Positions 1 to 64,000 of a DNA stretch of 64,000 nucleotides are shown here, piece after piece. The DNA comes from Campylobacterota bacterium (lineage in GTDB: Bacteria > Campylobacterota > Campylobacteria > Campylobacterales > Sulfurimonadaceae), in contig JBFMGG010000007.1 of the NCBI GenBank assembly GCA_040752835.1, forward strand, positions 124,001-188,000. The letters are read 5' to 3'. Each line of letters begins with the position of its first letter. The stretch's first letter is position 1. The notes under the pieces were generated by a model, which saw only the letters and a program-made list of their open reading frames with translations, was not told the DNA's origin and did not search any database. The position numbers and the translations under genes were made by a program.

Positions 1-1
1 A

Positions 2-367
2 CCCAAAGAGACTTTGCGGATCAGCGACAAGGTGAAAAAAGTCGAGCTCTCCAGGCCCGGGATGAAAATGGTCGTGCAGGGAGCCTCCTCGGGACCGATC
101 GTTAACGAATACCATGCTAAGATTCAGGGACTCATTTATGCCCGTTTTCACCCTCCCTCGGGATCGCAGGGACAGGCTGCACGCGTGCGTATCACGATCG
201 ATGCGGCGGGGAGGCTCGTTTCGTACAAGGTGATCGCCTATTCCCGGAGCGTTTCGCTCAACGGTGAAGTCGACTGGCTTCGGGAGCGGCTCGAGACAGT
301 CGTATTCCCGCCTCATCCCGAGGGGAGGGACGCGGTGCTGGAATGTATTTTAACGGCCAAGGAGTAG
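2..367 (+). CDS. TonB/TolA-like C-terminal domain protein (5' truncated by window edge)
   Basis: The reading frame is open from the first bases of the window, so only the C-terminal ~121 residues are visible. They look like a TonB/TolA C-terminal domain: a run of the type 'YARFHPPSGSQG', then 'VRITIDAAGRLVSYKV' and a closing segment rich in basic and aliphatic residues. tolB starts 4 nt after its stop, followed by pal and cpoB, so this is probably the periplasm-spanning TolA-like link between the inner-membrane TolQ/R (ExbB/D) motor and Pal/TolB at the outer membrane. The C. jejuni locus has a comparable TonB-like gene in this place. The N-terminal membrane anchor is outside the window. Confidence 0.75.
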   Translation, partial: PKETLRISDKVKKVELSRPGMKMVVQGASSGPIVNEYHAKIQGLIYARFHPPSGSQGQAARVRITIDAAGRLVSYKVIAYSRSVSLNGEVDWLRERLETVVFPPHPEGRDAVLECILTAKE

Positions 368-371
368 CCAT

Positions 372-1619
372 TTGAAGTTTTTGTTTGTTTTGTTCGCGGC
401 GGTTTGTTTTCTGCGTGCCGCCGATGCGACGATCGAAGTCGTCAAAGGGGTCGAATCGCTGCCGAAACTGGCGGTGGAAGACGCCTCGGCGTTTAAAAGC
501 GACGCGACGGTACGGATGTCCAAAATGCTTGTTGCCGATATGCAGGTGGTGTCGTTGTTCGACGTTGACGCAAACTATGCGGCGGCTCCCTATGAATCGA
601 CTGTGCCCGCACCCGTTCACAAAGATGCGCAGTACCTTCTCCGCTACCGGCTGCATGACGACGGAAACGGGGGAATGAAAGCGGATGTGCGCCTGATCCG
701 AAACGGCCAGGAGCTGTTTGCCAAGTCCTACGTCCTCAAACAAAGCGAGATGATGGTATTCCTGGCCCATTCGATCGCATACGACATCAATGCGAAGATG
801 GGGGGCACCCCGATGGAATGGATGAAACGTAAGGTCCTTTTGACCCGTTTGAGTGCTCCCAGACGCGCCGACATCATCGCCGCGGACTATACCCTTTCGT
901 ACCAGAAAGTGATTCTCAGCGGCGGGATGTACGGTTTTGCCAAATGGGCCAATCGCGAACAGACCGACTTGTACTATACGTCGCTGAGCGATTTCAAGCC
1001 GACGATTTACAAAATGAATCTTTCCAGCGGCAAGCGGGAAAAACTGATCTCTTCGGACGGAATGGCGGTGTGTTCGGATGTCAGTGAAGACGCCAAGCGG
1101 TTGTTACTCACACTCGCCCCGGCGGGACAGCCCGATATTTTCCTCTACGATACCCAAAGCGGCACCAAAACCCGTCTTACCGACTATTCGGGGATTGACG
1201 TCAACGGACAGTTTCTGGGGAACGAGGGGATCGCGTTTGTTTCGAACCGTCTGGGATACCCCAACGTCTTTGCAAAGAACTTCAATTCCACCGCCGTTAC
1301 GCCGCTCGTTTACCAGGGAAAAAACAACTCTTCACTCAGCGCATACAAAAATCTCCTTGTCTACAAAGCGCGTGAAAATCCTGCCACATACGGCGGAAAC
1401 TCGTTTAACCTCCATCTGCTTTCGCTCAATTCAGGGAGTGTCAAACGTCTGACCGCCAGCGGCGAAAACGATTTTCCCCGTTTCTCTCCCGACGGAGAAG
1501 CGATTTTGTTTATCAAGCAAGAAGGGAGCCGCAGCTCGGTCGGCGTGATCCGTCCTTCTGTTAACAAAAGTTTTGCCTTTCCGTTGAAAATGGGTCGTAT
1601 CCAGTCCATCGACTGGTAA
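372..1619 (+). CDS. tolB: Tol-Pal system beta-propeller protein TolB
   Basis: 415 residues. It starts with TTG four bases after the upstream stop and opens with a signal peptide (MKFLFVLFAAVCFLRAADA). The N-terminal alpha/beta domain (about 25-160) is followed by WD40-like TolB propeller repeats with recurring 'LTDYSG', 'RLTASGENDFPRFSPDG' and 'AFVSNRLGYPNVF' motifs. TolB is periplasmic, binds Pal and works with TolA in outer-membrane constriction during division. Length and gene order fit the family. The TTG start is chosen because the signal peptide begins there and no better-placed ATG exists. Confidence 0.93.
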   Translation: MKFLFVLFAAVCFLRAADATIEVVKGVESLPKLAVEDASAFKSDATVRMSKMLVADMQVVSLFDVDANYAAAPYESTVPAPVHKDAQYLLRYRLHDDGNGGMKADVRLIRNGQELFAKSYVLKQSEMMVFLAHSIAYDINAKMGGTPMEWMKRKVLLTRLSAPRRADIIAADYTLSYQKVILSGGMYGFAKWANREQTDLYYTSLSDFKPTIYKMNLSSGKREKLISSDGMAVCSDVSEDAKRLLLTLAPAGQPDIFLYDTQSGTKTRLTDYSGIDVNGQFLGNEGIAFVSNRLGYPNVFAKNFNSTAVTPLVYQGKNNSSLSAYKNLLVYKARENPATYGGNSFNLHLLSLNSGSVKRLTASGENDFPRFSPDGEAILFIKQEGSRSSVGVIRPSVNKSFAFPLKMGRIQSIDW

Positions 1620-1671
1620 TGTTTACCGTTTTTCGGTACCATAACGCATATCACAAGTATGAGGTGACAGC

Positions 1672-2232
1672 ATGATGAAAAATGCAGCTTTGATCAGTGC
1701 CACGGTAGCACTTTTAGTTTTGAGCGGATGCAGCAGCAAAGAGCCTGCGATCGACGCAACCGCTTCTTCGGCATCCGCCACGGGTACGAACACGGCTTCT
1801 TCTGCGGCGACCACCGCCGGTACGGATTCGAATGCGGTCATCGCACCGATCACCAACGCCGCTACGGCCGATACAACGGCTTCGTCTGCAGTCGGGACTA
1901 ACGGTTCGGAAGGCGGGTTGAACAATATCCTGTTCGACTACGACAAATTCGACATCCGTGAAGATATGCAAGAGGCGATGAAAAACAACAGCGCGCTCGT
2001 CAAAGGCAAAAACGTCAAACTCGAAGGAAACTGCGACGAATTCGGAAGCGACGAATACAACTACGCCCTCGGCCTCAAACGTGCCAATGCGGTCAAAACG
2101 GCGCTGGTCAATGACGGTATGAACCCTGACTCGATCACGATGGTCAGTTTCGGCGAAGGCAATCCCGTATGTCTGGAGAAAACTCCAGAGTGCTGGCAAA
2201 AAAACCGTCGTGTAGAATTCAAACTTCCCTAA
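1672..2232 (+). CDS. pal: Peptidoglycan-associated lipoprotein Pal
   Basis: 186 residues. A lipoprotein signal ends in the lipobox LSGC, placing the acylated Cys near residue 20. A low-complexity Ala/Ser/Thr linker (about 25-80) leads to an OmpA-like peptidoglycan-binding domain, with 'LFDYDKFDI' and the 'NCDEFGSDEYNYALGLKRA' stretch that normally contacts diaminopimelate. The protein anchors the outer membrane to peptidoglycan and binds TolB. A good ribosome site (GAGGTGA) precedes the double ATG. Two Cys near the C-terminus (VCLEKTPEC) could form a disulfide. cpoB follows with no intergenic base. Confidence 0.95.
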   Translation: MMKNAALISATVALLVLSGCSSKEPAIDATASSASATGTNTASSAATTAGTDSNAVIAPITNAATADTTASSAVGTNGSEGGLNNILFDYDKFDIREDMQEAMKNNSALVKGKNVKLEGNCDEFGSDEYNYALGLKRANAVKTALVNDGMNPDSITMVSFGEGNPVCLEKTPECWQKNRRVEFKLP

Positions 2233-3099
2233 ATGCGTACGTCTGTCGCGTTTTTAACACTCCTTTCATTCTCCCTTTCCGCATCCGAACCGTCGGTTTT
2301 CGGTGCGGGTAACCTGAACGTTCCCAACCCTTACGGTCTTACCAGTGAAGAGAAATTGATTCTCGAAAACAAAAAAGAGATTCAGACGGTGTTGCAAAAA
2401 CACAACGTCCAAAATGCCAAGGTCGAAACCGTGACCGAACGGCTCGACGGTCTGCAGACCATTGTCGAAGGGCTGGCGCAGACGACCAACGAACACCGGC
2501 AAAAGCTCCAGCGGCTTGGAGACGATAACGCATCGCAAAGTATTTCCGAACTGAAAAAACAAATCGATGCCAATACCGAAAACATCGCCCAGTTCAAATC
2601 GCTGCTCGAAGAGCTCTCTTTGGTCGTTGACGGGATCAATGCCAATTACGTCACCAAAGATCAGTTCGCCCAGCTGATTTCCCAGCTCAAACTCAAACCG
2701 ATCGCGGCAAAAAAAGGGGAAAACCCGGCCATCGTGAGCGTATCCGCGATCGAAAAAGAGGCTTTTCGGCTTTTCGGCGAAAAAAAGTTTGCCGAAGCCC
2801 AGTCGATGTTCGAGCAGATGGTGCAGAAAAAACACAAAACGGCCGAGGCGCATTACATGATCGGGGAGTGCCAGTATGAGCGCAAAGCCTACAAAGAGGC
2901 GGTAGCAAGTTACAAAGAAAGCGCCTCACGCAATGAAAAAGCGCTGTATATGCCTACGCTGCTGCTCCACTCGGGGATTTCCATGGAAAAAACGGGCGAT
3001 CAGGCGATGGCCAAAGCGTTTTACCAGGCGACCATCTCCAAATACGGCGGCAGCGGTGCGGCACGAGAGGCGCAGGAACGGATCTCTAAGCTCAAGTAG
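2233..3099 (+). CDS. cpoB: Tol-Pal system TPR protein CpoB (YbgF)
   Basis: 288 residues starting on the base after the pal stop. An N-terminal signal peptide (SFSLSASEP) is followed by a coiled-coil region (about 40-145), as in the trimerising N-terminal part of YbgF/CpoB, then TPR repeats (about 175-285; 'AEAHYMIGECQYERKAY' is typical). CpoB is periplasmic and coordinates the Tol machine with peptidoglycan synthesis. The coiled coil contains one match to the bacterial N-glycosylation sequon (D-D-N-A-S near residue 98). It is the last gene before a new promoter-like region in front of slyD. Confidence 0.9.
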   Translation: MRTSVAFLTLLSFSLSASEPSVFGAGNLNVPNPYGLTSEEKLILENKKEIQTVLQKHNVQNAKVETVTERLDGLQTIVEGLAQTTNEHRQKLQRLGDDNASQSISELKKQIDANTENIAQFKSLLEELSLVVDGINANYVTKDQFAQLISQLKLKPIAAKKGENPAIVSVSAIEKEAFRLFGEKKFAEAQSMFEQMVQKKHKTAEAHYMIGECQYERKAYKEAVASYKESASRNEKALYMPTLLLHSGISMEKTGDQAMAKAFYQATISKYGGSGAAREAQERISKLK

Positions 3100-3138
3100 C
3101 TACCGGTGCGCTTTCAGCGTCGCTATAGGTAAATGTGC

Positions 3139-3144
3139 TAAAAT
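3139..3144 (+). promoter_or_regulatory. Probable -10 box of slyD
   Basis: TAAAAT in a GTGC context lies 27 nt before the slyD ATG and is followed by an AAGAAGG ribosome site. No convincing -35 element is seen, which is common for Campylobacterota sigma-70 promoters. It would start a new transcript after the tol-pal genes. Confidence 0.4.
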
Positions 3145-3171
3145 CGCACCATCTTAAAAGAAGGCTATATT

Positions 3172-3693
3172 ATGGCAATTGAAACGAATCAGATCGTATC
3201 TCTTGAGTACGAAGTACGCGACGGCGGAACCGTCGTAGACAGCAACGTCGGCGGACACCCCCTGGTATTCATGTTCGGAAAAGGGCAGATCATCCCGGGT
3301 CTCGAAACAGGGATCGCACACATGAATATCGGCGATAAAGGCGATGTTCTCGTGAAGGCGGCGGACGCTTACGGCGATTACAATCCCGAAGCCCAGCAGG
3401 AACTTCCGCGCGAACAATTCGCCGGAATCGATCTTAACGTCGGGATGACCCTCTACGGACAGGGTGAAGACGGCGGTACCGTCCAGGTCATCGTCAAAGA
3501 CATCAAAGACGACTCCGTCGTTATCGATTTCAACCACCCCCTCGCGGGCAAAGACCTGATGTTCACGGTCACGATCCACAACGTACGCGACGCGTCACCC
3601 GAAGAAGCGATGACGGGCATTCCTGCCGAAAATCGCGTAGAGAGCAGCGGATGCTGCGGAAGCGGCGGTAACCACGGCTGTGGATGCCACTAA
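3172..3693 (+). CDS. slyD: FKBP-type peptidyl-prolyl isomerase SlyD
   Basis: 173 residues. The FKBP fold is split by an insert-in-flap chaperone domain: N-terminal 'SLEYEVRDGGTVVDSN', 'GKGQIIPGLETGI', then the insert about residues 70-125, then 'VIDFNHPLAGKDLMFTV'. The short tail is rich in Cys, Gly and His (CCGSGGNHGCGCH), as expected of the metal-binding tail of SlyD, which in other bacteria supplies Ni for hydrogenase and urease. It is cytoplasmic. The last 14 bases overlap the next gene. Confidence 0.93.
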   Translation: MAIETNQIVSLEYEVRDGGTVVDSNVGGHPLVFMFGKGQIIPGLETGIAHMNIGDKGDVLVKAADAYGDYNPEAQQELPREQFAGIDLNVGMTLYGQGEDGGTVQVIVKDIKDDSVVIDFNHPLAGKDLMFTVTIHNVRDASPEEAMTGIPAENRVESSGCCGSGGNHGCGCH

Positions 3694-4450
3694 TTTCCTG
3701 ACGGCCTCGAACGCTTCGATCGAAGCGTTCAAGACGGCCAATCTTTTGAAGGGATTAGGGGTCAACGCCGTTATTTTCGGAGAACGGGGAACGGGTAAAC
3801 TGACCCTTGCCCGTTACATCCTTCCCCATGCACCCGTAATCGATGCGAGCCGTTTCGATGAATTGCTCGACGCGATCGAGTCCCACAGCGAGGTTATCAT
3901 TTACCGCCTGGACAACGTCGCAAACCTGAAGCGATTGATCGAAGCGTTGCAAAAGACCCGTACGCGCGTCGTCGCAACCGCGGGCGGGCGCTATTCGCAA
4001 GATCAGCTTGACGAGATTTTCACGATCCGCCTGGCGTTGCCTCCACTGTCCGAACGGAGCGAAGATGTCGCCGTACTGATCGACGCGTTCGTGCAGGAAG
4101 CACGCCACACGCTGGGCAAAACGGAGCCGTTTGAACGCAACGGATTCGTCCCCGATCTGAGCGAAAACGCGATTTCGCTTCGTCGTCAGGTGTACCTGCA
4201 TTATCTTTTCGACAGCATCGGGGAAAACGACCTGATGGGGATCATGGAACACTATCTCAGCGACAAGCTCGGCAGCAATAACGATTACCGGGCATTTTTG
4301 CACCTTTATGAAGTGCCGCTGATCCGTGCAGGGATCAAGCGATTCAAATCGCAGCTGCAACTTGCCGAACGGCTGGGGCTCAACCGAAACACCCTGCGTA
4401 AAAAAATCGCAGACCATTCCGATTATCAACTCGAAACAAAGGAGCATTAA
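3680..4450 (+). CDS. Small Fis-type HTH protein with degenerate AAA+ (NtrC-like) domain
   Basis: 256 residues. A P-loop (GERGTGK, about residues 34-40) sits in an N-terminal ATPase-like domain. The region expected to hold Walker B reads VIIYRLDNV and no GAFTGA loop for sigma-54 contact is visible. Arg-rich sensor-like text (LPPLSERSEDVAVLIDAFV) matches the NtrC family, and the C-terminus is a Fis-type helix-turn-helix (LQLAERLGLNRNTLRKKI). It overlaps slyD by 14 bp and ends on the first base of fabD, so it is cotranscribed with both. It may be a DNA-binding regulator no longer able to activate sigma-54. Its function and any regulatory target are unknown to me. Confidence 0.7.
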   Translation: MDATNFLTASNASIEAFKTANLLKGLGVNAVIFGERGTGKLTLARYILPHAPVIDASRFDELLDAIESHSEVIIYRLDNVANLKRLIEALQKTRTRVVATAGGRYSQDQLDEIFTIRLALPPLSERSEDVAVLIDAFVQEARHTLGKTEPFERNGFVPDLSENAISLRRQVYLHYLFDSIGENDLMGIMEHYLSDKLGSNNDYRAFLHLYEVPLIRAGIKRFKSQLQLAERLGLNRNTLRKKIADHSDYQLETKEH

Positions 4451-5385
4451 TGTCCAAAAAAATTGCGATGATATTTCCCGGCCAGGGGAGCCAGAGCGTA
4501 GGGATGGGGAAATCCTTCTACGAAAACTCTCCGCTTGCCCGTGAAATGTTCGAAAAGGCGGGGGAACGGATCGGTGTCGATTTTGCCAAACTCCTTTTCG
4601 AGCCGAACGAACAGCTTGATCAGACCGCCTATACGCAGCCTGCCATCTTGCTGGTATCGTTGATCGCCTATCGCCTTTTCCAGGAAGCTCGTCCGAGCGA
4701 TGCGGTGATGTTTTTGGGACACTCCCTCGGTGAATTCAGTGCCCTTGCGGCGGCCGGTGCTATCGATTACGTCGATGCGGTGGAGCTCGTGCACAAGCGC
4801 GGGGCATTGATGCAAAGCGCATGCGAATCGATCGATGCGGGGATGATGGCTATTCTGGGGCTTGACGATGCGCTCGTCGAAGAGCTGTGCGAAAAAGCGC
4901 AAAGCGAGGGCAAAAAAGTGTGGCCGGCGAACTACAATCAGGCCGGACAGCTCGTCGTTGCCGGGCTCAAAGCCGATTTGCAGTCGATGGAAAGCGTTTT
5001 TAAAGAAGCGGGAGCGAAGCGGGCCCTGCTGTTGAACATGTCGATCGCCAGTCACTGCCCGCTGCTTGAAAGCGCGCAGGCCCCGTTGGCCGAGGTTATG
5101 GAAAAAATGCTCGTCGACACCTTCGTAGCACCCGTAGTTTCGAACGTCACGACGGGCAAGTATTCGAACAAAACCGATGCCGTGGCGCTGCTGAAAGATC
5201 AGCTGGTCAAGCCGGTCAAATACAAACAGTCGATCGAAGCGATCGCGGGTGAAATCGACGTGATGATCGAATTCGGAAACGGTGCGGTCCTCAAAGGGCT
5301 CAACAAACGGAACGCTCCCGATATCGAGACCTACGGCATTTCCGACATGGACAGCCTCGCGAAGGTTTGCGAAGCGCTCGCATGA
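4450..5385 (+). CDS. fabD: Malonyl-CoA:ACP transacylase FabD
   Basis: 311 residues, full length. N-terminal 'IFPGQGSQSVGMG', the active-site Ser in GHSLGE, 'GMMAILGLDD', and the catalytic His in 'MSIASHCPLL' are all present. It transfers malonyl groups from CoA to acyl carrier protein to feed fatty-acid synthesis in the cytoplasm. It starts on the last base of the upstream gene and its stop overlaps the next gene by an ATGA. Confidence 0.96.
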   Translation: MSKKIAMIFPGQGSQSVGMGKSFYENSPLAREMFEKAGERIGVDFAKLLFEPNEQLDQTAYTQPAILLVSLIAYRLFQEARPSDAVMFLGHSLGEFSALAAAGAIDYVDAVELVHKRGALMQSACESIDAGMMAILGLDDALVEELCEKAQSEGKKVWPANYNQAGQLVVAGLKADLQSMESVFKEAGAKRALLLNMSIASHCPLLESAQAPLAEVMEKMLVDTFVAPVVSNVTTGKYSNKTDAVALLKDQLVKPVKYKQSIEAIAGEIDVMIEFGNGAVLKGLNKRNAPDIETYGISDMDSLAKVCEALA

Positions 5386-6140
5386 AAATCGCCCTCGTCC
5401 AGACCTCGCCGCGACTGAATCGTTCCAACCTTGCGGAGATTTTGGAACGGGTCCAAGAAAATGCCGACGCCGACGTGGTCGTTTTCCCCGAACTCTCGCT
5501 GAGCGGCTACCTGCTGCAGGACAAGCTGTTCGAAGACGCGTGGAACCTCGACGAACTCGAGCCGCTGGCGCAGGCGAGCCGACAATGCGACATCGTGGTC
5601 GGCGCGGCGATGTGGGACGGGGGGAAAGTCTACAACAGCGCGCTCTATTTTTCGCAGGGTGCGTTGGCCCACATGCATCATAAAAATCATCTTCCCACCT
5701 ACGGGATGTTTGAAGAGGGGCGGTATTTTGCCGCAGGCGATGCAATCGAGGCGTTCGATACCCCTCACGGCCCTGCGGTGATGGTCGTATGCGAAGACCT
5801 CTGGCATGCGGATACGATCGACGCGATCGCCCAAAGCGACGCGCAGATCGTTTACGTTCTCGCCGCGTCTCCGGCGCGCGAGTTCGGCGACGCGGGGATC
5901 GGTATCGAAGTGCAATGGGACGCGCTGCTCAAAGCAACCGCGCTTCTGAGTCACAATTACGTCGTCTTCGTCAACCGTGTCGGCTTCGAAGACGGATTGG
6001 GCTTTTGGGGCGGCAGTCGGGTCATTACCCCATCCGCAGAGACCGAGCATCGGCTTGAGCTTTTCAAGCCGGGCAGCATGAACGTCGAACTGAATCATCG
6101 TCTTCAGAAACTGGGGCGTTACCTCGCCAAAAATTTTTAA
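5382..6140 (+). CDS. Carbon-nitrogen hydrolase (nitrilase superfamily)
   Basis: 252 residues from the ATG that overlaps the fabD stop; a longer frame begins 15 nt upstream but lacks this coupling. The Glu-Lys-Cys triad is visible: Glu in VVFPELSLSGY, Lys in HHKNHLPTYG, Cys in MVVCEDLWH. The fold and length match amidohydrolases of the NAD-synthetase glutaminase or N-carbamoylputrescine amidase type. The substrate cannot be told from sequence. It is translationally coupled to fabD. Compare the second nitrilase homologue at 29205, which lacks the catalytic Cys. Confidence 0.85.
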   Translation: MKIALVQTSPRLNRSNLAEILERVQENADADVVVFPELSLSGYLLQDKLFEDAWNLDELEPLAQASRQCDIVVGAAMWDGGKVYNSALYFSQGALAHMHHKNHLPTYGMFEEGRYFAAGDAIEAFDTPHGPAVMVVCEDLWHADTIDAIAQSDAQIVYVLAASPAREFGDAGIGIEVQWDALLKATALLSHNYVVFVNRVGFEDGLGFWGGSRVITPSAETEHRLELFKPGSMNVELNHRLQKLGRYLAKNF

Positions 6141-6157
6141 TACAGACAAGGAATCCA

Positions 6158-6850
6158 ATGAAAATCGCAATTATGGGCGCAATGCGCGAAGAGATCGAAC
6201 CGATCCTCGAATCGGTAGGAAGTTATACCTCTTTCGACCATGCGGGAAATACGTTTTACGAATGCCGCTACGGCGACCACGATCTTGTCATTGCCTATTC
6301 GAAAATCGGTAAAGTCTTTTCGGCGATCACCGCGTCGGTCATGATCGAGCGTTTCGGGGCTGAAACACTCCTCTTCAGCGGTGTGGCCGGCGGAATCAGC
6401 AAAGAGCTGAAAATCGGCGATCTGGTGATGGCAAGCGCTCTGTGTCAGCACGACGTCGACATTACCGCGTTCGGCCACCCTTACGGTTTTATCCCCGAGG
6501 GATCGGTCATGGTCGACGCCGACCGGCCCCTCATCGCACTGGCCAAAGAGGTGGCCCTGGCGATGGGTGTAGAGGTCAAGGAAGGGATTATCGCGACGGG
6601 AGATCAGTTTGTCGCCTCTGCGGAGCGTAAGCACTGGATCGAGACGACGTTCAAGGCTGACGCCCTGGAGATGGAAGGGGCAAGCGTCGCGTGCGTGTGC
6701 GCCAATTTCGGGATTCCGTTTTTTATTCTGCGCGCGATCAGCGACAGCGCCGACGGCGATGCGGGGATGGACTTCGATACGTTCTTGCAAAGCTCGGCCA
6801 AAGTCAGCGCCCGCTTTATCCTAGAGATGGTTAAACGCCTTGGGCATTAA
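6158..6850 (+). CDS. mtnN: 5'-methylthioadenosine/S-adenosylhomocysteine nucleosidase
   Basis: 230 residues. The N-terminus 'KIAIMGAMREEIEPIL', the 'LLFSGVAGGIS' loop, and the catalytic Asp in 'ILRAISDSADGDA' identify the MtnN/Pfs family. 'DALEMEGASVACVC' carries the nucleoside-binding Met-Glu. It cleaves MTA, SAH and, in many Campylobacterota, 6-amino-6-deoxyfutalosine of the futalosine menaquinone pathway; the last role is inferred from relatives. The start has an AAGGAA ribosome site. Confidence 0.94.
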   Translation: MKIAIMGAMREEIEPILESVGSYTSFDHAGNTFYECRYGDHDLVIAYSKIGKVFSAITASVMIERFGAETLLFSGVAGGISKELKIGDLVMASALCQHDVDITAFGHPYGFIPEGSVMVDADRPLIALAKEVALAMGVEVKEGIIATGDQFVASAERKHWIETTFKADALEMEGASVACVCANFGIPFFILRAISDSADGDAGMDFDTFLQSSAKVSARFILEMVKRLGH

Positions 6851-7598
6851 ACTCAGCAAAAAAATCATGCGCCAGATCGGCCGTACCAATGCGGCGTTCG
6901 GTCTGATCGAGGAGGGGGACAGAATTCTCGTCGGTCTGAGCGGCGGGAAAGATTCCCTTACGATGGTGCACGCCCTGATGGAACAGCAGCGGCGCGCGCC
7001 GTTTCGGTTTGAAATTCTGGCCGTCACCGTTACGTACGGGATGGGGGAGGACCTTTCGGCCCTGATCGCGCATTGCGCCGAGCATGGCGTCCCACACCGG
7101 GTATATGAGACCAATACGTACGAAATCGCCGCTGACAAGATCCGCCACAACTCATCGTTTTGCAGTTTCTTTTCGCGGATGCGCCGCGGAGCTCTTTATA
7201 CGGCGGCCAAAGAGTTCGGGTGTAACAAGGTTGCCCTGGGACATCACCTCGACGACGCTGCGGAGAGTTTTTTCATGAACCTGATCTACAACGGTCATCT
7301 GCGCTCGCTGGCCCCCAAGTACCGTGCCGAAAACGGATTGGTCGTCATCCGTCCGCTGATCCAGCTGCGTGAGCGTCAGCTTGCCGCGTGCGCGCTGGAG
7401 AACGAGATGCCTACCGTCGGCGATGAGGCGTGCCCTTCGATGCGGTTCGACGTCAAGATGCCGCACGCACGGGCTTCTATGAAAACGATGCTTCACGAAA
7501 TGGAGGCAAAATACCCCGATTTGTTTGTGTCGATCAACTCTGCGTTCGGCCACATCAGCGACGACGCTTTCTTCGACCCCGAACGTTTTAACGTTTAG
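6840..7598 (+). CDS. TtcA-like tRNA 2-thiocytidine synthetase (PP-loop ATPase)
   Basis: 252 residues from a TTG overlapping the mtnN stop; an ATG 27 nt later is an alternative. The PP-loop SGGKDS is at about 34-39 and 'LGHHLDDAAESFFMNL' at about 133-148, both typical of TtcA, which thiolates C32 of some tRNAs. The usual CxxC that, with a third Cys, ligates a [4Fe-4S] cluster is changed: C108 is followed by Ser-Phe-Phe instead of a second Cys, and the next candidate is C198 (DEACPSMR). Catalysis therefore may use a modified cluster site. The 3' end overlaps the convergent gene by 11 bp. Confidence 0.75.
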   Translation: MGIKLSKKIMRQIGRTNAAFGLIEEGDRILVGLSGGKDSLTMVHALMEQQRRAPFRFEILAVTVTYGMGEDLSALIAHCAEHGVPHRVYETNTYEIAADKIRHNSSFCSFFSRMRRGALYTAAKEFGCNKVALGHHLDDAAESFFMNLIYNGHLRSLAPKYRAENGLVVIRPLIQLRERQLAACALENEMPTVGDEACPSMRFDVKMPHARASMKTMLHEMEAKYPDLFVSINSAFGHISDDAFFDPERFNV

Positions 7599-8037
7599 CC
7601 TCTTCGTAATCGAGCCGTTTGCGGCTCAGAAACTCGATAATACGCTCCTGATAGATCTTGCTCTCATCCCCGGATGTGCAGGCCTGAAGCCTGCGCAGGT
7701 GGGAAGGCTCGATTTTCTGCGCGTAGCGGGGCATCAGACGAAGCTCTTCGACGATGTCGTAGATGAGGGTCTGGTCGTTGCGGGTTTTTTTGCTACCCGA
7801 AGCGGCAACGTACTCCTGAACCGTCATCACCAGTGCCGCGGCACGGTCCGATTCGGCATAAATCTCTCCCGCAATCTCTTCAAGCGCCCCAAGATAACGG
7901 TGGATCGGCTCTTCGGCGCCGGCGATCATGACCGCGTACGTTTTGGCACGAAATTCAAGCGAAGTATGGTGATAGACAAAAATTTCACGGAACGCACTGA
8001 AAAAATGGTTGCGTATTTGTCTTAATACGGTTCGCAC
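7588..8037 (-). CDS. Conserved hypothetical protein, all-helical
   Basis: 149 residues from a GTG with an AAGGAG site 5-10 nt upstream. It starts within the 3' end of mutY (16 bp overlap) and is therefore cotranscribed with it. No domain is recognised: the sequence is predicted largely alpha-helical and charged, with no signal peptide or membrane segment. Its 3' end overlaps the ttcA-like gene. Nothing in the protein allows a function call. Confidence 0.7.
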   Translation of the reverse strand: MRTVLRQIRNHFFSAFREIFVYHHTSLEFRAKTYAVMIAGAEEPIHRYLGALEEIAGEIYAESDRAAALVMTVQEYVAASGSKKTRNDQTLIYDIVEELRLMPRYAQKIEPSHLRRLQACTSGDESKIYQERIIEFLSRKRLDYEEAKR

Positions 8038-9011
8038 CGGCGCTCCTTTTTTCCCGAATTATAGCGTAATAATGCCAACGCCTTATGATCGGCACGGCTG
8101 AGGGAAAGGGCTTCTATCTCTTTAGGGGCGAACCACTCGAACCCATCCGCGTCTAAAGGCTCGTTGCAGCGGTAAACCTCCGCTTCGAGGGCGAAATGGG
8201 AGTAGTGCTGGGTCACATGCCCGAGCAAAAGCGAAGGGGACGGAGGTTTTTCGTCGGTTTCGAAAAATCCCCAAAGACCGTGCAAAAAACGGGAGGTGCG
8301 TTGTTTAAGCGCGTACATCCCGTTACGCTCATAGACGATGAGGTTGAGCCGTCGGATCGGTTTGGGCTTTTTGATTTTTGCCTCGGGGTAGGCGAGGGGA
8401 TCGTTCCTGCCCGCACAGTATTCTGCGAACGGGCATCGGTCACATACGGGTTTTTTGGGAAGACAGACGGCGGCGCCGAGATCCATCATCGCCTGATTGT
8501 ATTCGAACGGACTCGAAGCGTCGAAAAGGCGGTAGGCGTATTCCCACAATCTTTTTTCGTTCCGTTCTTTGAGGGCGTAATAACGGTGGAGAATACGTTT
8601 GACGTTCGCGTCGAGAATCGGAAGGCTCTCACCGTAAGCGAATGCCGCGATCGCGTGGGCGGTAGAACGGCCGATACCGCTGAGTTTCATCAGCCCTTCG
8701 GCATTGTCGGGGAGGTGTCCCTGGCACTGGCGGGCGGCAATGTGAAGGTTTTTGGCCCGCGTGTAGTAGCCCAGCCCTTCCCACATTTTCAGTACGTCGT
8801 CGAGCGGGGCCCCGGTCACATCGGCGAACGTGGGGAAGCGTTCCAGAAACGGGAAATAAAACCTCTCCAGCACTGTTTTGACCTGGGTCTGCTGGAGCAT
8901 GATCTCGCTGAGGTAGATCCGGTAGGGATCATCGGTATTGCGCCAGGGCAGGTCGTGGCGTCCGTGGGTTTCGTACCAGGCGAGGAGGGCGGAGTGTTCA
9001 GCGCGTTTCAT
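8022..9011 (-). CDS. mutY: A/G-specific adenine DNA glycosylase MutY
   Basis: 329 residues. The catalytic Glu lies in EIMLQQTQVKTV, the helix-hairpin-helix and catalytic Asp in LSGIGRSTAHAIAAFAYG ... ILDANVKR, and the Fe-S loop has exact C-x6-C-x2-C-x5-C spacing (CLPKKPVCDRCPFAEYC). A C-terminal MutT-like domain recognises 8-oxoG ('HVTQHYSHFALEAEVY'). It removes A mispaired with 8-oxoG. The ATG is preceded by TACAAT and six bases with no Shine-Dalgarno, so the mRNA may be leaderless. Confidence 0.95.
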   Translation of the reverse strand: MKRAEHSALLAWYETHGRHDLPWRNTDDPYRIYLSEIMLQQTQVKTVLERFYFPFLERFPTFADVTGAPLDDVLKMWEGLGYYTRAKNLHIAARQCQGHLPDNAEGLMKLSGIGRSTAHAIAAFAYGESLPILDANVKRILHRYYALKERNEKRLWEYAYRLFDASSPFEYNQAMMDLGAAVCLPKKPVCDRCPFAEYCAGRNDPLAYPEAKIKKPKPIRRLNLIVYERNGMYALKQRTSRFLHGLWGFFETDEKPPSPSLLLGHVTQHYSHFALEAEVYRCNEPLDADGFEWFAPKEIEALSLSRADHKALALLRYNSGKKERRCEPY

Positions 9012-9017
9012 ACGTGA

Positions 9018-9023
9018 ATTGTA
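9018..9023 (-). promoter_or_regulatory. -10 box giving a predicted leaderless mutY mRNA
   Basis: On the minus strand TACAAT is followed by TCACGT and then the mutY ATG. With the usual 6-nt gap from -7 to +1 the transcript would begin at the A of the start codon. No Shine-Dalgarno is seen. Confidence 0.45.
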
Positions 9024-9055
9024 CCCAAATCGATCGGCCCGAATGGAGTGGTAAC

Positions 9056-9069
9056 TTGACGGACATCAA
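9056..9069 (+). promoter_or_regulatory. FNR-type operator upstream of the Crp/Fnr gene
   Basis: TTGAC-GGAC-ATCAA matches the FNR/DNR consensus TTGAT-N4-ATCAA at nine of ten positions. A TATTGT -10-like hexamer at 9092-9097 puts +1 at 9104 and the operator centre at exactly -41.5, the class II activation position. Read on the other strand it is TTGAT-N4-GTCAA, the same form as the site at 9747. Confidence 0.6.
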
Positions 9070-9120
9070 TTTTCGCTGCGCCGTTTTTCGATATTGTTCG
9101 CCCCGATAAAAGAGGGGATT

Positions 9121-9750
9121 ATGAAGAGACACATCGAACTGTTTGAGGAGTTGAGCTTTTCGGAGATGCAGAAGCTTGGAACCATCGCTTCGGAAAAAAG
9201 ATACACGCGGGGAAATCTTTTGTTTTTCGAAGGGGACGAACCCAAAAAGCTTTTTTTGCTGCTTGATGGGATCGTCAAGGTCTACAAAGTCGATTCGCGG
9301 GGGAATGAAGTCGTATTGCATTTTTTTCAGCCGCAGACGCTCATCGCCGAAACGGCCCATATGGAGCGGATCCGTTATCCCGCGACCGCCGTATGCGAAA
9401 CGGAGTGTCTGGTACTGGAAATCGACTACGCGCAGTTTGAAAAAGATTTTTTGTGCAATCCCGAGATGAGTCTGAAGATCATCCATTCGCTCAGTAAAAA
9501 GGTCAAGGCGCTTCAGAACGTGATCAGCGCCAATCTGACGATGGATACCCTCGGGCGGTTGTGCACATTTCTCTACGAGAACGAAAACCATGTGGGGGAA
9601 ATCTCCCACCGAAAGATTGCCGCCATCCTCAACATCACCCCCGAAACCCTCTCGCGCAATCTTGCGGTTCTGAAAAAAGCGGGGATCGTCACCGTCGAAA
9701 AACGAAAAATCGTCATCCTCGAAAAAAACCGCCTCCGCAGCTATTGTTGA
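9121..9750 (+). CDS. Crp/Fnr-family transcription regulator, likely controlling hcp
   Basis: 209 residues from the ATG after GAGGGG; the open frame begins 27 nt earlier. A cNMP-binding-like sensor domain (about 15-120), a dimer helix (about 120-145) and a winged HTH are present. The recognition helix contains 'TPETLSRNLAVLK', with the E-xx-SR signature by which FNR proteins read TTGAT half-sites. There is no N-terminal Cys cluster, so it is not a classic [4Fe-4S] FNR; it resembles NO-responsive DNR/NssR/HcpR types by context. FNR-type boxes lie upstream of it and of hcp, so autoregulation is likely. Confidence 0.88.
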   Translation: MKRHIELFEELSFSEMQKLGTIASEKRYTRGNLLFFEGDEPKKLFLLLDGIVKVYKVDSRGNEVVLHFFQPQTLIAETAHMERIRYPATAVCETECLVLEIDYAQFEKDFLCNPEMSLKIIHSLSKKVKALQNVISANLTMDTLGRLCTFLYENENHVGEISHRKIAAILNITPETLSRNLAVLKKAGIVTVEKRKIVILEKNRLRSYC

Positions 9751-9760
9751 TCCGGGTCAA
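9747..9760 (+). promoter_or_regulatory. FNR-type operator for hcp
   Basis: TTGAT-CCGG-GTCAA overlaps the stop codon of the regulator. A TATCAT -10 at 9784-9789 places the operator centre about -42, again class II spacing. It is the same asymmetric site form as at 9056 but in the opposite orientation. It gives hcp its own inducible promoter although it follows the regulator closely. Confidence 0.6.
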
Positions 9761-9856
9761 TGAAAGAGGGCGGGGGGAAAGAATATCATCCCGCTTCACG
9801 TTCGATCGTGTCTTCGGCCGCGGTGAGCGAAAATAGATGTCAAAGGTTCAAAGACG

Positions 9857-11182
9857 ATGAGTATGTTTTGTTATCAGTGTGAAATGAGTACGCCAAACGG
9901 CTGCGGTTCTACGGGTGCAACGGTCGGCACATGCGGAAAGGATGAAAATCTTGCGAGATTGCAGGATACGATGATTTTCGGGCTTAAAGGGCTCAGCGCG
10001 TACCGCGAGCACCTCAACGAGCTTCGCCCCCACGAGACGAAAGAGATCGACGATGTGATGAGCGAGACGCTTTACTTTACCCTCACCAATGTCAATTTCA
10101 ATTTCAACGACCACATCAGCCAGTTGATGAAAGTGGGCCGTGCGGGCGTCGAGGTGATGGATAAGCTTTCCAACGCCCATACCGCCAAATTCGGTATTCC
10201 GACTCCCGTGGTGGTCTCCCAAAACAAAGTGGAAGGGAAAGCGATCCTTGTGAGCGGGCACAATCTGGAGATGATGGAGAAACTTCTCAAAGCGACCGAA
10301 GGGAAGGGAATCAACGTCTATACCCATTCGGAGATGCTCCCCGCCCACGGATATCCGGAGCTTCGCAAATACCCGCATCTCAAAGGGAACGTCGGGAAAG
10401 CGTGGTTCGATCAGGCCGAATTGATGAAACGGTTCAAAGGGACGTTCGTCGTCAATACGAACTGCATCGTCCCCCCCAAAAAAGATGCGGACTACGTCGA
10501 CCGCGTCTTTACCTACAAAATCGTCGGGATCGAAGGGGGGACCCCGATCGTGGAGGACAATTTCGACGAGCTGATCCGCAAGACTCTTGCGTGTGAGGAC
10601 ACGGTGATGGACGATGGCCTGAGCCTTACAACCGGGCACCACTACAAAACGATCCTGACCCTTGCGCCGCAGATTCTCAAAGCGGTAGAAGAGGGGAAAA
10701 TACGGCAGTTTTTCGTTATCGCCGGATGCGACGCTCCGGGCAAAGCGGGGAATTATTACCGTGAAATGGCGCAGAGCCTTCCCGAGGATTGTGTCATCAT
10801 CACCTCCAGCTGCGGCAAATTCCGTTTCAACGATATCGATTTCGGAGAGATCGCGGGGACGGGGATCCCGCGCTACCTTGATCTTGGGCAGTGCAACGAT
10901 TCCAACGGTGCGGTGGAGATCGCCAAAGCGGTGAGCCAGGCACTGAATACGCCGATCAACGACCTTCCCGTCTCCATCGTCCTCTCATGGATGGAACAAA
11001 AAGCGGTCATCATCCTGCTGGCACTGTTCAGTCTGGGGATCAAGGATATTTATCTGGGGCCCAAGCCGCCGCAGTTTGTGAACGAGGAGATTTTCAATTT
11101 CCTCTCGGAACATTTCAATCTCCATCTCACGGGCGATCCGCAGGAAGATTTGAAAAACCTCCTTCTTCCCAAAGCGGCTTAA
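9857..11182 (+). CDS. hcp: Hybrid-cluster protein Hcp (hydroxylamine reductase / NO reductase), short form
   Basis: 441 residues, about 100 shorter than class I and II Hcp, as in class III proteins lacking one helical bundle. The N-terminal four-Cys motif spans C5, C8, C16 and C26. Hybrid-cluster ligands are recognisable in order: His in VSGHN, Glu in YTHSEMLPAHGYP, Cys in TNCIVPP, Cys in IAGCDAP, Cys in SSCGKF, Cys in LGQCND, and Glu/Lys in WMEQK. It reduces NO or hydroxylamine and may trans-S-nitrosylate. The FNR-like regulator gene and box upstream suggest induction by nitrosative stress or low oxygen. Confidence 0.93.
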   Translation: MSMFCYQCEMSTPNGCGSTGATVGTCGKDENLARLQDTMIFGLKGLSAYREHLNELRPHETKEIDDVMSETLYFTLTNVNFNFNDHISQLMKVGRAGVEVMDKLSNAHTAKFGIPTPVVVSQNKVEGKAILVSGHNLEMMEKLLKATEGKGINVYTHSEMLPAHGYPELRKYPHLKGNVGKAWFDQAELMKRFKGTFVVNTNCIVPPKKDADYVDRVFTYKIVGIEGGTPIVEDNFDELIRKTLACEDTVMDDGLSLTTGHHYKTILTLAPQILKAVEEGKIRQFFVIAGCDAPGKAGNYYREMAQSLPEDCVIITSSCGKFRFNDIDFGEIAGTGIPRYLDLGQCNDSNGAVEIAKAVSQALNTPINDLPVSIVLSWMEQKAVIILLALFSLGIKDIYLGPKPPQFVNEEIFNFLSEHFNLHLTGDPQEDLKNLLLPKAA

Positions 11183-11221
11183 GGGACCGCCGCCAGGACG
11201 GACTGTCCTGCCGTAGGGTAT

Positions 11222-11392
11222 TCAGCCCAAGATGGCGGGAGGGTTGAAATACCAGAACGCCGCCAGGGCAAGGATGCCGAAAAAAGCGACTTTAAAAACC
11301 CATTTCATCAGTTTCAGATACATCAGGAAAACGATGATCCCGATCAGCCCTATCGAACTCAAACCGTATCCGCTCATCAAAAAATCGATCAT
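11222..11392 (-). CDS. Small membrane protein (56 aa)
   Basis: Starts at the ATG at 11392, preceded by CGGAG at good spacing. The protein is almost entirely hydrophobic: one segment about 10-27 (LSSIGLIGIIVFLMYLKL) and a second about 30-50 (WVFKVAFFGILALAAFWYF), ending in PPAILG. A much longer open frame continues upstream but is antisense to yigZ and carries no coherent protein signal. It is divergent from yigZ and shares its palindromic promoter. Function unknown. Confidence 0.6.
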   Translation of the reverse strand: MIDFLMSGYGLSSIGLIGIIVFLMYLKLMKWVFKVAFFGILALAAFWYFNPPAILG

Positions 11393-11417
11393 AACGACTC
11401 CGAAAACAAAATGCGCC

Positions 11418-11437
11418 ATTATAGCAAATGCTATAAT
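11418..11437. promoter_or_regulatory. Palindromic divergent promoter, two overlapping TATAAT boxes
   Basis: A perfect 9-bp inverted repeat (ATTATAGCA, two-base AA spacer, TGCTATAAT) contains TATAAT on the plus strand (11432-11437) and on the minus strand (11418-11423). The plus box is 6 nt from the yigZ ATG; the minus box is 25 nt from the small membrane-protein ATG. Confidence 0.55.
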
Positions 11438-11443
11438 CGCGTC

Positions 11444-12013
11444 ATGAAAACGGTACATTCCCTCTACAGCGATTCGATCGAAATCAAAGGATCGAAATTC
11501 ATTGCCCATCTGATGCCGATCGCGATGTTCGAGAGTGAAATGGTGCGCTTGCGTGCCGAACACCCCAAAGCGGTCCACTGGGTCAGCGCTTCCCGCAGTC
11601 TCAACGAATTCGACCAGGTCGTAGAATCGTCCAGCGACGACGGAGAGCCCAAAGGGACGTCGGGGAAACCGACATTGGCGGTTTTGCAGGGGCACGAGCT
11701 CATCAATGCCGCCATCATCACGGTACGCTATTTCGGCGGGACGAAGCTGGGGCCGGGGGGGCTGGTGCGGGCGTATGCCGATTCGGCTAATGCCGCCGTG
11801 GGAACGGCCGAACTGAGGGAATACGAAAAAACGTACCGCAAAACGTTTGCGACCGAATACAAAAATATTTCGATCGTCGAATACGAATTGACGCAAAACG
11901 GCGTGAGCTGTATTGCCAAGGAGTTCGGCGGCACCGGAGCCGAATTCACGGTCGAAGCGACCGCCGAACGGCTCGAAAAACTCTGCACCGCTCTGGGCCG
12001 GTTGATCTTTTAG
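11444..12013 (+). CDS. YigZ/IMPACT-family protein
   Basis: 189 residues. The UPF0029 signature is clear: 'DGEPKGTSGKPTLAVLQG' followed by 'ITVRYFGGTKLGPGGLVRAY'. Family members bind ribosomes or regulators of translation in eukaryotes (IMPACT); the bacterial role is unclear. The ATG at 11444 is favoured over an upstream ATG because it opens the conserved domain, and it lies 6 nt after a TATAAT box with no Shine-Dalgarno, pointing to a leaderless mRNA. Its stop overlaps the convergent DUF3137 stop by 4 bp. Confidence 0.88.
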   Translation: MKTVHSLYSDSIEIKGSKFIAHLMPIAMFESEMVRLRAEHPKAVHWVSASRSLNEFDQVVESSSDDGEPKGTSGKPTLAVLQGHELINAAIITVRYFGGTKLGPGGLVRAYADSANAAVGTAELREYEKTYRKTFATEYKNISIVEYELTQNGVSCIAKEFGGTGAEFTVEATAERLEKLCTALGRLIF

Positions 12014-12975
12014 GATTTACTCCACAACTTTTCGTTCAGTTTCAACTCTTCCACCAACCCGATCGTATTGCGCAGCGTATTGACGTATTCCATCGCCTGT
12101 TTGTAGTCGAGCAGGGATGTGAACAAAGCGGGTTCGAACAGGTCTCTTCCCGTAGCCACGGCGATATGGATATGGTTGTGGACAAACGAGACGAACAGCG
12201 GATGGGGAAGTTTTATTTGAAAGTCGAGGATCCGCTTCATCATCGAATGGGTGAGGATGTAGCGCGTTTCGATGGGATCGCTGCCGTAGACGACAAACCG
12301 TTTTTCGAATTCGGGATCGTCAAGGCGGATGAGACCCTCACGGGCGAAATTTTTGGATTGAAGCCATCCGCCGATCAGAGAGCCGAAGATTTTTTCGGCA
12401 TGATCGGGGAGGATGACGGTTTTGGCGTGGAAATGCTTATTAAACTCGGCAACCACAAACAATCCCCGAAAGAGGGTGTGCCATTGGGTCCGTCCCTTGG
12501 AGTCGCGGGTCTGGTATTCGGCGTGGACGTCGGAAAACTCCATCGGTACCCCTTTGATGGAGCCTTTGACGTAGTCGTTACCGCTGTAACGGTCGATGGA
12601 GCGTTTGAAGAGATCGCTGCGTTCGAAAAGGTGCTGTGAAACGGTGAAGCCGGGGTTATAGAGGAGATGGGGATCGATCGCATGGATCAGGGGGGTGATG
12701 ATGCGCGTTTTGAAGTCTTTGGCATACCCTGAGCTTATCTGCCGATAGGCGAATCCCGCCACGGCCAGGAACCCCATCAGCAACACGAATACAAAGGGGT
12801 GGAACAGTCCGAATGTTTTTCCCGCCCAGGCGGCGCAGAGAAAAAAAACGACGATGCCCATCCCCCCGTACCATTTGATGCGCCCGACGATCTCTTGTCG
12901 GTTTTGTTCGAGTTCACGAACGGCAGGATAGAGCTCCCGGTAATAAAAGTCGGTAAGTTCCGAAGCGCTTTTCAT
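12010..12975 (-). CDS. DUF3137 domain membrane protein
   Basis: 321 residues. Two transmembrane helices near the N-terminus (about 37-52 and 60-75) are followed by a long soluble domain of the DUF3137 type ('LFRGLFVVAEFNKHFHAKTVIL', 'LPHPLFVSFVHNHIHIAVATG'). It overlaps the preceding lemA by 4 bp. LemA plus DUF3137 is a common pair in bacteria; the biochemical role is unknown, although LemA proteins are linked to envelope or phage-shock-like functions in some species. Confidence 0.8.
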   Translation of the reverse strand: MKSASELTDFYYRELYPAVRELEQNRQEIVGRIKWYGGMGIVVFFLCAAWAGKTFGLFHPFVFVLLMGFLAVAGFAYRQISSGYAKDFKTRIITPLIHAIDPHLLYNPGFTVSQHLFERSDLFKRSIDRYSGNDYVKGSIKGVPMEFSDVHAEYQTRDSKGRTQWHTLFRGLFVVAEFNKHFHAKTVILPDHAEKIFGSLIGGWLQSKNFAREGLIRLDDPEFEKRFVVYGSDPIETRYILTHSMMKRILDFQIKLPHPLFVSFVHNHIHIAVATGRDLFEPALFTSLLDYKQAMEYVNTLRNTIGLVEELKLNEKLWSKS

Positions 12976-13532
12976 GAACGGTTGAAAAGATCGCCGACGC
13001 TGACGTTCTGCCGCTCGTTGAGAGTGATTTCAAACACGGCCCGGCGTTGCAGCTTCATCCATCCTGCCATCAGATTGGTCGGGAACATCTCGATGGCGTT
13101 GTTCAGGTCGGTGACGGCCTGGTTGTAGGCGCGGCGCGCGGCGGAAATCTGCTCTTCGATTTCGGCCAGCGAGCGCTGCAGATGCATCACGTTTTCGTTG
13201 GCTTTCAGATCGGGGTAGGCCTCCATCGCCACCGTGATTGATCCGAGCGCGGCGGTCAGTTTGGCGTCCAGAGCGATTTTCCGTTCGTCGCTGATCCCGC
13301 TTTTCATCCCCTCGCTGCGCAGTTGCGTGACTGTCTCCAGCGTCGATTTTTCATGTTCCATATAACGTTCTACGGAAGCGACCAGATTGGGGATGAGGTC
13401 GAACCGTTTTTTGAGGACGGCGTCCACTCCCGCGAAGATGTTGTCGACCTGATTTTTTTTACCGATCAAAGAGTTGTACATCAGTATCAGAATGAGCGAC
13501 ACTACGGCAAGAATGATGAGAAAAAGCTGCAT
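12972..13532 (-). CDS. LemA family protein
   Basis: 186 residues. One N-terminal transmembrane helix (about 2-21) is followed by the conserved 'NQVDNIFAGVDAVLKKRFDLIPNLV' type region (residues split around 27-52), then a coiled-coil bundle with 'AYPDLKANENVMHLQ' and 'AYNQAVTDLNNAIEMFPTNL'. The C-terminal domain would face the periplasm. The start is supported by an AAGGAACGG site. It is the first gene of a two-gene unit with the DUF3137 protein. Confidence 0.9.
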   Translation of the reverse strand: MQLFLIILAVVSLILILMYNSLIGKKNQVDNIFAGVDAVLKKRFDLIPNLVASVERYMEHEKSTLETVTQLRSEGMKSGISDERKIALDAKLTAALGSITVAMEAYPDLKANENVMHLQRSLAEIEEQISAARRAYNQAVTDLNNAIEMFPTNLMAGWMKLQRRAVFEITLNERQNVSVGDLFNRS

Positions 13533-13653
13533 GAGGTTCCGTTCCTTGGTGTGGATTTGGATTATTGTAGCGTATAGTTTGGTTACTTAATCGTATTTTG
13601 AGTTTCACGGGAGTACATTTAGTGAAGAGATACCTTACGAAAAGGAGGAAACG

Positions 13654-13974
13654 ATGACGATCAGTTCCTATCTTTTTCAAAGCCCGCACTCCCAGCCTTT
13701 CCAGGTGGGCCGGCCAGATCCGGCCATGCTCAAGGCGCAGGAAGACGAAGCAAAACAAGAGCAACAGCAAATGGAAGAAAAGAGCCGAAAATTTTCGGAA
13801 GATTATTCCGGGTATCGGGATAGCGGCCTGAAAATCAAAAGCGCCGCCGCGTATGCCGCGGATGAGGGGTTCGCACTGAGCGCCGAACAGGTGGAACAGT
13901 TATCCGACGCGTCGCGAAAAACGAATCAAGGGAATTACGTCAAGGTTTACGCGCAGGAAGACGGCGCGCGTTAA
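13654..13974 (+). CDS. Hypothetical protein, charged and Gln-rich
   Basis: 106 residues with a strong ribosome site (AAAGGAGGAAACG). It has no signal peptide or membrane segment. A Glu/Lys/Gln-rich helix (about 25-50; DEAKQEQQQMEEKSRKF) is followed by a short region (KIKSAAAYAADEGFALSAEQVEQL) that could be a helix pair. It stands alone between the divergent lemA and the copper cluster. No function can be assigned. Confidence 0.6.
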   Translation: MTISSYLFQSPHSQPFQVGRPDPAMLKAQEDEAKQEQQQMEEKSRKFSEDYSGYRDSGLKIKSAAAYAADEGFALSAEQVEQLSDASRKTNQGNYVKVYAQEDGAR

Positions 13975-14041
13975 TCCTGTTAACAGTCCATTGATAGAGG
14001 GTCAATAAAGCTTTGTTAGACTTGTCCGAAAAGGAGTTTGC

Positions 14042-14371
14042 ATGAAAAGCGTGTTGATAGCTTTGGCCCTTTCGGCCGCCTCTTTGGAATTGATGGGAAT
14101 GGGGGATGAGCCGCATGAACATCACGATTCGGTAAAAACCGATGTACGGCAGGTCTACTCGGCAAGCGGGAAGATTAAATCGATTGCCGAAAACGGCGAA
14201 TCGGTCCGTATTTTCCATGATCCCGTTCCCGCCCTCAAATGGCCTGCCATGAACATGAAGTTTGAATTTTCGGAAGGAGTTTCGGAACGTTCGTTTAAAA
14301 AAGACGAAACCGTCCGTTTCGATTTCATCGAAAAAGAGGGGCGTTACATCATTACCAAGATTTCCCGATGA
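14042..14371 (+). CDS. CusF-like periplasmic copper-binding protein
   Basis: 109 residues with a signal peptide (MKSVLIALALSAASLELMG). The OB-fold copper-chaperone domain shows the CusF core: 'ASGKIKSI', 'VRIFHDPVPALKWPAMNMKFE', with the Trp and Met residues that bind Cu(I) in 'KWPAMNM', and His in HDP. In E. coli CusF delivers Cu/Ag to CusB or CusC. Here it leads a tight run (overlap 4 bp) of a small secreted protein, a TolC-like lipoprotein and a multicopper oxidase. AAAAGGAG precedes the ATG. Confidence 0.85.
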   Translation: MKSVLIALALSAASLELMGMGDEPHEHHDSVKTDVRQVYSASGKIKSIAENGESVRIFHDPVPALKWPAMNMKFEFSEGVSERSFKKDETVRFDFIEKEGRYIITKISR

Positions 14372-14622
14372 GAGGGTTGTGGATGATGGCGATCGTGTTT
14401 GCCGCAGGATGGGGTGCTGAGTCCGTCCTTCACAATCCTCCTCCGCATCAGCCTGAGGCGCAAAAGGGGAAAGAACACTATACCCCTCTTCCCGATACCC
14501 TTAAGGTAGATGAAGAGATGCGCATTCAGCAAGAAAACGCGATCCCCGGAGGAAGAGGGGACGGGATGCACAGTTACGGCATGCCGGCTGGGGAAAAATC
14601 CGAAACGGAAACAAGACCATGA
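14368..14622 (+). CDS. Small secreted hypothetical protein of the copper cluster
   Basis: 84 residues, overlapping both neighbours by 4 bp. An N-terminal hydrophobic segment (WMMAIVFAAGWGA) looks like a signal peptide; the rest is polar, with Pro and His near the start (HNPPPHQP) and a 'GDGMHSYGMP' stretch with Met and His. This is compatible with weak metal binding, but no family is recognised. Its position makes a role in copper handling likely. Confidence 0.6.
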   Translation: MRGLWMMAIVFAAGWGAESVLHNPPPHQPEAQKGKEHYTPLPDTLKVDEEMRIQQENAIPGGRGDGMHSYGMPAGEKSETETRP

Positions 14623-15968
14623 AAACGTGGCCTGCGATCTGCGTTGCTGCGGTGCTGGGGCTGAGTGGCTGTTCCGTACCCGGTAAAGAAGGGGTATTCC
14701 GGTCGCTAAACGAAGGGATGGGGAGTAATCTCGTATGGATCAAGAACGAGAAGGAGGCTGCAGCGGTCGAGCAAAACGTGACCGCCATCCTCGCCCGGCC
14801 GCTGGAACGCGAAGATGCCGTCCGCATTGCCCTGATCAACAACCGTTCGTTGCAGCAGACCTACGAAGAAATCGGGATAGCGCACGCCGATTTGGTGCAG
14901 GCGGGGTTGATGAGCAACCCCGTACTGGGATACTCGGTCGGAAGGGGCGGCGGCGTGACGACGAAGAAGGTCGGGATCGAACTGGCGTTTTTGGACCTGT
15001 TGTGGATCCCTCTTCGGAGAGAACTGGCCGGGATAGCGCTGGAAGAAACCAAAGCACGGATCGCCGATGAGGTACTTCAAGCGGTGCGGGATACCCGTAA
15101 AGCGTACGTCGATGCGTATACGGCCGAAACGATAGCCCGGTTTCAGGACGAGCAGCTGTCGTCGGCTTCGGCATCGGCACAGCTGGCCGTTCGGCAATAT
15201 ACGGCGGGGAATCTCTCCAAGCGGGATATGCTGAGAATGCGTGCGGAGTATTCCCGTGCCCGCATCGATGCGCTCGCAGCACGTCAGGCGGCGTCGGATG
15301 CCCGCGAAGAGCTCAATAAACGGATGGGCGTTTACGGGCACTTCACCGATTATCGGATGGCTGAGACGGAGAGGTCGCTCCTTGCGCCGCCCGTTTCGTC
15401 GGAAGATCTCGAACGCGAGTCCATCCGTCGGCGTTTTGATATCGCCGCCGCCCGAAAAAAACTCGAATTTGCCGCCAGAGCCGCAGGGATGGTCGAAAGT
15501 ACCCGCTTGCTGGACGAACTTTCCCTCGAGTACGAAAATGAAAGAAGTACGGGGGAAGCGCGTTTCAATACGTTGGGAGTGAAAATCCCCCTGCCGCTGT
15601 TCGACGTGGGGCAGGGACGTGTCGAAAGCGCGAAGGCGGAGTACAATCAGGCGTATCATGCCCTTTACGCCCTTTCGGTCAATGTCCGCAGCGACGTCCG
15701 TCGCGCCTATGCGGCGCTACGGTATCGTTACGATATTGCCGCTGAGTATCGGAACGCGTTGTCGGGAATCCATCGCGAAGTGCTGGAGGAAACGGGGCTT
15801 TATTACAACGGGATGCTCGAGGGAATATACGCATTGCTCGAAGAACGCCGCCGTTACGGCGAGATCCAAATCGGATCGGTCGAAGCGGCGGGAGAATACG
15901 AAAAAGCGCGGATCGATCTGGCTTATGCCCTCGGTTCGCCAATGGAGGATGCTGATGCAGCACAATAG
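14619..15968 (+). CDS. TolC/CusC-family outer-membrane lipoprotein
   Basis: 449 residues. A lipobox (LSGC, Cys about residue 18) marks an acylated outer-membrane protein. The two OEP repeats have the long periplasmic helices of TolC proteins: 'REDAVRIALINNRSLQQTYEEIGIAHADL' region (split about 65-95) and 'RSDVRRAYAALRYRYDIA' (about 350-370). 'GVKIPLPLFDVGQGRVESAKAEY' is typical of the family. No RND or MFP partner is encoded nearby. The 3' end overlaps the multicopper oxidase gene. Confidence 0.85.
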   Translation: MKTWPAICVAAVLGLSGCSVPGKEGVFRSLNEGMGSNLVWIKNEKEAAAVEQNVTAILARPLEREDAVRIALINNRSLQQTYEEIGIAHADLVQAGLMSNPVLGYSVGRGGGVTTKKVGIELAFLDLLWIPLRRELAGIALEETKARIADEVLQAVRDTRKAYVDAYTAETIARFQDEQLSSASASAQLAVRQYTAGNLSKRDMLRMRAEYSRARIDALAARQAASDAREELNKRMGVYGHFTDYRMAETERSLLAPPVSSEDLERESIRRRFDIAAARKKLEFAARAAGMVESTRLLDELSLEYENERSTGEARFNTLGVKIPLPLFDVGQGRVESAKAEYNQAYHALYALSVNVRSDVRRAYAALRYRYDIAAEYRNALSGIHREVLEETGLYYNGMLEGIYALLEERRRYGEIQIGSVEAAGEYEKARIDLAYALGSPMEDADAAQ

Positions 15969-17289
15969 ACGCAATTTCCTGGGATTGGCATCCGCAGCGC
16001 TCGCGGCGGCCGCCCTTCCAAAAGTGTCGGGGGCTTCGGAACACGATCACGCCGCCCACACGGTTGCAAGACGGCAGCTGAGCCGGGTGGAGAACCCGGT
16101 GAAAGTTCTTTCTCCCTCAACGGTCGTGACGCCCCGGAAGGGAAAAAACTACAACCCCGTACTCACCCTTAACGGCTGGAGCCTTCCGTACGAAATGAAA
16201 GAGGGGGTCAAGGAATTCCGTCTCGTTGCCGAACCGGTCGTGCGGGAATTCGCACCCGGCATGGTCGTCAACTGCTGGGGGTACAACGGTACGTCGCCGG
16301 GGCCAACCATCGAAGCGGTGGAGGGAGACAGAATCCGCCTGATCGTCACGAACCGTCTTCCCGAACATACGACGATCCATTGGCACGGTCTGATTTTACC
16401 CAACGGTATGGACGGGGTCGGGGGACTGACGCAGCCGCAGATCAAACCGGGAGAAACGTACGTGTACGAATTCACCCTTCGCCAGAGCGGAACGTTCATG
16501 TACCATCCCCATGCGGACGAAATGGTGCAGATGGCGATGGGAATGATGGGGATGTTTATCGTCCATCCCAAAAATCCGAAACTGCATCGGGTCGACCGTG
16601 ATTTTTGCTTTCTTCTCGCCAGTTACGATGTCGCGCCCGGAACGTATACCCCCGATCCTGCGACAATGACCGAATTCAACCTTTGGAGCTTTAACAGCAG
16701 GGTGTTTCCGGGGATCGATCCGATGGTCGTACGCAAGGGAGACCGGGTACGGATCCGGGTCGGCAATTTGACGATGACGAACCATCCGATCCACATGCAC
16801 GGCCACGTTTTCGAAGTGAGCGGAACCGACGGCGGATGGGTTCCCAAAAGCGCGCGGTGGCCCGAGGTGACTGCCGATATACCGGTGGGATCGATCCGTT
16901 GCATCGAGTTTACCGCGACCGAAGAGGGAGATTGGGCGTTCCATTGCCATAAATCACACCATACGATGGGGCCGATGGGACACGGTATCCCCAATATGCT
17001 CGGGGTCAAACAAGACGATCTGACCGAGAAAATCAGCGACCTTCTCCCCGACTACATGTACATGCCGATGGGGCGCGGCGGTATGGCGGAGATGCAGGAT
17101 ATGGCCGAGATGGGAATGGCACTCCCCGAAAATACGTTGCCGATGATGACCGGAAAGGGGCCTTTCGGGCCGATTGAAATGGGGGGAATGTTCACCGTCG
17201 TCAAAGTGCGCAAGGATCAGCCCCATGGAGACTATGCCGATCCGGGATGGTTCGATCACCCCGCAGGGAGTGTAGCGCAAAAAGTATAG
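15955..17289 (+). CDS. Multicopper oxidase (CopA/CueO type), Tat-exported
   Basis: 444 residues. The ATG at 15955 has a GGAGG site at correct spacing; the open frame extends far upstream but that part overlaps tolC. A Tat signal (RRNFLGLASAALAAAALP) is present. All four copper motifs appear in order: HWHG, HPHAD, HPIHMHGH, HCHKSHHTM. Met-rich segments ('MAMGMMGM', 'MADMAEMGMA'-like text near 365-385) are typical of copper-tolerance oxidases that convert periplasmic Cu(I) to Cu(II). It overlaps the TolC-like gene by 14 bp. Confidence 0.93.
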   Translation: MQHNRRNFLGLASAALAAAALPKVSGASEHDHAAHTVARRQLSRVENPVKVLSPSTVVTPRKGKNYNPVLTLNGWSLPYEMKEGVKEFRLVAEPVVREFAPGMVVNCWGYNGTSPGPTIEAVEGDRIRLIVTNRLPEHTTIHWHGLILPNGMDGVGGLTQPQIKPGETYVYEFTLRQSGTFMYHPHADEMVQMAMGMMGMFIVHPKNPKLHRVDRDFCFLLASYDVAPGTYTPDPATMTEFNLWSFNSRVFPGIDPMVVRKGDRVRIRVGNLTMTNHPIHMHGHVFEVSGTDGGWVPKSARWPEVTADIPVGSIRCIEFTATEEGDWAFHCHKSHHTMGPMGHGIPNMLGVKQDDLTEKISDLLPDYMYMPMGRGGMAEMQDMAEMGMALPENTLPMMTGKGPFGPIEMGGMFTVVKVRKDQPHGDYADPGWFDHPAGSVAQKV

Positions 17290-17318
17290 GAGAAATTAAG
17301 GAGAAAACACAATAATAC

Positions 17319-17334
17319 GATAATGGTTATCATT
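17319..17334 (+). promoter_or_regulatory. Possible Fur/Zur-like metalloregulator site
   Basis: GATAATGGTTATCATT upstream of the Cu/Zn permease contains a GATAA-TGG-TTATC inverted repeat and resembles the 19-bp Fur consensus built from GATAAT units. It lies 15 nt before the ATG, in a position to block transcription or initiation. The identity of the regulator is inference. Confidence 0.35.
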
Positions 17335-17349
17335 TAAAGGGAAGTGGAC

Positions 17350-18414
17350 ATGGAAGAGTTATGGTCGGCGTTGTGGGGGTTGAGTGTCGATATGGGGGTT
17401 TACATCCTGTTCGGATTGTTGGCAGCCGGAGTTTTGCACCAGTTCATACGCGAGGAATCGGTTCGAAAACATTTGGGCCCCTCGACGCACGGGGCAGTCT
17501 ACAAGGCGGCACTTGTCGGTACCCCGCTTCCGTTGTGCTCGTGCAGCGTTATCCCGTTTGCCGCGTCGCTGCGCAAAAGCGGTGCATCCAGAGGGGCTAC
17601 CCTTTCGTTCCTGATATCGACCCCGATAACGGGAGTGGATTCGATTCTTGCCACATTCGGGATGTTCGGATGGGCATTTACGCTGTATCGCGTTGCCAGT
17701 TCGGTATTGATTGCGATTGCCGCGGGGGTGCTGATGAACCGTATCGAACCCGATGAAACGTTACAGGCTCCGAAATTTTCCGCCGTTCGTCCCCGGAACC
17801 CTCTATCATCGCTGCAACCTTCTTCGTCTCCTCCGGCCGTACCTTTCAGTGTACGGCAAGTCTTTACTTACGGGTTTGGGACATTGCTGGGGAGTTTTAG
17901 CAAGCCGCTGTTCTGGGGATTGGTCGTCGGTGCGTTCATCGCCGTGGCGTTACCGCACAACCTTCACCAGCTTTTCGACGACAACCGGGTATGGGGATAC
18001 CTCATTGCCGTCGCGGTGGCGGCCCCCATGTATGTATGCGCGACTGCTTCCCTGCCGATCGCGGCATCTCTTATAATGGCCGGCGTTTCACCGGGGGCAG
18101 CTTTTGTATTCCTCACGGCGGGTCCCGCGACCAATACCGTTACGATGGGCGTGGTCAAATCGATGCTCGGAACGCGCGCCTTGACGGTTTATCTGTCGGT
18201 CATTATCGGTGGAAGTCTTCTGTTCGGAGCTTTGATCGATGTGGCATTCGATGCACTCGAATTTCGTATGGCGATGGGGCACAGTGAAAAACCGGGATGG
18301 CTCGAACAAGGAGCGGCAATTTTGTTGTGGGGACTCATCGGCTATCATCTTCTCCGAGACCGATTCGGCCGTCCGGACGGAAAAAACTGTTCAAAGGGGA
18401 GTTGCTGCGGTTAA
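17350..18414 (+). CDS. SO_0444-family Cu/Zn efflux permease
   Basis: 354 residues from the ATG at 17350 (GTG 6 nt upstream is a weaker option). It has about eight transmembrane helices in two halves. The family signature is clear: 'PLPLCSCSVIPFAASLRKSG' with Cys-Ser-Cys, then 'LSFLISTPITGVDSI', repeated in the second half as 'ASLPIAASLIMAGVSPGAA'. The tail ends in CSKGSCCG, a likely metal-binding motif. It probably moves Cu or Zn out of the cytoplasm, delivering to the CusF/oxidase/TolC genes just upstream. Confidence 0.85.
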   Translation: MEELWSALWGLSVDMGVYILFGLLAAGVLHQFIREESVRKHLGPSTHGAVYKAALVGTPLPLCSCSVIPFAASLRKSGASRGATLSFLISTPITGVDSILATFGMFGWAFTLYRVASSVLIAIAAGVLMNRIEPDETLQAPKFSAVRPRNPLSSLQPSSSPPAVPFSVRQVFTYGFGTLLGSFSKPLFWGLVVGAFIAVALPHNLHQLFDDNRVWGYLIAVAVAAPMYVCATASLPIAASLIMAGVSPGAAFVFLTAGPATNTVTMGVVKSMLGTRALTVYLSVIIGGSLLFGALIDVAFDALEFRMAMGHSEKPGWLEQGAAILLWGLIGYHLLRDRFGRPDGKNCSKGSCCG

Positions 18415-18430
18415 AGCGGTGAGTCTGTTG

Positions 18431-19009
18431 TCAGAATAAGATCCGTCTTCTCCAAACAAATGCCCCGGTGACAGTGCCCAGATAACACATCAGCATGTCT
18501 TTCTGGGCATCCCACTCATCTCCCTGCGTTCCCAAAAATGCGGTTCCGAGATCCGCATGGGTCACTTCGGTAGCGAGCCACTCAAGTACCTCGTAAAATC
18601 CCGATGCCGCGATCATAAAAACAAACGCGAAGACGAAAATTGTTTTGGAGGGGCTGGCGGAAATTGCGAAGAGTTCGGCAAACGGGACTAACAGCAAAAA
18701 CCCGAAGAGAAAATGGGCGACGCGATCGTAATGGTTGCGTTCGAAACCGAAAAAGCGGGTAAGATGATCAAACCAGGGCATCTCGCTGTAGGTGTAGTGG
18801 GCGCCGATCGCATGCAGAACAAAAAACACAAACAGCATCCATGCGGCGGCGTCGGAAAATCCGAAACGGCGTTCCCCCCATACCACGATCGGCAGCGCGA
18901 CAAACACCAATATGTTTTCGAGCAGCCAGTCTTCACGATACCACGGATCGATTGCCAGAGCTAACCAGACCATAACATAGGCAACGAATAAAACGGGTTT
19001 GAGTTTCAT
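18431..19009 (-). CDS. DUF2238 (YjdF-type) membrane protein
   Basis: 192 residues starting at the ATG at 19009; a longer frame reaches into the tRNA gene and is rejected. Five to six transmembrane helices with 'YDRVAHFLFGFLLLVPFAELF' and 'GFYEVLEWLATEVTHADLG' identify the YjdF/DUF2238 family of unknown function. The ATG lies 6 nt after TATGAT with no Shine-Dalgarno, so a leaderless transcript is likely. It may also receive readthrough from the tRNA operon immediately upstream. Confidence 0.82.
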   Translation of the reverse strand: MKLKPVLFVAYVMVWLALAIDPWYREDWLLENILVFVALPIVVWGERRFGFSDAAAWMLFVFFVLHAIGAHYTYSEMPWFDHLTRFFGFERNHYDRVAHFLFGFLLLVPFAELFAISASPSKTIFVFAFVFMIAASGFYEVLEWLATEVTHADLGTAFLGTQGDEWDAQKDMLMCYLGTVTGAFVWRRRILF

Positions 19010-19015
19010 CGGACA

Positions 19016-19021
19016 ATCATA
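19016..19021 (-). promoter_or_regulatory. -10 box of the DUF2238 gene (leaderless)
   Basis: TATGAT on the minus strand, then TGTCCG, then ATG. Predicted +1 falls on the A of the ATG. The bases upstream are T-rich, as in Campylobacterota promoters, and also serve as the end of the tRNA operon. Confidence 0.45.
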
Positions 19022-19054
19022 ACACAAATAAAAAAAAGGGGAGAAAAAAGAGGG

Positions 19055-19131
19055 TGGCGCAGCCAACGAGACTCGAACTCGCGACCTCCTGCGTGACAGG
19101 CAGGCATTCTAACCAACTGAACTATGGCTGC
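19055..19131 (-). tRNA. tRNA-Asp (GTC), copy 1
   Basis: 77 nt including encoded CCA. Acceptor GCAGCCA/TGGCTGC, anticodon stem CCTGC/GCAGG with loop CTGTCAC (anticodon GTC), T-arm GAGTTCGAGTCTC. Identical to the copy at 19233. It is the last gene of the cluster. Confidence 0.95.
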
Positions 19132-19138
19132 ATAAATA

Positions 19139-19214
19139 TGGTGGGAATTACAAGACTCGAACTTGTGACATCTACCTTGTAAGGGTAGCGCTCTACCAAC
19201 TGAGCTAAACTCCC
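19139..19214 (-). tRNA. tRNA-Val (TAC), copy 1
   Basis: 76 nt with CCA. Anticodon stem CTACC/GGTAG, loop CTTACAA (anticodon TAC). The acceptor stem is GGGAGTT/AATTCCC, so pair 4:69 is A-U; the other copy has C-G at the same pair. Confidence 0.95.
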
Positions 19215-19232
19215 GGAGTGATTCAAAAAACA

Positions 19233-19309
19233 TGGCGCAGCCAACGAGACTCGAACTCGCGACCTCCTGCGTGACAGGCAGGCATTCTAACCAACTGAAC
19301 TATGGCTGC
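19233..19309 (-). tRNA. tRNA-Asp (GTC), copy 2
   Basis: 77 nt with CCA, identical in sequence to the copy at 19055. Part of a tandem Val-Asp duplication with a 178-bp period. Confidence 0.95.
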
Positions 19310-19316
19310 ACAAAAA

Positions 19317-19392
19317 TGGTGGGCATTACAAGACTCGAACTTGTGACATCTACCTTGTAAGGGTAGCGCTCTACCAACTGAGCTAAACGCCC
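19317..19392 (-). tRNA. tRNA-Val (TAC), copy 2
   Basis: 76 nt with CCA. Same as copy 1 except the acceptor stem GGGCGTT/AATGCCC, where both sides of pair 4:69 have changed together to C-G. Confidence 0.95.
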
Positions 19393-19410
19393 TTACCGAA
19401 TATCGAACAA

Positions 19411-19486
19411 TGGCGACCCCTAAAGGATTTGAACCTCTGTTCCTACCATGAAGTGATAGTGTCCTTGGCCACTAGACGAAAGGGTC
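19411..19486 (-). tRNA. tRNA-Glu (TTC)
   Basis: 76 nt with CCA. Acceptor GACCCTT/AGGGGTC, anticodon stem CTATC/GGTAG, loop ACTTCAT (anticodon TTC). Confidence 0.93.
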
Positions 19487-19499
19487 ACTGAACCAACCA

Positions 19500-19575
19500 T
19501 GGTGTCTCGTGATGGATTCGAACCATCGACCCCCTCATTAAAAGTGAGATGCTCTACCGGCTGAGCTAACGAGAC
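19500..19575 (-). tRNA. tRNA-Lys (TTT)
   Basis: 76 nt with CCA. Acceptor GTCTCGT/ACGAGAC, anticodon loop CTTTTAA (anticodon TTT). First gene of the cluster, about 30 nt after the predicted transcription start. Confidence 0.95.
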
Positions 19576-19613
19576 CTCTTCAACCGACCGAATTCGGTGA
19601 TTGTGAGGGCGAA

Positions 19614-19642
19614 ATTATAGGGGAAATGTGCCGCTTTGTCAA
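19614..19642 (-). promoter_or_regulatory. Consensus sigma-70 promoter of the tRNA cluster
   Basis: On the minus strand TTGACA (19642-19637), 17-nt spacer, TATAAT (19619-19614): a perfect match to both hexamers at ideal spacing. Predicted +1 near 19607, about 32 nt before tRNA-Lys. Typical of very strong stable-RNA promoters. Confidence 0.85.
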
Positions 19643-19656
19643 GAAAAAAAACGTGA

Positions 19657-20748
19657 TTAGGAAAAAAACAGTTCGCGGTCGACGTTGAGGAGCATTTTGA
19701 CGGCCATCAGGACGCTTTGTTCCTGAATATAGTTGCGATCCCCTTCGAAATGGAACCGTTCGGTGTGGACGGCCGTTTTCGAGCGGGCGCTGATATAGAC
19801 GGTACCTACGGGCTTGGCGTCGCTCCCCCCGCTGGGCCCCGCCACACCGCTGATGGAGAGGGCGTAGTCGGAAAAGCTGACGTTCATCGCCCCTTCCGAC
19901 ATCTGCATCACCACTTCGGCACTGACGGCCCCGAAAGCGTCGAGCGATTCGTCATCGACGGCGAGCCAGTTGGCTTTGAGGACGTTGGAATAGGTGATGA
20001 GCGAACCGTCGAAAACCGCGGATGCGCCGCTTTGTGAGGTAAAAAAGTGGGCCAGCGACCCGCCGCTGCAGCTTTCGGCGAAAGAGAGCTTTTTGTTGTG
20101 TGCCCCCAGCCGTTCGATGATAAAGGCGGCGATGTTCGCCGCGGCGATCACCTTGTGGTGCATCAGCCCTTTGGCCGAGGCGATGAACTGCGAAAGATTG
20201 CCGTGACGGCGGGCATGGATACGGATTTTAAGCCATCCCTCGACGAGGAGGCTGAATTCGAGCCGTACGTCAAAGTTCTGTGCCAGCGGTTCAAGCAGGG
20301 TCTGTGCGCTGGCGAGATCTTCGTTGAACAGATGGATGACCGCCTGGCGTGATTCGTCGCCGATCAGGATCGGGGGGAGGGCTTTTCCCTCCGTTGCGAG
20401 GATGACGTTGATTTCGGAGCTGTTATGGTTGAGAAGGTAACTGCCGTTTTCCAGAATATCGGCGCGGGAAGGGATCAGCATGTTGTTTTTAAGCACCTGG
20501 TTGTCGGCGGTGACGGTACTGAGAAGTTTGCCGACGATCGTAAAGGTGCTTTTGGTCGTAATGATGACCAGTTTGGATTCGTGTTTGAGAAGCGCGTCAA
20601 GATGCAAAAAGAGGTCTTTGTCCGATTCTTCGAAATAGCTGATCGAGTCGATTGAAGAGAAACGGCTTTTGATATTTCGGAGAATGTAGCGCTCGTACGC
20701 CTCGTTGAGAATCAGGCGGTTTCCGACAAAAATTACGTCGCGTTTCAT
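19657..20748 (-). CDS. cinA: CinA-like protein (NMN amidohydrolase domain)
   Basis: 363 residues from the ATG at 20748. The C-terminal domain (about 205-355) is a clear CinA/PncC nicotinamide-nucleotide amidase: 'LSFAESCSGGSLAHFFTSQ', 'FDGSLITYSNVLKANWL', 'YALSISGVAGPSGGS', 'PVGTVYIS'. The N-terminal half is a diverged MoCF (molybdopterin-binding-like) domain without the usual signature. It recycles NMN in the pyridine nucleotide cycle. A TATACT box lies on the minus strand at about 20777-20782, overlapping the ileS promoter region. Confidence 0.85.
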   Translation of the reverse strand: MKRDVIFVGNRLILNEAYERYILRNIKSRFSSIDSISYFEESDKDLFLHLDALLKHESKLVIITTKSTFTIVGKLLSTVTADNQVLKNNMLIPSRADILENGSYLLNHNSSEINVILATEGKALPPILIGDESRQAVIHLFNEDLASAQTLLEPLAQNFDVRLEFSLLVEGWLKIRIHARRHGNLSQFIASAKGLMHHKVIAAANIAAFIIERLGAHNKKLSFAESCSGGSLAHFFTSQSGASAVFDGSLITYSNVLKANWLAVDDESLDAFGAVSAEVVMQMSEGAMNVSFSDYALSISGVAGPSGGSDAKPVGTVYISARSKTAVHTERFHFEGDRNYIQEQSVLMAVKMLLNVDRELFFS

Positions 20749-20775
20749 AGTCCAACCCTGTATAAAATTGGGGTA

Positions 20776-20820
20776 GTATAGCATAGTGACAGCAAAATTT
20801 AATCACCTAAAAGCTATAAT
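20776..20820. promoter_or_regulatory. Divergent cinA/ileS promoter region
   Basis: On the plus strand TATAAT at 20815-20820 in a GCTATAAT context serves ileS, 37 nt before its ATG with an AAGGG ribosome site. On the minus strand a TATACT box near 20777-20782 serves cinA. No strong -35 is seen on either strand. Confidence 0.5.
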
Positions 20821-20857
20821 GCACCACTTTTTATATGCTCATTATTAAGGGATCCGA

Positions 20858-23632
20858 ATGGATTATAAAGATACCCTCCTCCTGCCGCAGACCGAGTTCC
20901 CGATGCGCGGAAACCTGGTCTCCAACGAACCTGCGCGTTATGCCGCATGGATCGCCAAAGACGTCTATGCCCGGATGAAAGCCAACCGTCAGGGCGCCCA
21001 AAGCTTTACGCTGCACGACGGTCCTCCCTACGCCAACGGCCACACCCACATCGGTCACGCGCTGAACAAAATTCTCAAAGACATCATCGTCAAATACCAT
21101 TATTTCAACGGCAAGTCGGTCCGGTTCACCCCGGGTTGGGACTGCCACGGACTCCCGATCGAACAGCAGGTCGAGAAAAAACTGGGGGGAAAACAGAAAA
21201 AAGAGCTTCTCAGTACCGCCGAAGTGCGCCGTCTCTGCCGCGAGCATGCGAGCGAGTTCATCGACATCCAGCGCGAGGAGTTCAAAAAGCTCGGCGTCGT
21301 CGCCGACTGGGATAACCCTTACCTGACGATGGATTATAAATTCGAAGCCAACATTTACCGTACCCTGTGCTCGGTGGCGAAGAAAGGGCTGCTGATCGAG
21401 CGTTCCAAACCGGTTTACTGGAGCTGGGCGGAGCGCACGGCGCTGGCCGAAGCCGAAGTGGAGTACGAGGACAAAGAGGACTATTCGATCTACGTCGCGT
21501 TCGAACTCTCCGATGAAGCCAAAGTCCGCGTTGGAATCGAAGGCAGTGCCGCGATCGTTATCTGGACGACGACACCGTGGACGCTCCCGGCCAATACCGG
21601 TATTTCACTTAACCCCGATGAAATGTACGTCCGCACTTCCGATGGCTACATCGTCGCCGAAAAACGCTACGAAGCACTTCTGGAAGAGGGCGTTTTCACC
21701 GGAACGGTCGTTCAGAAGATCGAAGCAAAAAAATTCGAAAACCTGTATGCGATCAATCCGCTCAACGGGCGGGGATCGCACCTGGTTCTGGGCGAACACG
21801 TATTGATGGACAACGGTTCGGGATGCGTTCACACCGCGCCGGGACACGGGGAAGACGACTACCGTGTCGGGTTGCGCTACAACCTTGAAGTGGTGATGCC
21901 CGTCGATGAGACGGGATGCTACGATCAGACCGTCGTTCGCGAAAAGCTTCTTCCGAAGGCGGAAGAATTTGTCGGGATGCACATCTTTAAAGCGAACGAG
22001 CCGATCATCGAGCTTCTTGGCGATAAGGCGCTTAAAGTATCCAAATTTCGCCACTCCTATCCGCACTGCTGGCGTTCGCACACGCCGCTCATTTACCGTG
22101 CGACGAAGCAGTGGTTCATCAGTGTCGACGGAACGCCTGATGGCGAATCCAAATCGCTTCGCGAGATCGCCAAAGACGAAGTGGCCAAAACGGCGTTTTA
22201 TCCCGAGAGTGGGCGCAACCGTCTGGGATCGATGGTCGAAAACCGCCCAGACTGGTGTATTTCCCGTCAGCGCGACTGGGGGGTTCCCATCGCGTTTTTT
22301 CGCGTCAAGGCCACCGGAGAGGTGATTCTGGACGAGAAAGTCCTCAACTTCATCGCGATGATTTTCGAAATGCACGGAACCGATGCGTGGTATTCGATGG
22401 AAATTGCCGAACTGCTTTATCCCGGATGCCCCTACAAGCCCGAAGAACTCGAAAAAGTGACCGACATCCTCGACGTCTGGTTCGATAGCGGATCGACCTG
22501 GAACGCGGTCCTGAAATCGCGCAACTACGACGCGGGGACCTATCCGGCAGACCTGTACATCGAAGGAAGCGACCAGCACCGCGGATGGTTCCAGAGTTCG
22601 CTCTTCCTGAGCGCGTCGGTCGAGCACATCGCCCCCTACAAAGCGCTTCTCACCCACGGGTTCACCGTCGATGAAAAGGGCGAGAAGATGTCCAAATCCA
22701 AAGGGAACGTCGTCGCTCCAGAATCGGTGCTCAAAGAGTATGGCAGTGAAATTCTCCGCCTCTGGGTTGCCATGAGCGACTATCAGGGAGATCTGAAAAT
22801 TTCGGCCAACATCCTCAAACAGACGGCCGAGCAGTACCGCAAGCTGCGCAACACGTTCCGGATCATGCTCGCCAACCTCGACGGGCTGGAGCAGATCGTC
22901 CCCTACAGCGAAATGGGGGAGATCGACAAATGGATCGTTGCCAAAGCCAAGGAAGTATTCGACGAAACGCACCGTCTCTTCGGCGAATACAATTTCGTCC
23001 ACGGGATGAGCGGCTTGAACTACTTCATTGTTAACGAACTCAGCGGCATCTACATCGACATCACCAAAGACCGGATGTACTGTGACGATGCTGATTCGCC
23101 CGAGCGCCGTTCATCGCAAAGCGCGATGGCGATCATCGCCCGTTCGATGCTGGGGTTGATCGCTCCGATCCTCACTTATACGGCCGATGAGATTTTTGAA
23201 CACGCTCCTGCGGTAATCAAAGGCGGAGCCGCCGATATTTTCGATCTTGTTTACACGTCGATCGATCCGGTTGAAAGTACGTGGAACGAAGAGTACATGA
23301 AAGCGGTTCGTGAAGCGCTTAATGAGATCGTTGATACTCTCAAAAAAGAGAAAGTGATTAAAAATACCCTCGAACTGGTCGTTTCAAGTGCCGATCCGAA
23401 AGCCAAAAGCCTCAGAAAGAGCGATGCCGAAGAGTACCTGGTGATCTCCAAATGGTGCGCGTGCGTACTTGATGACGTCAAAGCGACTTTCGAGATCGAC
23501 GGGGAACTTTACAACGTAGCGCTTGCGACGAAAGCCAAATGCCCCCGCTGCTGGAAATACCACAGCGAGAACGAAGAGACGCTTTGCCCCCGTTGCGCCA
23601 AGGTTGTTTCGGGCTGGATGGTCGCCGAATGA
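20858..23632 (+). CDS. ileS: Isoleucyl-tRNA synthetase
   Basis: 924 residues, full length. Class I motifs HIGH (THIGHALNK, about residue 66) and KMSKS (EKMSKSKGN, about 610) are present, with the CP1 editing domain between them and a C-terminal Zn finger '[19 protein letters not shown]'. It charges tRNA-Ile and hydrolyses mischarged Val-tRNA. The stop overlaps the next small gene by an ATGA. Confidence 0.97.
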
Positions 23633-23750
23633 TCGATGTGGCACAGCCGGTGCCGATGGCTTTTATCGCGGAAACGGTAGCGGTGATTTTCGCCGTCATC
23701 GGAGCGGGGATTTATATGGTGCAAAAAGCAAAACGAACAAAGGAAGGTGC

Positions 23751-23754
<4 letters not shown>
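23629..23754 (+). CDS. Small membrane protein between ileS and gatA (41 aa)
   Basis: Starts at the ATG overlapping the ileS stop and ends in an ATGA overlap with gatA, so it is translationally coupled on both sides. The protein has one transmembrane segment (about 10-31: [20 protein letters not shown]) and a basic tail (KAKRTKEG). The couplings, not homology, support it as real. Function unknown. Confidence 0.55.
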
Positions 23755-26542
<2,788 letters not shown>

Positions 26543-26645
26543 GTAAATCCTATCGGTTTGATGGTGATTAAACCGTTCGGGAAACATGGGAAAACAGACG
26601 GGTTGTGGATACAATTGCGCCAAACAACCCTCATAAAGGATGAAT

Positions 26646-27911
26646 ATGCAACTTCAAACCGATGCCATCCATGCCGGATACGACAAAGATACCCAAAGCA
26701 CGATGGCCGTCCCCATTTACCAGACCACGGCTTACGAGTTCCGTGATGTTGAGCATGCGGCCAACCTGTTTGCTCTTAAAGAGCTCGGGAACATCTATAC
26801 CCGTTTGAACAACCCGACGACCGACGTGTTCGAAAAACGTTTCGCCGCACTCGAAGGCGGGGCGGCGGGTCTGGCGACATCAAGCGGAATGGCGGCCATT
26901 TTTTACGCGATCGCCAATGCCGCCGAAGCCGGAGACAATATCGTCTGCGCCAGACAGCTCTACGGCGGAACCCTCACCCAGGCGGCCCACACCCTCAAAC
27001 GGTTTGGAATCCAGGCACGGTTTTTCAACGTCCACAACCCAGAAGAGATCGAAGCACTCGTCGATGACAAAACCAAGGCGATCTTCTTTGAGACCCTTAC
27101 CAACCCCAGCATCGATGTCGCCGACATCGGTGCGATTGCGGCCATTGCCAAAAAGCACGGCATCCTCACGATTGTCGACAATACCGTCGCGACCCCGGTA
27201 CTGTGCCGTCCGCTGGAACACGGGGTGGATGTCGTCGTCCACAGTGCCAGCAAATACACGACGGGGCAGGGACTCGCGATCGGTGGGATCATGGTCGAAC
27301 GGCACGGTCTTGCGGACCTGATCAAAGGAAACGCACGCTACCCGCAGTTCAACGAGAGCGACGAGAGCTATCACGGCCTCGTGTACGTCGACGTTCCTCT
27401 GCCGCTCTTTACGCTGCGAGCCCGGCTGTCGCTTTTGCGCGATCTGGGTGCAGTCGTATCGCCGTTTAATTCGTGGCTCTTTATCCAGGGGATCGAAACC
27501 CTTGCGCTGCGGATGCGGGAACACTCGCGCAACGCGCTGGCCGTCGCGGAATTTCTCGAAGCCCATCCGAAAGTGAAAAAAGTCAATTATCCGGGGCTGG
27601 CGAGCAACGCCAATTACGCCAATGCGCAGCGCTATTTCGAGGACGGTATGTCCAGCGGGTTGCTCAGTTTCGAGGTGGAGAGTTTCGAAGAGGCCAAAAA
27701 AATCGTCGACGCGACGAATCTTTTCTCCCTCGTCGTCAACATCGGCGATTCCAAATCGATTATCACCCATCCGGCCTCCACGACCCATCAGCAGCTTTCG
27801 AACGAAGAACTGATCGCCTGCGGCGTCCCTGCGGGACTTATCCGCCTCAGTATCGGTCTTGAAGACAGCCGGGATCTGATCAACGACCTCAAACAGGCGT
27901 TGGACGCGTAA
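26646..27911 (+). CDS. metY: O-acetylhomoserine sulfhydrylase (Cys/Met metabolism PLP enzyme)
   Basis: 421 residues from the ATG at 26646; AAGGA lies 5 nt upstream, whereas the earlier ATG at 26640 overlaps that site. The PLP Lys is in 'VVHSASKYTTGQGLAIGG', with 'IYTRLNNPTTDVFEKRFAALEGG' typical of MetY. It joins sulfide to O-acetylhomoserine to give homocysteine. metX, which makes the substrate, follows 8 nt later. A TACAAT -10-like box lies about 30 nt upstream. Confidence 0.93.
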   Translation: MQLQTDAIHAGYDKDTQSTMAVPIYQTTAYEFRDVEHAANLFALKELGNIYTRLNNPTTDVFEKRFAALEGGAAGLATSSGMAAIFYAIANAAEAGDNIVCARQLYGGTLTQAAHTLKRFGIQARFFNVHNPEEIEALVDDKTKAIFFETLTNPSIDVADIGAIAAIAKKHGILTIVDNTVATPVLCRPLEHGVDVVVHSASKYTTGQGLAIGGIMVERHGLADLIKGNARYPQFNESDESYHGLVYVDVPLPLFTLRARLSLLRDLGAVVSPFNSWLFIQGIETLALRMREHSRNALAVAEFLEAHPKVKKVNYPGLASNANYANAQRYFEDGMSSGLLSFEVESFEEAKKIVDATNLFSLVVNIGDSKSIITHPASTTHQQLSNEELIACGVPAGLIRLSIGLEDSRDLINDLKQALDA

Positions 27912-27919
27912 AGGAAGTT

Positions 27920-29017
27920 ATGTTAAACCTGCAGATTCACAGCGAGCATTTTACCAACCCTCTTTATCTGGAGAGCGGGAGGATTCTCGAACCTTACGAC
28001 ATCGTTTACGAGACGTACGGAGAATTGAACGACGCAAAAGACAATGTCGTTGTGATCTGCCATGCCCTCACCGGATCGCATCACGCGGCCGGTACGTACG
28101 AAGGGGACAACAAACCCGGGTGGTGGGACGGACTAATAGGCCCCGGCAAAGCGGTTGATACCGACCGTTTTTTCGTGATCTGCACCAACGTCATCGGCAG
28201 CTGTTTCGGCTCGACGGGCCCGATGTCGCTGCGCTACCCTTACAACGAACCCTACCGTTACAAATTCCCCGTCATCACGATCCTCGATATGGTCAAGGCG
28301 CAGCGGATTCTGTTCGACCGTCTGGGAATCCATGAGGTTCACGCGATCATCGGCGGATCGATGGGGGGGATGCAGGCGCTTGCGTTTGGCGTCTTTTTCC
28401 CCAATTTCGCCAAAAAGATCATTGCGATGGCGACAACCGCCGCGACCCAGCCCTGGGCGATCGCGTTTAACAAGGTCGCGCAGGAAGCGATTCTCAGGGA
28501 TCCCGATTTCAAAAACGGTTATTACGATCCCGACACGGTCCGAGAAAACGGCCTCCCGGGGATGGCGATCGGTCGGATGGCGGGACATATCAGCTTTTTG
28601 TCGCATCAGTCGATGACCAAAAAATTCGGGCGTGAATACCGCCGTAACGACGGATTGTTCGAGCTGTTCGGGAAATTCCAGATCGAATCGTACCTGGAGT
28701 ACAACGGGTATAATTTTACGAAATGGTTCGACCCGCTTTCGTATCTCTACATCACCAAGGCGATCAACATTTACGACCTCTCGCGGGGGTTTGATTCGAT
28801 GGAACAGGCGTTATCGAAGATCAATGCGGAACTCTACCTGGTCAGCTTCGCCAAAGACCTGCTGTTCCTGCCCGACGAAATGGAAGCGATTTACACGGCG
28901 ATGACGACGCAGGGGAAAACGAACGTCGATTATTACGCGGTCGAGAGCGATTACGGCCACGACGCGTTTCTGGTCGAGATCGATAAAATCGACACTTACG
29001 TCAGGGAGGCCCTATGA
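27920..29017 (+). CDS. metX: Homoserine O-acetyltransferase
   Basis: 365 residues, alpha/beta hydrolase fold. The nucleophile Ser is in 'AIIGGSMGGMQAL', an oxyanion region in 'CHALTGSHHAAG', the catalytic Asp near 'FLPDEMEAI' and His in 'ESDYGHDAFLVE'. It acetylates homoserine for MetY. The 3' end overlaps xseB by an ATGA. Confidence 0.95.
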   Translation: MLNLQIHSEHFTNPLYLESGRILEPYDIVYETYGELNDAKDNVVVICHALTGSHHAAGTYEGDNKPGWWDGLIGPGKAVDTDRFFVICTNVIGSCFGSTGPMSLRYPYNEPYRYKFPVITILDMVKAQRILFDRLGIHEVHAIIGGSMGGMQALAFGVFFPNFAKKIIAMATTAATQPWAIAFNKVAQEAILRDPDFKNGYYDPDTVRENGLPGMAIGRMAGHISFLSHQSMTKKFGREYRRNDGLFELFGKFQIESYLEYNGYNFTKWFDPLSYLYITKAINIYDLSRGFDSMEQALSKINAELYLVSFAKDLLFLPDEMEAIYTAMTTQGKTNVDYYAVESDYGHDAFLVEIDKIDTYVREAL

Positions 29018-29208
29018 ACGAAGAAGCCAGTTTCGAAACGAAGATCGCCAAAGCCAAAGAGATCCTCGAAAAGCTGATGGACCCCGCATTGCCGATGAAC
29101 GAGAGCATCAAGGCATACGAAGAGGGGATGAAAGAACTTCAGTCGGCTCAGAAAATGCTCGAAGAAGCCGAATTACAGATCCAAATCATCAAGAACCAGG
29201 AGCAATGA
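29014..29208 (+). CDS. xseB: Exodeoxyribonuclease VII small subunit
   Basis: 64 residues. The pattern 'FETKIAKAKEILEKLMDPALPM' then 'ESIKAYEEGMKELQSAQKMLEEAE' is the XseB coiled-coil core. It joins XseA (not in the window) in the nuclease that degrades single-stranded DNA ends. It is coupled to metX and to the next gene by ATGA overlaps. Confidence 0.92.
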   Translation: MNEEASFETKIAKAKEILEKLMDPALPMNESIKAYEEGMKELQSAQKMLEEAELQIQIIKNQEQ

Positions 29209-30008
29209 TGCGCTGTGCCCTTTTGCAACTCCCCTCGATCGGAATGGGGAGCAACAAACTAGAAAACTACGCGCGGGTAGCGCATCAAAAAGGGGTCAAG
29301 CTCGTTTTGATGGGAGAATATCTCCTGAACCCGTTTTTCAAAGAACTGGTCCAGACCCCCGTGTCGATGATTGCCGAACAAAGCGCCCACCAGATCGAGA
29401 CCCTCAAAGCGCTGGCCGCCAGATACGAGCTTGTGTTTGTCGCCCCGATCGTCACCGTCAAGAAAAAAGAGTGCACCAAAACGATCGTCAAAGTAGGCCC
29501 CCGAAGCGTCACCTACTATCCTCAACAGTTTCTGATCAACTACCCGCACTGGAACGAGGAAAAATTTTACAACAACCCCGTCGAACCGGTCAAACCGCCC
29601 ATGATTTTTGCCGTAGGCGGATTCAAATTCGCCGTTATGGGAGGATTCGAGACCCATTTCGATCCCCTTTGGGAAGCCGTCGAGACCAAAAACGTCGATG
29701 CCGTCCTCGTCCCCAGTGCCTCGACGTTCGAATCGCACAACCGCTGGCGCGAACTCCTGAAAATGCGGGCGTTTACCCATAACTGCTACATTCTCCGTGC
29801 CAACCGGGTCGGCGAATATTTTGACGAAAAACATGCCTGGAAGTTTTACGGCGATTCGATGGTCATCTCTCCCGAAGGGGAGATCGAAGCGGATCTGGGG
29901 AATACCGAAGAGCTGCTGATCGTCGATCTGGACCGCAAAGCGCTGAGTGAAGCGCGCAAAGGGTGGGGCTTTAAAGAAGCGCTCCGCAAACGAAACGCCC
30001 GCATCTGA
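29205..30008 (+). CDS. Nitrilase-superfamily homologue lacking the catalytic Cys (probable pseudoenzyme)
   Basis: 267 residues with the whole nitrilase fold: Glu kept in 'LVLMGEYLLNPFF' (residue 38). The segment that normally reads YRKxHL is 'YYPQQFLINYPHWNEEKF', so the catalytic Lys appears to be Gln. The 'ICYDxxF' nucleophile loop reads 'VMGGFETHFD', with Gly147 in place of Cys. The frame is intact, coupled to xseB, and shows no decay, so a non-catalytic or altered role is more likely than a dead gene. The active family member is at 5382. Confidence 0.8.
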   Translation: MMRCALLQLPSIGMGSNKLENYARVAHQKGVKLVLMGEYLLNPFFKELVQTPVSMIAEQSAHQIETLKALAARYELVFVAPIVTVKKKECTKTIVKVGPRSVTYYPQQFLINYPHWNEEKFYNNPVEPVKPPMIFAVGGFKFAVMGGFETHFDPLWEAVETKNVDAVLVPSASTFESHNRWRELLKMRAFTHNCYILRANRVGEYFDEKHAWKFYGDSMVISPEGEIEADLGNTEELLIVDLDRKALSEARKGWGFKEALRKRNARI

Positions 30009-30091
30009 TTCCTGAGCCGACCGATACGAATTGGGAGGCTTTTAACGAAAACGATGCTAGAGTAAACGATCCTAACAGGAGGGAACGCGAC

Positions 30092-30766
30092 ATGATGCAC
30101 TATTTCCATCGCCAGGTACAGCTCTGGGGCGAAGAGACGCAACGCAGCCTTCAGAACAAACGGATCGCCGTGATCGGAAGCGGAGGACTCGGTTCTTCGC
30201 TGGCGTTCGCGCTGGGGGCCTCGGGGATCGGCGAGATCCACATGATCGATTTCGATACCGTCAGTCTCCACAATATCCACCGTCAAATCGCTTTTAAAAC
30301 GGGTGACGAAGGGAAAAACAAAGCCGAAGTGGCGTGTGCTCTCATCGAGTCGCGCTGTCCCTACGTCAAAGCGGTTCCCCACGCCTGCCGTTTCGAAGAG
30401 TTCGCGGAAAAAGGGATCGACGTCGATCTCATCGTCGATGCGACCGATAACCTTCCCACGCGGGGTATGATCAACACCTACGCCAAAGCCAAAGGGCTTC
30501 CGTGGGTTTACGGCTCGGTCGAAGCTTTTAACGGGCAGGTCTGTTTTTTCGACGAGGCCTCTTTCAACGAGCTGTTTAAAATCACCCAAAAGACCCCTGC
30601 GGGGATTGCGGCTCCGATCGTCATGCACATCGCATCGCTGCAGGCGAATCTGGCGCTGCGGTATCTTGCCGGGCTGAGCGTCAAAAAAGATTTTCTCTAC
30701 TATCTGTTTTTTAATGAAGAAGGGGAGCTGGTAACGCAGAAATTCGCATTACCCAAGAGCCGATAA
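30092..30766 (+). CDS. ThiF/MoeB-type E1-like adenylating protein without zinc Cys
   Basis: 224 residues after an AGGAGGG site. The ThiF fold shows the ATP loop 'VIGSGGLGSSLAFALGASGIG', 'MIDFDTVSLHNIHRQ' and 'DLIVDATDNLPTRGMIN', all typical of enzymes that adenylate the C-terminal Gly of ThiS/MoaD-like proteins. The two CxxC pairs that bind Zn in MoeB/ThiF are absent, and no sulfur-carrier gene is adjacent. It probably activates a ubiquitin-like or sulfur-carrier protein, or has a changed role such as TcdA-type tRNA modification. Confidence 0.82.
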   Translation: MMHYFHRQVQLWGEETQRSLQNKRIAVIGSGGLGSSLAFALGASGIGEIHMIDFDTVSLHNIHRQIAFKTGDEGKNKAEVACALIESRCPYVKAVPHACRFEEFAEKGIDVDLIVDATDNLPTRGMINTYAKAKGLPWVYGSVEAFNGQVCFFDEASFNELFKITQKTPAGIAAPIVMHIASLQANLALRYLAGLSVKKDFLYYLFFNEEGELVTQKFALPKSR

Positions 30767-30821
30767 GGGAGCGATCTTTTCTATCGGTGTTCCCCTCGGC
30801 CTTTGAAAGGGTTCTGAACAA

Positions 30822-31382
30822 TCAGAGCCCGGAGATATGATTCGCCAGAGCGTCGATTTGTCCGTCGTTCAGCCCTTTTGCCTGTCCCTGCATCAACGCC
30901 TTCATCTCTTTGCCGTAGGTACCGGCCTGATACCCTTTAAGCGCCTCTTTGACCTGCTGAGCGTTCCATCCCGCAATTACCTGCGATTTTCCCAGTGCCG
31001 ATTTTTCCGCTTTGGTTCCGTGGCACGAAGCGCATTTCTGTCCGAACAGTGCGCCCCCGTCCGCGGCTGCGGACGCAGCGGCTTTTGCCGGAGCCGGTTC
31101 GGACGTTTTTACCGGCGCGACGGGTGCTTTGGGGGCGGGTTGTGCTGCTTTCGGCTCCGCTACCTTGGTTTCCGATGTTTTGGCCTCGGTTGTGGAAACG
31201 GCTGTAGGGGCAGAGGCTTGCGGTGCCGTGTCGACGGCAGAGGTCAGATTGGATTCGGAAACGTTGGTTTCGACGCTTGCATTGGTTTCGCTCGGGGTGA
31301 CGGAGGCGTTGCTTTCGGTTTGGGCGGAATCACTGCATCCGATCAATAACAGCGAACAGGCGATGGCGGCGATGTATTTCAT
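30822..31382 (-). CDS. Cytochrome c lipoprotein with clustered N-glycosylation sequons
   Basis: 186 residues. A lipobox (LLIGC, Cys16) anchors it, followed by a Ser/Thr/Ala/Pro-rich linker (about 17-105) and a class I cytochrome c domain with the heme motif CASCH (about residue 116) and an axial Met probably in 'KALMQGQAKGL'. The linker holds four exact bacterial N-glycosylation sequons (D/E-X-N-X-S/T) at Asn 25, 34, 40 and 45. It is a periplasmic electron carrier, probably membrane-anchored. AGGAG precedes the ATG. Confidence 0.9.
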   Translation of the reverse strand: MKYIAAIACSLLLIGCSDSAQTESNASVTPSETNASVETNVSESNLTSAVDTAPQASAPTAVSTTEAKTSETKVAEPKAAQPAPKAPVAPVKTSEPAPAKAAASAAADGGALFGQKCASCHGTKAEKSALGKSQVIAGWNAQQVKEALKGYQAGTYGKEMKALMQGQAKGLNDGQIDALANHISGL

Positions 31383-31464
31383 AACGAATCTCCTAACGGT
31401 AAAGTATTAGGATATTGTACGGTGTTTAGTTTGAATGAAGTTTAAAAAAGAGGAAAGGGATAAA

Positions 31465-31486
31465 ATTTCGCACCGAAGTGCGAAAT
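31465..31486 (-). terminator. Rho-independent terminator of the 60-aa lipoprotein
   Basis: On the minus strand ATTTCGCAC, a TTCG tetraloop and GTGCGAAAT form a perfect 9-bp hairpin, followed by a TTTATC run. It lies 19 nt past the stop codon at 31505. Confidence 0.7.
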
Positions 31487-31504
31487 AAGCGAGTAAGTAA
31501 GAAC

Positions 31505-31687
31505 TTACTGAGCAGCAGTAGCGTTAGCTTCTGTAGCGTTAGCTTCAGTAGCGTTAGCTTCTTCCATTACTGGTGCTTCTTCAGTAACGTTAGCTTCAAC
31601 AGTAGCGTTTGCCTCTTCAACAGGGGCAGATTCGCTACATCCGATGAACATAGCAGCAAGCAACAAAGCAGAAAAGAATTTCAACAT
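31505..31687 (-). CDS. Small lipoprotein made almost entirely of N-glycosylation sequons
   Basis: 60 residues with a lipobox (MFIGC, Cys17) and an AAGGAG site before the ATG at 31687. The mature part is Glu/Ala/Asn/Thr-rich and contains five E-A-N-(A/V)-T sequons at Asn 27, 33, 45, 50 and 55. Three of them are encoded by tandem 15-bp repeats. It shares the Cys-Ser-(D/E)-Ser-Ala start with the neighbouring cytochrome lipoprotein, so the two may be related. It has its own promoter and terminator. No domain is otherwise recognised. Confidence 0.75.
   Translation of the reverse strand: MLKFFSALLLAAMFIGCSESAPVEEANATVEANVTEEAPVMEEANATEANATEANATAAQ
31517..31561 (-). repeat. Three 15-bp tandem repeats encoding E-A-N-A-T units
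   Basis: Plus-strand unit (A/T)GTAGCGTTAGCTTC at 31517-31531, 31532-31546 and 31547-31561. In frame each encodes one E-A-N-A-T pentapeptide on the minus strand, so copy-number change would add or remove whole sequons. Confidence 0.85.
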
Positions 31688-31989
31688 GGTAAGGCTCCTT
31701 AAAAATTTATGGCGGAAGTATATCACTACCTCCCCCATGCTTGTCAAGAGGTTTTGACAATTTTTTGAAATTTCTTTTTCAAACTCCCTGAAATAGGGCT
31801 TTTGAAGGCATCACATTTTTTTCAAAAAAAGGGTTTGACGGTTTAAAAGAGCAACATCCGGAGAGGTAAAAAAACGTTTTTTCGGCCCTTTTTTGGCTTT
31901 TGTTTACTTTTGATTATCTTTTCGATGGCATTTCAGAAAGGGTCAAGGGGAGGAATTTGTACCCCGAAGGGTACGAAGAGAATGGAATA
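31688..31989. other. AT-rich intergenic region with promoter signals
   Basis: About 300 bp without a supported gene. On the minus strand it holds the lipoprotein promoter (TATACT with a TG extension at 31722-31717; TTGACA at 31747-31742; 19-bp spacer). A TTGTCAA/TTGACAA inverted repeat with T run lies at about 31741-31766. A short hairpin GTACCC-CGAA-GGGTAC at 31959-31974 may stop the OprM-like transcript. The rest is poly-T/A-rich. Confidence 0.5.
31717..31747 (-). promoter_or_regulatory. Promoter of the 60-aa lipoprotein
   Basis: Minus strand: TTGACA (31747-31742), 19-nt spacer, TATACT (31722-31717) with an upstream TGA that can act as an extended -10. The leader is about 23 nt with AAGGAG before the ATG. 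Confidence 0.55.
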
Positions 31990-33411
31990 CTACCGCCCCG
32001 CAGGGTAGTAATCGAGGGCCAGGACAGACTGTTTTTCATCCCATCCGCCCCCGAGGGTTTTGTAAAGATTGGCCGTTGCGGTCAGGCCGTTTTGTTTGGC
32101 GATCAGGTAATTCTGGCGGGCGCTTAGCCACTGCTGCTGAACGATCAGCATTTCCGAATAGGAAATGCTGCCCACCTGATAACGCAGTTTGGCCTGCCGG
32201 AGCGCGCGCTCGATCGCTCCGGAACGTTTGTTCTGGTAGGCGATCTGTTCGGTTGCCTTGGCGTTTTGCCCGAGGGCGCTGTCGGTGTCGTTGAACGCGG
32301 TGACGACCGTTTTACGGTAAGCGGCAAGGGTGGCGTTGTATTCCGCTTCGGCGGTTTTGATCTCGCCCGCGATCCGTCCGGCACTCAAAAGCGGTACGGA
32401 AACCGAAGGGGCGATTTCCCAAAGCTTGGTGGGATTGGCGACGAAATCGCTCAGTTCGAGGCTCTGCACCCCCAGCATCCCCGTGAGTTTGAAGCTCGGA
32501 AAATAGGCCGCCTTGGCGATGCCGATCTGGGCATTGGAGGCGACGAGTTCCTGCTCTGCCGCCGCGACGTCAGGCCGCCGGGCGAGGAGGGTACTGGGAA
32601 TCGCGGCGGGGACGGAGGGGAGCGTTATCGATTCCAGGGAGGCCGTCTGTACCTCCCGGGGATTGCGTCCGAGCAAAACGTTGAACACCGCTTCTTCGGC
32701 GATTTTCGCGGCTTCGAGCTGCGAGAGGGTCGCTTTGGCGCTTTCGTATTCCGATTCGGCCTGAAGGTAGCTGCTCTCGTCGATCACGCCGTGGCGGTAT
32801 TTCAGCCCCGTCATTTCGTATAGTTCGCGGCTGACGGAGAGGTTTTCTTTCGCCAGGTCGATCTGGCTGCGGAGCGATGCGAGTTTGAAATACGACGCGG
32901 CGACGGCGGTGGCGACCGAGAGCCTGAGCGTCTCTTTGGCGTAAACGCTCGAGAGCAGAAGCGCACGCGCCGCTTCGTTGGCACGCCGGACTTTGCCGAA
33001 AAGGTCGATTTCGTAGCTGGCCAGCGAGAGTGACGCCGCGTAGGTCGAACTGACCCCCTCGCGCAGATTCGGGCCGGTAGCGTCGTAGACCCCTTTTCGG
33101 GTGAGCGAACCGTTGCCGTTGATTTGCGGGTAGAGGTACGATTTGGCCTGGTCGAATTTTCCCAGCAGTGCGTCGACGCGAGCCTGGGAAGAGTGCAGGT
33201 CGTAGTTGGCCCGCAGGGAGGTTTCGACCGCTTCGCTCAGTTTGGGATCGTTGAAGTTTTCCCACCACTGCGTCTGAACGGCGGCGGTGCCGTTCGTGTC
33301 GCGGAACGTTTGGGGAGCGGTCATGGAAGGTTTGACGTAATCGGGCCCGATGGTGCACCCTCCCAGCAGCAAAGCAAGCGCAAGCGAGCCGTAGGCGATG
33401 TGTTTATTCAT
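31990..33411 (-). CDS. OprM/CmeC-type outer-membrane efflux lipoprotein
   Basis: 473 residues from the ATG at 33411. A lipobox (LLGGC) is followed by 'GPDYVKPSMTAP', the hallmark of the OprM/NodT family, and two OEP repeats ('LARRPDVAAAEQELVASNAQIGIA'). It forms the outer-membrane channel of the RND pump encoded directly upstream, overlapping its stop by 8 bp. A D-T-N-G-T N-glycosylation sequon occurs near residue 40. It ends in YYPAGR. Confidence 0.93.
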   Translation of the reverse strand: MNKHIAYGSLALALLLGGCTIGPDYVKPSMTAPQTFRDTNGTAAVQTQWWENFNDPKLSEAVETSLRANYDLHSSQARVDALLGKFDQAKSYLYPQINGNGSLTRKGVYDATGPNLREGVSSTYAASLSLASYEIDLFGKVRRANEAARALLLSSVYAKETLRLSVATAVAASYFKLASLRSQIDLAKENLSVSRELYEMTGLKYRHGVIDESSYLQAESEYESAKATLSQLEAAKIAEEAVFNVLLGRNPREVQTASLESITLPSVPAAIPSTLLARRPDVAAAEQELVASNAQIGIAKAAYFPSFKLTGMLGVQSLELSDFVANPTKLWEIAPSVSVPLLSAGRIAGEIKTAEAEYNATLAAYRKTVVTAFNDTDSALGQNAKATEQIAYQNKRSGAIERALRQAKLRYQVGSISYSEMLIVQQQWLSARQNYLIAKQNGLTATANLYKTLGGGWDEKQSVLALDYYPAGR

Positions 33412-36400
33412 GGGATACCCCTTTGCGCGCATTGAATTTTTCCTGTGCCGTTGCGACCCAGTAATAAAGGAACGGGATGAAGTAACGTTCGATAAACGTC
33501 GCGGCCATCATCCCGCCGAACATCGCCACCCCGATCGAAAAGCGTCCCGCAGCCCCGGCACCGGAGCTGAAGATGAGCGGAAGCATCCCGGCAAGGAAGG
33601 CAAACGACGTCATCATCATCGGACGGTAACGCAACCGTGCCGCCTCCATCGTGGCGTCGTAAATACTTTTGCCCAGTTGGCGCTGCTCTTCGGCGAATTC
33701 GACGACGAGAATCGCGTTTTTGGCCGAGAGGGCGATGAGGGTGAGCAGACCGATCTGGAAATAGACGTTGTTGTTCAGCCACGGGATGATCCATACCACC
33801 GCGTACGCACCCATGATCCCGTACGGTACGGCGAGCATGATCGAGATCGGCAGGGTCCAGCGCTCGTACAGCGCCGCGAGGATCAGGTAGACCATCACCA
33901 GCGCGAACGCCACGATGATGAAAGCTTTGGACCCGACCAGTTTTTCCTGCAGGTAGAGCCCTTCCCAGTCGTAGCTCGCGCTTGCGGGCAACACGGTGTC
34001 GGCTTTATGCTCGATCGTTTTGATAATGTCTCCCGAGCTGTATCCCGGCGAAGGGGAACCCATGATGGTCGTGCTGAGTACCCCGTTGAAGTGTTCGATC
34101 GACGAAGGGGCGCTCGACATTTTAACGGTGACGACGCTCGAGAGCGGCACGAGCATCCCGGTACTCGAGCGGACCCACGCGCGGCCGATGTCCTCGGGCG
34201 TCGCGCGGTAGGAACTGTCCGATTGCATCTGCACCCAGTAGGTTTTGCCGTTGCGGTCGAACTGGTTGACGTACATCGTTCCGATCGTCGCCTGCAGCGT
34301 TCCGAAGACGTCGTTGATTGAAAGTCCCAGCGATTTGGCTTTTTCCCGGTCGACTTCGACCGAAAGGGTAGGGGTGTTGACGTTCATTGTCGTAAAGGGC
34401 ATTTTGATTCCCGGCTCGGCACGCAAAGATGCGACGAACTCGTTGGTCGCGGCGGCATGGCGGCTGACGTTGTTGTCCCCCGGCTGCAACAGGCGGAGGC
34501 TGAACATGTCCGACGAACCCATCCCGCGGATCGGCGGCGGCGGCATCGCGAACACCTTGGCCTCCTGGATGGCCCCCAGTTTCGGCCCAAGAGAGTTGAG
34601 GATCCCGAAGACCGAGAGCTCTTTGCCCGGACGCTCGTCCCACGATTTGAGACGGGTGAAGACGACCGCCGAGTTGGGTTCTTGCGAAAAGGTGAGGATG
34701 TTGAGCCCCGTGATCGCGGTGTATTTGTAGACCCCTTCTTGCTGTGCGAGGATCCCTTCGACCTGTTTGACCACTTCGAGGGTACGGTTGGCCGTCGCCC
34801 CTTCGGGGAGGTTGACGCTGGTGATGAAGTATCCCTGGTCTTCCATCGGCAAAAAGGCGGTCGGAAGGGTCTTGTGGAAATAGGCGATGAACCCGTACGT
34901 CGAGAGGTAAATCACCCCGAAAATCGCCGCTTTCCGGATCATGAACGCCGAACGGCGGACGTACCCTTCGGTCATGCGGCCGAAGGCGCGGTTGAACCAG
35001 CGGAAAAAGGCGGCGGGCTCTTTGTCATGGTATTTCAGGATCTGTGCGCCGATCGCGGGGGCGAACGTGAGGGCCATGAATCCCGAAAAGACGACCGAGA
35101 TGGCGATGGTCGCGGCGAACTGTTTGTAGAGCTGTCCCGTCATACCGCCCAAAAAGGTCGCGGGGATGAAGACCGCACACATGACCAGAACGATCGCGAT
35201 GACGGGTCCGGAGATTTGCATCATCGCCTTGATCGCCGCTTCGCGCGGGGATATTTTCTCGGTCTGGAGTATCCGCTCCATGTTCTCGACGACGACGATC
35301 GCGTCGTCGACGACGATCCCGATCGCGAGAACGAGTCCAAAGAGGGTAAGGGTGTTGATCGAGTACCCCAACAGGTACATTCCGATGAACGCTCCCGTCA
35401 GCGAGATCGGGATCGAGAGGATCGGGATCAGCGCGGCGCGGGTGCTTTGCAAAAAGAGGTAGATGACGAGGCTGACGAGGATGATCCCCTCGATCAGCGT
35501 TTTGACGACCTCGTCGATCGAAATCTGGACGAAATCGGTCGTGTTGTAGGGGATGTCGTACGTGATGCCGGCGGGGAATTTTTTGGCCAGCTGCTCCATT
35601 TTGGCCTCGACGGCGGCCGAGGTGTCGAGGGCGTTGGCGTTGACGTCGGCGAAAATCCCGATCATGGCCGCCGGTTTGCCGTTAACCCGTCCGAAAAACT
35701 CGTAGTTCTGCGCCCCGAGCTCGACGCGCGCGACGTCGCGCAGACGGATCATCGAACCGTCGTTTTTTGCCCGGACGATGATGTTGGCAAACTCTTCGGG
35801 GGTCGAGAAACGCCCTTTGGAGGTGAGTTGCATCGTCCACATCTGCTCCTCCGCCGTCGGAGACTGTCCCAGACGTCCCGGGGAGACCTGAAGATTCTGG
35901 TCGCGGATCGCGGCGGCGATTTCGGCGGCACTCACGCCCAGCGAGGCCATTTTGTCGGGATTGAGCCAGATACGCATCGCGTAGTCGCGCTGTCCGAAAA
36001 TCTGGCTGCGTCCCGCGCCGGGGATTTTCTTGATTTCGTCGAGGAGATTGGAGGAGATGTAGTTACTGATCCGGGTCGAGTCGTAACTGCCGTCTGGCGA
36101 AGTGATCGCGACGATCAGTAGAATGTCCGATGTCCGTTTTTCGACGGTCACCCCAAGGTCGCGCGTCGTCTGGGGCAACTGCGCGAGGACCGAATTGATC
36201 CGGTTCTGGACGTCGACGGCGGCCATGTCCTGGTTGACGCCGATATTGAAGGTACACGTAATCGTTCCCGTTCCCGGCAATGCCGCGGCTTTGGAAGACA
36301 TGTACATGAGCCCGTCCGCCCCCGCGATCTGGGATTCGAGGGGCGTGAGGATGTTGTTGGCGATCGTTTCGGCGTCGGCCCCGGGATATTTTGCGGTGAC

Positions 36401-36535
36401 GACGACGGTCGGAGGGGTCAGGTTGGGCAGCTGCGAAATCGGGAGGCTTTTGATCGCCGCAAATCCCAGCAGCATGATGATGATCCCGATGACGATCGAA
36501 AGTACCGGCCGGTTGATAAAATATTTGGAAAACAT
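33404..36535 (-). CDS. RND multidrug efflux transporter (AcrB/MexB/CmeB, HAE1 family)
   Basis: 1043 residues, the normal length. N-terminal 'FFINRPVLSIVIGIIIMLLG', the proton-relay Asp pair in 'LVLAIGIVVDDAIVVVENMER', 'NLTPPTVVVTAKYPGADAETI' porter motifs, and 'GSSDMFSLRL' in the docking domain fit HAE1 pumps. Twelve transmembrane helices are expected. It takes drugs or bile-like compounds from the periplasm or inner membrane, powered by protons, and exports them through the OprM-like channel. A MarR gene heads the operon. Confidence 0.95.
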   Translation of the reverse strand: MFSKYFINRPVLSIVIGIIIMLLGFAAIKSLPISQLPNLTPPTVVVTAKYPGADAETIANNILTPLESQIAGADGLMYMSSKAAALPGTGTITCTFNIGVNQDMAAVDVQNRINSVLAQLPQTTRDLGVTVEKRTSDILLIVAITSPDGSYDSTRISNYISSNLLDEIKKIPGAGRSQIFGQRDYAMRIWLNPDKMASLGVSAAEIAAAIRDQNLQVSPGRLGQSPTAEEQMWTMQLTSKGRFSTPEEFANIIVRAKNDGSMIRLRDVARVELGAQNYEFFGRVNGKPAAMIGIFADVNANALDTSAAVEAKMEQLAKKFPAGITYDIPYNTTDFVQISIDEVVKTLIEGIILVSLVIYLFLQSTRAALIPILSIPISLTGAFIGMYLLGYSINTLTLFGLVLAIGIVVDDAIVVVENMERILQTEKISPREAAIKAMMQISGPVIAIVLVMCAVFIPATFLGGMTGQLYKQFAATIAISVVFSGFMALTFAPAIGAQILKYHDKEPAAFFRWFNRAFGRMTEGYVRRSAFMIRKAAIFGVIYLSTYGFIAYFHKTLPTAFLPMEDQGYFITSVNLPEGATANRTLEVVKQVEGILAQQEGVYKYTAITGLNILTFSQEPNSAVVFTRLKSWDERPGKELSVFGILNSLGPKLGAIQEAKVFAMPPPPIRGMGSSDMFSLRLLQPGDNNVSRHAAATNEFVASLRAEPGIKMPFTTMNVNTPTLSVEVDREKAKSLGLSINDVFGTLQATIGTMYVNQFDRNGKTYWVQMQSDSSYRATPEDIGRAWVRSSTGMLVPLSSVVTVKMSSAPSSIEHFNGVLSTTIMGSPSPGYSSGDIIKTIEHKADTVLPASASYDWEGLYLQEKLVGSKAFIIVAFALVMVYLILAALYERWTLPISIMLAVPYGIMGAYAVVWIIPWLNNNVYFQIGLLTLIALSAKNAILVVEFAEEQRQLGKSIYDATMEAARLRYRPMMMTSFAFLAGMLPLIFSSGAGAAGRFSIGVAMFGGMMAATFIERYFIPFLYYWVATAQEKFNARKGVSHE

Positions 36536-36537
36536 GG

Positions 36538-37668
36538 TTATTTACCGTTCGGAATCACTTCCGCCCCCGGTTTGAGTTTGGGGAGGGCGTCGGCGGCGAT
36601 TTTTTCATTCCCTTTGAGCCCCCCTTCGATCACGATGTTCTCCCCGATCCAGGCCCCGACGCTGACCGGACGGGGAGAGACGGTGTTGTTCGCTTCGACG
36701 ACGTAGACGAATTTTCCTTTTTCACCGGTGAGGACCGTTTTTTGCGGGAGATAATGGGCGTCTTTCCATTCCATCCCTTTGACTTTGACTTTCACGAACT
36801 GGCCGGGGAGGAGTTTGTGGTCGCTGTTGTCGAGGACGGCACGGTAGAGGATGCTTCCCGTCGTCGAATCGACAAACGGGGCGACGAAATCGATGCTCCC
36901 TTTGCGCGAGAGGGTTGAGCCGTCGGCAAGGACGAGTTCGACTTCGTATTTACCGTCTTTGGGCGGGATCAGTTTGCCCGAGGCGATCGCGTTTTGGCGT
37001 GCGATCTTCTGGTTTTCGCTGAAGGTGAAGTTGACGTAGATGGGATCATTCTGGTACATCGTCGTCAGCAGCCCGTTCGCCCCCGCCGCGACGTAGGTGC
37101 CGACGTCTACTTTGCGTTTGTCGACGAAACCGCTGATGGGGGCCTTGACCGTGGTGTAGCTCAGATTCAGCCGCGCTTGTTCGAGGGAGGCTTTCGCGGC
37201 GGCTACGGCGGCGGCGGTATTGCGCTCGTTTGCGGTGGCGGTGTCGAGTTCCTGGCGGCTGGCGGCGTTGGCTTCGGCAAGAGGTTTGATCCGGTTCAGG
37301 ACCGCTTTGGCGTTCGTATGGTTGGCGACCGCGAGATCGTAGGAGGCTTTGGCGCTCGCGAGCGCGTTTTTCAGATCGCTGGGATCAATGGTAAAGAGGG
37401 TCGTCCCCTGCGTCACGTATGCCCCTTCGTCGTAGTGGCGTTTGGCGAGGTAGCCGTTGACGCGGGCGTAGATCTGAACGGTATTGTACGCTTCGGTTTG
37501 TCCGGTCGCTTCGAGGACGGCGGGGAAATTGCCGGTTTTGACCTGTGTGGTGGTCACGGGGACGGGCCCCTGCGGGGGCTGCTGCATGCCGGCGGCTTTG
37601 GGGCGTTCGCACCCGCTGATGGCCAGGACGGCGGCCAGAGACAAGCTAACAAAGATCAGGCGTTTCAT
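36538..37668 (-). CDS. RND periplasmic adaptor (AcrA/MexA/CmeA)
   Basis: 376 residues from the ATG at 37668. A lipobox (LAISGC) is followed by a biotinyl-lipoyl-like half motif ('VQIYARVNGYLAKRHYDEGAYV'), a coiled-coil hairpin (about 85-160), the second lipoyl half and beta-barrel domains. It links the RND pump to the outer-membrane channel. One E-A-N-N-T sequon lies near residue 325; the C. jejuni homologue CmeA is known to be N-glycosylated. It overlaps marR by an ATGA and precedes the pump gene by 2 nt. Confidence 0.94.
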   Translation of the reverse strand: MKRLIFVSLSLAAVLAISGCERPKAAGMQQPPQGPVPVTTTQVKTGNFPAVLEATGQTEAYNTVQIYARVNGYLAKRHYDEGAYVTQGTTLFTIDPSDLKNALASAKASYDLAVANHTNAKAVLNRIKPLAEANAASRQELDTATANERNTAAAVAAAKASLEQARLNLSYTTVKAPISGFVDKRKVDVGTYVAAGANGLLTTMYQNDPIYVNFTFSENQKIARQNAIASGKLIPPKDGKYEVELVLADGSTLSRKGSIDFVAPFVDSTTGSILYRAVLDNSDHKLLPGQFVKVKVKGMEWKDAHYLPQKTVLTGEKGKFVYVVEANNTVSPRPVSVGAWIGENIVIEGGLKGNEKIAADALPKLKPGAEVIPNGK

Positions 37669-38126
37669 TCGGATTCCTTTGAGGGATAGTGGAGTAGGTG
37701 GCACATTTTTTTGAGGACGCGCAGCGTCGCGGCGAGTTCTTCGGGATCGAATTCGCGATGAATCGCTTCGTTGGCACGGTTGAGAATTTCCATCGTCGGT
37801 TTTTCGAGGGCGATTCCCTGGGGGGTGAGGGTGACGAGGTTGCAGCGCTTGTCGTTCTCATCGGTTGTGCGGGTGATGAGGGAACGTTTTTCAAGCCCCG
37901 CGATGAGGCGCGTGATGCTGGTTTTGTCTTTTCCCACGAAATCGGCGATCGCCTGCTGGGTCGAAACTTTCTCTTTCCACAGCACGACCATCACTTTAAA
38001 CTGTTCGATTGTGATGTCGATCCCGTGCTCTTCGAGACGGCGGGTGAGATAGTTGCGAGCCGCGTGCGCCGCGTGGTTGGTGAGGCATCCGAGCGATTCG
38101 TCGATGGGGCATTCGCAGCGGTTCAA
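37665..38126 (-). CDS. MarR-family transcription regulator of the RND pump
   Basis: 153 residues. A winged-HTH MarR domain ('VSTQQAIADFVGKDKTSITRLIAGLEKRSLI', then 'DKRCNLVTLTPQGIALE') with dimer helices at both ends. Three N-terminal Cys (C4, C6, C14) could sense oxidants or metals. It sits first in the operon downstream of a perfect-spacing promoter and a palindromic operator, so it very likely autorepresses and controls the pump. GAGGAGGA precedes the ATG. Confidence 0.9.
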   Translation of the reverse strand: MNRCECPIDESLGCLTNHAAHAARNYLTRRLEEHGIDITIEQFKVMVVLWKEKVSTQQAIADFVGKDKTSITRLIAGLEKRSLITRTTDENDKRCNLVTLTPQGIALEKPTMEILNRANEAIHREFDPEELAATLRVLKKMCHLLHYPSKESE

Positions 38127-38148
38127 TGCGTCCTCCTCGGGAATGTAT

Positions 38149-38168
38149 TTAGTTGTATATGCAACTAA
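38149..38168. promoter_or_regulatory. MarR operator palindrome
   Basis: TTAGTTGTATATGCAACTAA is a 20-bp inverted repeat with 9 of 10 half-site bases matching. It begins at about +2 of the predicted marR transcript, between the -10 box and the ribosome site, the usual place for a repressor. Confidence 0.8.
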
Positions 38169-38176
38169 TCGGACGA

Positions 38177-38205
38177 ATTCTAGGACAAACGGGCAACAAT
38201 GTCAA
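38177..38205 (-). promoter_or_regulatory. Promoter of the marR-RND operon
   Basis: Minus strand: TTGACA (38205-38200), exact 17-bp spacer, TAGAAT (38182-38177). Predicted start near 38170, immediately before the MarR operator. Confidence 0.75.
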
Positions 38206-38278
38206 GAAAATTTGTGTTAACCGTATGAACGAATGCGCTATAATCCCCCCATTTTTATCGATAAAGGTTGAAACAACA

Positions 38279-39073
38279 ATGCTCCGATTCGTCTTGCCGA
38301 TTCTTTTAAGCCTCGTCTCATTGTGGGGTGCCGCCGCTCCGGCCAAAATCCCCGTACTGTGCTACCACCGTTTCGGTCCCGAAGTGGCCGATTCGATGAC
38401 GATCAAAACGTCCGCGTTCGGCGAGCAGCTCGCATGGCTCAAACAAAACGGCTACACCGTCATCCCTCTGGATACGGCGATGCGACATGTCCGGGGGGAA
38501 CGGGTAGCGCTTCCGAAAAAACCGGTCGTCATCACCGTCGACGACGGACATAAAAGCGTCTATTCGGAGATGGCACCGCTGGTCAAGCGGTATAAAGTTC
38601 CCGTAACCCTCTTCATCTACCCCAGCGCGATTTCCAACGCCAAATATGCGATGGGCTGGGAACAGCTCCTCGAACTTGAAAAGAGCAAACTGTTCCGCGT
38701 CGAATCGCACACCTATTGGCACCCCAATTTCAACCATGAGAAGAAGAAACTCTCTCCCGCCGAATACGATAAATTCGTCGACAAACAGCTTGCAGGGGCG
38801 AAGAAAAAGCTGGAGGAGAAGATGGGGCACGAGGTGAAATACCTCGCGTGGGTGTTCGGGATCTACGATGACGAACTGGAGAAAAAAGCCGCTGCGGCGG
38901 GATACGCCGCAGCGCTCACGATCGACCGCGCCCATGCCGCAGCGGGGAAAAAAATGACCTCCCAGCCCCGCTACATGATCGTGAGCAAACACGATCTCAA
39001 AGCGTTCGCACGTATGGTCGACGGTACCGAAGACCGGATGCCGCCGTCGAAAAAAGAGGCCATCGGATACTAA
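38279..39073 (+). CDS. Secreted polysaccharide deacetylase (NodB-like)
   Basis: 264 residues from the ATG at 38279 with an ATAAAGG site; a longer frame upstream covers the promoter. Signal peptide (LPILLSLVSLWGAAA) then 'KIPVLCYHRFG' and the NodB motif 'VVITVDDGHKSVYSEMAPL' with catalytic Asp pair, and the metal-binding His motif 'ESHTYWHPNF'. It removes acetyl groups from a cell-wall or surface glycan in the periplasm. A TATAAT box at 38239-38244 lies 34 nt upstream. The promoter region faces the marR operon. Confidence 0.88.
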   Translation: MLRFVLPILLSLVSLWGAAAPAKIPVLCYHRFGPEVADSMTIKTSAFGEQLAWLKQNGYTVIPLDTAMRHVRGERVALPKKPVVITVDDGHKSVYSEMAPLVKRYKVPVTLFIYPSAISNAKYAMGWEQLLELEKSKLFRVESHTYWHPNFNHEKKKLSPAEYDKFVDKQLAGAKKKLEEKMGHEVKYLAWVFGIYDDELEKKAAAAGYAAALTIDRAHAAAGKKMTSQPRYMIVSKHDLKAFARMVDGTEDRMPPSKKEAIGY

Positions 39074-39129
39074 ATTACAGCCGGGGGAAGGTATAATAAC
39101 CCCCGTTATTTCATTATAAAGACCGTCCT

Positions 39130-40266
39130 TTGCATTTTGAACCCTATCCGTTTGAAAAACTCAATGCCCTTTTAGCCGGGATCACCCCGAATCCGGCGTA
39201 CTCTCCGATCGTCCTCACCATCGGAGAACCGCAGTTCGAAACCCCGGCGTTTATCCAAAAATCGCTCGCCAAGCATTCCGAAAAACTCCGTTATTACCCC
39301 AAAACGGCCGGAGAAGCGGAACTGAACGGTTCGATGCGCGGTTTCGTCGAACGCCGTTTCGGCGTCAGACTTGCACCCGATCAGCTCGTCAGTGCGTTCG
39401 GGACCCGCGAAGTGCTGTTCAATTTCCCGCAGTTTTACCTGTTCGACAAAGCCGATCCGGTGATGGCGTACACCAATCCGTTTTACCAGATATACGAAGG
39501 TGCCGCGATCGCCTCGCGCGCACGGGTGATTCACCTCAACCTCACCGCGTCCAACGGCTTCAAACCCCGCATCGACGAAGCCGAACTCACGGGATGTGAT
39601 CTGGTGATTCTCAATTTTCCCAACAATCCGACCGCATCGGTGCTGAGTCTCGAGGAGCTGGGGGAATGGGTGAAACTCGCCCTCAAACACGATTTTTGCC
39701 TTATCAACGACGAGTGTTACAGCGAGATTTACACCGGGGAGAAGATCCCTTCGCTCCTCGAAGCCTCCGTACACGTCGGAAACACGGCGTTTAAAAACGT
39801 CCTCGTGATCAACTCGATCTCCAAGCGCTCTTCCGCACCGGGGCTGCGCAGTGGGTTCATCGCCGGGGACGCGCAGATCCTCAAAGCCTACGCGCAGTAC
39901 CGTACCTACGTCGGTTGCGCGTCGCCGCTGCCGTTGCAGATGGCCGCGGCGATGGCATGGGACGACGACAAACACGTCGAGGCGGCCCGCAGCGTCTACG
40001 CCGACAATTTCAAAGCGGCGCGGGAGATACTGGGAGTCGAAACGTCGGATGCGACTTTTTATCTGTGGCTGAAAATACCCGATGCGCTGGAGTTCACGCA
40101 AACGCTGTACCGCGACTACAACGTCAAGGTTCTGCCCGGGGAATTCCTCGCCCGTACCGACGCCGCAGGCGAAAACCCCGGTCACGGGTATGTCCGTATC
40201 GCCCTCGTCGAAGAGCGGGCGCGTACCGTCGAAGCATTAAAACGGCTGAAGGAGGCCCTGGGATGA
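39130..40266 (+). CDS. dapC: Succinyldiaminopimelate aminotransferase (DapC-like)
   Basis: 378 residues from a TTG start (HFEPYPFEKLNALLAG follows). Class I/II PLP fold with the Schiff-base Lys in 'INSISKRSSAPGLRSGF' and 'ILNFPNNPTASVL'. Campylobacterota use this enzyme to make N-succinyl-LL-diaminopimelate in lysine and peptidoglycan synthesis. A TATAAT box at 39092 lies in a GC-rich hairpin. It is coupled by ATGA to the next gene. The exact substrate is inferred from family resemblance. Confidence 0.88.
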   Translation: MHFEPYPFEKLNALLAGITPNPAYSPIVLTIGEPQFETPAFIQKSLAKHSEKLRYYPKTAGEAELNGSMRGFVERRFGVRLAPDQLVSAFGTREVLFNFPQFYLFDKADPVMAYTNPFYQIYEGAAIASRARVIHLNLTASNGFKPRIDEAELTGCDLVILNFPNNPTASVLSLEELGEWVKLALKHDFCLINDECYSEIYTGEKIPSLLEASVHVGNTAFKNVLVINSISKRSSAPGLRSGFIAGDAQILKAYAQYRTYVGCASPLPLQMAAAMAWDDDKHVEAARSVYADNFKAAREILGVETSDATFYLWLKIPDALEFTQTLYRDYNVKVLPGEFLARTDAAGENPGHGYVRIALVEERARTVEALKRLKEALG

Positions 40267-40730
40267 GCGAAAAACTGAAAGAGAAAATTTTTAACGCGCA
40301 GAGCGAAGGGGATATCGCTTCGCTGTACGTTCTGGAGAGCGAAGCGCACGAGAAGTTTGACGAAGACACCCTGATGGCCTATTACGCCAACATCCTCGAT
40401 ATCGCGCTCGAGCGGCTGACCAATGCCCTCGAAAACCTCGAAAAGCTCGATATGACTCAGGTGCAGGATTTTGCGACCCTGCGGGCGCTTTACGAGTACG
40501 CGATCGAGCACTACAGCGCGGGGAGCGTCCACGATGCGAGCGCGCTGTTTGAAGTGCTCGGCGGGATCAGCAACGACGAGCCGTTCAGCGAGGCGATGAA
40601 ATTCCACCGCGCCGCGTGCGACGCGCAAATCCCGTTTGACGATTTCATCGAGCAGTACGTCGATATGGAAGCAACGCAGAACAGCGGAAAATTTTACATC
40701 AGCACTTTTAAAAAGGGAATCGGAGAATGA
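40263..40730 (+). CDS. Conserved hypothetical acidic protein between dapC and murC
   Basis: 155 residues, coupled by ATGA to dapC and to murC. It is acidic and helical, with no signal peptide, membrane helix or Cys cluster: 'EGDIASLYVLESEAHEKFDEDTLMAYY' text and 'DDFIEQYVDMEATQNSGKFYIS' near the end. Its position between lysine/peptidoglycan genes suggests a role there, but no family is recognised. Confidence 0.75.
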   Translation: MSEKLKEKIFNAQSEGDIASLYVLESEAHEKFDEDTLMAYYANILDIALERLTNALENLEKLDMTQVQDFATLRALYEYAIEHYSAGSVHDASALFEVLGGISNDEPFSEAMKFHRAACDAQIPFDDFIEQYVDMEATQNSGKFYISTFKKGIGE

Positions 40731-42037
40731 AAATCCATTTTATCGGAATCGGCGGAATCGGTATTTCGGGACTGGCCAAATACATGCGCTTCAGCGGCCA
40801 CGAAGTGAGCGGATCGGACATGAAAGAGACCCACATCACGCAGCGTCTTCGGGATCGCGGGATCACCGTCCATATCGGCCATAATGCCGCCAACATCCCC
40901 GAGGGGTGCGACCTCGTGATCCATTCGGCGATCATCAAGCCGACGAACTCCGAGATCGTCGAAGCCCGCGCCCGCGGCATCGAGGTGCTCCACCGCCGCG
41001 ACGCGCTGCTGCGTATCCTCAAAGAGAAAAAAGTCTACGCCGTCTGCGGCGCCCACGGCAAGAGCACGACGACGGCGATCCTCGCCTCCATTATGAGCGG
41101 CAGCGCGATCATCGGGGCCGAGTCCAAAGGTTTCGGCTCCAACGTCCGTTATGACGGCAGTACCGACGTCATGCTCTTCGAAGCCGACGAATCCGACGGC
41201 AGCTTTTTGAACTCCAACCCTTACTGTTCGATCGTCACCAACGCCGAGCCCGAGCACATGGAGTACTACAACTACAACATCGACGAGTTCCACAACGCCT
41301 ACCGCCGTTTTGTCGAAATGGCGCCGCTGCGGGTCATCAACGCCGAAGATCCGTTCATGGGGACACTCGAATGTGATGCGATCCGATTGTATCCGAGCCG
41401 GGACATCACGAACATCACCTACATCCTCATCGATGACGAACCCTACACCCGCTTCACCCTCAAAAACCTCGGCGAATTCGAGGTATGGGGATTCGGCGAA
41501 CACATCGCGATGGACGCGTCGCTCGCGATCCTCGCGGCGGCCCAGACGATGAGCATCGCCGCGATCCGGGCCAACCTGCTCCATTTCAAAGGGATCAAAA
41601 AACGGTTCGACGTCATTTTCAAAGGGACCGAGCGGGTCATCATCGACGACTACGCCCACCACCCCACCGAGATCAAGGCAACGATGGAGTCGCTCAAAAC
41701 CTACGCGGCGCTCAAAGGATTCGACCGCATCATCGCGATCTGGCAACCCCACAAGTATTCCAGAACGATCGACAACCTCGACGCGTTCGTAGAGTGTTTC
41801 GAAGGGTGCGACGACCTCGTCATCCTCCCCGTATGGGCGGCGAGCGAAGAGCCCAGAGAGATCGATTTCGAGGGGCGTTTCGCGCGGTACAATCCGCTCA
41901 TGTGCGATAAGCTCCACCGAAATGGGGATACGATCGAAGCGCTCATCGGCGATAGCGTGGCAAAAACGTACGACAAAGGGCTCATCGTCGGTTTCGGCGC
42001 GGGGGATCTTACCTACCAGCTGCGGGGAGTCAAATAA
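40727..42037 (+). CDS. murC: UDP-N-acetylmuramate--L-alanine ligase
   Basis: 436 residues. Nucleotide loop 'HFIGIGGIGISGLAKYM' for UDP-MurNAc, the ATP P-loop 'GAHGKSTTTAILASIMSG', Mg site 'EADESDGSF' and 'IDDYAHHPTEIKATM' are exact MurC signatures. It adds L-Ala to UDP-MurNAc in the cytoplasm, the first step of the stem peptide. The length is slightly below the usual 460-490. Confidence 0.96.
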   Translation: MKIHFIGIGGIGISGLAKYMRFSGHEVSGSDMKETHITQRLRDRGITVHIGHNAANIPEGCDLVIHSAIIKPTNSEIVEARARGIEVLHRRDALLRILKEKKVYAVCGAHGKSTTTAILASIMSGSAIIGAESKGFGSNVRYDGSTDVMLFEADESDGSFLNSNPYCSIVTNAEPEHMEYYNYNIDEFHNAYRRFVEMAPLRVINAEDPFMGTLECDAIRLYPSRDITNITYILIDDEPYTRFTLKNLGEFEVWGFGEHIAMDASLAILAAAQTMSIAAIRANLLHFKGIKKRFDVIFKGTERVIIDDYAHHPTEIKATMESLKTYAALKGFDRIIAIWQPHKYSRTIDNLDAFVECFEGCDDLVILPVWAASEEPREIDFEGRFARYNPLMCDKLHRNGDTIEALIGDSVAKTYDKGLIVGFGAGDLTYQLRGVK

Positions 42038-42040
42038 GTC

Positions 42041-42370
42041 ATGGCCTATCTGCTCTGGTTCGGGATCGTTGCATTGGCGTTTGCGTGGATGCACTATTTT
42101 ACGGAGCTCAGCGGCAGGCAAAAAGGGATCATATCGGGGATCATTACCCTTTTGATCGCCGCTGCAGTCGCCTACAACGTCCGCAGCGACCGTGAACGCG
42201 ACCGGATCATCGCAGTGGAACTCAAATACCGCAGCGGCCAGACGCTCGTCTGCGACGGGGTAGAGGTGAACGCGTCGACCTTCGACTACAGCGTCGGGAC
42301 CCAGAGCTTTATCGGTCTCAAGGGGACACCCCACTATCAGCGGATCTTTAACGCCCGCGAGTGCGAATGA
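42041..42370 (+). CDS. Small membrane protein, hypothetical
   Basis: 109 residues. Two N-terminal hydrophobic segments (about 2-17 and 29-46) and a soluble tail with a Cys-containing beta-like region ('SGQTLVCDGVEVNASTFDYS', 'RIFNARECE'). The tail would lie in the periplasm or cytoplasm depending on topology. It sits 3 nt after murC and overlaps mutS2 by 4 bp, so it is in the same transcript. No family recognised. Confidence 0.72.
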   Translation: MAYLLWFGIVALAFAWMHYFTELSGRQKGIISGIITLLIAAAVAYNVRSDRERDRIIAVELKYRSGQTLVCDGVEVNASTFDYSVGTQSFIGLKGTPHYQRIFNARECE

Positions 42371-44586
42371 GCCGCCTCTCCCACAGCCTTTCCGAACTCT
42401 TCGGAAAACTCGATCTTCTCCCCCACATCGGGGCACTCGAGCACTTCTTCTCCCGCTCCCAGAACATCGCGATGCCGGGGGACCAGGAACGCCACCACCG
42501 CTACATTGAAGCGCTCGATGCGCTGGAGTTCAAGGCCCCGCCCAAAAGCGTTCCGTTCGAGACGATCCTCAACCACCTCAAAAAACAGGGGGTACTGCGG
42601 TTCGAGGAGATTTTCGAAGTGCTCAAGATCGTCCGCTATTTCCGCTTTTTGCGCAATCAGGGCTACAGCGGCCTGATCGGGGAGTGGATGGGGACGATTC
42701 AAATTCCCGAAGGATTCGAGGAGATCGACGACTATTTCGACGTCGAGGGGAAATTCATCGAAAGCCGCGACGAGGAGCTTTACCGGATCGCGCAGCGGAT
42801 CAAGGGGATCAAAACCGAGATCAACGACGCGATCAAGCGGCTGCTGCATACGCAGAAACTTTCTTCCTACCTCGTCGACACCCAGATCCACTACGTCGGA
42901 GACGAGGAGTGCCTCCTCGTGCGCGGCGGTTTCAACCACGTCCTCAAAGGCTCCGTCGTCGGGCGGACCGGGGCGGGATATTTCTACGTCGCCCCCGATG
43001 CGGTGCTCAAAAGCAAGGAGCAGCTGCGCTACGTCCTGCAGGAGCGCGACGCCAAGCTCTACGAATACGCCAAGCGCTTCTCCGCCAAGCTCGCGGGGTT
43101 CGTCCCTTTCATCGCTTTCATCGACCGCGAGTTCGACCGGTATGATCACTACCAGGCGCGCGTCCTCTTCGCCCGCGCCCACGATTACGCGATCTTAAAA
43201 CCCTCCGGCGACGACGCGATCGTCCTCGAGGAATTCGCCCACCCCGCACTCCACAACCCCAAACCGGTCAGCATTTCGTTCAAGGGGAACCTCCTCCTCA
43301 TCACCGGGGTCAACGCCGGGGGGAAAACGATGCTCCTCAAATCGATCCTAAGCGCCGCGGCGATGGCCAAATACCTGATCCCGATGAAGCTCAACCCCCA
43401 CAAATCGCGTATCGGGAGCTTCAAGCGCCTCGAAGCGGTCATCGACGATCCCCAGAACGTCGGCAACGACATCTCCACCTTCGCCGGGCGGATGGTGCAG
43501 TTCGCCCACCTCTTCGAGCACAAAAGCGCCCTGATCGGGGTGGACGAGATCGAGCTGGGGACCGACAGCGACGAGGCGGCGGCGCTCTTTGCCATCGTCC
43601 TTGACGAGCTGATCAAGCGGGGGCAGAAGATCGTGGTGACGACCCACCACAAACGCCTCGCCGCCCTGATGGCCGACCGCGACGACGTCGAGCTCCTCGC
43701 CGCGTTGTACGACGAGGAGCGGCGCGTCCCGACGTATGAGTTCCTCCACGGCGTCATCGGCAAAAGCTACGCCTTCGAGACGGCCGCCCGCTACGGGATC
43801 AACCCCGCCATCATTTCCCGCGCCCGTGCCCTCTACGGCGAAAACCACGAAAAGCTGAGCATCCTGATCGAGCGGGGCAGCGAGCTGGAACGCTCGCTCA
43901 AGCAGAAAAACCGCGAAGCAGACGAACGGCTCGAATCGATCCGCACCGAGCAGCGGGAACTCAAAGAGGCGCGCGAGGCCCTCCGCACCGAGCTGGAGCG
44001 AGAGAAAAACCGCCTCCGCACCGAGTACGACGCCGCGATCCGCGAAGCCAAAGCGGCCGCCAAAGAACACGATCAGGCCGCCATCCACCGTCAGCTCAAC
44101 CGTGCGCAGGCCAAACTGCCCAAAGTCGAAGTTCCCAAAATCGCGGAGCCTGAAAAAGTGACCTACGAAGTAGGGCAGACGGTCAAATACCGCAACCAGC
44201 GCGGCACGATCGTCAGCGTCGGGGCTAAGGATGCGATGATCGAGGTGGAGGGGATGCGGCTGCGGGTGAAACTGCACGACCTCAAACCCAGCGGCAACCT
44301 CCCCAAAAAGCCCAAAGTCACCGTCACCTCGCAGATCGAGCAAAAAAGCGGCCTCAAGCTCGACCTTCACGGGCTTCGGGGCGAGGAAGCGTGCGAGAAG
44401 ATGGACAAGTTTCTCTCCGACGCGCTGTTGCAGGGATTTGACGAGGTGCTGATCTATCACGGGATCGGGACGGGGAAATTGGCCTATGCGGTCAAGGAGT
44501 TTTTGAAAGCTCACCCGAGCGTCAAGAGTTTTGCGGATGCGCCGGCGCATATGGGGGGATTTGGGGCGAAAGTGGTACGATTATAG
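42367..44586 (+). CDS. mutS2: MutS2 (RqcU) ATPase with Smr domain
   Basis: 739 residues from the ATG overlapping the previous stop. The MutS-type ATPase core has P-loop 'TGVNAGGKTMLLKSIL' and 'LIGVDEIELGTDSDEAAALF', followed by a long coiled coil (about 500-590), a KOW-like region and a C-terminal Smr domain with 'LDLHGLRGEEACEKMDKFL' and 'IYHGIGTGKLA'. MutS2 proteins lack the mismatch-binding domain; they act on branched DNA or split collided ribosomes (RqcU). It is the last gene before the island. Confidence 0.93.
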   Translation: MSRLSHSLSELFGKLDLLPHIGALEHFFSRSQNIAMPGDQERHHRYIEALDALEFKAPPKSVPFETILNHLKKQGVLRFEEIFEVLKIVRYFRFLRNQGYSGLIGEWMGTIQIPEGFEEIDDYFDVEGKFIESRDEELYRIAQRIKGIKTEINDAIKRLLHTQKLSSYLVDTQIHYVGDEECLLVRGGFNHVLKGSVVGRTGAGYFYVAPDAVLKSKEQLRYVLQERDAKLYEYAKRFSAKLAGFVPFIAFIDREFDRYDHYQARVLFARAHDYAILKPSGDDAIVLEEFAHPALHNPKPVSISFKGNLLLITGVNAGGKTMLLKSILSAAAMAKYLIPMKLNPHKSRIGSFKRLEAVIDDPQNVGNDISTFAGRMVQFAHLFEHKSALIGVDEIELGTDSDEAAALFAIVLDELIKRGQKIVVTTHHKRLAALMADRDDVELLAALYDEERRVPTYEFLHGVIGKSYAFETAARYGINPAIISRARALYGENHEKLSILIERGSELERSLKQKNREADERLESIRTEQRELKEAREALRTELEREKNRLRTEYDAAIREAKAAAKEHDQAAIHRQLNRAQAKLPKVEVPKIAEPEKVTYEVGQTVKYRNQRGTIVSVGAKDAMIEVEGMRLRVKLHDLKPSGNLPKKPKVTVTSQIEQKSGLKLDLHGLRGEEACEKMDKFLSDALLQGFDEVLIYHGIGTGKLAYAVKEFLKAHPSVKSFADAPAHMGGFGAKVVRL

Positions 44587-44626
44587 GTATTGAGTGATTC
44601 TAATATTGGTTCAAAGGTAAAAAAGT

Positions 44627-45004
44627 ATGGACATTATTTCATCTGTCAGCACTTCAATAGAATTATTAAAAAGGCTTCGTGAAATTTCAAAAAATATAGA
44701 AGAAGCTGAATTTAAAAACTTGTTAGCTGATTTATCAAATGAACTAGCCGATATTAAACTAGAAGTCGCTGGACTTAAAGAAAAAATTGTAATTCTTCAA
44801 GAAGAAAATAGAGTACTTAAGTTGACACTTCCGGATAAAGATGAAAAACCTATTGGAACAAAATGGGGATGCTATTTATTCGAAAATGATGATGGTCTTT
44901 ATTGTACGGGTTGCTGGGATTCACAACGTAAAAAAATACGAACAAATCGAGCTACTTCTAGACATAGGTTGTGCCCAGTATGTAAAGCTGCAATAGGTTC
45001 ATAA
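44627..45004 (+). CDS. AT-rich coiled-coil protein with C-terminal zinc ribbon (probably transferred)
   Basis: 125 residues encoded in visibly AT-rich DNA, unlike the GC-rich genes on both sides. An N-terminal coiled coil (about 8-70; 'ELADIKLEVAGLKEKIVILQ') leads to a compact domain with CxxC (CTGC) and CPVC 20 residues later, a likely zinc ribbon. No signal peptide. Codon use and the flanking hairpin repeats and toxin-antitoxin genes suggest recent transfer. No function recognised; DNA- or RNA-binding is possible from the zinc ribbon. Confidence 0.7.
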   Translation: MDIISSVSTSIELLKRLREISKNIEEAEFKNLLADLSNELADIKLEVAGLKEKIVILQEENRVLKLTLPDKDEKPIGTKWGCYLFENDDGLYCTGCWDSQRKKIRTNRATSRHRLCPVCKAAIGS

Positions 45005-45040
45005 AGCTAACAAATCTCTATGCACCAAGCCCACTTCCCT

Positions 45041-45066
45041 CGTTCCCAACGTCCTCGTTGGGAATG
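45041..45066. repeat. Palindrome of the dispersed CGTTCCCA type
   Basis: TTCCCAACG-TCCT-CGTTGGGAA forms a perfect 9-bp stem with a 4-nt loop, flanked by CG and TG. This type of sequence recurs in many proteobacterial genomes as a short mobile or REP-like element. Confidence 0.7.
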
Positions 45067-45348
45067 CAGAGGCTCGCCTGATTAAACCCTTGTCACTTTT
45101 TTTGTTCCGGCAAAAAAAGTAACCCAAAAAACCTCGTCTTTCGAGCAAATCGCTCGCGCGACTTTCGGCAGAGCCTTCGCGCGCGGCTTTCAAGGATGCT
45201 CGAAAGACCGATTGCTATCTATTTTCGCGTTCCGCGAAAATCATTCCATGAAATTGTATTTGCCCCCAAAACACACCCAGAGCCAGGCCGCTCGCCGAAG
45301 GGTGGAGCGGCCGGTTAAGCGACCTGTTGCGGGGGCGCTTTTCTTTTC

Positions 45349-45377
45349 GTTCTTTTCTTTACTAAAAAGAAAAGGAC
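45349..45377. repeat. A/T-rich hairpin upstream of higBA
   Basis: GTTCTTTTCTTT-ACTAA-AAAGAAAAGGAC: 12-bp stem with one mismatch and 5-nt loop. It resembles a common proteobacterial repeat of the same C/T-rich composition. It ends 14 nt before the higBA -35 box. Confidence 0.65.
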
Positions 45378-45391
45378 AGATAAATATGTCG

Positions 45392-45420
45392 TTGACAATA
45401 TTATCGTATTGCGATAATAT
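45392..45420 (+). promoter_or_regulatory. higBA promoter and autoregulatory operator
   Basis: TTGACA (45392-45397), 17-bp spacer, TAATAT (45415-45420). A perfect inverted repeat ATATTATCG-TATTG-CGATAATAT (45398-45420) fills the spacer and the -10, the expected HigA-binding site. The higB ATG at 45427 is 6 nt past the -10, so its mRNA is likely leaderless. Confidence 0.75.
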
Positions 45421-45426
45421 ATCCAC

Positions 45427-45708
45427 ATGATAAAATCGTTCAAGTGCAAAGAGACGGAAAAGTTGTTCTGGCAAAAACCCAGCAAAAAGTTCCCTGCCAA
45501 TCTCGCGATGCGTGCCAAAATCAAACTCGACATGCTCGATGCCGCACAAGAAAAACAGGATTTGTGTATCCCCCCGGCCAATCATCTCGAAGAGTTGAAG
45601 GGGAGCCTGTCGGGATTCATGAGCATCCGCATCAACAACCAGTTTCGGGTCGTATTCCGCTTCGACGGCAAAGATGCGTACGATGTCCATATCACAGACT
45701 ACCACTAA
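45427..45708 (+). CDS. higB: HigB/RelE-family mRNA interferase toxin
   Basis: 93 residues. RelE-fold text with 'LKGSLSGFMSIRINNQFRVVFRF' and the final 'DVHITDYH', typical of HigB toxins that cut mRNA in the ribosome. Toxin-first order is diagnostic of HigBA. No Shine-Dalgarno precedes the ATG, which lies 6 nt from the -10 box, so the toxin is probably translated from a leaderless mRNA. higA follows after 10 nt. Confidence 0.9.
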   Translation: MIKSFKCKETEKLFWQKPSKKFPANLAMRAKIKLDMLDAAQEKQDLCIPPANHLEELKGSLSGFMSIRINNQFRVVFRFDGKDAYDVHITDYH

Positions 45709-45718
45709 AGGAAAAACG

Positions 45719-46015
45719 ATGAAAGAAATCCGACCTTCCACCCATCCGGGTATCATCCTCAAACTCGAATTCGCCGAACCGCTCGGCCTGACACAGGCAC
45801 GGATGGCGGATGATCTGGGAGTAGGGATCAAAACCCTGAGCGAGCTGTATAACCAAAAACGGGGAATCAGCGCGGTGATGGCGCTCAAGCTCTCCGAATA
45901 TTTCGGAACGACTCCGCAGTTTTGGATGACGCTGCAGGATAATTTTGATCTTTATCAAGCCTATGTGCAGGAAAAAGAGTCCATTCAAAAAATCAAAAAG
46001 CTTCAAGTAGCCTAA
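45719..46015 (+). CDS. higA: HigA antitoxin, XRE-family
   Basis: 98 residues from the ATG at 45719, with an AAAGGAAAA ribosome site; a longer frame overlaps higB and is rejected. HTH-XRE domain with 'STHPGIILKLEFAEPLGLT', 'MADDLGVGIKTLSELYNQKRG' and 'YFGTTPQFWMTLQDNFDLY', the HigA signature. It neutralises HigB and binds the palindrome in the shared promoter. Stronger translation signals than higB fit antitoxin excess. Confidence 0.92.
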   Translation: MKEIRPSTHPGIILKLEFAEPLGLTQARMADDLGVGIKTLSELYNQKRGISAVMALKLSEYFGTTPQFWMTLQDNFDLYQAYVQEKESIQKIKKLQVA

Positions 46016-49150
<3,135 letters not shown>

Positions 49151-49213
49151 TCGGCCCCCCTGAAATATTTGTGGAATGGTAGCGGATTTCGGAGCCATTC
49201 TCAACCGTTGCGG

Positions 49214-49219
49214 TATAAT
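49214..49219 (+). promoter_or_regulatory. -10 box of tlyA
   Basis: TATAAT in a GGTATAAT context, 25 nt before the tlyA ATG, with AAGGA between. No convincing -35. It reads away from the divergent oxidoreductase gene. Confidence 0.5.
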
Positions 49220-49244
49220 TTGCCGACAGATAAGGACAGAACGA

Positions 49245-49955
49245 ATGAGATTAGACAGTTGTTTGGTAGAACGGGGCCTCGTCGAGAGCCGAAACAAAGC
49301 GCAGCAGCTTATCAAGGAACACGCGGTGAGCGTGGACGGCAAAATCGTCGACAAAGTGTCGTTCGAAGTGGACGAGGGGATGGATGTGAGCATCAGCGAC
49401 ACGCATCTCTACGTCAGCCGCGCGGCGATCAAGCTCAAAGGGTTCCTCCCCTATACGGGGTGGGATCTCAGGGGGCTGAGGGCGCTGGATATCGGCTCTT
49501 CGACGGGAGGGTTTACACAGGTGCTTCTCGAAGAGGGGGTCGAGGGGGTGACGTGCGTCGACGTGGGACGCGATCAGCTCCATGCCTCCCTGCGGGGCGA
49601 TCCCCGGGTGCGGGTGCATGAGAATACCGACATCCGCCACTTCACCGCAGAAACACCTTTTGACATCGTTACCTGCGACGTCGCATTTATCGCGATCGAG
49701 CACATCATCGATGCGATCGACACGCTGGCGGGGCGTTACATCGTCGTCTTGTTCAAACCGCAGTTCGAGGTGGGGCGCGAGGCCAAACGGGACAAAAACG
49801 GGGTGGTCAAAGACGACAGGGCGATTGCAAAAGCGCAGATCCGTTTCGAGGACATGTGTACCCTCAAAGGATGGAAACTCATCGCCAAAGAGGTCGCCCA
49901 CATCAGCGGCAAAGAGGGAAATCAGGAGATATGCTATGGCTTTATCAAAGGTTGA
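49245..49955 (+). CDS. tlyA: TlyA-type 16S/23S rRNA 2'-O-methyltransferase
   Basis: 236 residues from the ATG at 49245. The S4 domain (about 1-60; 'RLDSCLVERGLVESRNKAQQLIKEHAVSVDGK' region) is followed by an FtsJ-like SAM fold: 'LDIGSSTGGFTQVLLE' and 'LFKPQFEVG'. TlyA methylates C1409 of 16S and C1920 of 23S rRNA and in C. jejuni affects capreomycin sensitivity and virulence traits. It overlaps ribF by 20 bp. Confidence 0.93.
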   Translation: MRLDSCLVERGLVESRNKAQQLIKEHAVSVDGKIVDKVSFEVDEGMDVSISDTHLYVSRAAIKLKGFLPYTGWDLRGLRALDIGSSTGGFTQVLLEEGVEGVTCVDVGRDQLHASLRGDPRVRVHENTDIRHFTAETPFDIVTCDVAFIAIEHIIDAIDTLAGRYIVVLFKPQFEVGREAKRDKNGVVKDDRAIAKAQIRFEDMCTLKGWKLIAKEVAHISGKEGNQEICYGFIKG

Positions 49956-50763
49956 TGCGATCGCCGTCGGCGGGTTTGACGGGATGCACGTCGGGCATCA
50001 GCACCTTTTCAACGAGCTGGGAGAAAACGGCGCGATCGTCGTGATCGAAACGGGATACGCCAACCTCACCCCCGCCTCCGAGCGGGAACGCTATACCCAT
50101 TATCCCATCGTTTATTATTCGCTGGAGGACATCCGTCATCTGGAGGGGCAAGCGTTCGTCGACATGCTCCGCGAACGGTTCCCGCGACTGCGCAAAATCG
50201 TCGTGGGGTACGATTTTCATTTCGGCAAAAACCGCCGCTATTCCCATGCTGATCTGGGGCAACTGTTCGGCGGCGAAGTCAAGGTGGTCGAGCAGGTCTG
50301 CATCGAAGGCGATTCGGTCCACTCCCATAAAATCCGCGCCAAGATCCAGATCGGGGATATCGAAGGGGCCAACCGCTTTTTGGGGCACAACTACCAGATC
50401 AAAGGGACGGTCGTGCGGGGGCAGGGGATCGGCAAAACCGACCTCGTCCCCACGATCAACCTCGAATGTCCCGGGTATCTTCTCCCCTACGAGGGGGTCT
50501 ACGCCGCGCTGACGCGGATCGACGACGAAGAACATTTCCATCCCAGCGTCGTTTTCGTCGGGCACCGTGTCACGACGGACGGCAGCTACGCGGTAGAGAG
50601 CCACATCCTGGGGGAAAAGATCTCCGAATGCTCTCGCGCGTCGGTCAGTTTTGTCAAATTTTTGCGCAAAAACCGAAAATTCGAGAACCTCGATGCGCTT
50701 AAAAAGGCGATCGATGATGATATTTTGGCCGCGCGGCGCGAACTGCTCCACCTCAGTTTATAG
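49936..50763 (+). CDS. ribF: Riboflavin kinase / FAD synthetase RibF
   Basis: 275 residues from the ATG at 49936 (AGGAGA site). The N-terminal adenylyltransferase domain has 'AVGGFDGMHVGHQHLF' and 'GYDFHFGKNR'; the C-terminal flavokinase has 'GQGIGKTDLVPTINLE' and 'SFVKFLRKNRKFENLDAL'. It makes FMN and FAD. It is about 30 residues shorter than E. coli RibF, as is usual in Campylobacterota. It overlaps tlyA by 20 bp and ends before the atpB promoter. Confidence 0.93.
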   Translation: MALSKVDAIAVGGFDGMHVGHQHLFNELGENGAIVVIETGYANLTPASERERYTHYPIVYYSLEDIRHLEGQAFVDMLRERFPRLRKIVVGYDFHFGKNRRYSHADLGQLFGGEVKVVEQVCIEGDSVHSHKIRAKIQIGDIEGANRFLGHNYQIKGTVVRGQGIGKTDLVPTINLECPGYLLPYEGVYAALTRIDDEEHFHPSVVFVGHRVTTDGSYAVESHILGEKISECSRASVSFVKFLRKNRKFENLDALKKAIDDDILAARRELLHLSL

Positions 50764-50783
50764 GAATTTAATTTCAAAAGCGG

Positions 50784-50789
50784 TAAAAT
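50784..50789 (+). promoter_or_regulatory. Probable -10 box of atpB
   Basis: TAAAAT lies 34 nt before the atpB ATG, within an AGCGG/CCGCT short inverted repeat; AAAGGAA is the ribosome site. No clear -35. Confidence 0.4.
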
Positions 50790-50823
50790 CCCGCTAATTT
50801 TCTACAGCAAAGGAACACTACGT

Positions 50824-51501
50824 ATGGGTGAGTTGTTTACCTTCTTCGGCCTTATCAGCCACGACCATAGCTTCATTTTCCTCACGCACATGCTGCTGAC
50901 CGCGGCGATTGTCCTCGTGATCGCGAAAATGGCGACATCGAATCTCCGTCTGGTACCATCAGGCGCTCAAAACGTTATGGAAGCTTATCTGAGCGGCGTT
51001 CTGGCCATGGGTGCCGACGTTATGGGTAAAGCGGAAGCTCGCCGTTACCTCCCTCTTGTTGCGACGATCGGTCTTTTTGTCGGTATCGCGAACATCATCG
51101 GGGTAATCCCGGGTTTTGAAGCGCCGAGTGCGTTTTTGGATTTCACCCTTGCTTTGGCATTGGTCGTATTCGTTTACTATAACTTCGAAGGGATCCGCCG
51201 CAACGGGCTGATCAGCTACTTCAAACATTTCATGGGTCCCGTATGGTGGCTGGCGTGGTTGATGTTCCCGATCGAGATCGTTTCGCACATCTCCCGCATC
51301 ATCTCACTCAGCTTCCGGTTGTTCGGTAACGTCAAAGGGGACGACATGTTCCTCATGGTTATCCTGATGCTGGCTCCGTGGCTCCTGCCGATGATCCCGT
51401 TCGCGTTGCTGACGTTCATGGCGTTCCTGCAAGCGTTCATTTTCATGATGCTCACCTACGTTTACCTCGGCGGTGCGGTTCTTCTTCACGACGAACACTA
51501 A
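50824..51501 (+). CDS. atpB: ATP synthase F0 subunit a
   Basis: 225 residues with five to six transmembrane helices. The essential Arg is in '[20 protein letters not shown]', followed by a helix ending '[22 protein letters not shown]'. It forms the proton half-channels next to the c-ring. The gene stands apart from the other atp genes, as is normal in Campylobacterota. The following small gene starts 9 nt after its stop. Confidence 0.95.
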
Positions 51502-51510
51502 GAACCCTCC

Positions 51511-51801
51511 ATGAAGCGAAGTACGTTTGACGCACTGTTGAGCTTCCTGGGCGGCGTCTCCTGGGCATTCGTCATTGTGGGTGTCTGGGTGACGTTCCAG
51601 TCTTTCGTTTTCCTCGGGGTGGTTCCCGCCCTGATGTTCTCCTTTATTTTCCTTTTTCTGGCCCTGTTCTTGATCCTGATCCTCGAAGTGATGGGGATGC
51701 AGCGTGACCGCCATGACGCGGTACTCAAGCAGACGGCATTGCTCGAAGAGATCCGTGAGCGCCTACGATCGAAGGAATCCGAATCCGCAGAGGAAGAGTG
51801 A
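51511..51801 (+). CDS. Small two-helix membrane protein
   Basis: 96 residues. Two transmembrane helices (about 9-31 and 36-59: 'VVPALMFSFIFLFLALFLIL') and a charged C-terminal helix ('DAVLKQTALLEEIRERL'). It follows atpB by 9 nt and overlaps the thiE-like gene by 4 bp. Function unknown; neither an ATPase subunit nor a transporter family is recognised. Confidence 0.75.
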   Translation: MKRSTFDALLSFLGGVSWAFVIVGVWVTFQSFVFLGVVPALMFSFIFLFLALFLILILEVMGMQRDRHDAVLKQTALLEEIRERLRSKESESAEEE

Positions 51802-52352
51802 AACAGTACCTGATCACCGATCCTTCGGCGTACGGAGCTCTCCCCGACGCTCTCCGACGCTCCCTTGAAACCGCATTTTCCAAGAAACTCCCCGATTTTG
51901 CCCTTTTTCGAGACAAACAGACATCTCATTACCGCGATCTTGCCCAAACCTTTGTAGCGGTATCTCGAAGCTATGGAATCGCACATGTTTTGCTGCACGG
52001 CGATTACGCTTTGGCGTATGAGCTGAAAGCCGACGGGGTGCATCTGACGTCATCGCAGTTCGATGCGATCGGCGAGGCCAAAAAAAAGGGGCTCTACGTC
52101 ATCATCAGCACCCACACCCACGCCGAAGCGCTTAATGCGCAAAACCTCGGTGCCGACGCGATCACTTACAGTCCGATTTTCCCCTCTCCTGGGAAGGGGG
52201 AACCCAAGGGTTTAGAGGATTTAAAAGAAATAGTGGATAAAATAGAGATACCTATTTTCGCGCTCGGCGGGATCACCTCAGAAGAGCAGATACATGCCGT
52301 TGCCGCCACGGGCGCATACGGATTTGCATCGATTAGATATTTTGTTCCATAA
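51798..52352 (+). CDS. Thiamine-phosphate synthase family (ThiE/TenI-like)
   Basis: 184 residues from a GTG overlapping the previous stop. Barrel motifs include '[12 protein letters not shown]' (Arg/Lys for pyrophosphate), '[21 protein letters not shown]', '[17 protein letters not shown]' and '[16 protein letters not shown]'. It resembles ThiE but is about 25 residues short, so a TenI-type or reduced ThiE is possible. It would couple the pyrimidine and thiazole halves of thiamine. Next is gatB, 11 nt on. Confidence 0.82.
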
Positions 52353-52363
52353 GGATTTTTTGT

Positions 52364-53794
52364 ATGTTTGAAACCATTATCGGTTTGGAAGTCCACGTCC
52401 AGCTCAACACCCAGTCCAAACTCTTCTGCTCCTGCCCCACCAGCTTCAACCACGAACAAAACACCAATACCTGCCCCACCTGTCTGGCACTCCCCGGAGC
52501 GCTGCCGGTGCTGAACAAAGAGGCGCTGAAAAAAGCGGGGATGTTCGGAACCGCCGTCGATGCGACGATCAACCGCACGAGCTTCTTCGACCGCAAGAGC
52601 TATTTCTATCCCGACAGCCCCAGCGCGTACCAGATCACGCAGCTTTACACACCGATCGTCGAACACGGCCGTCTCGTGATCGATTTCGAAGACGGCAGTT
52701 CCAAAACGATCCGGATCAACCGCGCCCACATCGAAGCCGATGCGGGGAAAAACATCCATGAGGGTTCCATCTCCAAGGTCGATCTGAACCGCGCGGGGAC
52801 CCCGTTGCTCGAGATCGTCTCGGAGCCTGACATGCGCTCGGCCGAAGAGGCGATTTTGTACCTCAAAAAGCTCCACTCCATTGTCCGCTACATCGATATC
52901 AGTGATGCGAACATGCAGGAAGGGTCGTTCCGCGTCGACGTCAACGTCTCGATCCGCCCCAAAGGGGACGAAAAACTTTACACCCGCGTCGAGATCAAGA
53001 ACATCAACAGCTTCCGCTTCATCCAGCGCGCGATCGAGATCGAGGTGGCCCGCCAGATCGAGGCGTGGGAAGACGGCACCTACGAAGAGGAGATCGTCCA
53101 GGAGACGCGCCTTTTCGATCAGGTGAAGCAGGAGACGCGATCAATGCGCGGCAAGGAAGAAGCGGCCGATTACCGCTATTTCCCCGAACCCGACCTTCTC
53201 AAGGTCGTTGTTGACGATACGATGTACGCGCAGATTCGCGACATTCCCGAACTGCCGGATGCGAAAAAAGAGCGTTTCGTGAGCGCATTCGGTCTTCGCG
53301 AATACGATGCCGCGGTCATCACGGCGGATCTTGAAACCGCCCATTATTTCGAAGCGATGCTGGAGCAGGGGATCACGGCAAAAAATGCCGTCACGTGGCT
53401 TACCGTAGAACTTCCGGGGCGCTTGAGCGGCGGTATGACCCCGTCGACTTCACCGATCAGCGCCGTGACGCTGGGAACCCTCGTCAAACGGATCGAGGAG
53501 AGCGTCATCAGCGGCAAGGCGGCCAAAGAGATTCTTGACTATTTGTTTGAAAACAAGGGCGGCGACGTCGACGCGGCGATCGAAAAACTGGGGCTCAAGC
53601 AGGTCAGCGACACGGGCGCCCTCGAAGCCCTCATCGACGAGATCCTCAGTGCCAACGCCGACAAGGTCGCCGAGTATAAGTCGGGGAAAGACAAACTGTT
53701 CGGATTTTTCGTCGGGCAGGCGATGAAAGCTTCCAAAGGTTCGGCCAACCCGCAGACTCTCAACGAAATCCTCCAAGCCAAACTGGCACAGTAG
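52364..53794 (+). CDS. gatB: Aspartyl/glutamyl-tRNA(Asn/Gln) amidotransferase subunit B
   Basis: 476 residues. '[21 protein letters not shown]' with the Zn Cys pairs 'CSCPTSFN ... [17 protein letters not shown]', then '[10 protein letters not shown]' and '[19 protein letters not shown]', and a C-terminal YqeY-like domain. It is the kinase/amidotransferase subunit working with GatA (at 23751) and GatC. Confidence 0.96.
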
Positions 53795-53807
53795 CGGGCT
53801 TCAGCCG

Positions 53808-55367
53808 ATGATAGGCCGGGCGCTGGTCGGGATCGCGTTTTATCTTCACGGCTCGATCCGTTACCGCCGCGCCAAAAAGTTTTTTTACAACCTTCTCGAA
53901 AACCCCGCCTACCCCTACAAAAAGTTTTTCGATTACCTGATGATCGGGCTGATCGGGATCAGCGTCTATATCCTCATCCGCCATGTCAAACACGACGTCA
54001 GCCCGCAGATGCTTTTTTTCAACAATTACGTCATTTCGATCATTTTTCTGTGCGAATACCTTCTTCGGATGTGGGTCTACAGCGACGGTTCGAAAGTGAT
54101 CATGGAACGTTACGAGCACGATCTTTTTTTGCAGCGCCCGTTTCGCTGGGTCGAGGCGGTCCGGGCAATCGCGGCGAAAAAAGCCGAATACGTCGTTTCC
54201 CCCTCCGCGCTGATCGATCTGCTTGCGATCATGCCGTTTTTCCACGAGTTGCGGATGTTGCGGATTTTTATCCTGTTTCGGGTGTTCAAACTGTTCCGCT
54301 ATACGAAGAGCCTGACCCAGTTCGTATCGATCCTCTCCTCCAAAAAATTTGAAATTTTCACCCTGAGTCTGTTCGCAACGGTCATCATCGTCGTATCGTC
54401 CGTCCTGATTTACGTGATGGAAGCGAACAATCCCGATTCGCCGATCAATACCCTTTTTGATGCCATCTACTGGTCGGTCGTTACCATTTTCACCGTCGGT
54501 TACGGCGATATGGTTCCCGTAACCGACGAGGGGCGTACGGTCGCGATGGCGATCATCGTCGCGGGTATCGCGGTGATCTCGTTTGCGACATCGATCGTCG
54601 TTTCGGCGTTTACCGAAAAACTCGATGTAATCAAAGAGGAAAAACTGATCGAGGACGTCTCGAAAATCGGCCGTTTCTATCTGATCTGCGGCTATACACC
54701 CCTGGCCGTTCAGATTGCGCGCAATTTTATGAAAAAAGGCTCAAAGGTTCTCATCCTCGACAGCGATCCGGATAAAATCGCCACCGCGCTGAAAGAGGGA
54801 TTTCTCGCCCTGGCCTACGACCCCGCAAGTCTGCACTCCTACCGAATGCTGCGAGTCGATTTCGACCGCCAGGTGATCGCGGCCATTTTATTGCATCCCA
54901 GCGACGTCCTCAACGTCTACACGGCACTGACGATACGAGAGCTTTCGCTCAGCGTAGCGCTTCTGTCGATCCTCGTACAGCGCGAAAACCGCCGGAAGCT
55001 CGCCCTTGCCGGGATCAACGAGATCGTCTATACGCAAGAGCTGATCGGTCTGGTGAGCAAGGAGATGAGCGGAAGCCCCGTCGCGTTCGAAGTGATTCAT
55101 GCGCTGCGGACCGAAAACAACGGGGTCGTGATCGAAGAGATCGCCCTGGATTGGGTCGGCGCAGAGCGTTTTTTCGAAACGTCGCGGCAGAAACTGTTCC
55201 ATACGCGCCTGATCGTGCTGGGCGTTTATGCGGCGGCGGAAAAACACTTCGTTTTCAACCCGTCGATCGATACTCCGATCCGTCGCGGGGACGTTGCAAT
55301 CGTCATCGGAAGCCGGATGCTGATCGACGAATTCAAAACGGCACTCTACCAGAAGGGGAACCGATGA
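53808..55367 (+). CDS. Voltage-gated-type K+ channel with RCK (TrkA-N/C) domain
   Basis: 519 residues. Six transmembrane helices; S4 carries regularly spaced basic residues (R149, R152, R158, K161, R164). The selectivity filter TVGYGD is at 229-234. A TrkA-N domain (about 288-400) has a degenerate nucleotide loop (LICGYTPLA), as in Ca-gated MthK, followed by a TrkA-C domain (about 430-515). It is an inner-membrane K+ channel. The gene overlaps a second RCK gene by an ATGA. Confidence 0.9.
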   Translation: MIGRALVGIAFYLHGSIRYRRAKKFFYNLLENPAYPYKKFFDYLMIGLIGISVYILIRHVKHDVSPQMLFFNNYVISIIFLCEYLLRMWVYSDGSKVIMERYEHDLFLQRPFRWVEAVRAIAAKKAEYVVSPSALIDLLAIMPFFHELRMLRIFILFRVFKLFRYTKSLTQFVSILSSKKFEIFTLSLFATVIIVVSSVLIYVMEANNPDSPINTLFDAIYWSVVTIFTVGYGDMVPVTDEGRTVAMAIIVAGIAVISFATSIVVSAFTEKLDVIKEEKLIEDVSKIGRFYLICGYTPLAVQIARNFMKKGSKVLILDSDPDKIATALKEGFLALAYDPASLHSYRMLRVDFDRQVIAAILLHPSDVLNVYTALTIRELSLSVALLSILVQRENRRKLALAGINEIVYTQELIGLVSKEMSGSPVAFEVIHALRTENNGVVIEEIALDWVGAERFFETSRQKLFHTRLIVLGVYAAAEKHFVFNPSIDTPIRRGDVAIVIGSRMLIDEFKTALYQKGNR

Positions 55368-56065
55368 GAAAACAAGGTGCGATCGTTTTCGGATTCAACG
55401 AATACGCCAAAGAGATCGCGATGCAGATCGCTCCCGATTACCCTTCGTTCGCCGTCTATGTCATGAACGAAACCGAAAAAGCCTCTGCCGAAGCCAGGGG
55501 GTTTGAAACCGAAATCTTCGATTTAAGCGAGGATTGGCGGAGCATCGAAGAGCGTTTTGCTCCCGGAAGCCTGATCGTGTTCTGCGCACTGGACAACGAT
55601 GCCGAAAACGTCTTTCTGACCATTTCGCTCCGGTCCGTTTTCGAAGAATTGACCATCATCGCGCTGGCGCAGGACAACGAAAGCGCCGCCAAACTCAAAA
55701 GTGCGGGAGCGAACAAAGTCCTCGCTACCCAGCAGATAACCGCCGGGATCATTGACGAAATGCTGGAAAAACCGACGGTGCGCGAAGTGCTGCACGACAT
55801 CCTTTACGAAAACAGCGCGCTCAAGATCGTTCAGCTGGCGGTGCCCGAAGGATCGTTCCTGGTCGGGAAGCATCTTTACGACATCGACTGGGCGGGAGAA
55901 TACGACGTGCTGGTGCTGGCGATTGTCGATCGGGAGCTTTCCGCGACGTTCAGTTTCACCTCCAAAGGGCACAATCATCACATCGATCCGCACGACCTCT
56001 TGATTGTCGCCGGATATGAAGATAAAATTGCGGCATTGAGCGACGCGATGGGAGAGAAGAGATGA
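55364..56065 (+). CDS. Stand-alone RCK (TrkA-N/TrkA-C) protein
   Basis: 233 residues. TrkA-N domain with loop 'IVFGFNEYAKEIA' (glycines mostly lost), 'LKSAGANKVLATQQITAGIID', and TrkA-C about 150-225 ('IVQLAVPEGSFLVGKHLY'). No membrane helix. It overlaps the K+ channel gene by 4 bp and gpsA by 4 bp. It probably joins the channel's cytoplasmic gating ring in trans, as the second RCK of BK-type channels does in cis. Confidence 0.88.
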   Translation: MRKQGAIVFGFNEYAKEIAMQIAPDYPSFAVYVMNETEKASAEARGFETEIFDLSEDWRSIEERFAPGSLIVFCALDNDAENVFLTISLRSVFEELTIIALAQDNESAAKLKSAGANKVLATQQITAGIIDEMLEKPTVREVLHDILYENSALKIVQLAVPEGSFLVGKHLYDIDWAGEYDVLVLAIVDRELSATFSFTSKGHNHHIDPHDLLIVAGYEDKIAALSDAMGEKR

Positions 56066-56952
56066 CGAACGTGGGGGTGATCGGAGCAGGGAAATGGGGG
56101 GAAGCCCTCAGTTTTGCGATGAGCGAAAAAAACGACGTGATCATCACGTCGCGCACTCCCCGCGAAATGAGTAATTTCCGTCCTCTATCCGAAGTACTCG
56201 AATGCCCCTACCTGATCATTACCGTCCCGGCGCAGCAGGTGGCGCAGTGGTTGCGGGAACATTTTGTTTATTCGGGACAAAAAGTCCTCGTTGCGGCCAA
56301 AGGGATCGAAGCCTCCAGCGGACGTTTTCTCAACGAAATTTATGCCGAATACGTCCCCCAGGAGAATCTGGCGTTTCTCTCAGGCCCCTCGTTTGCCTCG
56401 GAAGTGTTGCGTAAGCTGCCCACCGCACTGGTGGTCAATTCGAGCTCGTCGCAGACGGCGGACGAATTCGCCTCCCTTTTTCCGGGGTTTATCCGCACCT
56501 ACACCAGCGATGACGTGATCGGCGCCGAAGTCGCCGGTGCGTACAAAAACGTGATCGCGATAGCGGCGGGAATCTGCGAAGGGCTCGGGCTGGGACACAA
56601 TGCCGCGGCGAGCCTGATCGCGCGCGGACTGGTCGAGATGGAACGGTTCGGGCGTGCCTACGGCGCCCGGGAAGAGAGTTTCCTCGGACTTAGCGGGGCG
56701 GGAGATCTGTTTCTCACCGCCAGTTCATCGATGTCGCGTAATTACCGAGTCGGTCTGGGATTGGCCGAGGGGAAAAGCAAGGAGGCGGTCTGCGCCGCGA
56801 TCGGAGAGGTCAGCGAAGGGATCGGTACGGCCTACGCATTGCACGAAATCGCCCGCGCACGGGGTATTTACCTCCCCATTGCGGGTGAAGTATACGCGAT
56901 ATTGGAAGGAAAATCGCCCCGCCAGAGTTTGAAAGATTTGATAGAGAGGTAG
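56062..56952 (+). CDS. gpsA: Glycerol-3-phosphate dehydrogenase [NAD(P)+]
   Basis: 296 residues. 'VGVIGAGKWGEALSFAM' is the NAD loop; 'FLSGPSFASEVLRKLPTALVV' and 'AYKNVIAIAAGICEGLGLGHNA' carry the catalytic Lys/Asn region. It reduces dihydroxyacetone phosphate to sn-glycerol 3-phosphate for phospholipid synthesis. It overlaps the RCK gene by 4 bp. Confidence 0.95.
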   Translation: MTNVGVIGAGKWGEALSFAMSEKNDVIITSRTPREMSNFRPLSEVLECPYLIITVPAQQVAQWLREHFVYSGQKVLVAAKGIEASSGRFLNEIYAEYVPQENLAFLSGPSFASEVLRKLPTALVVNSSSSQTADEFASLFPGFIRTYTSDDVIGAEVAGAYKNVIAIAAGICEGLGLGHNAAASLIARGLVEMERFGRAYGAREESFLGLSGAGDLFLTASSSMSRNYRVGLGLAEGKSKEAVCAAIGEVSEGIGTAYALHEIARARGIYLPIAGEVYAILEGKSPRQSLKDLIER

Positions 56953-56958
56953 TAGAAT

Positions 56959-57249
56959 ATGTTGGTACACATCGTAATGTTTCAGTTTAAAGAAGAGAAC
57001 AAAGAGGCCAATATGGCCCGGGTCAAAACGATGCTCGAAGCACTCCCCGCGAAAATCGCAACCCTTAAAAGCATGGAGGTGGGGATCGACATCAGTCGCA
57101 GCGAGCGTTCGTTTGACATGGTACTGGTGTCGACGTTTGAGGATCAGGCGGGATTGGACGCGTACGCTCCCCATCCGGCCCATCAGGAAGTAGTCGGGGT
57201 AATCAAAGAAGTGACCCTTCTCTCCAAAGTGGTCGATTACGAAAAATAG
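56959..57249 (+). CDS. Stress-responsive alpha/beta barrel (Dabb) domain protein
   Basis: 96 residues. 'MLVHIVMFQFKEENKEANMARV', 'RSFDMVLVSTFEDQAGLDAYAPHPAHQEV' region is the Dabb signature. These dimeric ferredoxin-like proteins have varied or unknown roles. It follows gpsA by 6 nt with AGAGAGG ahead of the start. Confidence 0.88.
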   Translation: MLVHIVMFQFKEENKEANMARVKTMLEALPAKIATLKSMEVGIDISRSERSFDMVLVSTFEDQAGLDAYAPHPAHQEVVGVIKEVTLLSKVVDYEK

Positions 57250-57261
57250 GGGGATGAGGGG

Positions 57262-57459
57262 ATGGGATGGACATGCCAGCATGACGCCAAAGGGTTTTGC
57301 AAACTGCTGAACGTCCCCTGCGAACCCGGTATCAAAGGGTGCACGCTCAACAAGGGTGCCGAAGTCGTCTTTACGACCGGCAGTTACGAGCAGGACCGGC
57401 AAAAAGCCGAAAAACGCCCGGAAGAGATCGATTTTTCCGAACTCGCGCGACGCCATTAA
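57262..57459 (+). CDS. Small four-Cys protein, possible metal binder
   Basis: 65 residues with a GAGGGG site. Four Cys at residues 5, 13, 20 and 27 in the first half ('CQHDAKGFCKLLNVPCEPGIKGC') could bind zinc or an Fe-S cluster. The second half is charged and helical. No signal peptide. It sits 12 nt after the Dabb gene in the same transcript. No family is recognised. Confidence 0.7.
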   Translation: MGWTCQHDAKGFCKLLNVPCEPGIKGCTLNKGAEVVFTTGSYEQDRQKAEKRPEEIDFSELARRH

Positions 57460-57484
57460 GCGTAATTTATAGTCAAGGATATTT

Positions 57485-58576
57485 GTGAACGAACCATTGC
57501 CGGCCGAAGAAACCCAAGTTGCGAACGAACCCTCCGCGTCAACCGCGGAAGAGCCGTTTTACAAAAAATACAAAATCCATCTTTCGGTAGCCGCCGCGAT
57601 CCTCGTCGCCGCAGTCGGGGTATTGTCCCATTACAAAAACGAACGGGTCAAAGCCGAACTCGAAAAAGCGATCGGCGAATACCAGCAGAACCTTTTGCTC
57701 GTCGGCGGCGAGATGCGGTACGGCTCGCTCGAATGCAGCGGGGTGATCTGGACCGATTGCGAAATCGAAGAGATCCGTCTCTCGATGTTGGGGCAGGAAC
57801 AGCTCTCGATCAAGAAACTCCGTATCGGGGACGTTGAAGAGTTCGAAGCGCTGAAATCGTTTTCCGAGGGAGGAAACGTCGATGCCTCGGTCGATATTGA
57901 AATCGAAGAGATCGCTCTGCCCAAACCGATACTGGCGCAGATGGTGGCCGAAAACGTCAGCAACGCTTTTCAGCAAAGCACCCTTGAGAAACTCAGCACG
58001 ATGAACATCTCCATCGAAGGGGAAATCGAAGGGAATTCCGCACTGATCAAAGAGATCGAAATCGAACGTTTCGCGATCGACAACGCGATCATGCCGATCG
58101 AATTTTCGATGGAAGCACGCGACGTCGTCTCGGGTAAACCCGACTCGATGATCCTGGAAAATTTTTCACTGAGCGTCGAAAACCGTGCGGTATCGGACGT
58201 CACCTACGAATCGGTCAAAAGTTTCATGACTCTTCTCAGCCCTGCCGAACAGGCGGCGTTTCTCAAAGAGTTCGGTCTCAAAGCGTCCGATATGGGGGAC
58301 AAAGCCAAAGCCTCCGAAGCGATCAACCGTACCATCGCCAAACGGTTCGAAGCCGATCTGGCCGTTGCTTCGGGAATGGTCGAAAAAGAGCTGATCCGGG
58401 CGATGGTCGCGATGCTCCGGGGCGAAGCCGACGAGATCGTTCTGCGGGGTGAAAACAAAAACGGCCATACCATGGGACAGGTTCAAAATTTTCTGCTGCA
58501 GTCGGCGACGATGGGCGAAAAAGAGGCCAAAGCGTTCATGGAGGACAAATTCGTCATCGACGTCGAAGCAGATTAA
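57485..58576 (+). CDS. Membrane-anchored hypothetical protein with long periplasmic-type domain
   Basis: 363 residues from a GTG with CAAGGA upstream. A polar N-terminus is followed by a single transmembrane helix (about 33-49) and a large soluble domain of mixed beta strands and acidic helices, with one Cys pair near 80-90 ('SLECSGVIWTDCEIE'). It shows no signal peptidase site. It could be an AsmA- or DUF945-like periplasmic protein, but no clear match is seen. Confidence 0.75.
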   Translation: MNEPLPAEETQVANEPSASTAEEPFYKKYKIHLSVAAAILVAAVGVLSHYKNERVKAELEKAIGEYQQNLLLVGGEMRYGSLECSGVIWTDCEIEEIRLSMLGQEQLSIKKLRIGDVEEFEALKSFSEGGNVDASVDIEIEEIALPKPILAQMVAENVSNAFQQSTLEKLSTMNISIEGEIEGNSALIKEIEIERFAIDNAIMPIEFSMEARDVVSGKPDSMILENFSLSVENRAVSDVTYESVKSFMTLLSPAEQAAFLKEFGLKASDMGDKAKASEAINRTIAKRFEADLAVASGMVEKELIRAMVAMLRGEADEIVLRGENKNGHTMGQVQNFLLQSATMGEKEAKAFMEDKFVIDVEAD

Positions 58577-58641
58577 TTTTCTTAACAATAATTTAACAAA
58601 ACTCTATTACAATGGGACGATATACCCAAAAGGAGTTTTCC

Positions 58642-59067
58642 ATGAAAACATTGGCATCGATCGTCACGGCGTCTCTTTTGTTGTGCAGCACAGGATGGGC
58701 CGAAACGCCCGTGCAGGCACAGGTTCAGAATGAAAACCAGAGCCGTTTCAAAAACATGAGTACCGACGAACTGCTCGGACAACGTGGGCACCTGCATAAC
58801 CAGCAAGAACGCGAACAGCTCCATAACGAACTTATGAACCGTCAGCAGAGCATGACCGCCGAACAGAAAGAAAAATTCGGAAACGCTCCGGGGAAAACCT
58901 CCCAGCAGATGGGTAGCCAGGGCAAAGGAATGGGATACGGCCAGGGGCAGGGAATGATGCAGGGGCAAGGCCAGGGGGCTCAGGGAATGCAAAAAGGCAA
59001 AGGGATGATGCAAGGCTCCGGCGGAGGCATGGGAGGCGGCATGATGAAAGGAAAAGGGGGGCGTTGA
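58642..59067 (+). CDS. Secreted Met/Gln/Gly-rich protein
   Basis: 141 residues from the ATG at 58642 after AAGGAG. A signal peptide ends near WAETP. The middle (about 30-85) is a helical segment ('STDELLGQRGHLHNQQEREQ') of DUF1104-like type; the C-terminal ~60 residues are low complexity, repeating Gly, Gln and Met with Lys, e.g. 'GMMQGQGQGAQGMQKGKGMM'. The Met density suggests Cu(I) binding or methionine-based oxidant scavenging in the periplasm; this is inference. Confidence 0.75.
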   Translation: MKTLASIVTASLLLCSTGWAETPVQAQVQNENQSRFKNMSTDELLGQRGHLHNQQEREQLHNELMNRQQSMTAEQKEKFGNAPGKTSQQMGSQGKGMGYGQGQGMMQGQGQGAQGMQKGKGMMQGSGGGMGGGMMKGKGGR

Positions 59068-59090
59068 CCCCTTTTTGAACCGTCGAAGCG

Positions 59091-61049
59091 CTAGAGGCTT
59101 TTGAGCGCTTCGATCTCCTCGATTTTTTCTTCGATACTCAGCAGCTCATCCACTTTCGTTTCGTATTCGGCTTTGACTTTTTCAAGCTCCGCGGCCAGTA
59201 CCGTGATCCCGATTTTTTCGTACTGTTTCGGATCGGCCAGTGCGGCACCCAGCTCGTCAATTTTCGCCTCCAGCGCCTCGATCAGGGCGGGGAGCCGTTC
59301 GAGCGCTTTTTGTTCGTTGTAGCTGAGTTTGAGAACTTTGGGCTTTTCGGCGGCGGCTTTGGCCGGTGTCGTCTCGGGCTTGGAAAATTCCGCCTCCATC
59401 GCGTCGATTTCCCGAAGTTCTTTTTCGTCTTCGAGGTATTCGCTGTAGGGCTTGTAACTCTCCTCGACGGTGCCGTCTCCTTTGAAGATAAAGAGTTTCT
59501 TGGCGATTTTGTCGACAAAATAGCGGTCGTGGCTGACGAGGATGACCGCTCCGGGGAAGTTTTGGAGCTTCTCCTCGAGGATGTTGATCGTCGGGATATC
59601 AAGATCGTTGGTCGGTTCATCAAGGATGAGGCAGTCCACTTTTTTCGTAAAGAGCAGAGCGAGCGCGACGCGGTTTTTCTCTCCGCCGCTGAGAACCCCG
59701 ATTTTTTTGTCGAGAAATTCGCGGGGGAAGAGGAAGTTTTTCAGGTAGCCGTAAACGTGAAAATCCTGTCCCTGCGCCTGTACCCGGTCTCCCCCGTTGG
59801 GGCAAAATGTTTCGATCAGGTTTTTGGAGTCGTCGAGCATCTCGCGGTGCTGGTCGAAATAGCCGATCGAAAACTCCCCTTGCTTGATGACTCCGGAGGT
59901 GGGTTTAAGTCTTCCTAGCAACGCTTTGAGCAGCGTCGATTTGCCGCTGCCGTTCGGACCGACGACGGCAATGACGTCTTGCCGCAGAATCCGGGCCGAG
60001 AAATCGCGGATCAGCGTTTTTTCGCCCAGTTTCAATCCCAGATGTTCGATCTCGAAGAGCATTTTTTGCCGGTTGATCCCCTCATCGCGGTTGAAGTGTT
60101 TGGCTTCACGCTCGAGTTCGAGTTTCATTTTGCGGATTTTGGAAGGATTATGCTTGGCCTGCTCGCGCAGCTCCAGTACCCGTTGTTTACGCCCTTCGTT
60201 TCGTTTGAGGCGCGCCTTGACCCCGCGGCGGAGCCATTCATTTTCGGCTTTGAGGAGTTTGAGGAGGTTTTCGTGCTGCTGTGCCATGGTGCGCAGCAGT
60301 TCTTGTTTCTGCTCCAGGTAGTTGCTGTAGCCGCCGTTGAATTCCCGCAGGACACACTCTTCGACTTCGATCGTTTTGGTCGCGACCTGATCGATGAAAT
60401 AACGGTCGTGGGAGATGAAGAGGAGGGTAAAACGCTCTTTGAGGATCAGCTCTTCGAGAAACTCGACCATATAGACGTCGAGGTGGTTGGTGGGTTCGTC
60501 GAGGAGGAGGATGTCGGGTTTTTGGAGCAGTAGCGAAGCCAGCGCGACACGCCGCTGTTCCCCCCCGCTGAGGAGGTTGACTCTTTTGGTTTCGTACTCT
60601 TTGAGCATGAAGTGCTGCATTACCCTCTCGATCTTGTCGTCGAGATTCCATGCATTGTGGTGGTCGAGGAAATTGGTCAGGCGCGACTGCTCTTCGAGCA
60701 ATCCGGCATCGTCGAAGCGTTCGGCCAGCACGACGGAGATTTCGTCGAAACGGATTTTGGCCGTTCTGAGCTCTCCCAGCCCCGCTTCGATCGCTTCGCG
60801 TACCGTATGGTCCGGATCGAAAACCGGGATCTGCGAGAGCATCTTGATATCGATCCCCTGACGCGTGATCCGCTCTCCCTCATCGGCATCGAGGACGCCC
60901 GCGACGATTTTCATCAGGGTTGATTTCCCGCTGCCGTTTTTGCCGACGATGACGATGCGCTCCCCTTCGTCGATGTGGAAGTGGACGTTCTCTAAGATTT
61001 TCTGGGCCTCATAGTGTTTCGAGACACCGAGTAGATCGACTAATGCCAT
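59091..61049 (-). CDS. ABC-F family ATPase (Uup-like)
   Basis: 652 residues. Two ATP cassettes, each with a P-loop (IVGKNGSGKSTLMKI, VVGPNGSGKSTLLKA) and signature (LSGGEQRRVALASLL, LSGGEKNRVALALLF), joined by a charged linker (about 240-310), and a C-terminal coiled coil (about 560-650). No membrane domain. ABC-F proteins act on the ribosome E site or, in Uup, on stalled ribosomes and precise transposon excision. It follows the small membrane-protein gene by 5 nt. Confidence 0.93.
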   Translation of the reverse strand: MALVDLLGVSKHYEAQKILENVHFHIDEGERIVIVGKNGSGKSTLMKIVAGVLDADEGERITRQGIDIKMLSQIPVFDPDHTVREAIEAGLGELRTAKIRFDEISVVLAERFDDAGLLEEQSRLTNFLDHHNAWNLDDKIERVMQHFMLKEYETKRVNLLSGGEQRRVALASLLLQKPDILLLDEPTNHLDVYMVEFLEELILKERFTLLFISHDRYFIDQVATKTIEVEECVLREFNGGYSNYLEQKQELLRTMAQQHENLLKLLKAENEWLRRGVKARLKRNEGRKQRVLELREQAKHNPSKIRKMKLELEREAKHFNRDEGINRQKMLFEIEHLGLKLGEKTLIRDFSARILRQDVIAVVGPNGSGKSTLLKALLGRLKPTSGVIKQGEFSIGYFDQHREMLDDSKNLIETFCPNGGDRVQAQGQDFHVYGYLKNFLFPREFLDKKIGVLSGGEKNRVALALLFTKKVDCLILDEPTNDLDIPTINILEEKLQNFPGAVILVSHDRYFVDKIAKKLFIFKGDGTVEESYKPYSEYLEDEKELREIDAMEAEFSKPETTPAKAAAEKPKVLKLSYNEQKALERLPALIEALEAKIDELGAALADPKQYEKIGITVLAAELEKVKAEYETKVDELLSIEEKIEEIEALKSL

Positions 61050-61054
61050 GGAGA

Positions 61055-61372
61055 CTATTCCTTCGGAAGACTAAAACAGGTACGGCGCGAGAGATACCAC
61101 GACGCGATCGCGTAGTCGCTGTACGACATCTCCCGCTGTGCCGGGGGGATCGAATCGGCGCGCAGCTTGCTCCGGACGATCCCGAAAACGATGAACCCCA
61201 GCAGAAGCGATCCCGCGGCGATGAAAGCGTCGCTTTGCACCCAGACCGCCGCGGCGACAAGATAGTTGCCGTAACTGAGCGCGTATCCCATCACACGGGC
61301 CAGAAGGCGGCACCGACGGGTCGGAAGGGTGGGGGTGGGATCGATCGTGAAAAGGGGGTGCTCGCTGTTCAT
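61055..61372 (-). CDS. Small membrane protein upstream of the ABC-F gene
   Basis: 105 residues with two central hydrophobic helices (about 35-49 and 52-66: 'AAGSLLLGFIVFGIVR'). The tail contains 'YSDYAIASWYLSRRTCFSLPKE'. Its start lies 7 nt after a TATAAT box with no Shine-Dalgarno (leaderless candidate). Function unknown. Confidence 0.68.
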   Translation of the reverse strand: MNSEHPLFTIDPTPTLPTRRCRLLARVMGYALSYGNYLVAAAVWVQSDAFIAAGSLLLGFIVFGIVRSKLRADSIPPAQREMSYSDYAIASWYLSRRTCFSLPKE

Positions 61373-61379
61373 GGGGCGA

Positions 61380-61385
61380 ATTATA
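61380..61385 (-). promoter_or_regulatory. -10 box of the small membrane protein/ABC-F operon (leaderless)
   Basis: TATAAT on the minus strand in a GCTATAAT context, then TTCGCCCC-like spacing of 7 nt to the ATG at 61372. Predicted +1 is the base before the start codon. Confidence 0.5.
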
Positions 61386-61459
61386 GCTTAACCTCTCTTG
61401 TAGGGGTTTAAGGGAGAACCATATATACTGTCCGGAAATTATCGTGATAAGGATGGATA

Positions 61460-61891
61460 ATGAAACGTATGGTTTCGGCCTTGGTGCTCTTTACGCTTTC
61501 CCTTGAGGCGGATCAAACGACGAAAGCGGTGTTTGACTGCGCCAACAAAGATATGAAATACATTGCCTCACGAATGTTTTTGATTGAAGAGAGTGCAAAA
61601 GAACTCCGGGCGGCACACCGTCCTTATGAGTTCGTCCTGACCGTCCATTCGGGATGTACACCCGTTATTACCGAGGATGTGGGGGATGACGAGGTAAAAA
61701 AAGGGATTTCCGAACGTCTCAAAAAACTCAGTCGGCAGTATAATGTCAAAATCGAAGCTTGTGAAATCGCAATGGAGCGGTTTGGCATCGAAAAAAGTGA
61801 TTTGCCTGAACATATCGGCACCGTGCGCAACTCCATAACCCGTGTTATCCAACTTCAAAACAATGGATACGCATTTATTCCCTACCATTAA
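61460..61891 (+). CDS. DsrE-like secreted protein
   Basis: 143 residues with a hydrophobic N-terminus (VSALVLFTLSL) that could be a signal peptide. 'VFDCANKDMKYIASRMFLIEE', 'FVLTVHSGCTPVITED' and 'VKIEACEIAMERFGI' match the DsrE/DsrF-like fold of sulfur-handling proteins; Cys in the HSGC loop is the likely active residue. In sulfur oxidisers such proteins carry sulfane sulfur; here the role is inferred from the fold. TATACT at 61424 and AAGGA precede the start. Confidence 0.8.
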   Translation: MKRMVSALVLFTLSLEADQTTKAVFDCANKDMKYIASRMFLIEESAKELRAAHRPYEFVLTVHSGCTPVITEDVGDDEVKKGISERLKKLSRQYNVKIEACEIAMERFGIEKSDLPEHIGTVRNSITRVIQLQNNGYAFIPYH

Positions 61892-61908
61892 AAAAAAAGG
61901 ATGAAACC

Positions 61909-62214
61909 ATGAACGTATTATTGCAGATCGATTTTCCCTATTCGGGGCCATACGGCGAAGAGATGGCTCAGGCATTTGCGGGGCTGGCCGAATCGATTGC
62001 TCAGGAAAAAGGGCTGATCTGGAAGATGTGGACCGAAAACCGCGAGACCGGCGAAGCGGGGGGAATTTACCTGTTTGAAGATGCCTCTTCCGCGACGGCG
62101 TATCTTGCGATGCACACCGCGCGTCTGGAAAGCTTCGGGGTTCAGGGGATCCGCTCGAAGCTGTTCAACGTGAACGTCCCGCTCTCCCGCATTACCAAAG
62201 CCCCTTTGAGCTAA
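61909..62214 (+). CDS. YdhR-family putative mono-oxygenase
   Basis: 101 residues, ferredoxin-like (Dabb-type) fold: 'VLLQIDFPYSGPYGEEMAQAF', 'GLIWKMWTENRETGEAGGIYLF' and 'SRITKAPLS' are the YdhR motif. Members are small dimeric proteins annotated as mono-oxygenases without proven activity. It follows the DsrE-like gene by 17 nt and overlaps the convergent EAL gene by 4 bp. Confidence 0.88.
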   Translation: MNVLLQIDFPYSGPYGEEMAQAFAGLAESIAQEKGLIWKMWTENRETGEAGGIYLFEDASSATAYLAMHTARLESFGVQGIRSKLFNVNVPLSRITKAPLS

Positions 62215-63914
62215 CCCTCCATGGATGGGGCGGGCTCTGCGAAATAATACCCCTGCATCGCATCGATGGGCAGCGTCTGAAGGTAGCGGCAGATCGGTTC
62301 GGAACTGACGAATTCGGCCACGGTTTCGACGCCGAGTTTGGACGCGAAATCGAGGATGGTATCGAGGATGATCTTCGAGGTACGGTTTGTATCCACGTCG
62401 CGGATGATCGAACCGTCGATTTTGACGTAGTCGATGTCGAGCCGGCTGATGTAGGCAAAATTCGAATACCCCGCTCCGAAATCGTCAAGGGCGATTTTGA
62501 CCCCGTATTTTTTGACTTCGGTGATAAAGGCGTTCACAACGTCGTAGTTTTCGATCCCCTCGGATTCGAGAATTTCGAAAATCAGCTGCGGAGCATTGGT
62601 ACAGTTACGCACTTTGTCGATGATGTAGGAATACATTGACGGGTTGTGGATGTCTTCGATGGAGAGGTTGATCGAACAGATTTTTCCCGGATTTTGCCGG
62701 AGCGCTTCGAATACCTTGTCGATCATGATCCGTGTGACGTGGTAATAAAGTTTGACTTTTTTCGAAATGTCCAGAAAATGATACGGCGTGACGACCGAGC
62801 CGTCTTCCTCCACGATCCGTACCAGTGCTTCGTATTTTTCGATTTCGAGCGTTCGGGCGTTGACGATGGGTTGATAGTAGGGGACGATACGGTCTTCTTC
62901 GATCGCTTCGCGCAGCCGTTTGATCCAGCGGATATTTTTTTCGTAATCTTTTTTGATGTGCAAGGACGGGTCGTAGACGATGTAATTGCGTCGTCTTTTT
63001 TTGGCCAGCTTGAGCGCCATCCCCGCACGCAGCAGTACGCTTTGGCGCGTGTCGGTCAAATCGTTCGAACACGCTATCCCCACCGTTGCGTTGAGATTCA
63101 TGCCGTGATCTTGGATGTGAAAGTTGCTTTGGGCAATCTGCTCGACCACATAACCGGCGAACGCTTCGATCTCTTCGCGTGAGGGAGGGGCCGTGATAAG
63201 GAGCGCGTATTCGTCCACGGGGAGTTTGTAAAGGACGCTGCCGTTCATCTGCTTGGAGAGCTCGCCGAGCAGTTCGGCTACGCTTTCGAGGAGTTCGTCA
63301 CCGATCTCGTGGCCGTAGAAACTGTTGATTTCACCGAAACGGTCGATGTTCAAAACGACGATCGCGTAGGGTTGTTCGAGATTTTCGGTGTCGTGTATCA
63401 GTTTGGTTCGATTGGGGAGACGGGTGAGGGAGTCGTAAAAAAGACGGTAGGTGAGTTCGCGGGTCCGATTTTCCACGATCCCTTTCAAATCTTCGGTGTA
63501 CCGCTGCAATTCGGCTTTTGAATCGGAAAGTTCTTTGTTGAGTTCATGCAGATGCGTCAGGTCCCGGATGCTGACCACGATGGTGCGGATTGTTCCGTGA
63601 TCGTCGTACAAAGCCTGGACGTTTTTCGAAATATGGACGGTAGAGCCGTCTTTGCGTTTAAAGATCGTTTCCTGATCGCTGCAATGCCCGTGTGCGTTGA
63701 TACTGTCAATGCAGCTGCTGAGGATGTCGAGATTTTCCAGATGTTCCGTGACGGATGAACCGACCAGTTCTTCGGCCTCGAATCCGAGCAGTTTGCAAAA
63801 TGCGGGATTGGCATACCGGATGATGAGGTTGGTATCGAGCGTAAACATCCCATCGGGCATGTGCTTGAGTATGTCGTGAACGTGAACCCGATCGGCAGGA
63901 AAAGGGTTTTGCAT
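62211..63914 (-). CDS. PAS-GGDEF-EAL cyclic-di-GMP protein, probably phosphodiesterase
   Basis: 567 residues. A PAS domain (about 12-125), a coiled-coil linker, a degenerate GGDEF domain (motif LPVDEY in place of GGDEF, about 160-315) and a complete EAL domain (about 325-565). EAL residues are visible: YEALVRI, 'CSINLSIED', 'FEILES', 'ALDDFGAGYSNF', 'DYVKIDGS', 'TVAEF', 'MQGYYFAEP'. It should hydrolyse c-di-GMP with PAS sensing, and the GGDEF-like domain may bind GTP as a regulatory site. No transmembrane segment. Confidence 0.92.
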   Translation of the reverse strand: MQNPFPADRVHVHDILKHMPDGMFTLDTNLIIRYANPAFCKLLGFEAEELVGSSVTEHLENLDILSSCIDSINAHGHCSDQETIFKRKDGSTVHISKNVQALYDDHGTIRTIVVSIRDLTHLHELNKELSDSKAELQRYTEDLKGIVENRTRELTYRLFYDSLTRLPNRTKLIHDTENLEQPYAIVVLNIDRFGEINSFYGHEIGDELLESVAELLGELSKQMNGSVLYKLPVDEYALLITAPPSREEIEAFAGYVVEQIAQSNFHIQDHGMNLNATVGIACSNDLTDTRQSVLLRAGMALKLAKKRRRNYIVYDPSLHIKKDYEKNIRWIKRLREAIEEDRIVPYYQPIVNARTLEIEKYEALVRIVEEDGSVVTPYHFLDISKKVKLYYHVTRIMIDKVFEALRQNPGKICSINLSIEDIHNPSMYSYIIDKVRNCTNAPQLIFEILESEGIENYDVVNAFITEVKKYGVKIALDDFGAGYSNFAYISRLDIDYVKIDGSIIRDVDTNRTSKIILDTILDFASKLGVETVAEFVSSEPICRYLQTLPIDAMQGYYFAEPAPSMEG

Positions 63915-63943
63915 TAATTATCCTTATGGATTGCTAAGCGGTC

Positions 63944-63949
63944 ATTATA
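63944..63949 (-). promoter_or_regulatory. -10 box of the PAS-GGDEF-EAL gene
   Basis: TATAAT on the minus strand in an AATTATAAT context, 29 nt before the ATG at 63914, with AAGGA between. No clear -35. The last ~50 bp of the window contain no gene signal. Confidence 0.5.
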
Positions 63950-64000
63950 ATTCAGTGTTGCTTGAAAGTTTCATTAAGCAAACGGTTTGAATGTTGTTTT

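Follow-up and report, generated by a model that had tools for sequence, protein, structure and literature searches.

HigBA, leaderless genes and related toxin-antitoxin operons

HigBA toxin-antitoxin operons, leaderless mRNAs and the leaderless toxin-antitoxin operons of Mycobacterium tuberculosis are all already known. Within the HigBA subfamily, GraTA of Pseudomonas putida is a toxin-first system whose two proteins are the closest solved relatives (6f8s) of the pair described here. GraA represses at the palindrome TAACGTTA in the graTA promoter region (PMC6393540). Unlike the toxin described here, GraT has a disordered N-terminus, and its authors mention a native Shine-Dalgarno (SD) sequence before graT.

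Caulobacter, which often uses leaderless starts, also contains a PF05015 member. HigBA of C. crescentus is again toxin-first, and a 2026 paper maps its transcription start at 3281528, with the higB start codon at 3281524 (PMC13384398). Subtraction of these published positions gives a higB leader of 4 nt; the authors do not say that it is leaderless. The system differs from the one described here in that LexA is also a repressor and the overlap between higB and higA is 7 bp. In lexA mutants a translational higB fusion rises to a high level, which shows that the start codon is not inert, and the transcriptional and translational reporters of higB differ, for which the authors invoke an unknown post-transcriptional regulator (PMC13384398). 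The founding member of the family, HigBA of plasmid Rts1, shares protein family, gene order and the terminal DYH of the toxin with the present pair. In contrast, operator repeats precede its higB, the leader is longer and the gene is not leaderless by eye, a comparison made via the upstream DNA of an IncT plasmid (L295) with an identical HigB. An E. coli plasmid relative also appears to have a leader, and leaders are present in some phage copies too.

Two further toxin-first operons, hicAB of E. coli and toxTA of H. influenzae, have an antitoxin-repressed promoter (P2) at or inside the toxin start; that of toxTA starts ~30 bp inside toxT (PMC6957337). In these operons the toxin comes from a second promoter further upstream, whereas the higBA module carries none. 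In the acuR-acuI-dddL operon of Rhodobacter sphaeroides, the leaderless acuR gene matches the downstream genes in transcription but falls far below them in translation (PMC3017554). This operon resembles higBA in that it is autorepressed and its first gene is leaderless. It encodes a TetR-type regulator, however, rather than a toxin-antitoxin pair, and the effect was measured there, whereas for higBA it would follow by analogy. Weak leaderless translation cannot simply be assumed, because the addition of an SD to a leaderless gene of S. pneumoniae made no difference (PMC6212727). In M. tuberculosis a quarter of genes are leaderless, as are 32 of the 37 toxin-antitoxin pairs with a primary start site (PMC3898074). 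The relevant passages treat these pairs as a class and draw no distinction of the kind seen in higBA, between a toxin without leader and an antitoxin with an SD. In the literature searched, most of it outside subscription journals, no description came up of higB, or of any toxin or antitoxin, as explicitly leaderless, nor of a conserved leaderless-toxin/SD-antitoxin contrast in toxin-first modules.

Anatomy and borders of the higBA module

The locus described here lies in a 64,000-nucleotide stretch of contig JBFMGG010000007.1 (the window) from a Sulfuricurvum-like campylobacterote, whose genome contains one higBA copy of this type. The nearest named relative is in a Sulfuricurvum MAG and is 89% identical. 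Re-reading of the window sequence finds HigBA where a first-pass annotation had placed it, on the forward strand, with the toxin gene preceding the antitoxin gene behind a single promoter with an operator-like palindrome. higB (45427–45708; ATG at 45427, stop codon at 45706–45708) encodes a 93-residue toxin that matches PF05015 over residues 3–93 in a profile search (73.2 bits against a cut-off of 27, E 2.5e-20), and its closest solved structure is chain B of 6f8s, GraT in the P. putida GraTA complex. higA (45719–46015; ATG at 45719) encodes a 98-residue helix-turn-helix antitoxin that matches TIGR02607 (85.8 bits against a cut-off of 47.7, E 1.4e-24) and, among solved structures, GraA and HigA. 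Judged by these matches, HigB is a RelE-fold, GraT-like toxin and the pair is an ordinary, intact HigBA (GraT-like HigB) toxin-antitoxin operon.

R74 and the terminal D91, Y92 and H93 are invariant across 22 aligned HigB homologues. Since conservation in the family alignment runs from Met1-Ile2 through the terminal DYH, translation of higB very probably does begin at 45427, and there appears to be no need to invoke a shorter or longer product. HigB cuts A-rich codons. The higB mRNA opens with AUGAUAAAA (45427–45435), and the third codon is AAA in many homologues; HigB might conceivably cleave its own mRNA close to the 5' end.

The promoter has a -35 hexamer TTGACA (45392–45397) and, after a 17-nt spacer, a -10 hexamer TAATAT (45415–45420; promoter score 12.4). 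As first described, a perfect 9-bp inverted repeat fills both the spacer and the -10: its left arm ATATTATCG (45398–45406) and its right arm CGATAATAT (45412–45420), which overlaps the -10, are separated by the 5-nt loop TATTG, so that the repeat occupies 45398–45420. An arm of 9 bp arises in 34 of 5000 dinucleotide shuffles (0.7%) of this AT-rich promoter stretch, and the perfect repeat alone is therefore modest evidence. It is supported by the conservation among higBA relatives of the operator core TTATCG-N5-CGATAA, kept more generally as TTATCG-N5-YGATAA, and it is the probable HigA operator.

Between TAATAT and the higB ATG lie the six bases of the discriminator ATCCAC (45421–45426), which contains no SD. 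The ATG had been placed 6 nt past the -10; this stands for TAATAT, but an alternative -10, GATAAT (45413–45418; spacer of 15, promoter score 12.5), is possible 2 nt earlier. Within 50 nt of higB nothing else comes close to these two, all other positions scoring 6.1 or less. Transcription from sigma-70 promoters starts ~7 nt past the -10. The higBA mRNA is thus predicted to begin at 45425–45427, a range that reflects the 2-nt ambiguity of the -10, with a leader of 0–2 nt. The SD of higA, AAAGGA (45707–45712), overlaps the higB stop codon. Anti-SD duplex energies of +0.3 kcal/mol for higB and -5.6 kcal/mol for higA bear out the earlier statement that the former lacks an SD and the latter has one.

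Three close copies of the module (L002, L031 and L283, the first and last from the same genus) lie in unrelated surroundings. In blastn alignments, DNA homology to all three spans exactly 45392, the first base of TTGACA, to 46015, the end of the higA stop codon, giving a module of 624 bp. Identity to the close copies is 89–94% over the 36 bp preceding the ATG, compared with 22–44% in the 64 bp further upstream. Because homology stops at TTGACA, no second promoter or leader is shared with the three copies upstream of 45392 and none belongs to the module; all of its own signals for toxin expression lie within ~35 bp before the ATG. A far-upstream start giving a leader, which had been named as the observation that would refute a leaderless higB, is accordingly unlikely. 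Nor is there a second upstream promoter of the hicAB/toxTA type, as there is no homology beyond the -35 and nothing similar within 50 nt.

Directly upstream, outside the module, lies a dispersed intergenic repeat (45040–45385, forward strand) with a near-full-length copy elsewhere in the genome (on G000:C6; 86% identity over 339 bases) and a further partial copy on C4 plus a 26-base match. The repeat terminates in a hairpin arm, AAAAGAAAAG, just ahead of the module. An SD-led upstream open reading frame (uORF) of 14 codons occupies 45386–45430, and its TGA overlaps the higB ATG (ATGA). It was rejected as a conserved coupling device, since it is absent from all three close copies and its SD lies within the dispersed repeat. 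It is probably incidental, although in the window readthrough transcripts might use it for translational coupling to higB.

Promoter position and translation signals across the family

HigB loci were drawn from Campylobacterota genomes, a GTDB genome collection and viral contigs. For the genomic counts the best promoter within 50 nt was taken at 82 non-redundant loci, Bacteroidota being left out because their promoter motif differs. At 59 of the 82, the -10 of the best sigma-70 promoter ends 5–8 nt before the higB start, where shuffled sequences give an expectation of ~6; loci with such a close promoter span more than a dozen named phyla. Among viral and prophage loci, a set not closely related to the genomic one, 34 of 62 have a close promoter. 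A simple string count finds TTGAC or TTTAC ending 29–34 nt before the higB start at 78 of 144 loci, compared with 0–3 at each other offset. Roughly one in four genomic relatives and almost half of the viral ones lack the close promoter, and the loci are not independent samples, as promoters and operators may be co-inherited. The genome and viral surveys reject dependence of the pattern on one lucky locus: the layout first seen in the window is family-wide.

The spacing between -10 and ATG peaks at 6 nt. Of the 45 loci with this spacing, 36 have a pyrimidine immediately ahead of the ATG; the pyrimidine share elsewhere in the discriminator (five positions) is 52% (p 1.4e-4). A pyrimidine is preferred at -1 where +1 is a purine. 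The excess of pyrimidines before the ATG thus supports a transcript that begins with the A of the AUG.

In six Bacteroidota loci (L037, L045, L051, L054, L060 and L109), the operator-like palindrome is still found at the usual distance from the higB start, and by eye a TAnnTTTG motif, which leaves a short leader, is located ~30 nt upstream. In Bacteroidota higBA, the position of the operator appears to be conserved where that of the promoter is not. In two Spirochaetia loci, L064 (2973–3010) and L086 (at the higB start), the -10 touches the higB ATG. Their transcripts may start inside higB and, like those from toxTA P2 of H. influenzae, yield the antitoxin only.

Shine-Dalgarno sequences were called by duplex energy with the anti-SD. 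An SD precedes higB at 5 of 69 loci, the level of the shuffle background, and higA at 59 of 69 (Wilcoxon p 4e-12). It is found before higB at 8 of 103 loci with a close promoter compared with 17 of 37 with a distant one (Fisher p 1.4e-6, kinship not fully controlled), as would be expected if the promoter assignments are right; after correction for relatedness, with only five independent pairs and a tree built from a 93-residue protein, the anticorrelation is not significant. When the first starts of 47 large ORFs in the window are scanned, 37 ORFs show an SD, a figure biased upward by the trial of several starts, and a leaderless-like promoter is found at none of 43. The leaderless layout is therefore not a general habit of the host genome. 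As far as can be judged from the loci compared, it is a trait of the GraT-like HigBA subfamily rather than of everything named HigB.

Two proposals of the first-pass annotation gain from this wider comparison. That the operator overlaps the promoter agrees with an anatomy kept in relatives and with the binding of GraA to a related palindrome at graTA (PMC6393540). The proposal of a higB transcript with little or no leader is backed by the comparison across many phyla and by the 4-nt leader in Caulobacter (PMC13384398).

Toxin and antitoxin output from a single mRNA

We consider it likely that higBA is a self-contained module in which one promoter, a leaderless higB and an SD-led higA give fewer HigB than HigA molecules. 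A single sigma-70 promoter would drive a bicistronic mRNA whose 5' end lies no more than ~2 nt from the higB AUG. With the mRNA starting at or near this codon, the toxin would have to use a leaderless, 5'-terminal AUG, at which initiation without the help of an SD would be rare, whilst ribosomes would begin higA at a separate SD, the one overlapping the higB stop codon. Each mRNA would then be expected to yield less HigB than HigA, acuR serving as the precedent for poorer translation of a leaderless first gene. Surplus HigA would neutralize HigB by binding it and would presumably occupy the operator across the spacer and -10, shutting the promoter. The position of the promoter points to transcription starting at the higB AUG in the host organism, and the conserved layout suggests a way of making less toxin than antitoxin.

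Alternatively, leaderlessness could be a by-product of operator placement in short mobile cassettes, which put the promoter beside the first gene. The higBA module is indeed minimal at both ends, and the operator stays near the ATG even in Bacteroidota, whose promoter motif sits further upstream. Nevertheless, Phd/YefM antitoxin-first cassettes of Campylobacterota are equally small and retain a leader of ~20 nt, with a close promoter in none of 25 and an SD before the first gene in 22 of 25. HicA-first cassettes in viral contigs mostly have SD leaders (23 of 32; close promoter in 7 of 32), and within HigBA itself higA retains a strong SD. The antitoxin-first cassettes in particular weaken an explanation by compactness, and we regard it as unlikely.

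The viral HicA cassettes also led to the rejection, as a general rule, of toxin-first order as the sole cause of the layout; in Campylobacterota most HicA loci are preceded by another gene, which makes them unfit for such a test. BrnT toxin-first cassettes have a close promoter in 7 of 23 cases in Campylobacterota and 15 of 36 in viral contigs. In many of them (L141–L170 from Campylobacterota, L300–L350 from viral contigs) a TATAAT-like box lies 5–8 nt before the start, without an SD. A leaderless toxin thus appears to be typical in GraT-like HigBA, frequent in BrnTA, a minority arrangement in HicAB and unseen in the antitoxin-first control.

The main functional rival is an antitoxin-only promoter of the hicAB/toxTA P2 type, from which essentially no toxin would be made, the toxin needing leadered readthrough from upstream. 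The internal start of toxTA P2 provides a precedent, L064 and L086 may use such a promoter, with a start expected inside higB, and readthrough RNA in the window would carry the SD-led uORF whose stop codon overlaps the higB ATG. This uORF is missing from the close copies, however, and with homology ending at TTGACA and no upstream promoter in the module, the toxin would depend on chance neighbours. The 6-nt spacing peak, moreover, retains the AUG on the mRNA, and the Caulobacter higB fusion, with its native start site, is active once derepressed. For the window an antitoxin-only promoter is disfavoured and seems quite improbable. Least of all do we expect the functional mRNA in the window to be a leadered transcript from further upstream: the uORF could couple its translation to higB, but no other promoter within 50 nt exceeds a score of 6.1, the dispersed repeat that makes up the upstream DNA has no relation to the other higBA loci, and homology ends at the -35.

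Under the preferred reading, a self-contained module with a leaderless toxin, a further role can be imagined, to which we give little credence: the leaderless toxin of HigBA and of many BrnTA operons might be a built-in sensor of ribosome state. When SD-dependent initiation fails, whether through initiation-factor imbalance, 30S damage, anti-SD cleavage or kasugamycin-like stress, the leaderless toxin would still be made while the SD-dependent antitoxin would fall, and the module would fire without prior proteolysis.

An old question about toxin-first type II modules is how the antitoxin comes to be in excess although the toxin is transcribed and translated first. The conserved layout of leaderless toxin and SD-led antitoxin offers a simple, testable answer, encoded in ~35 bp. 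The gap between the transcriptional and translational higB reporters of Caulobacter may also be related to it, weak leaderless initiation being a possible, and simpler, reason. If the proposal is true, the ratio of toxin to antitoxin would depend on the mode of translation initiation, providing a route of activation apart from proteolysis of the antitoxin.
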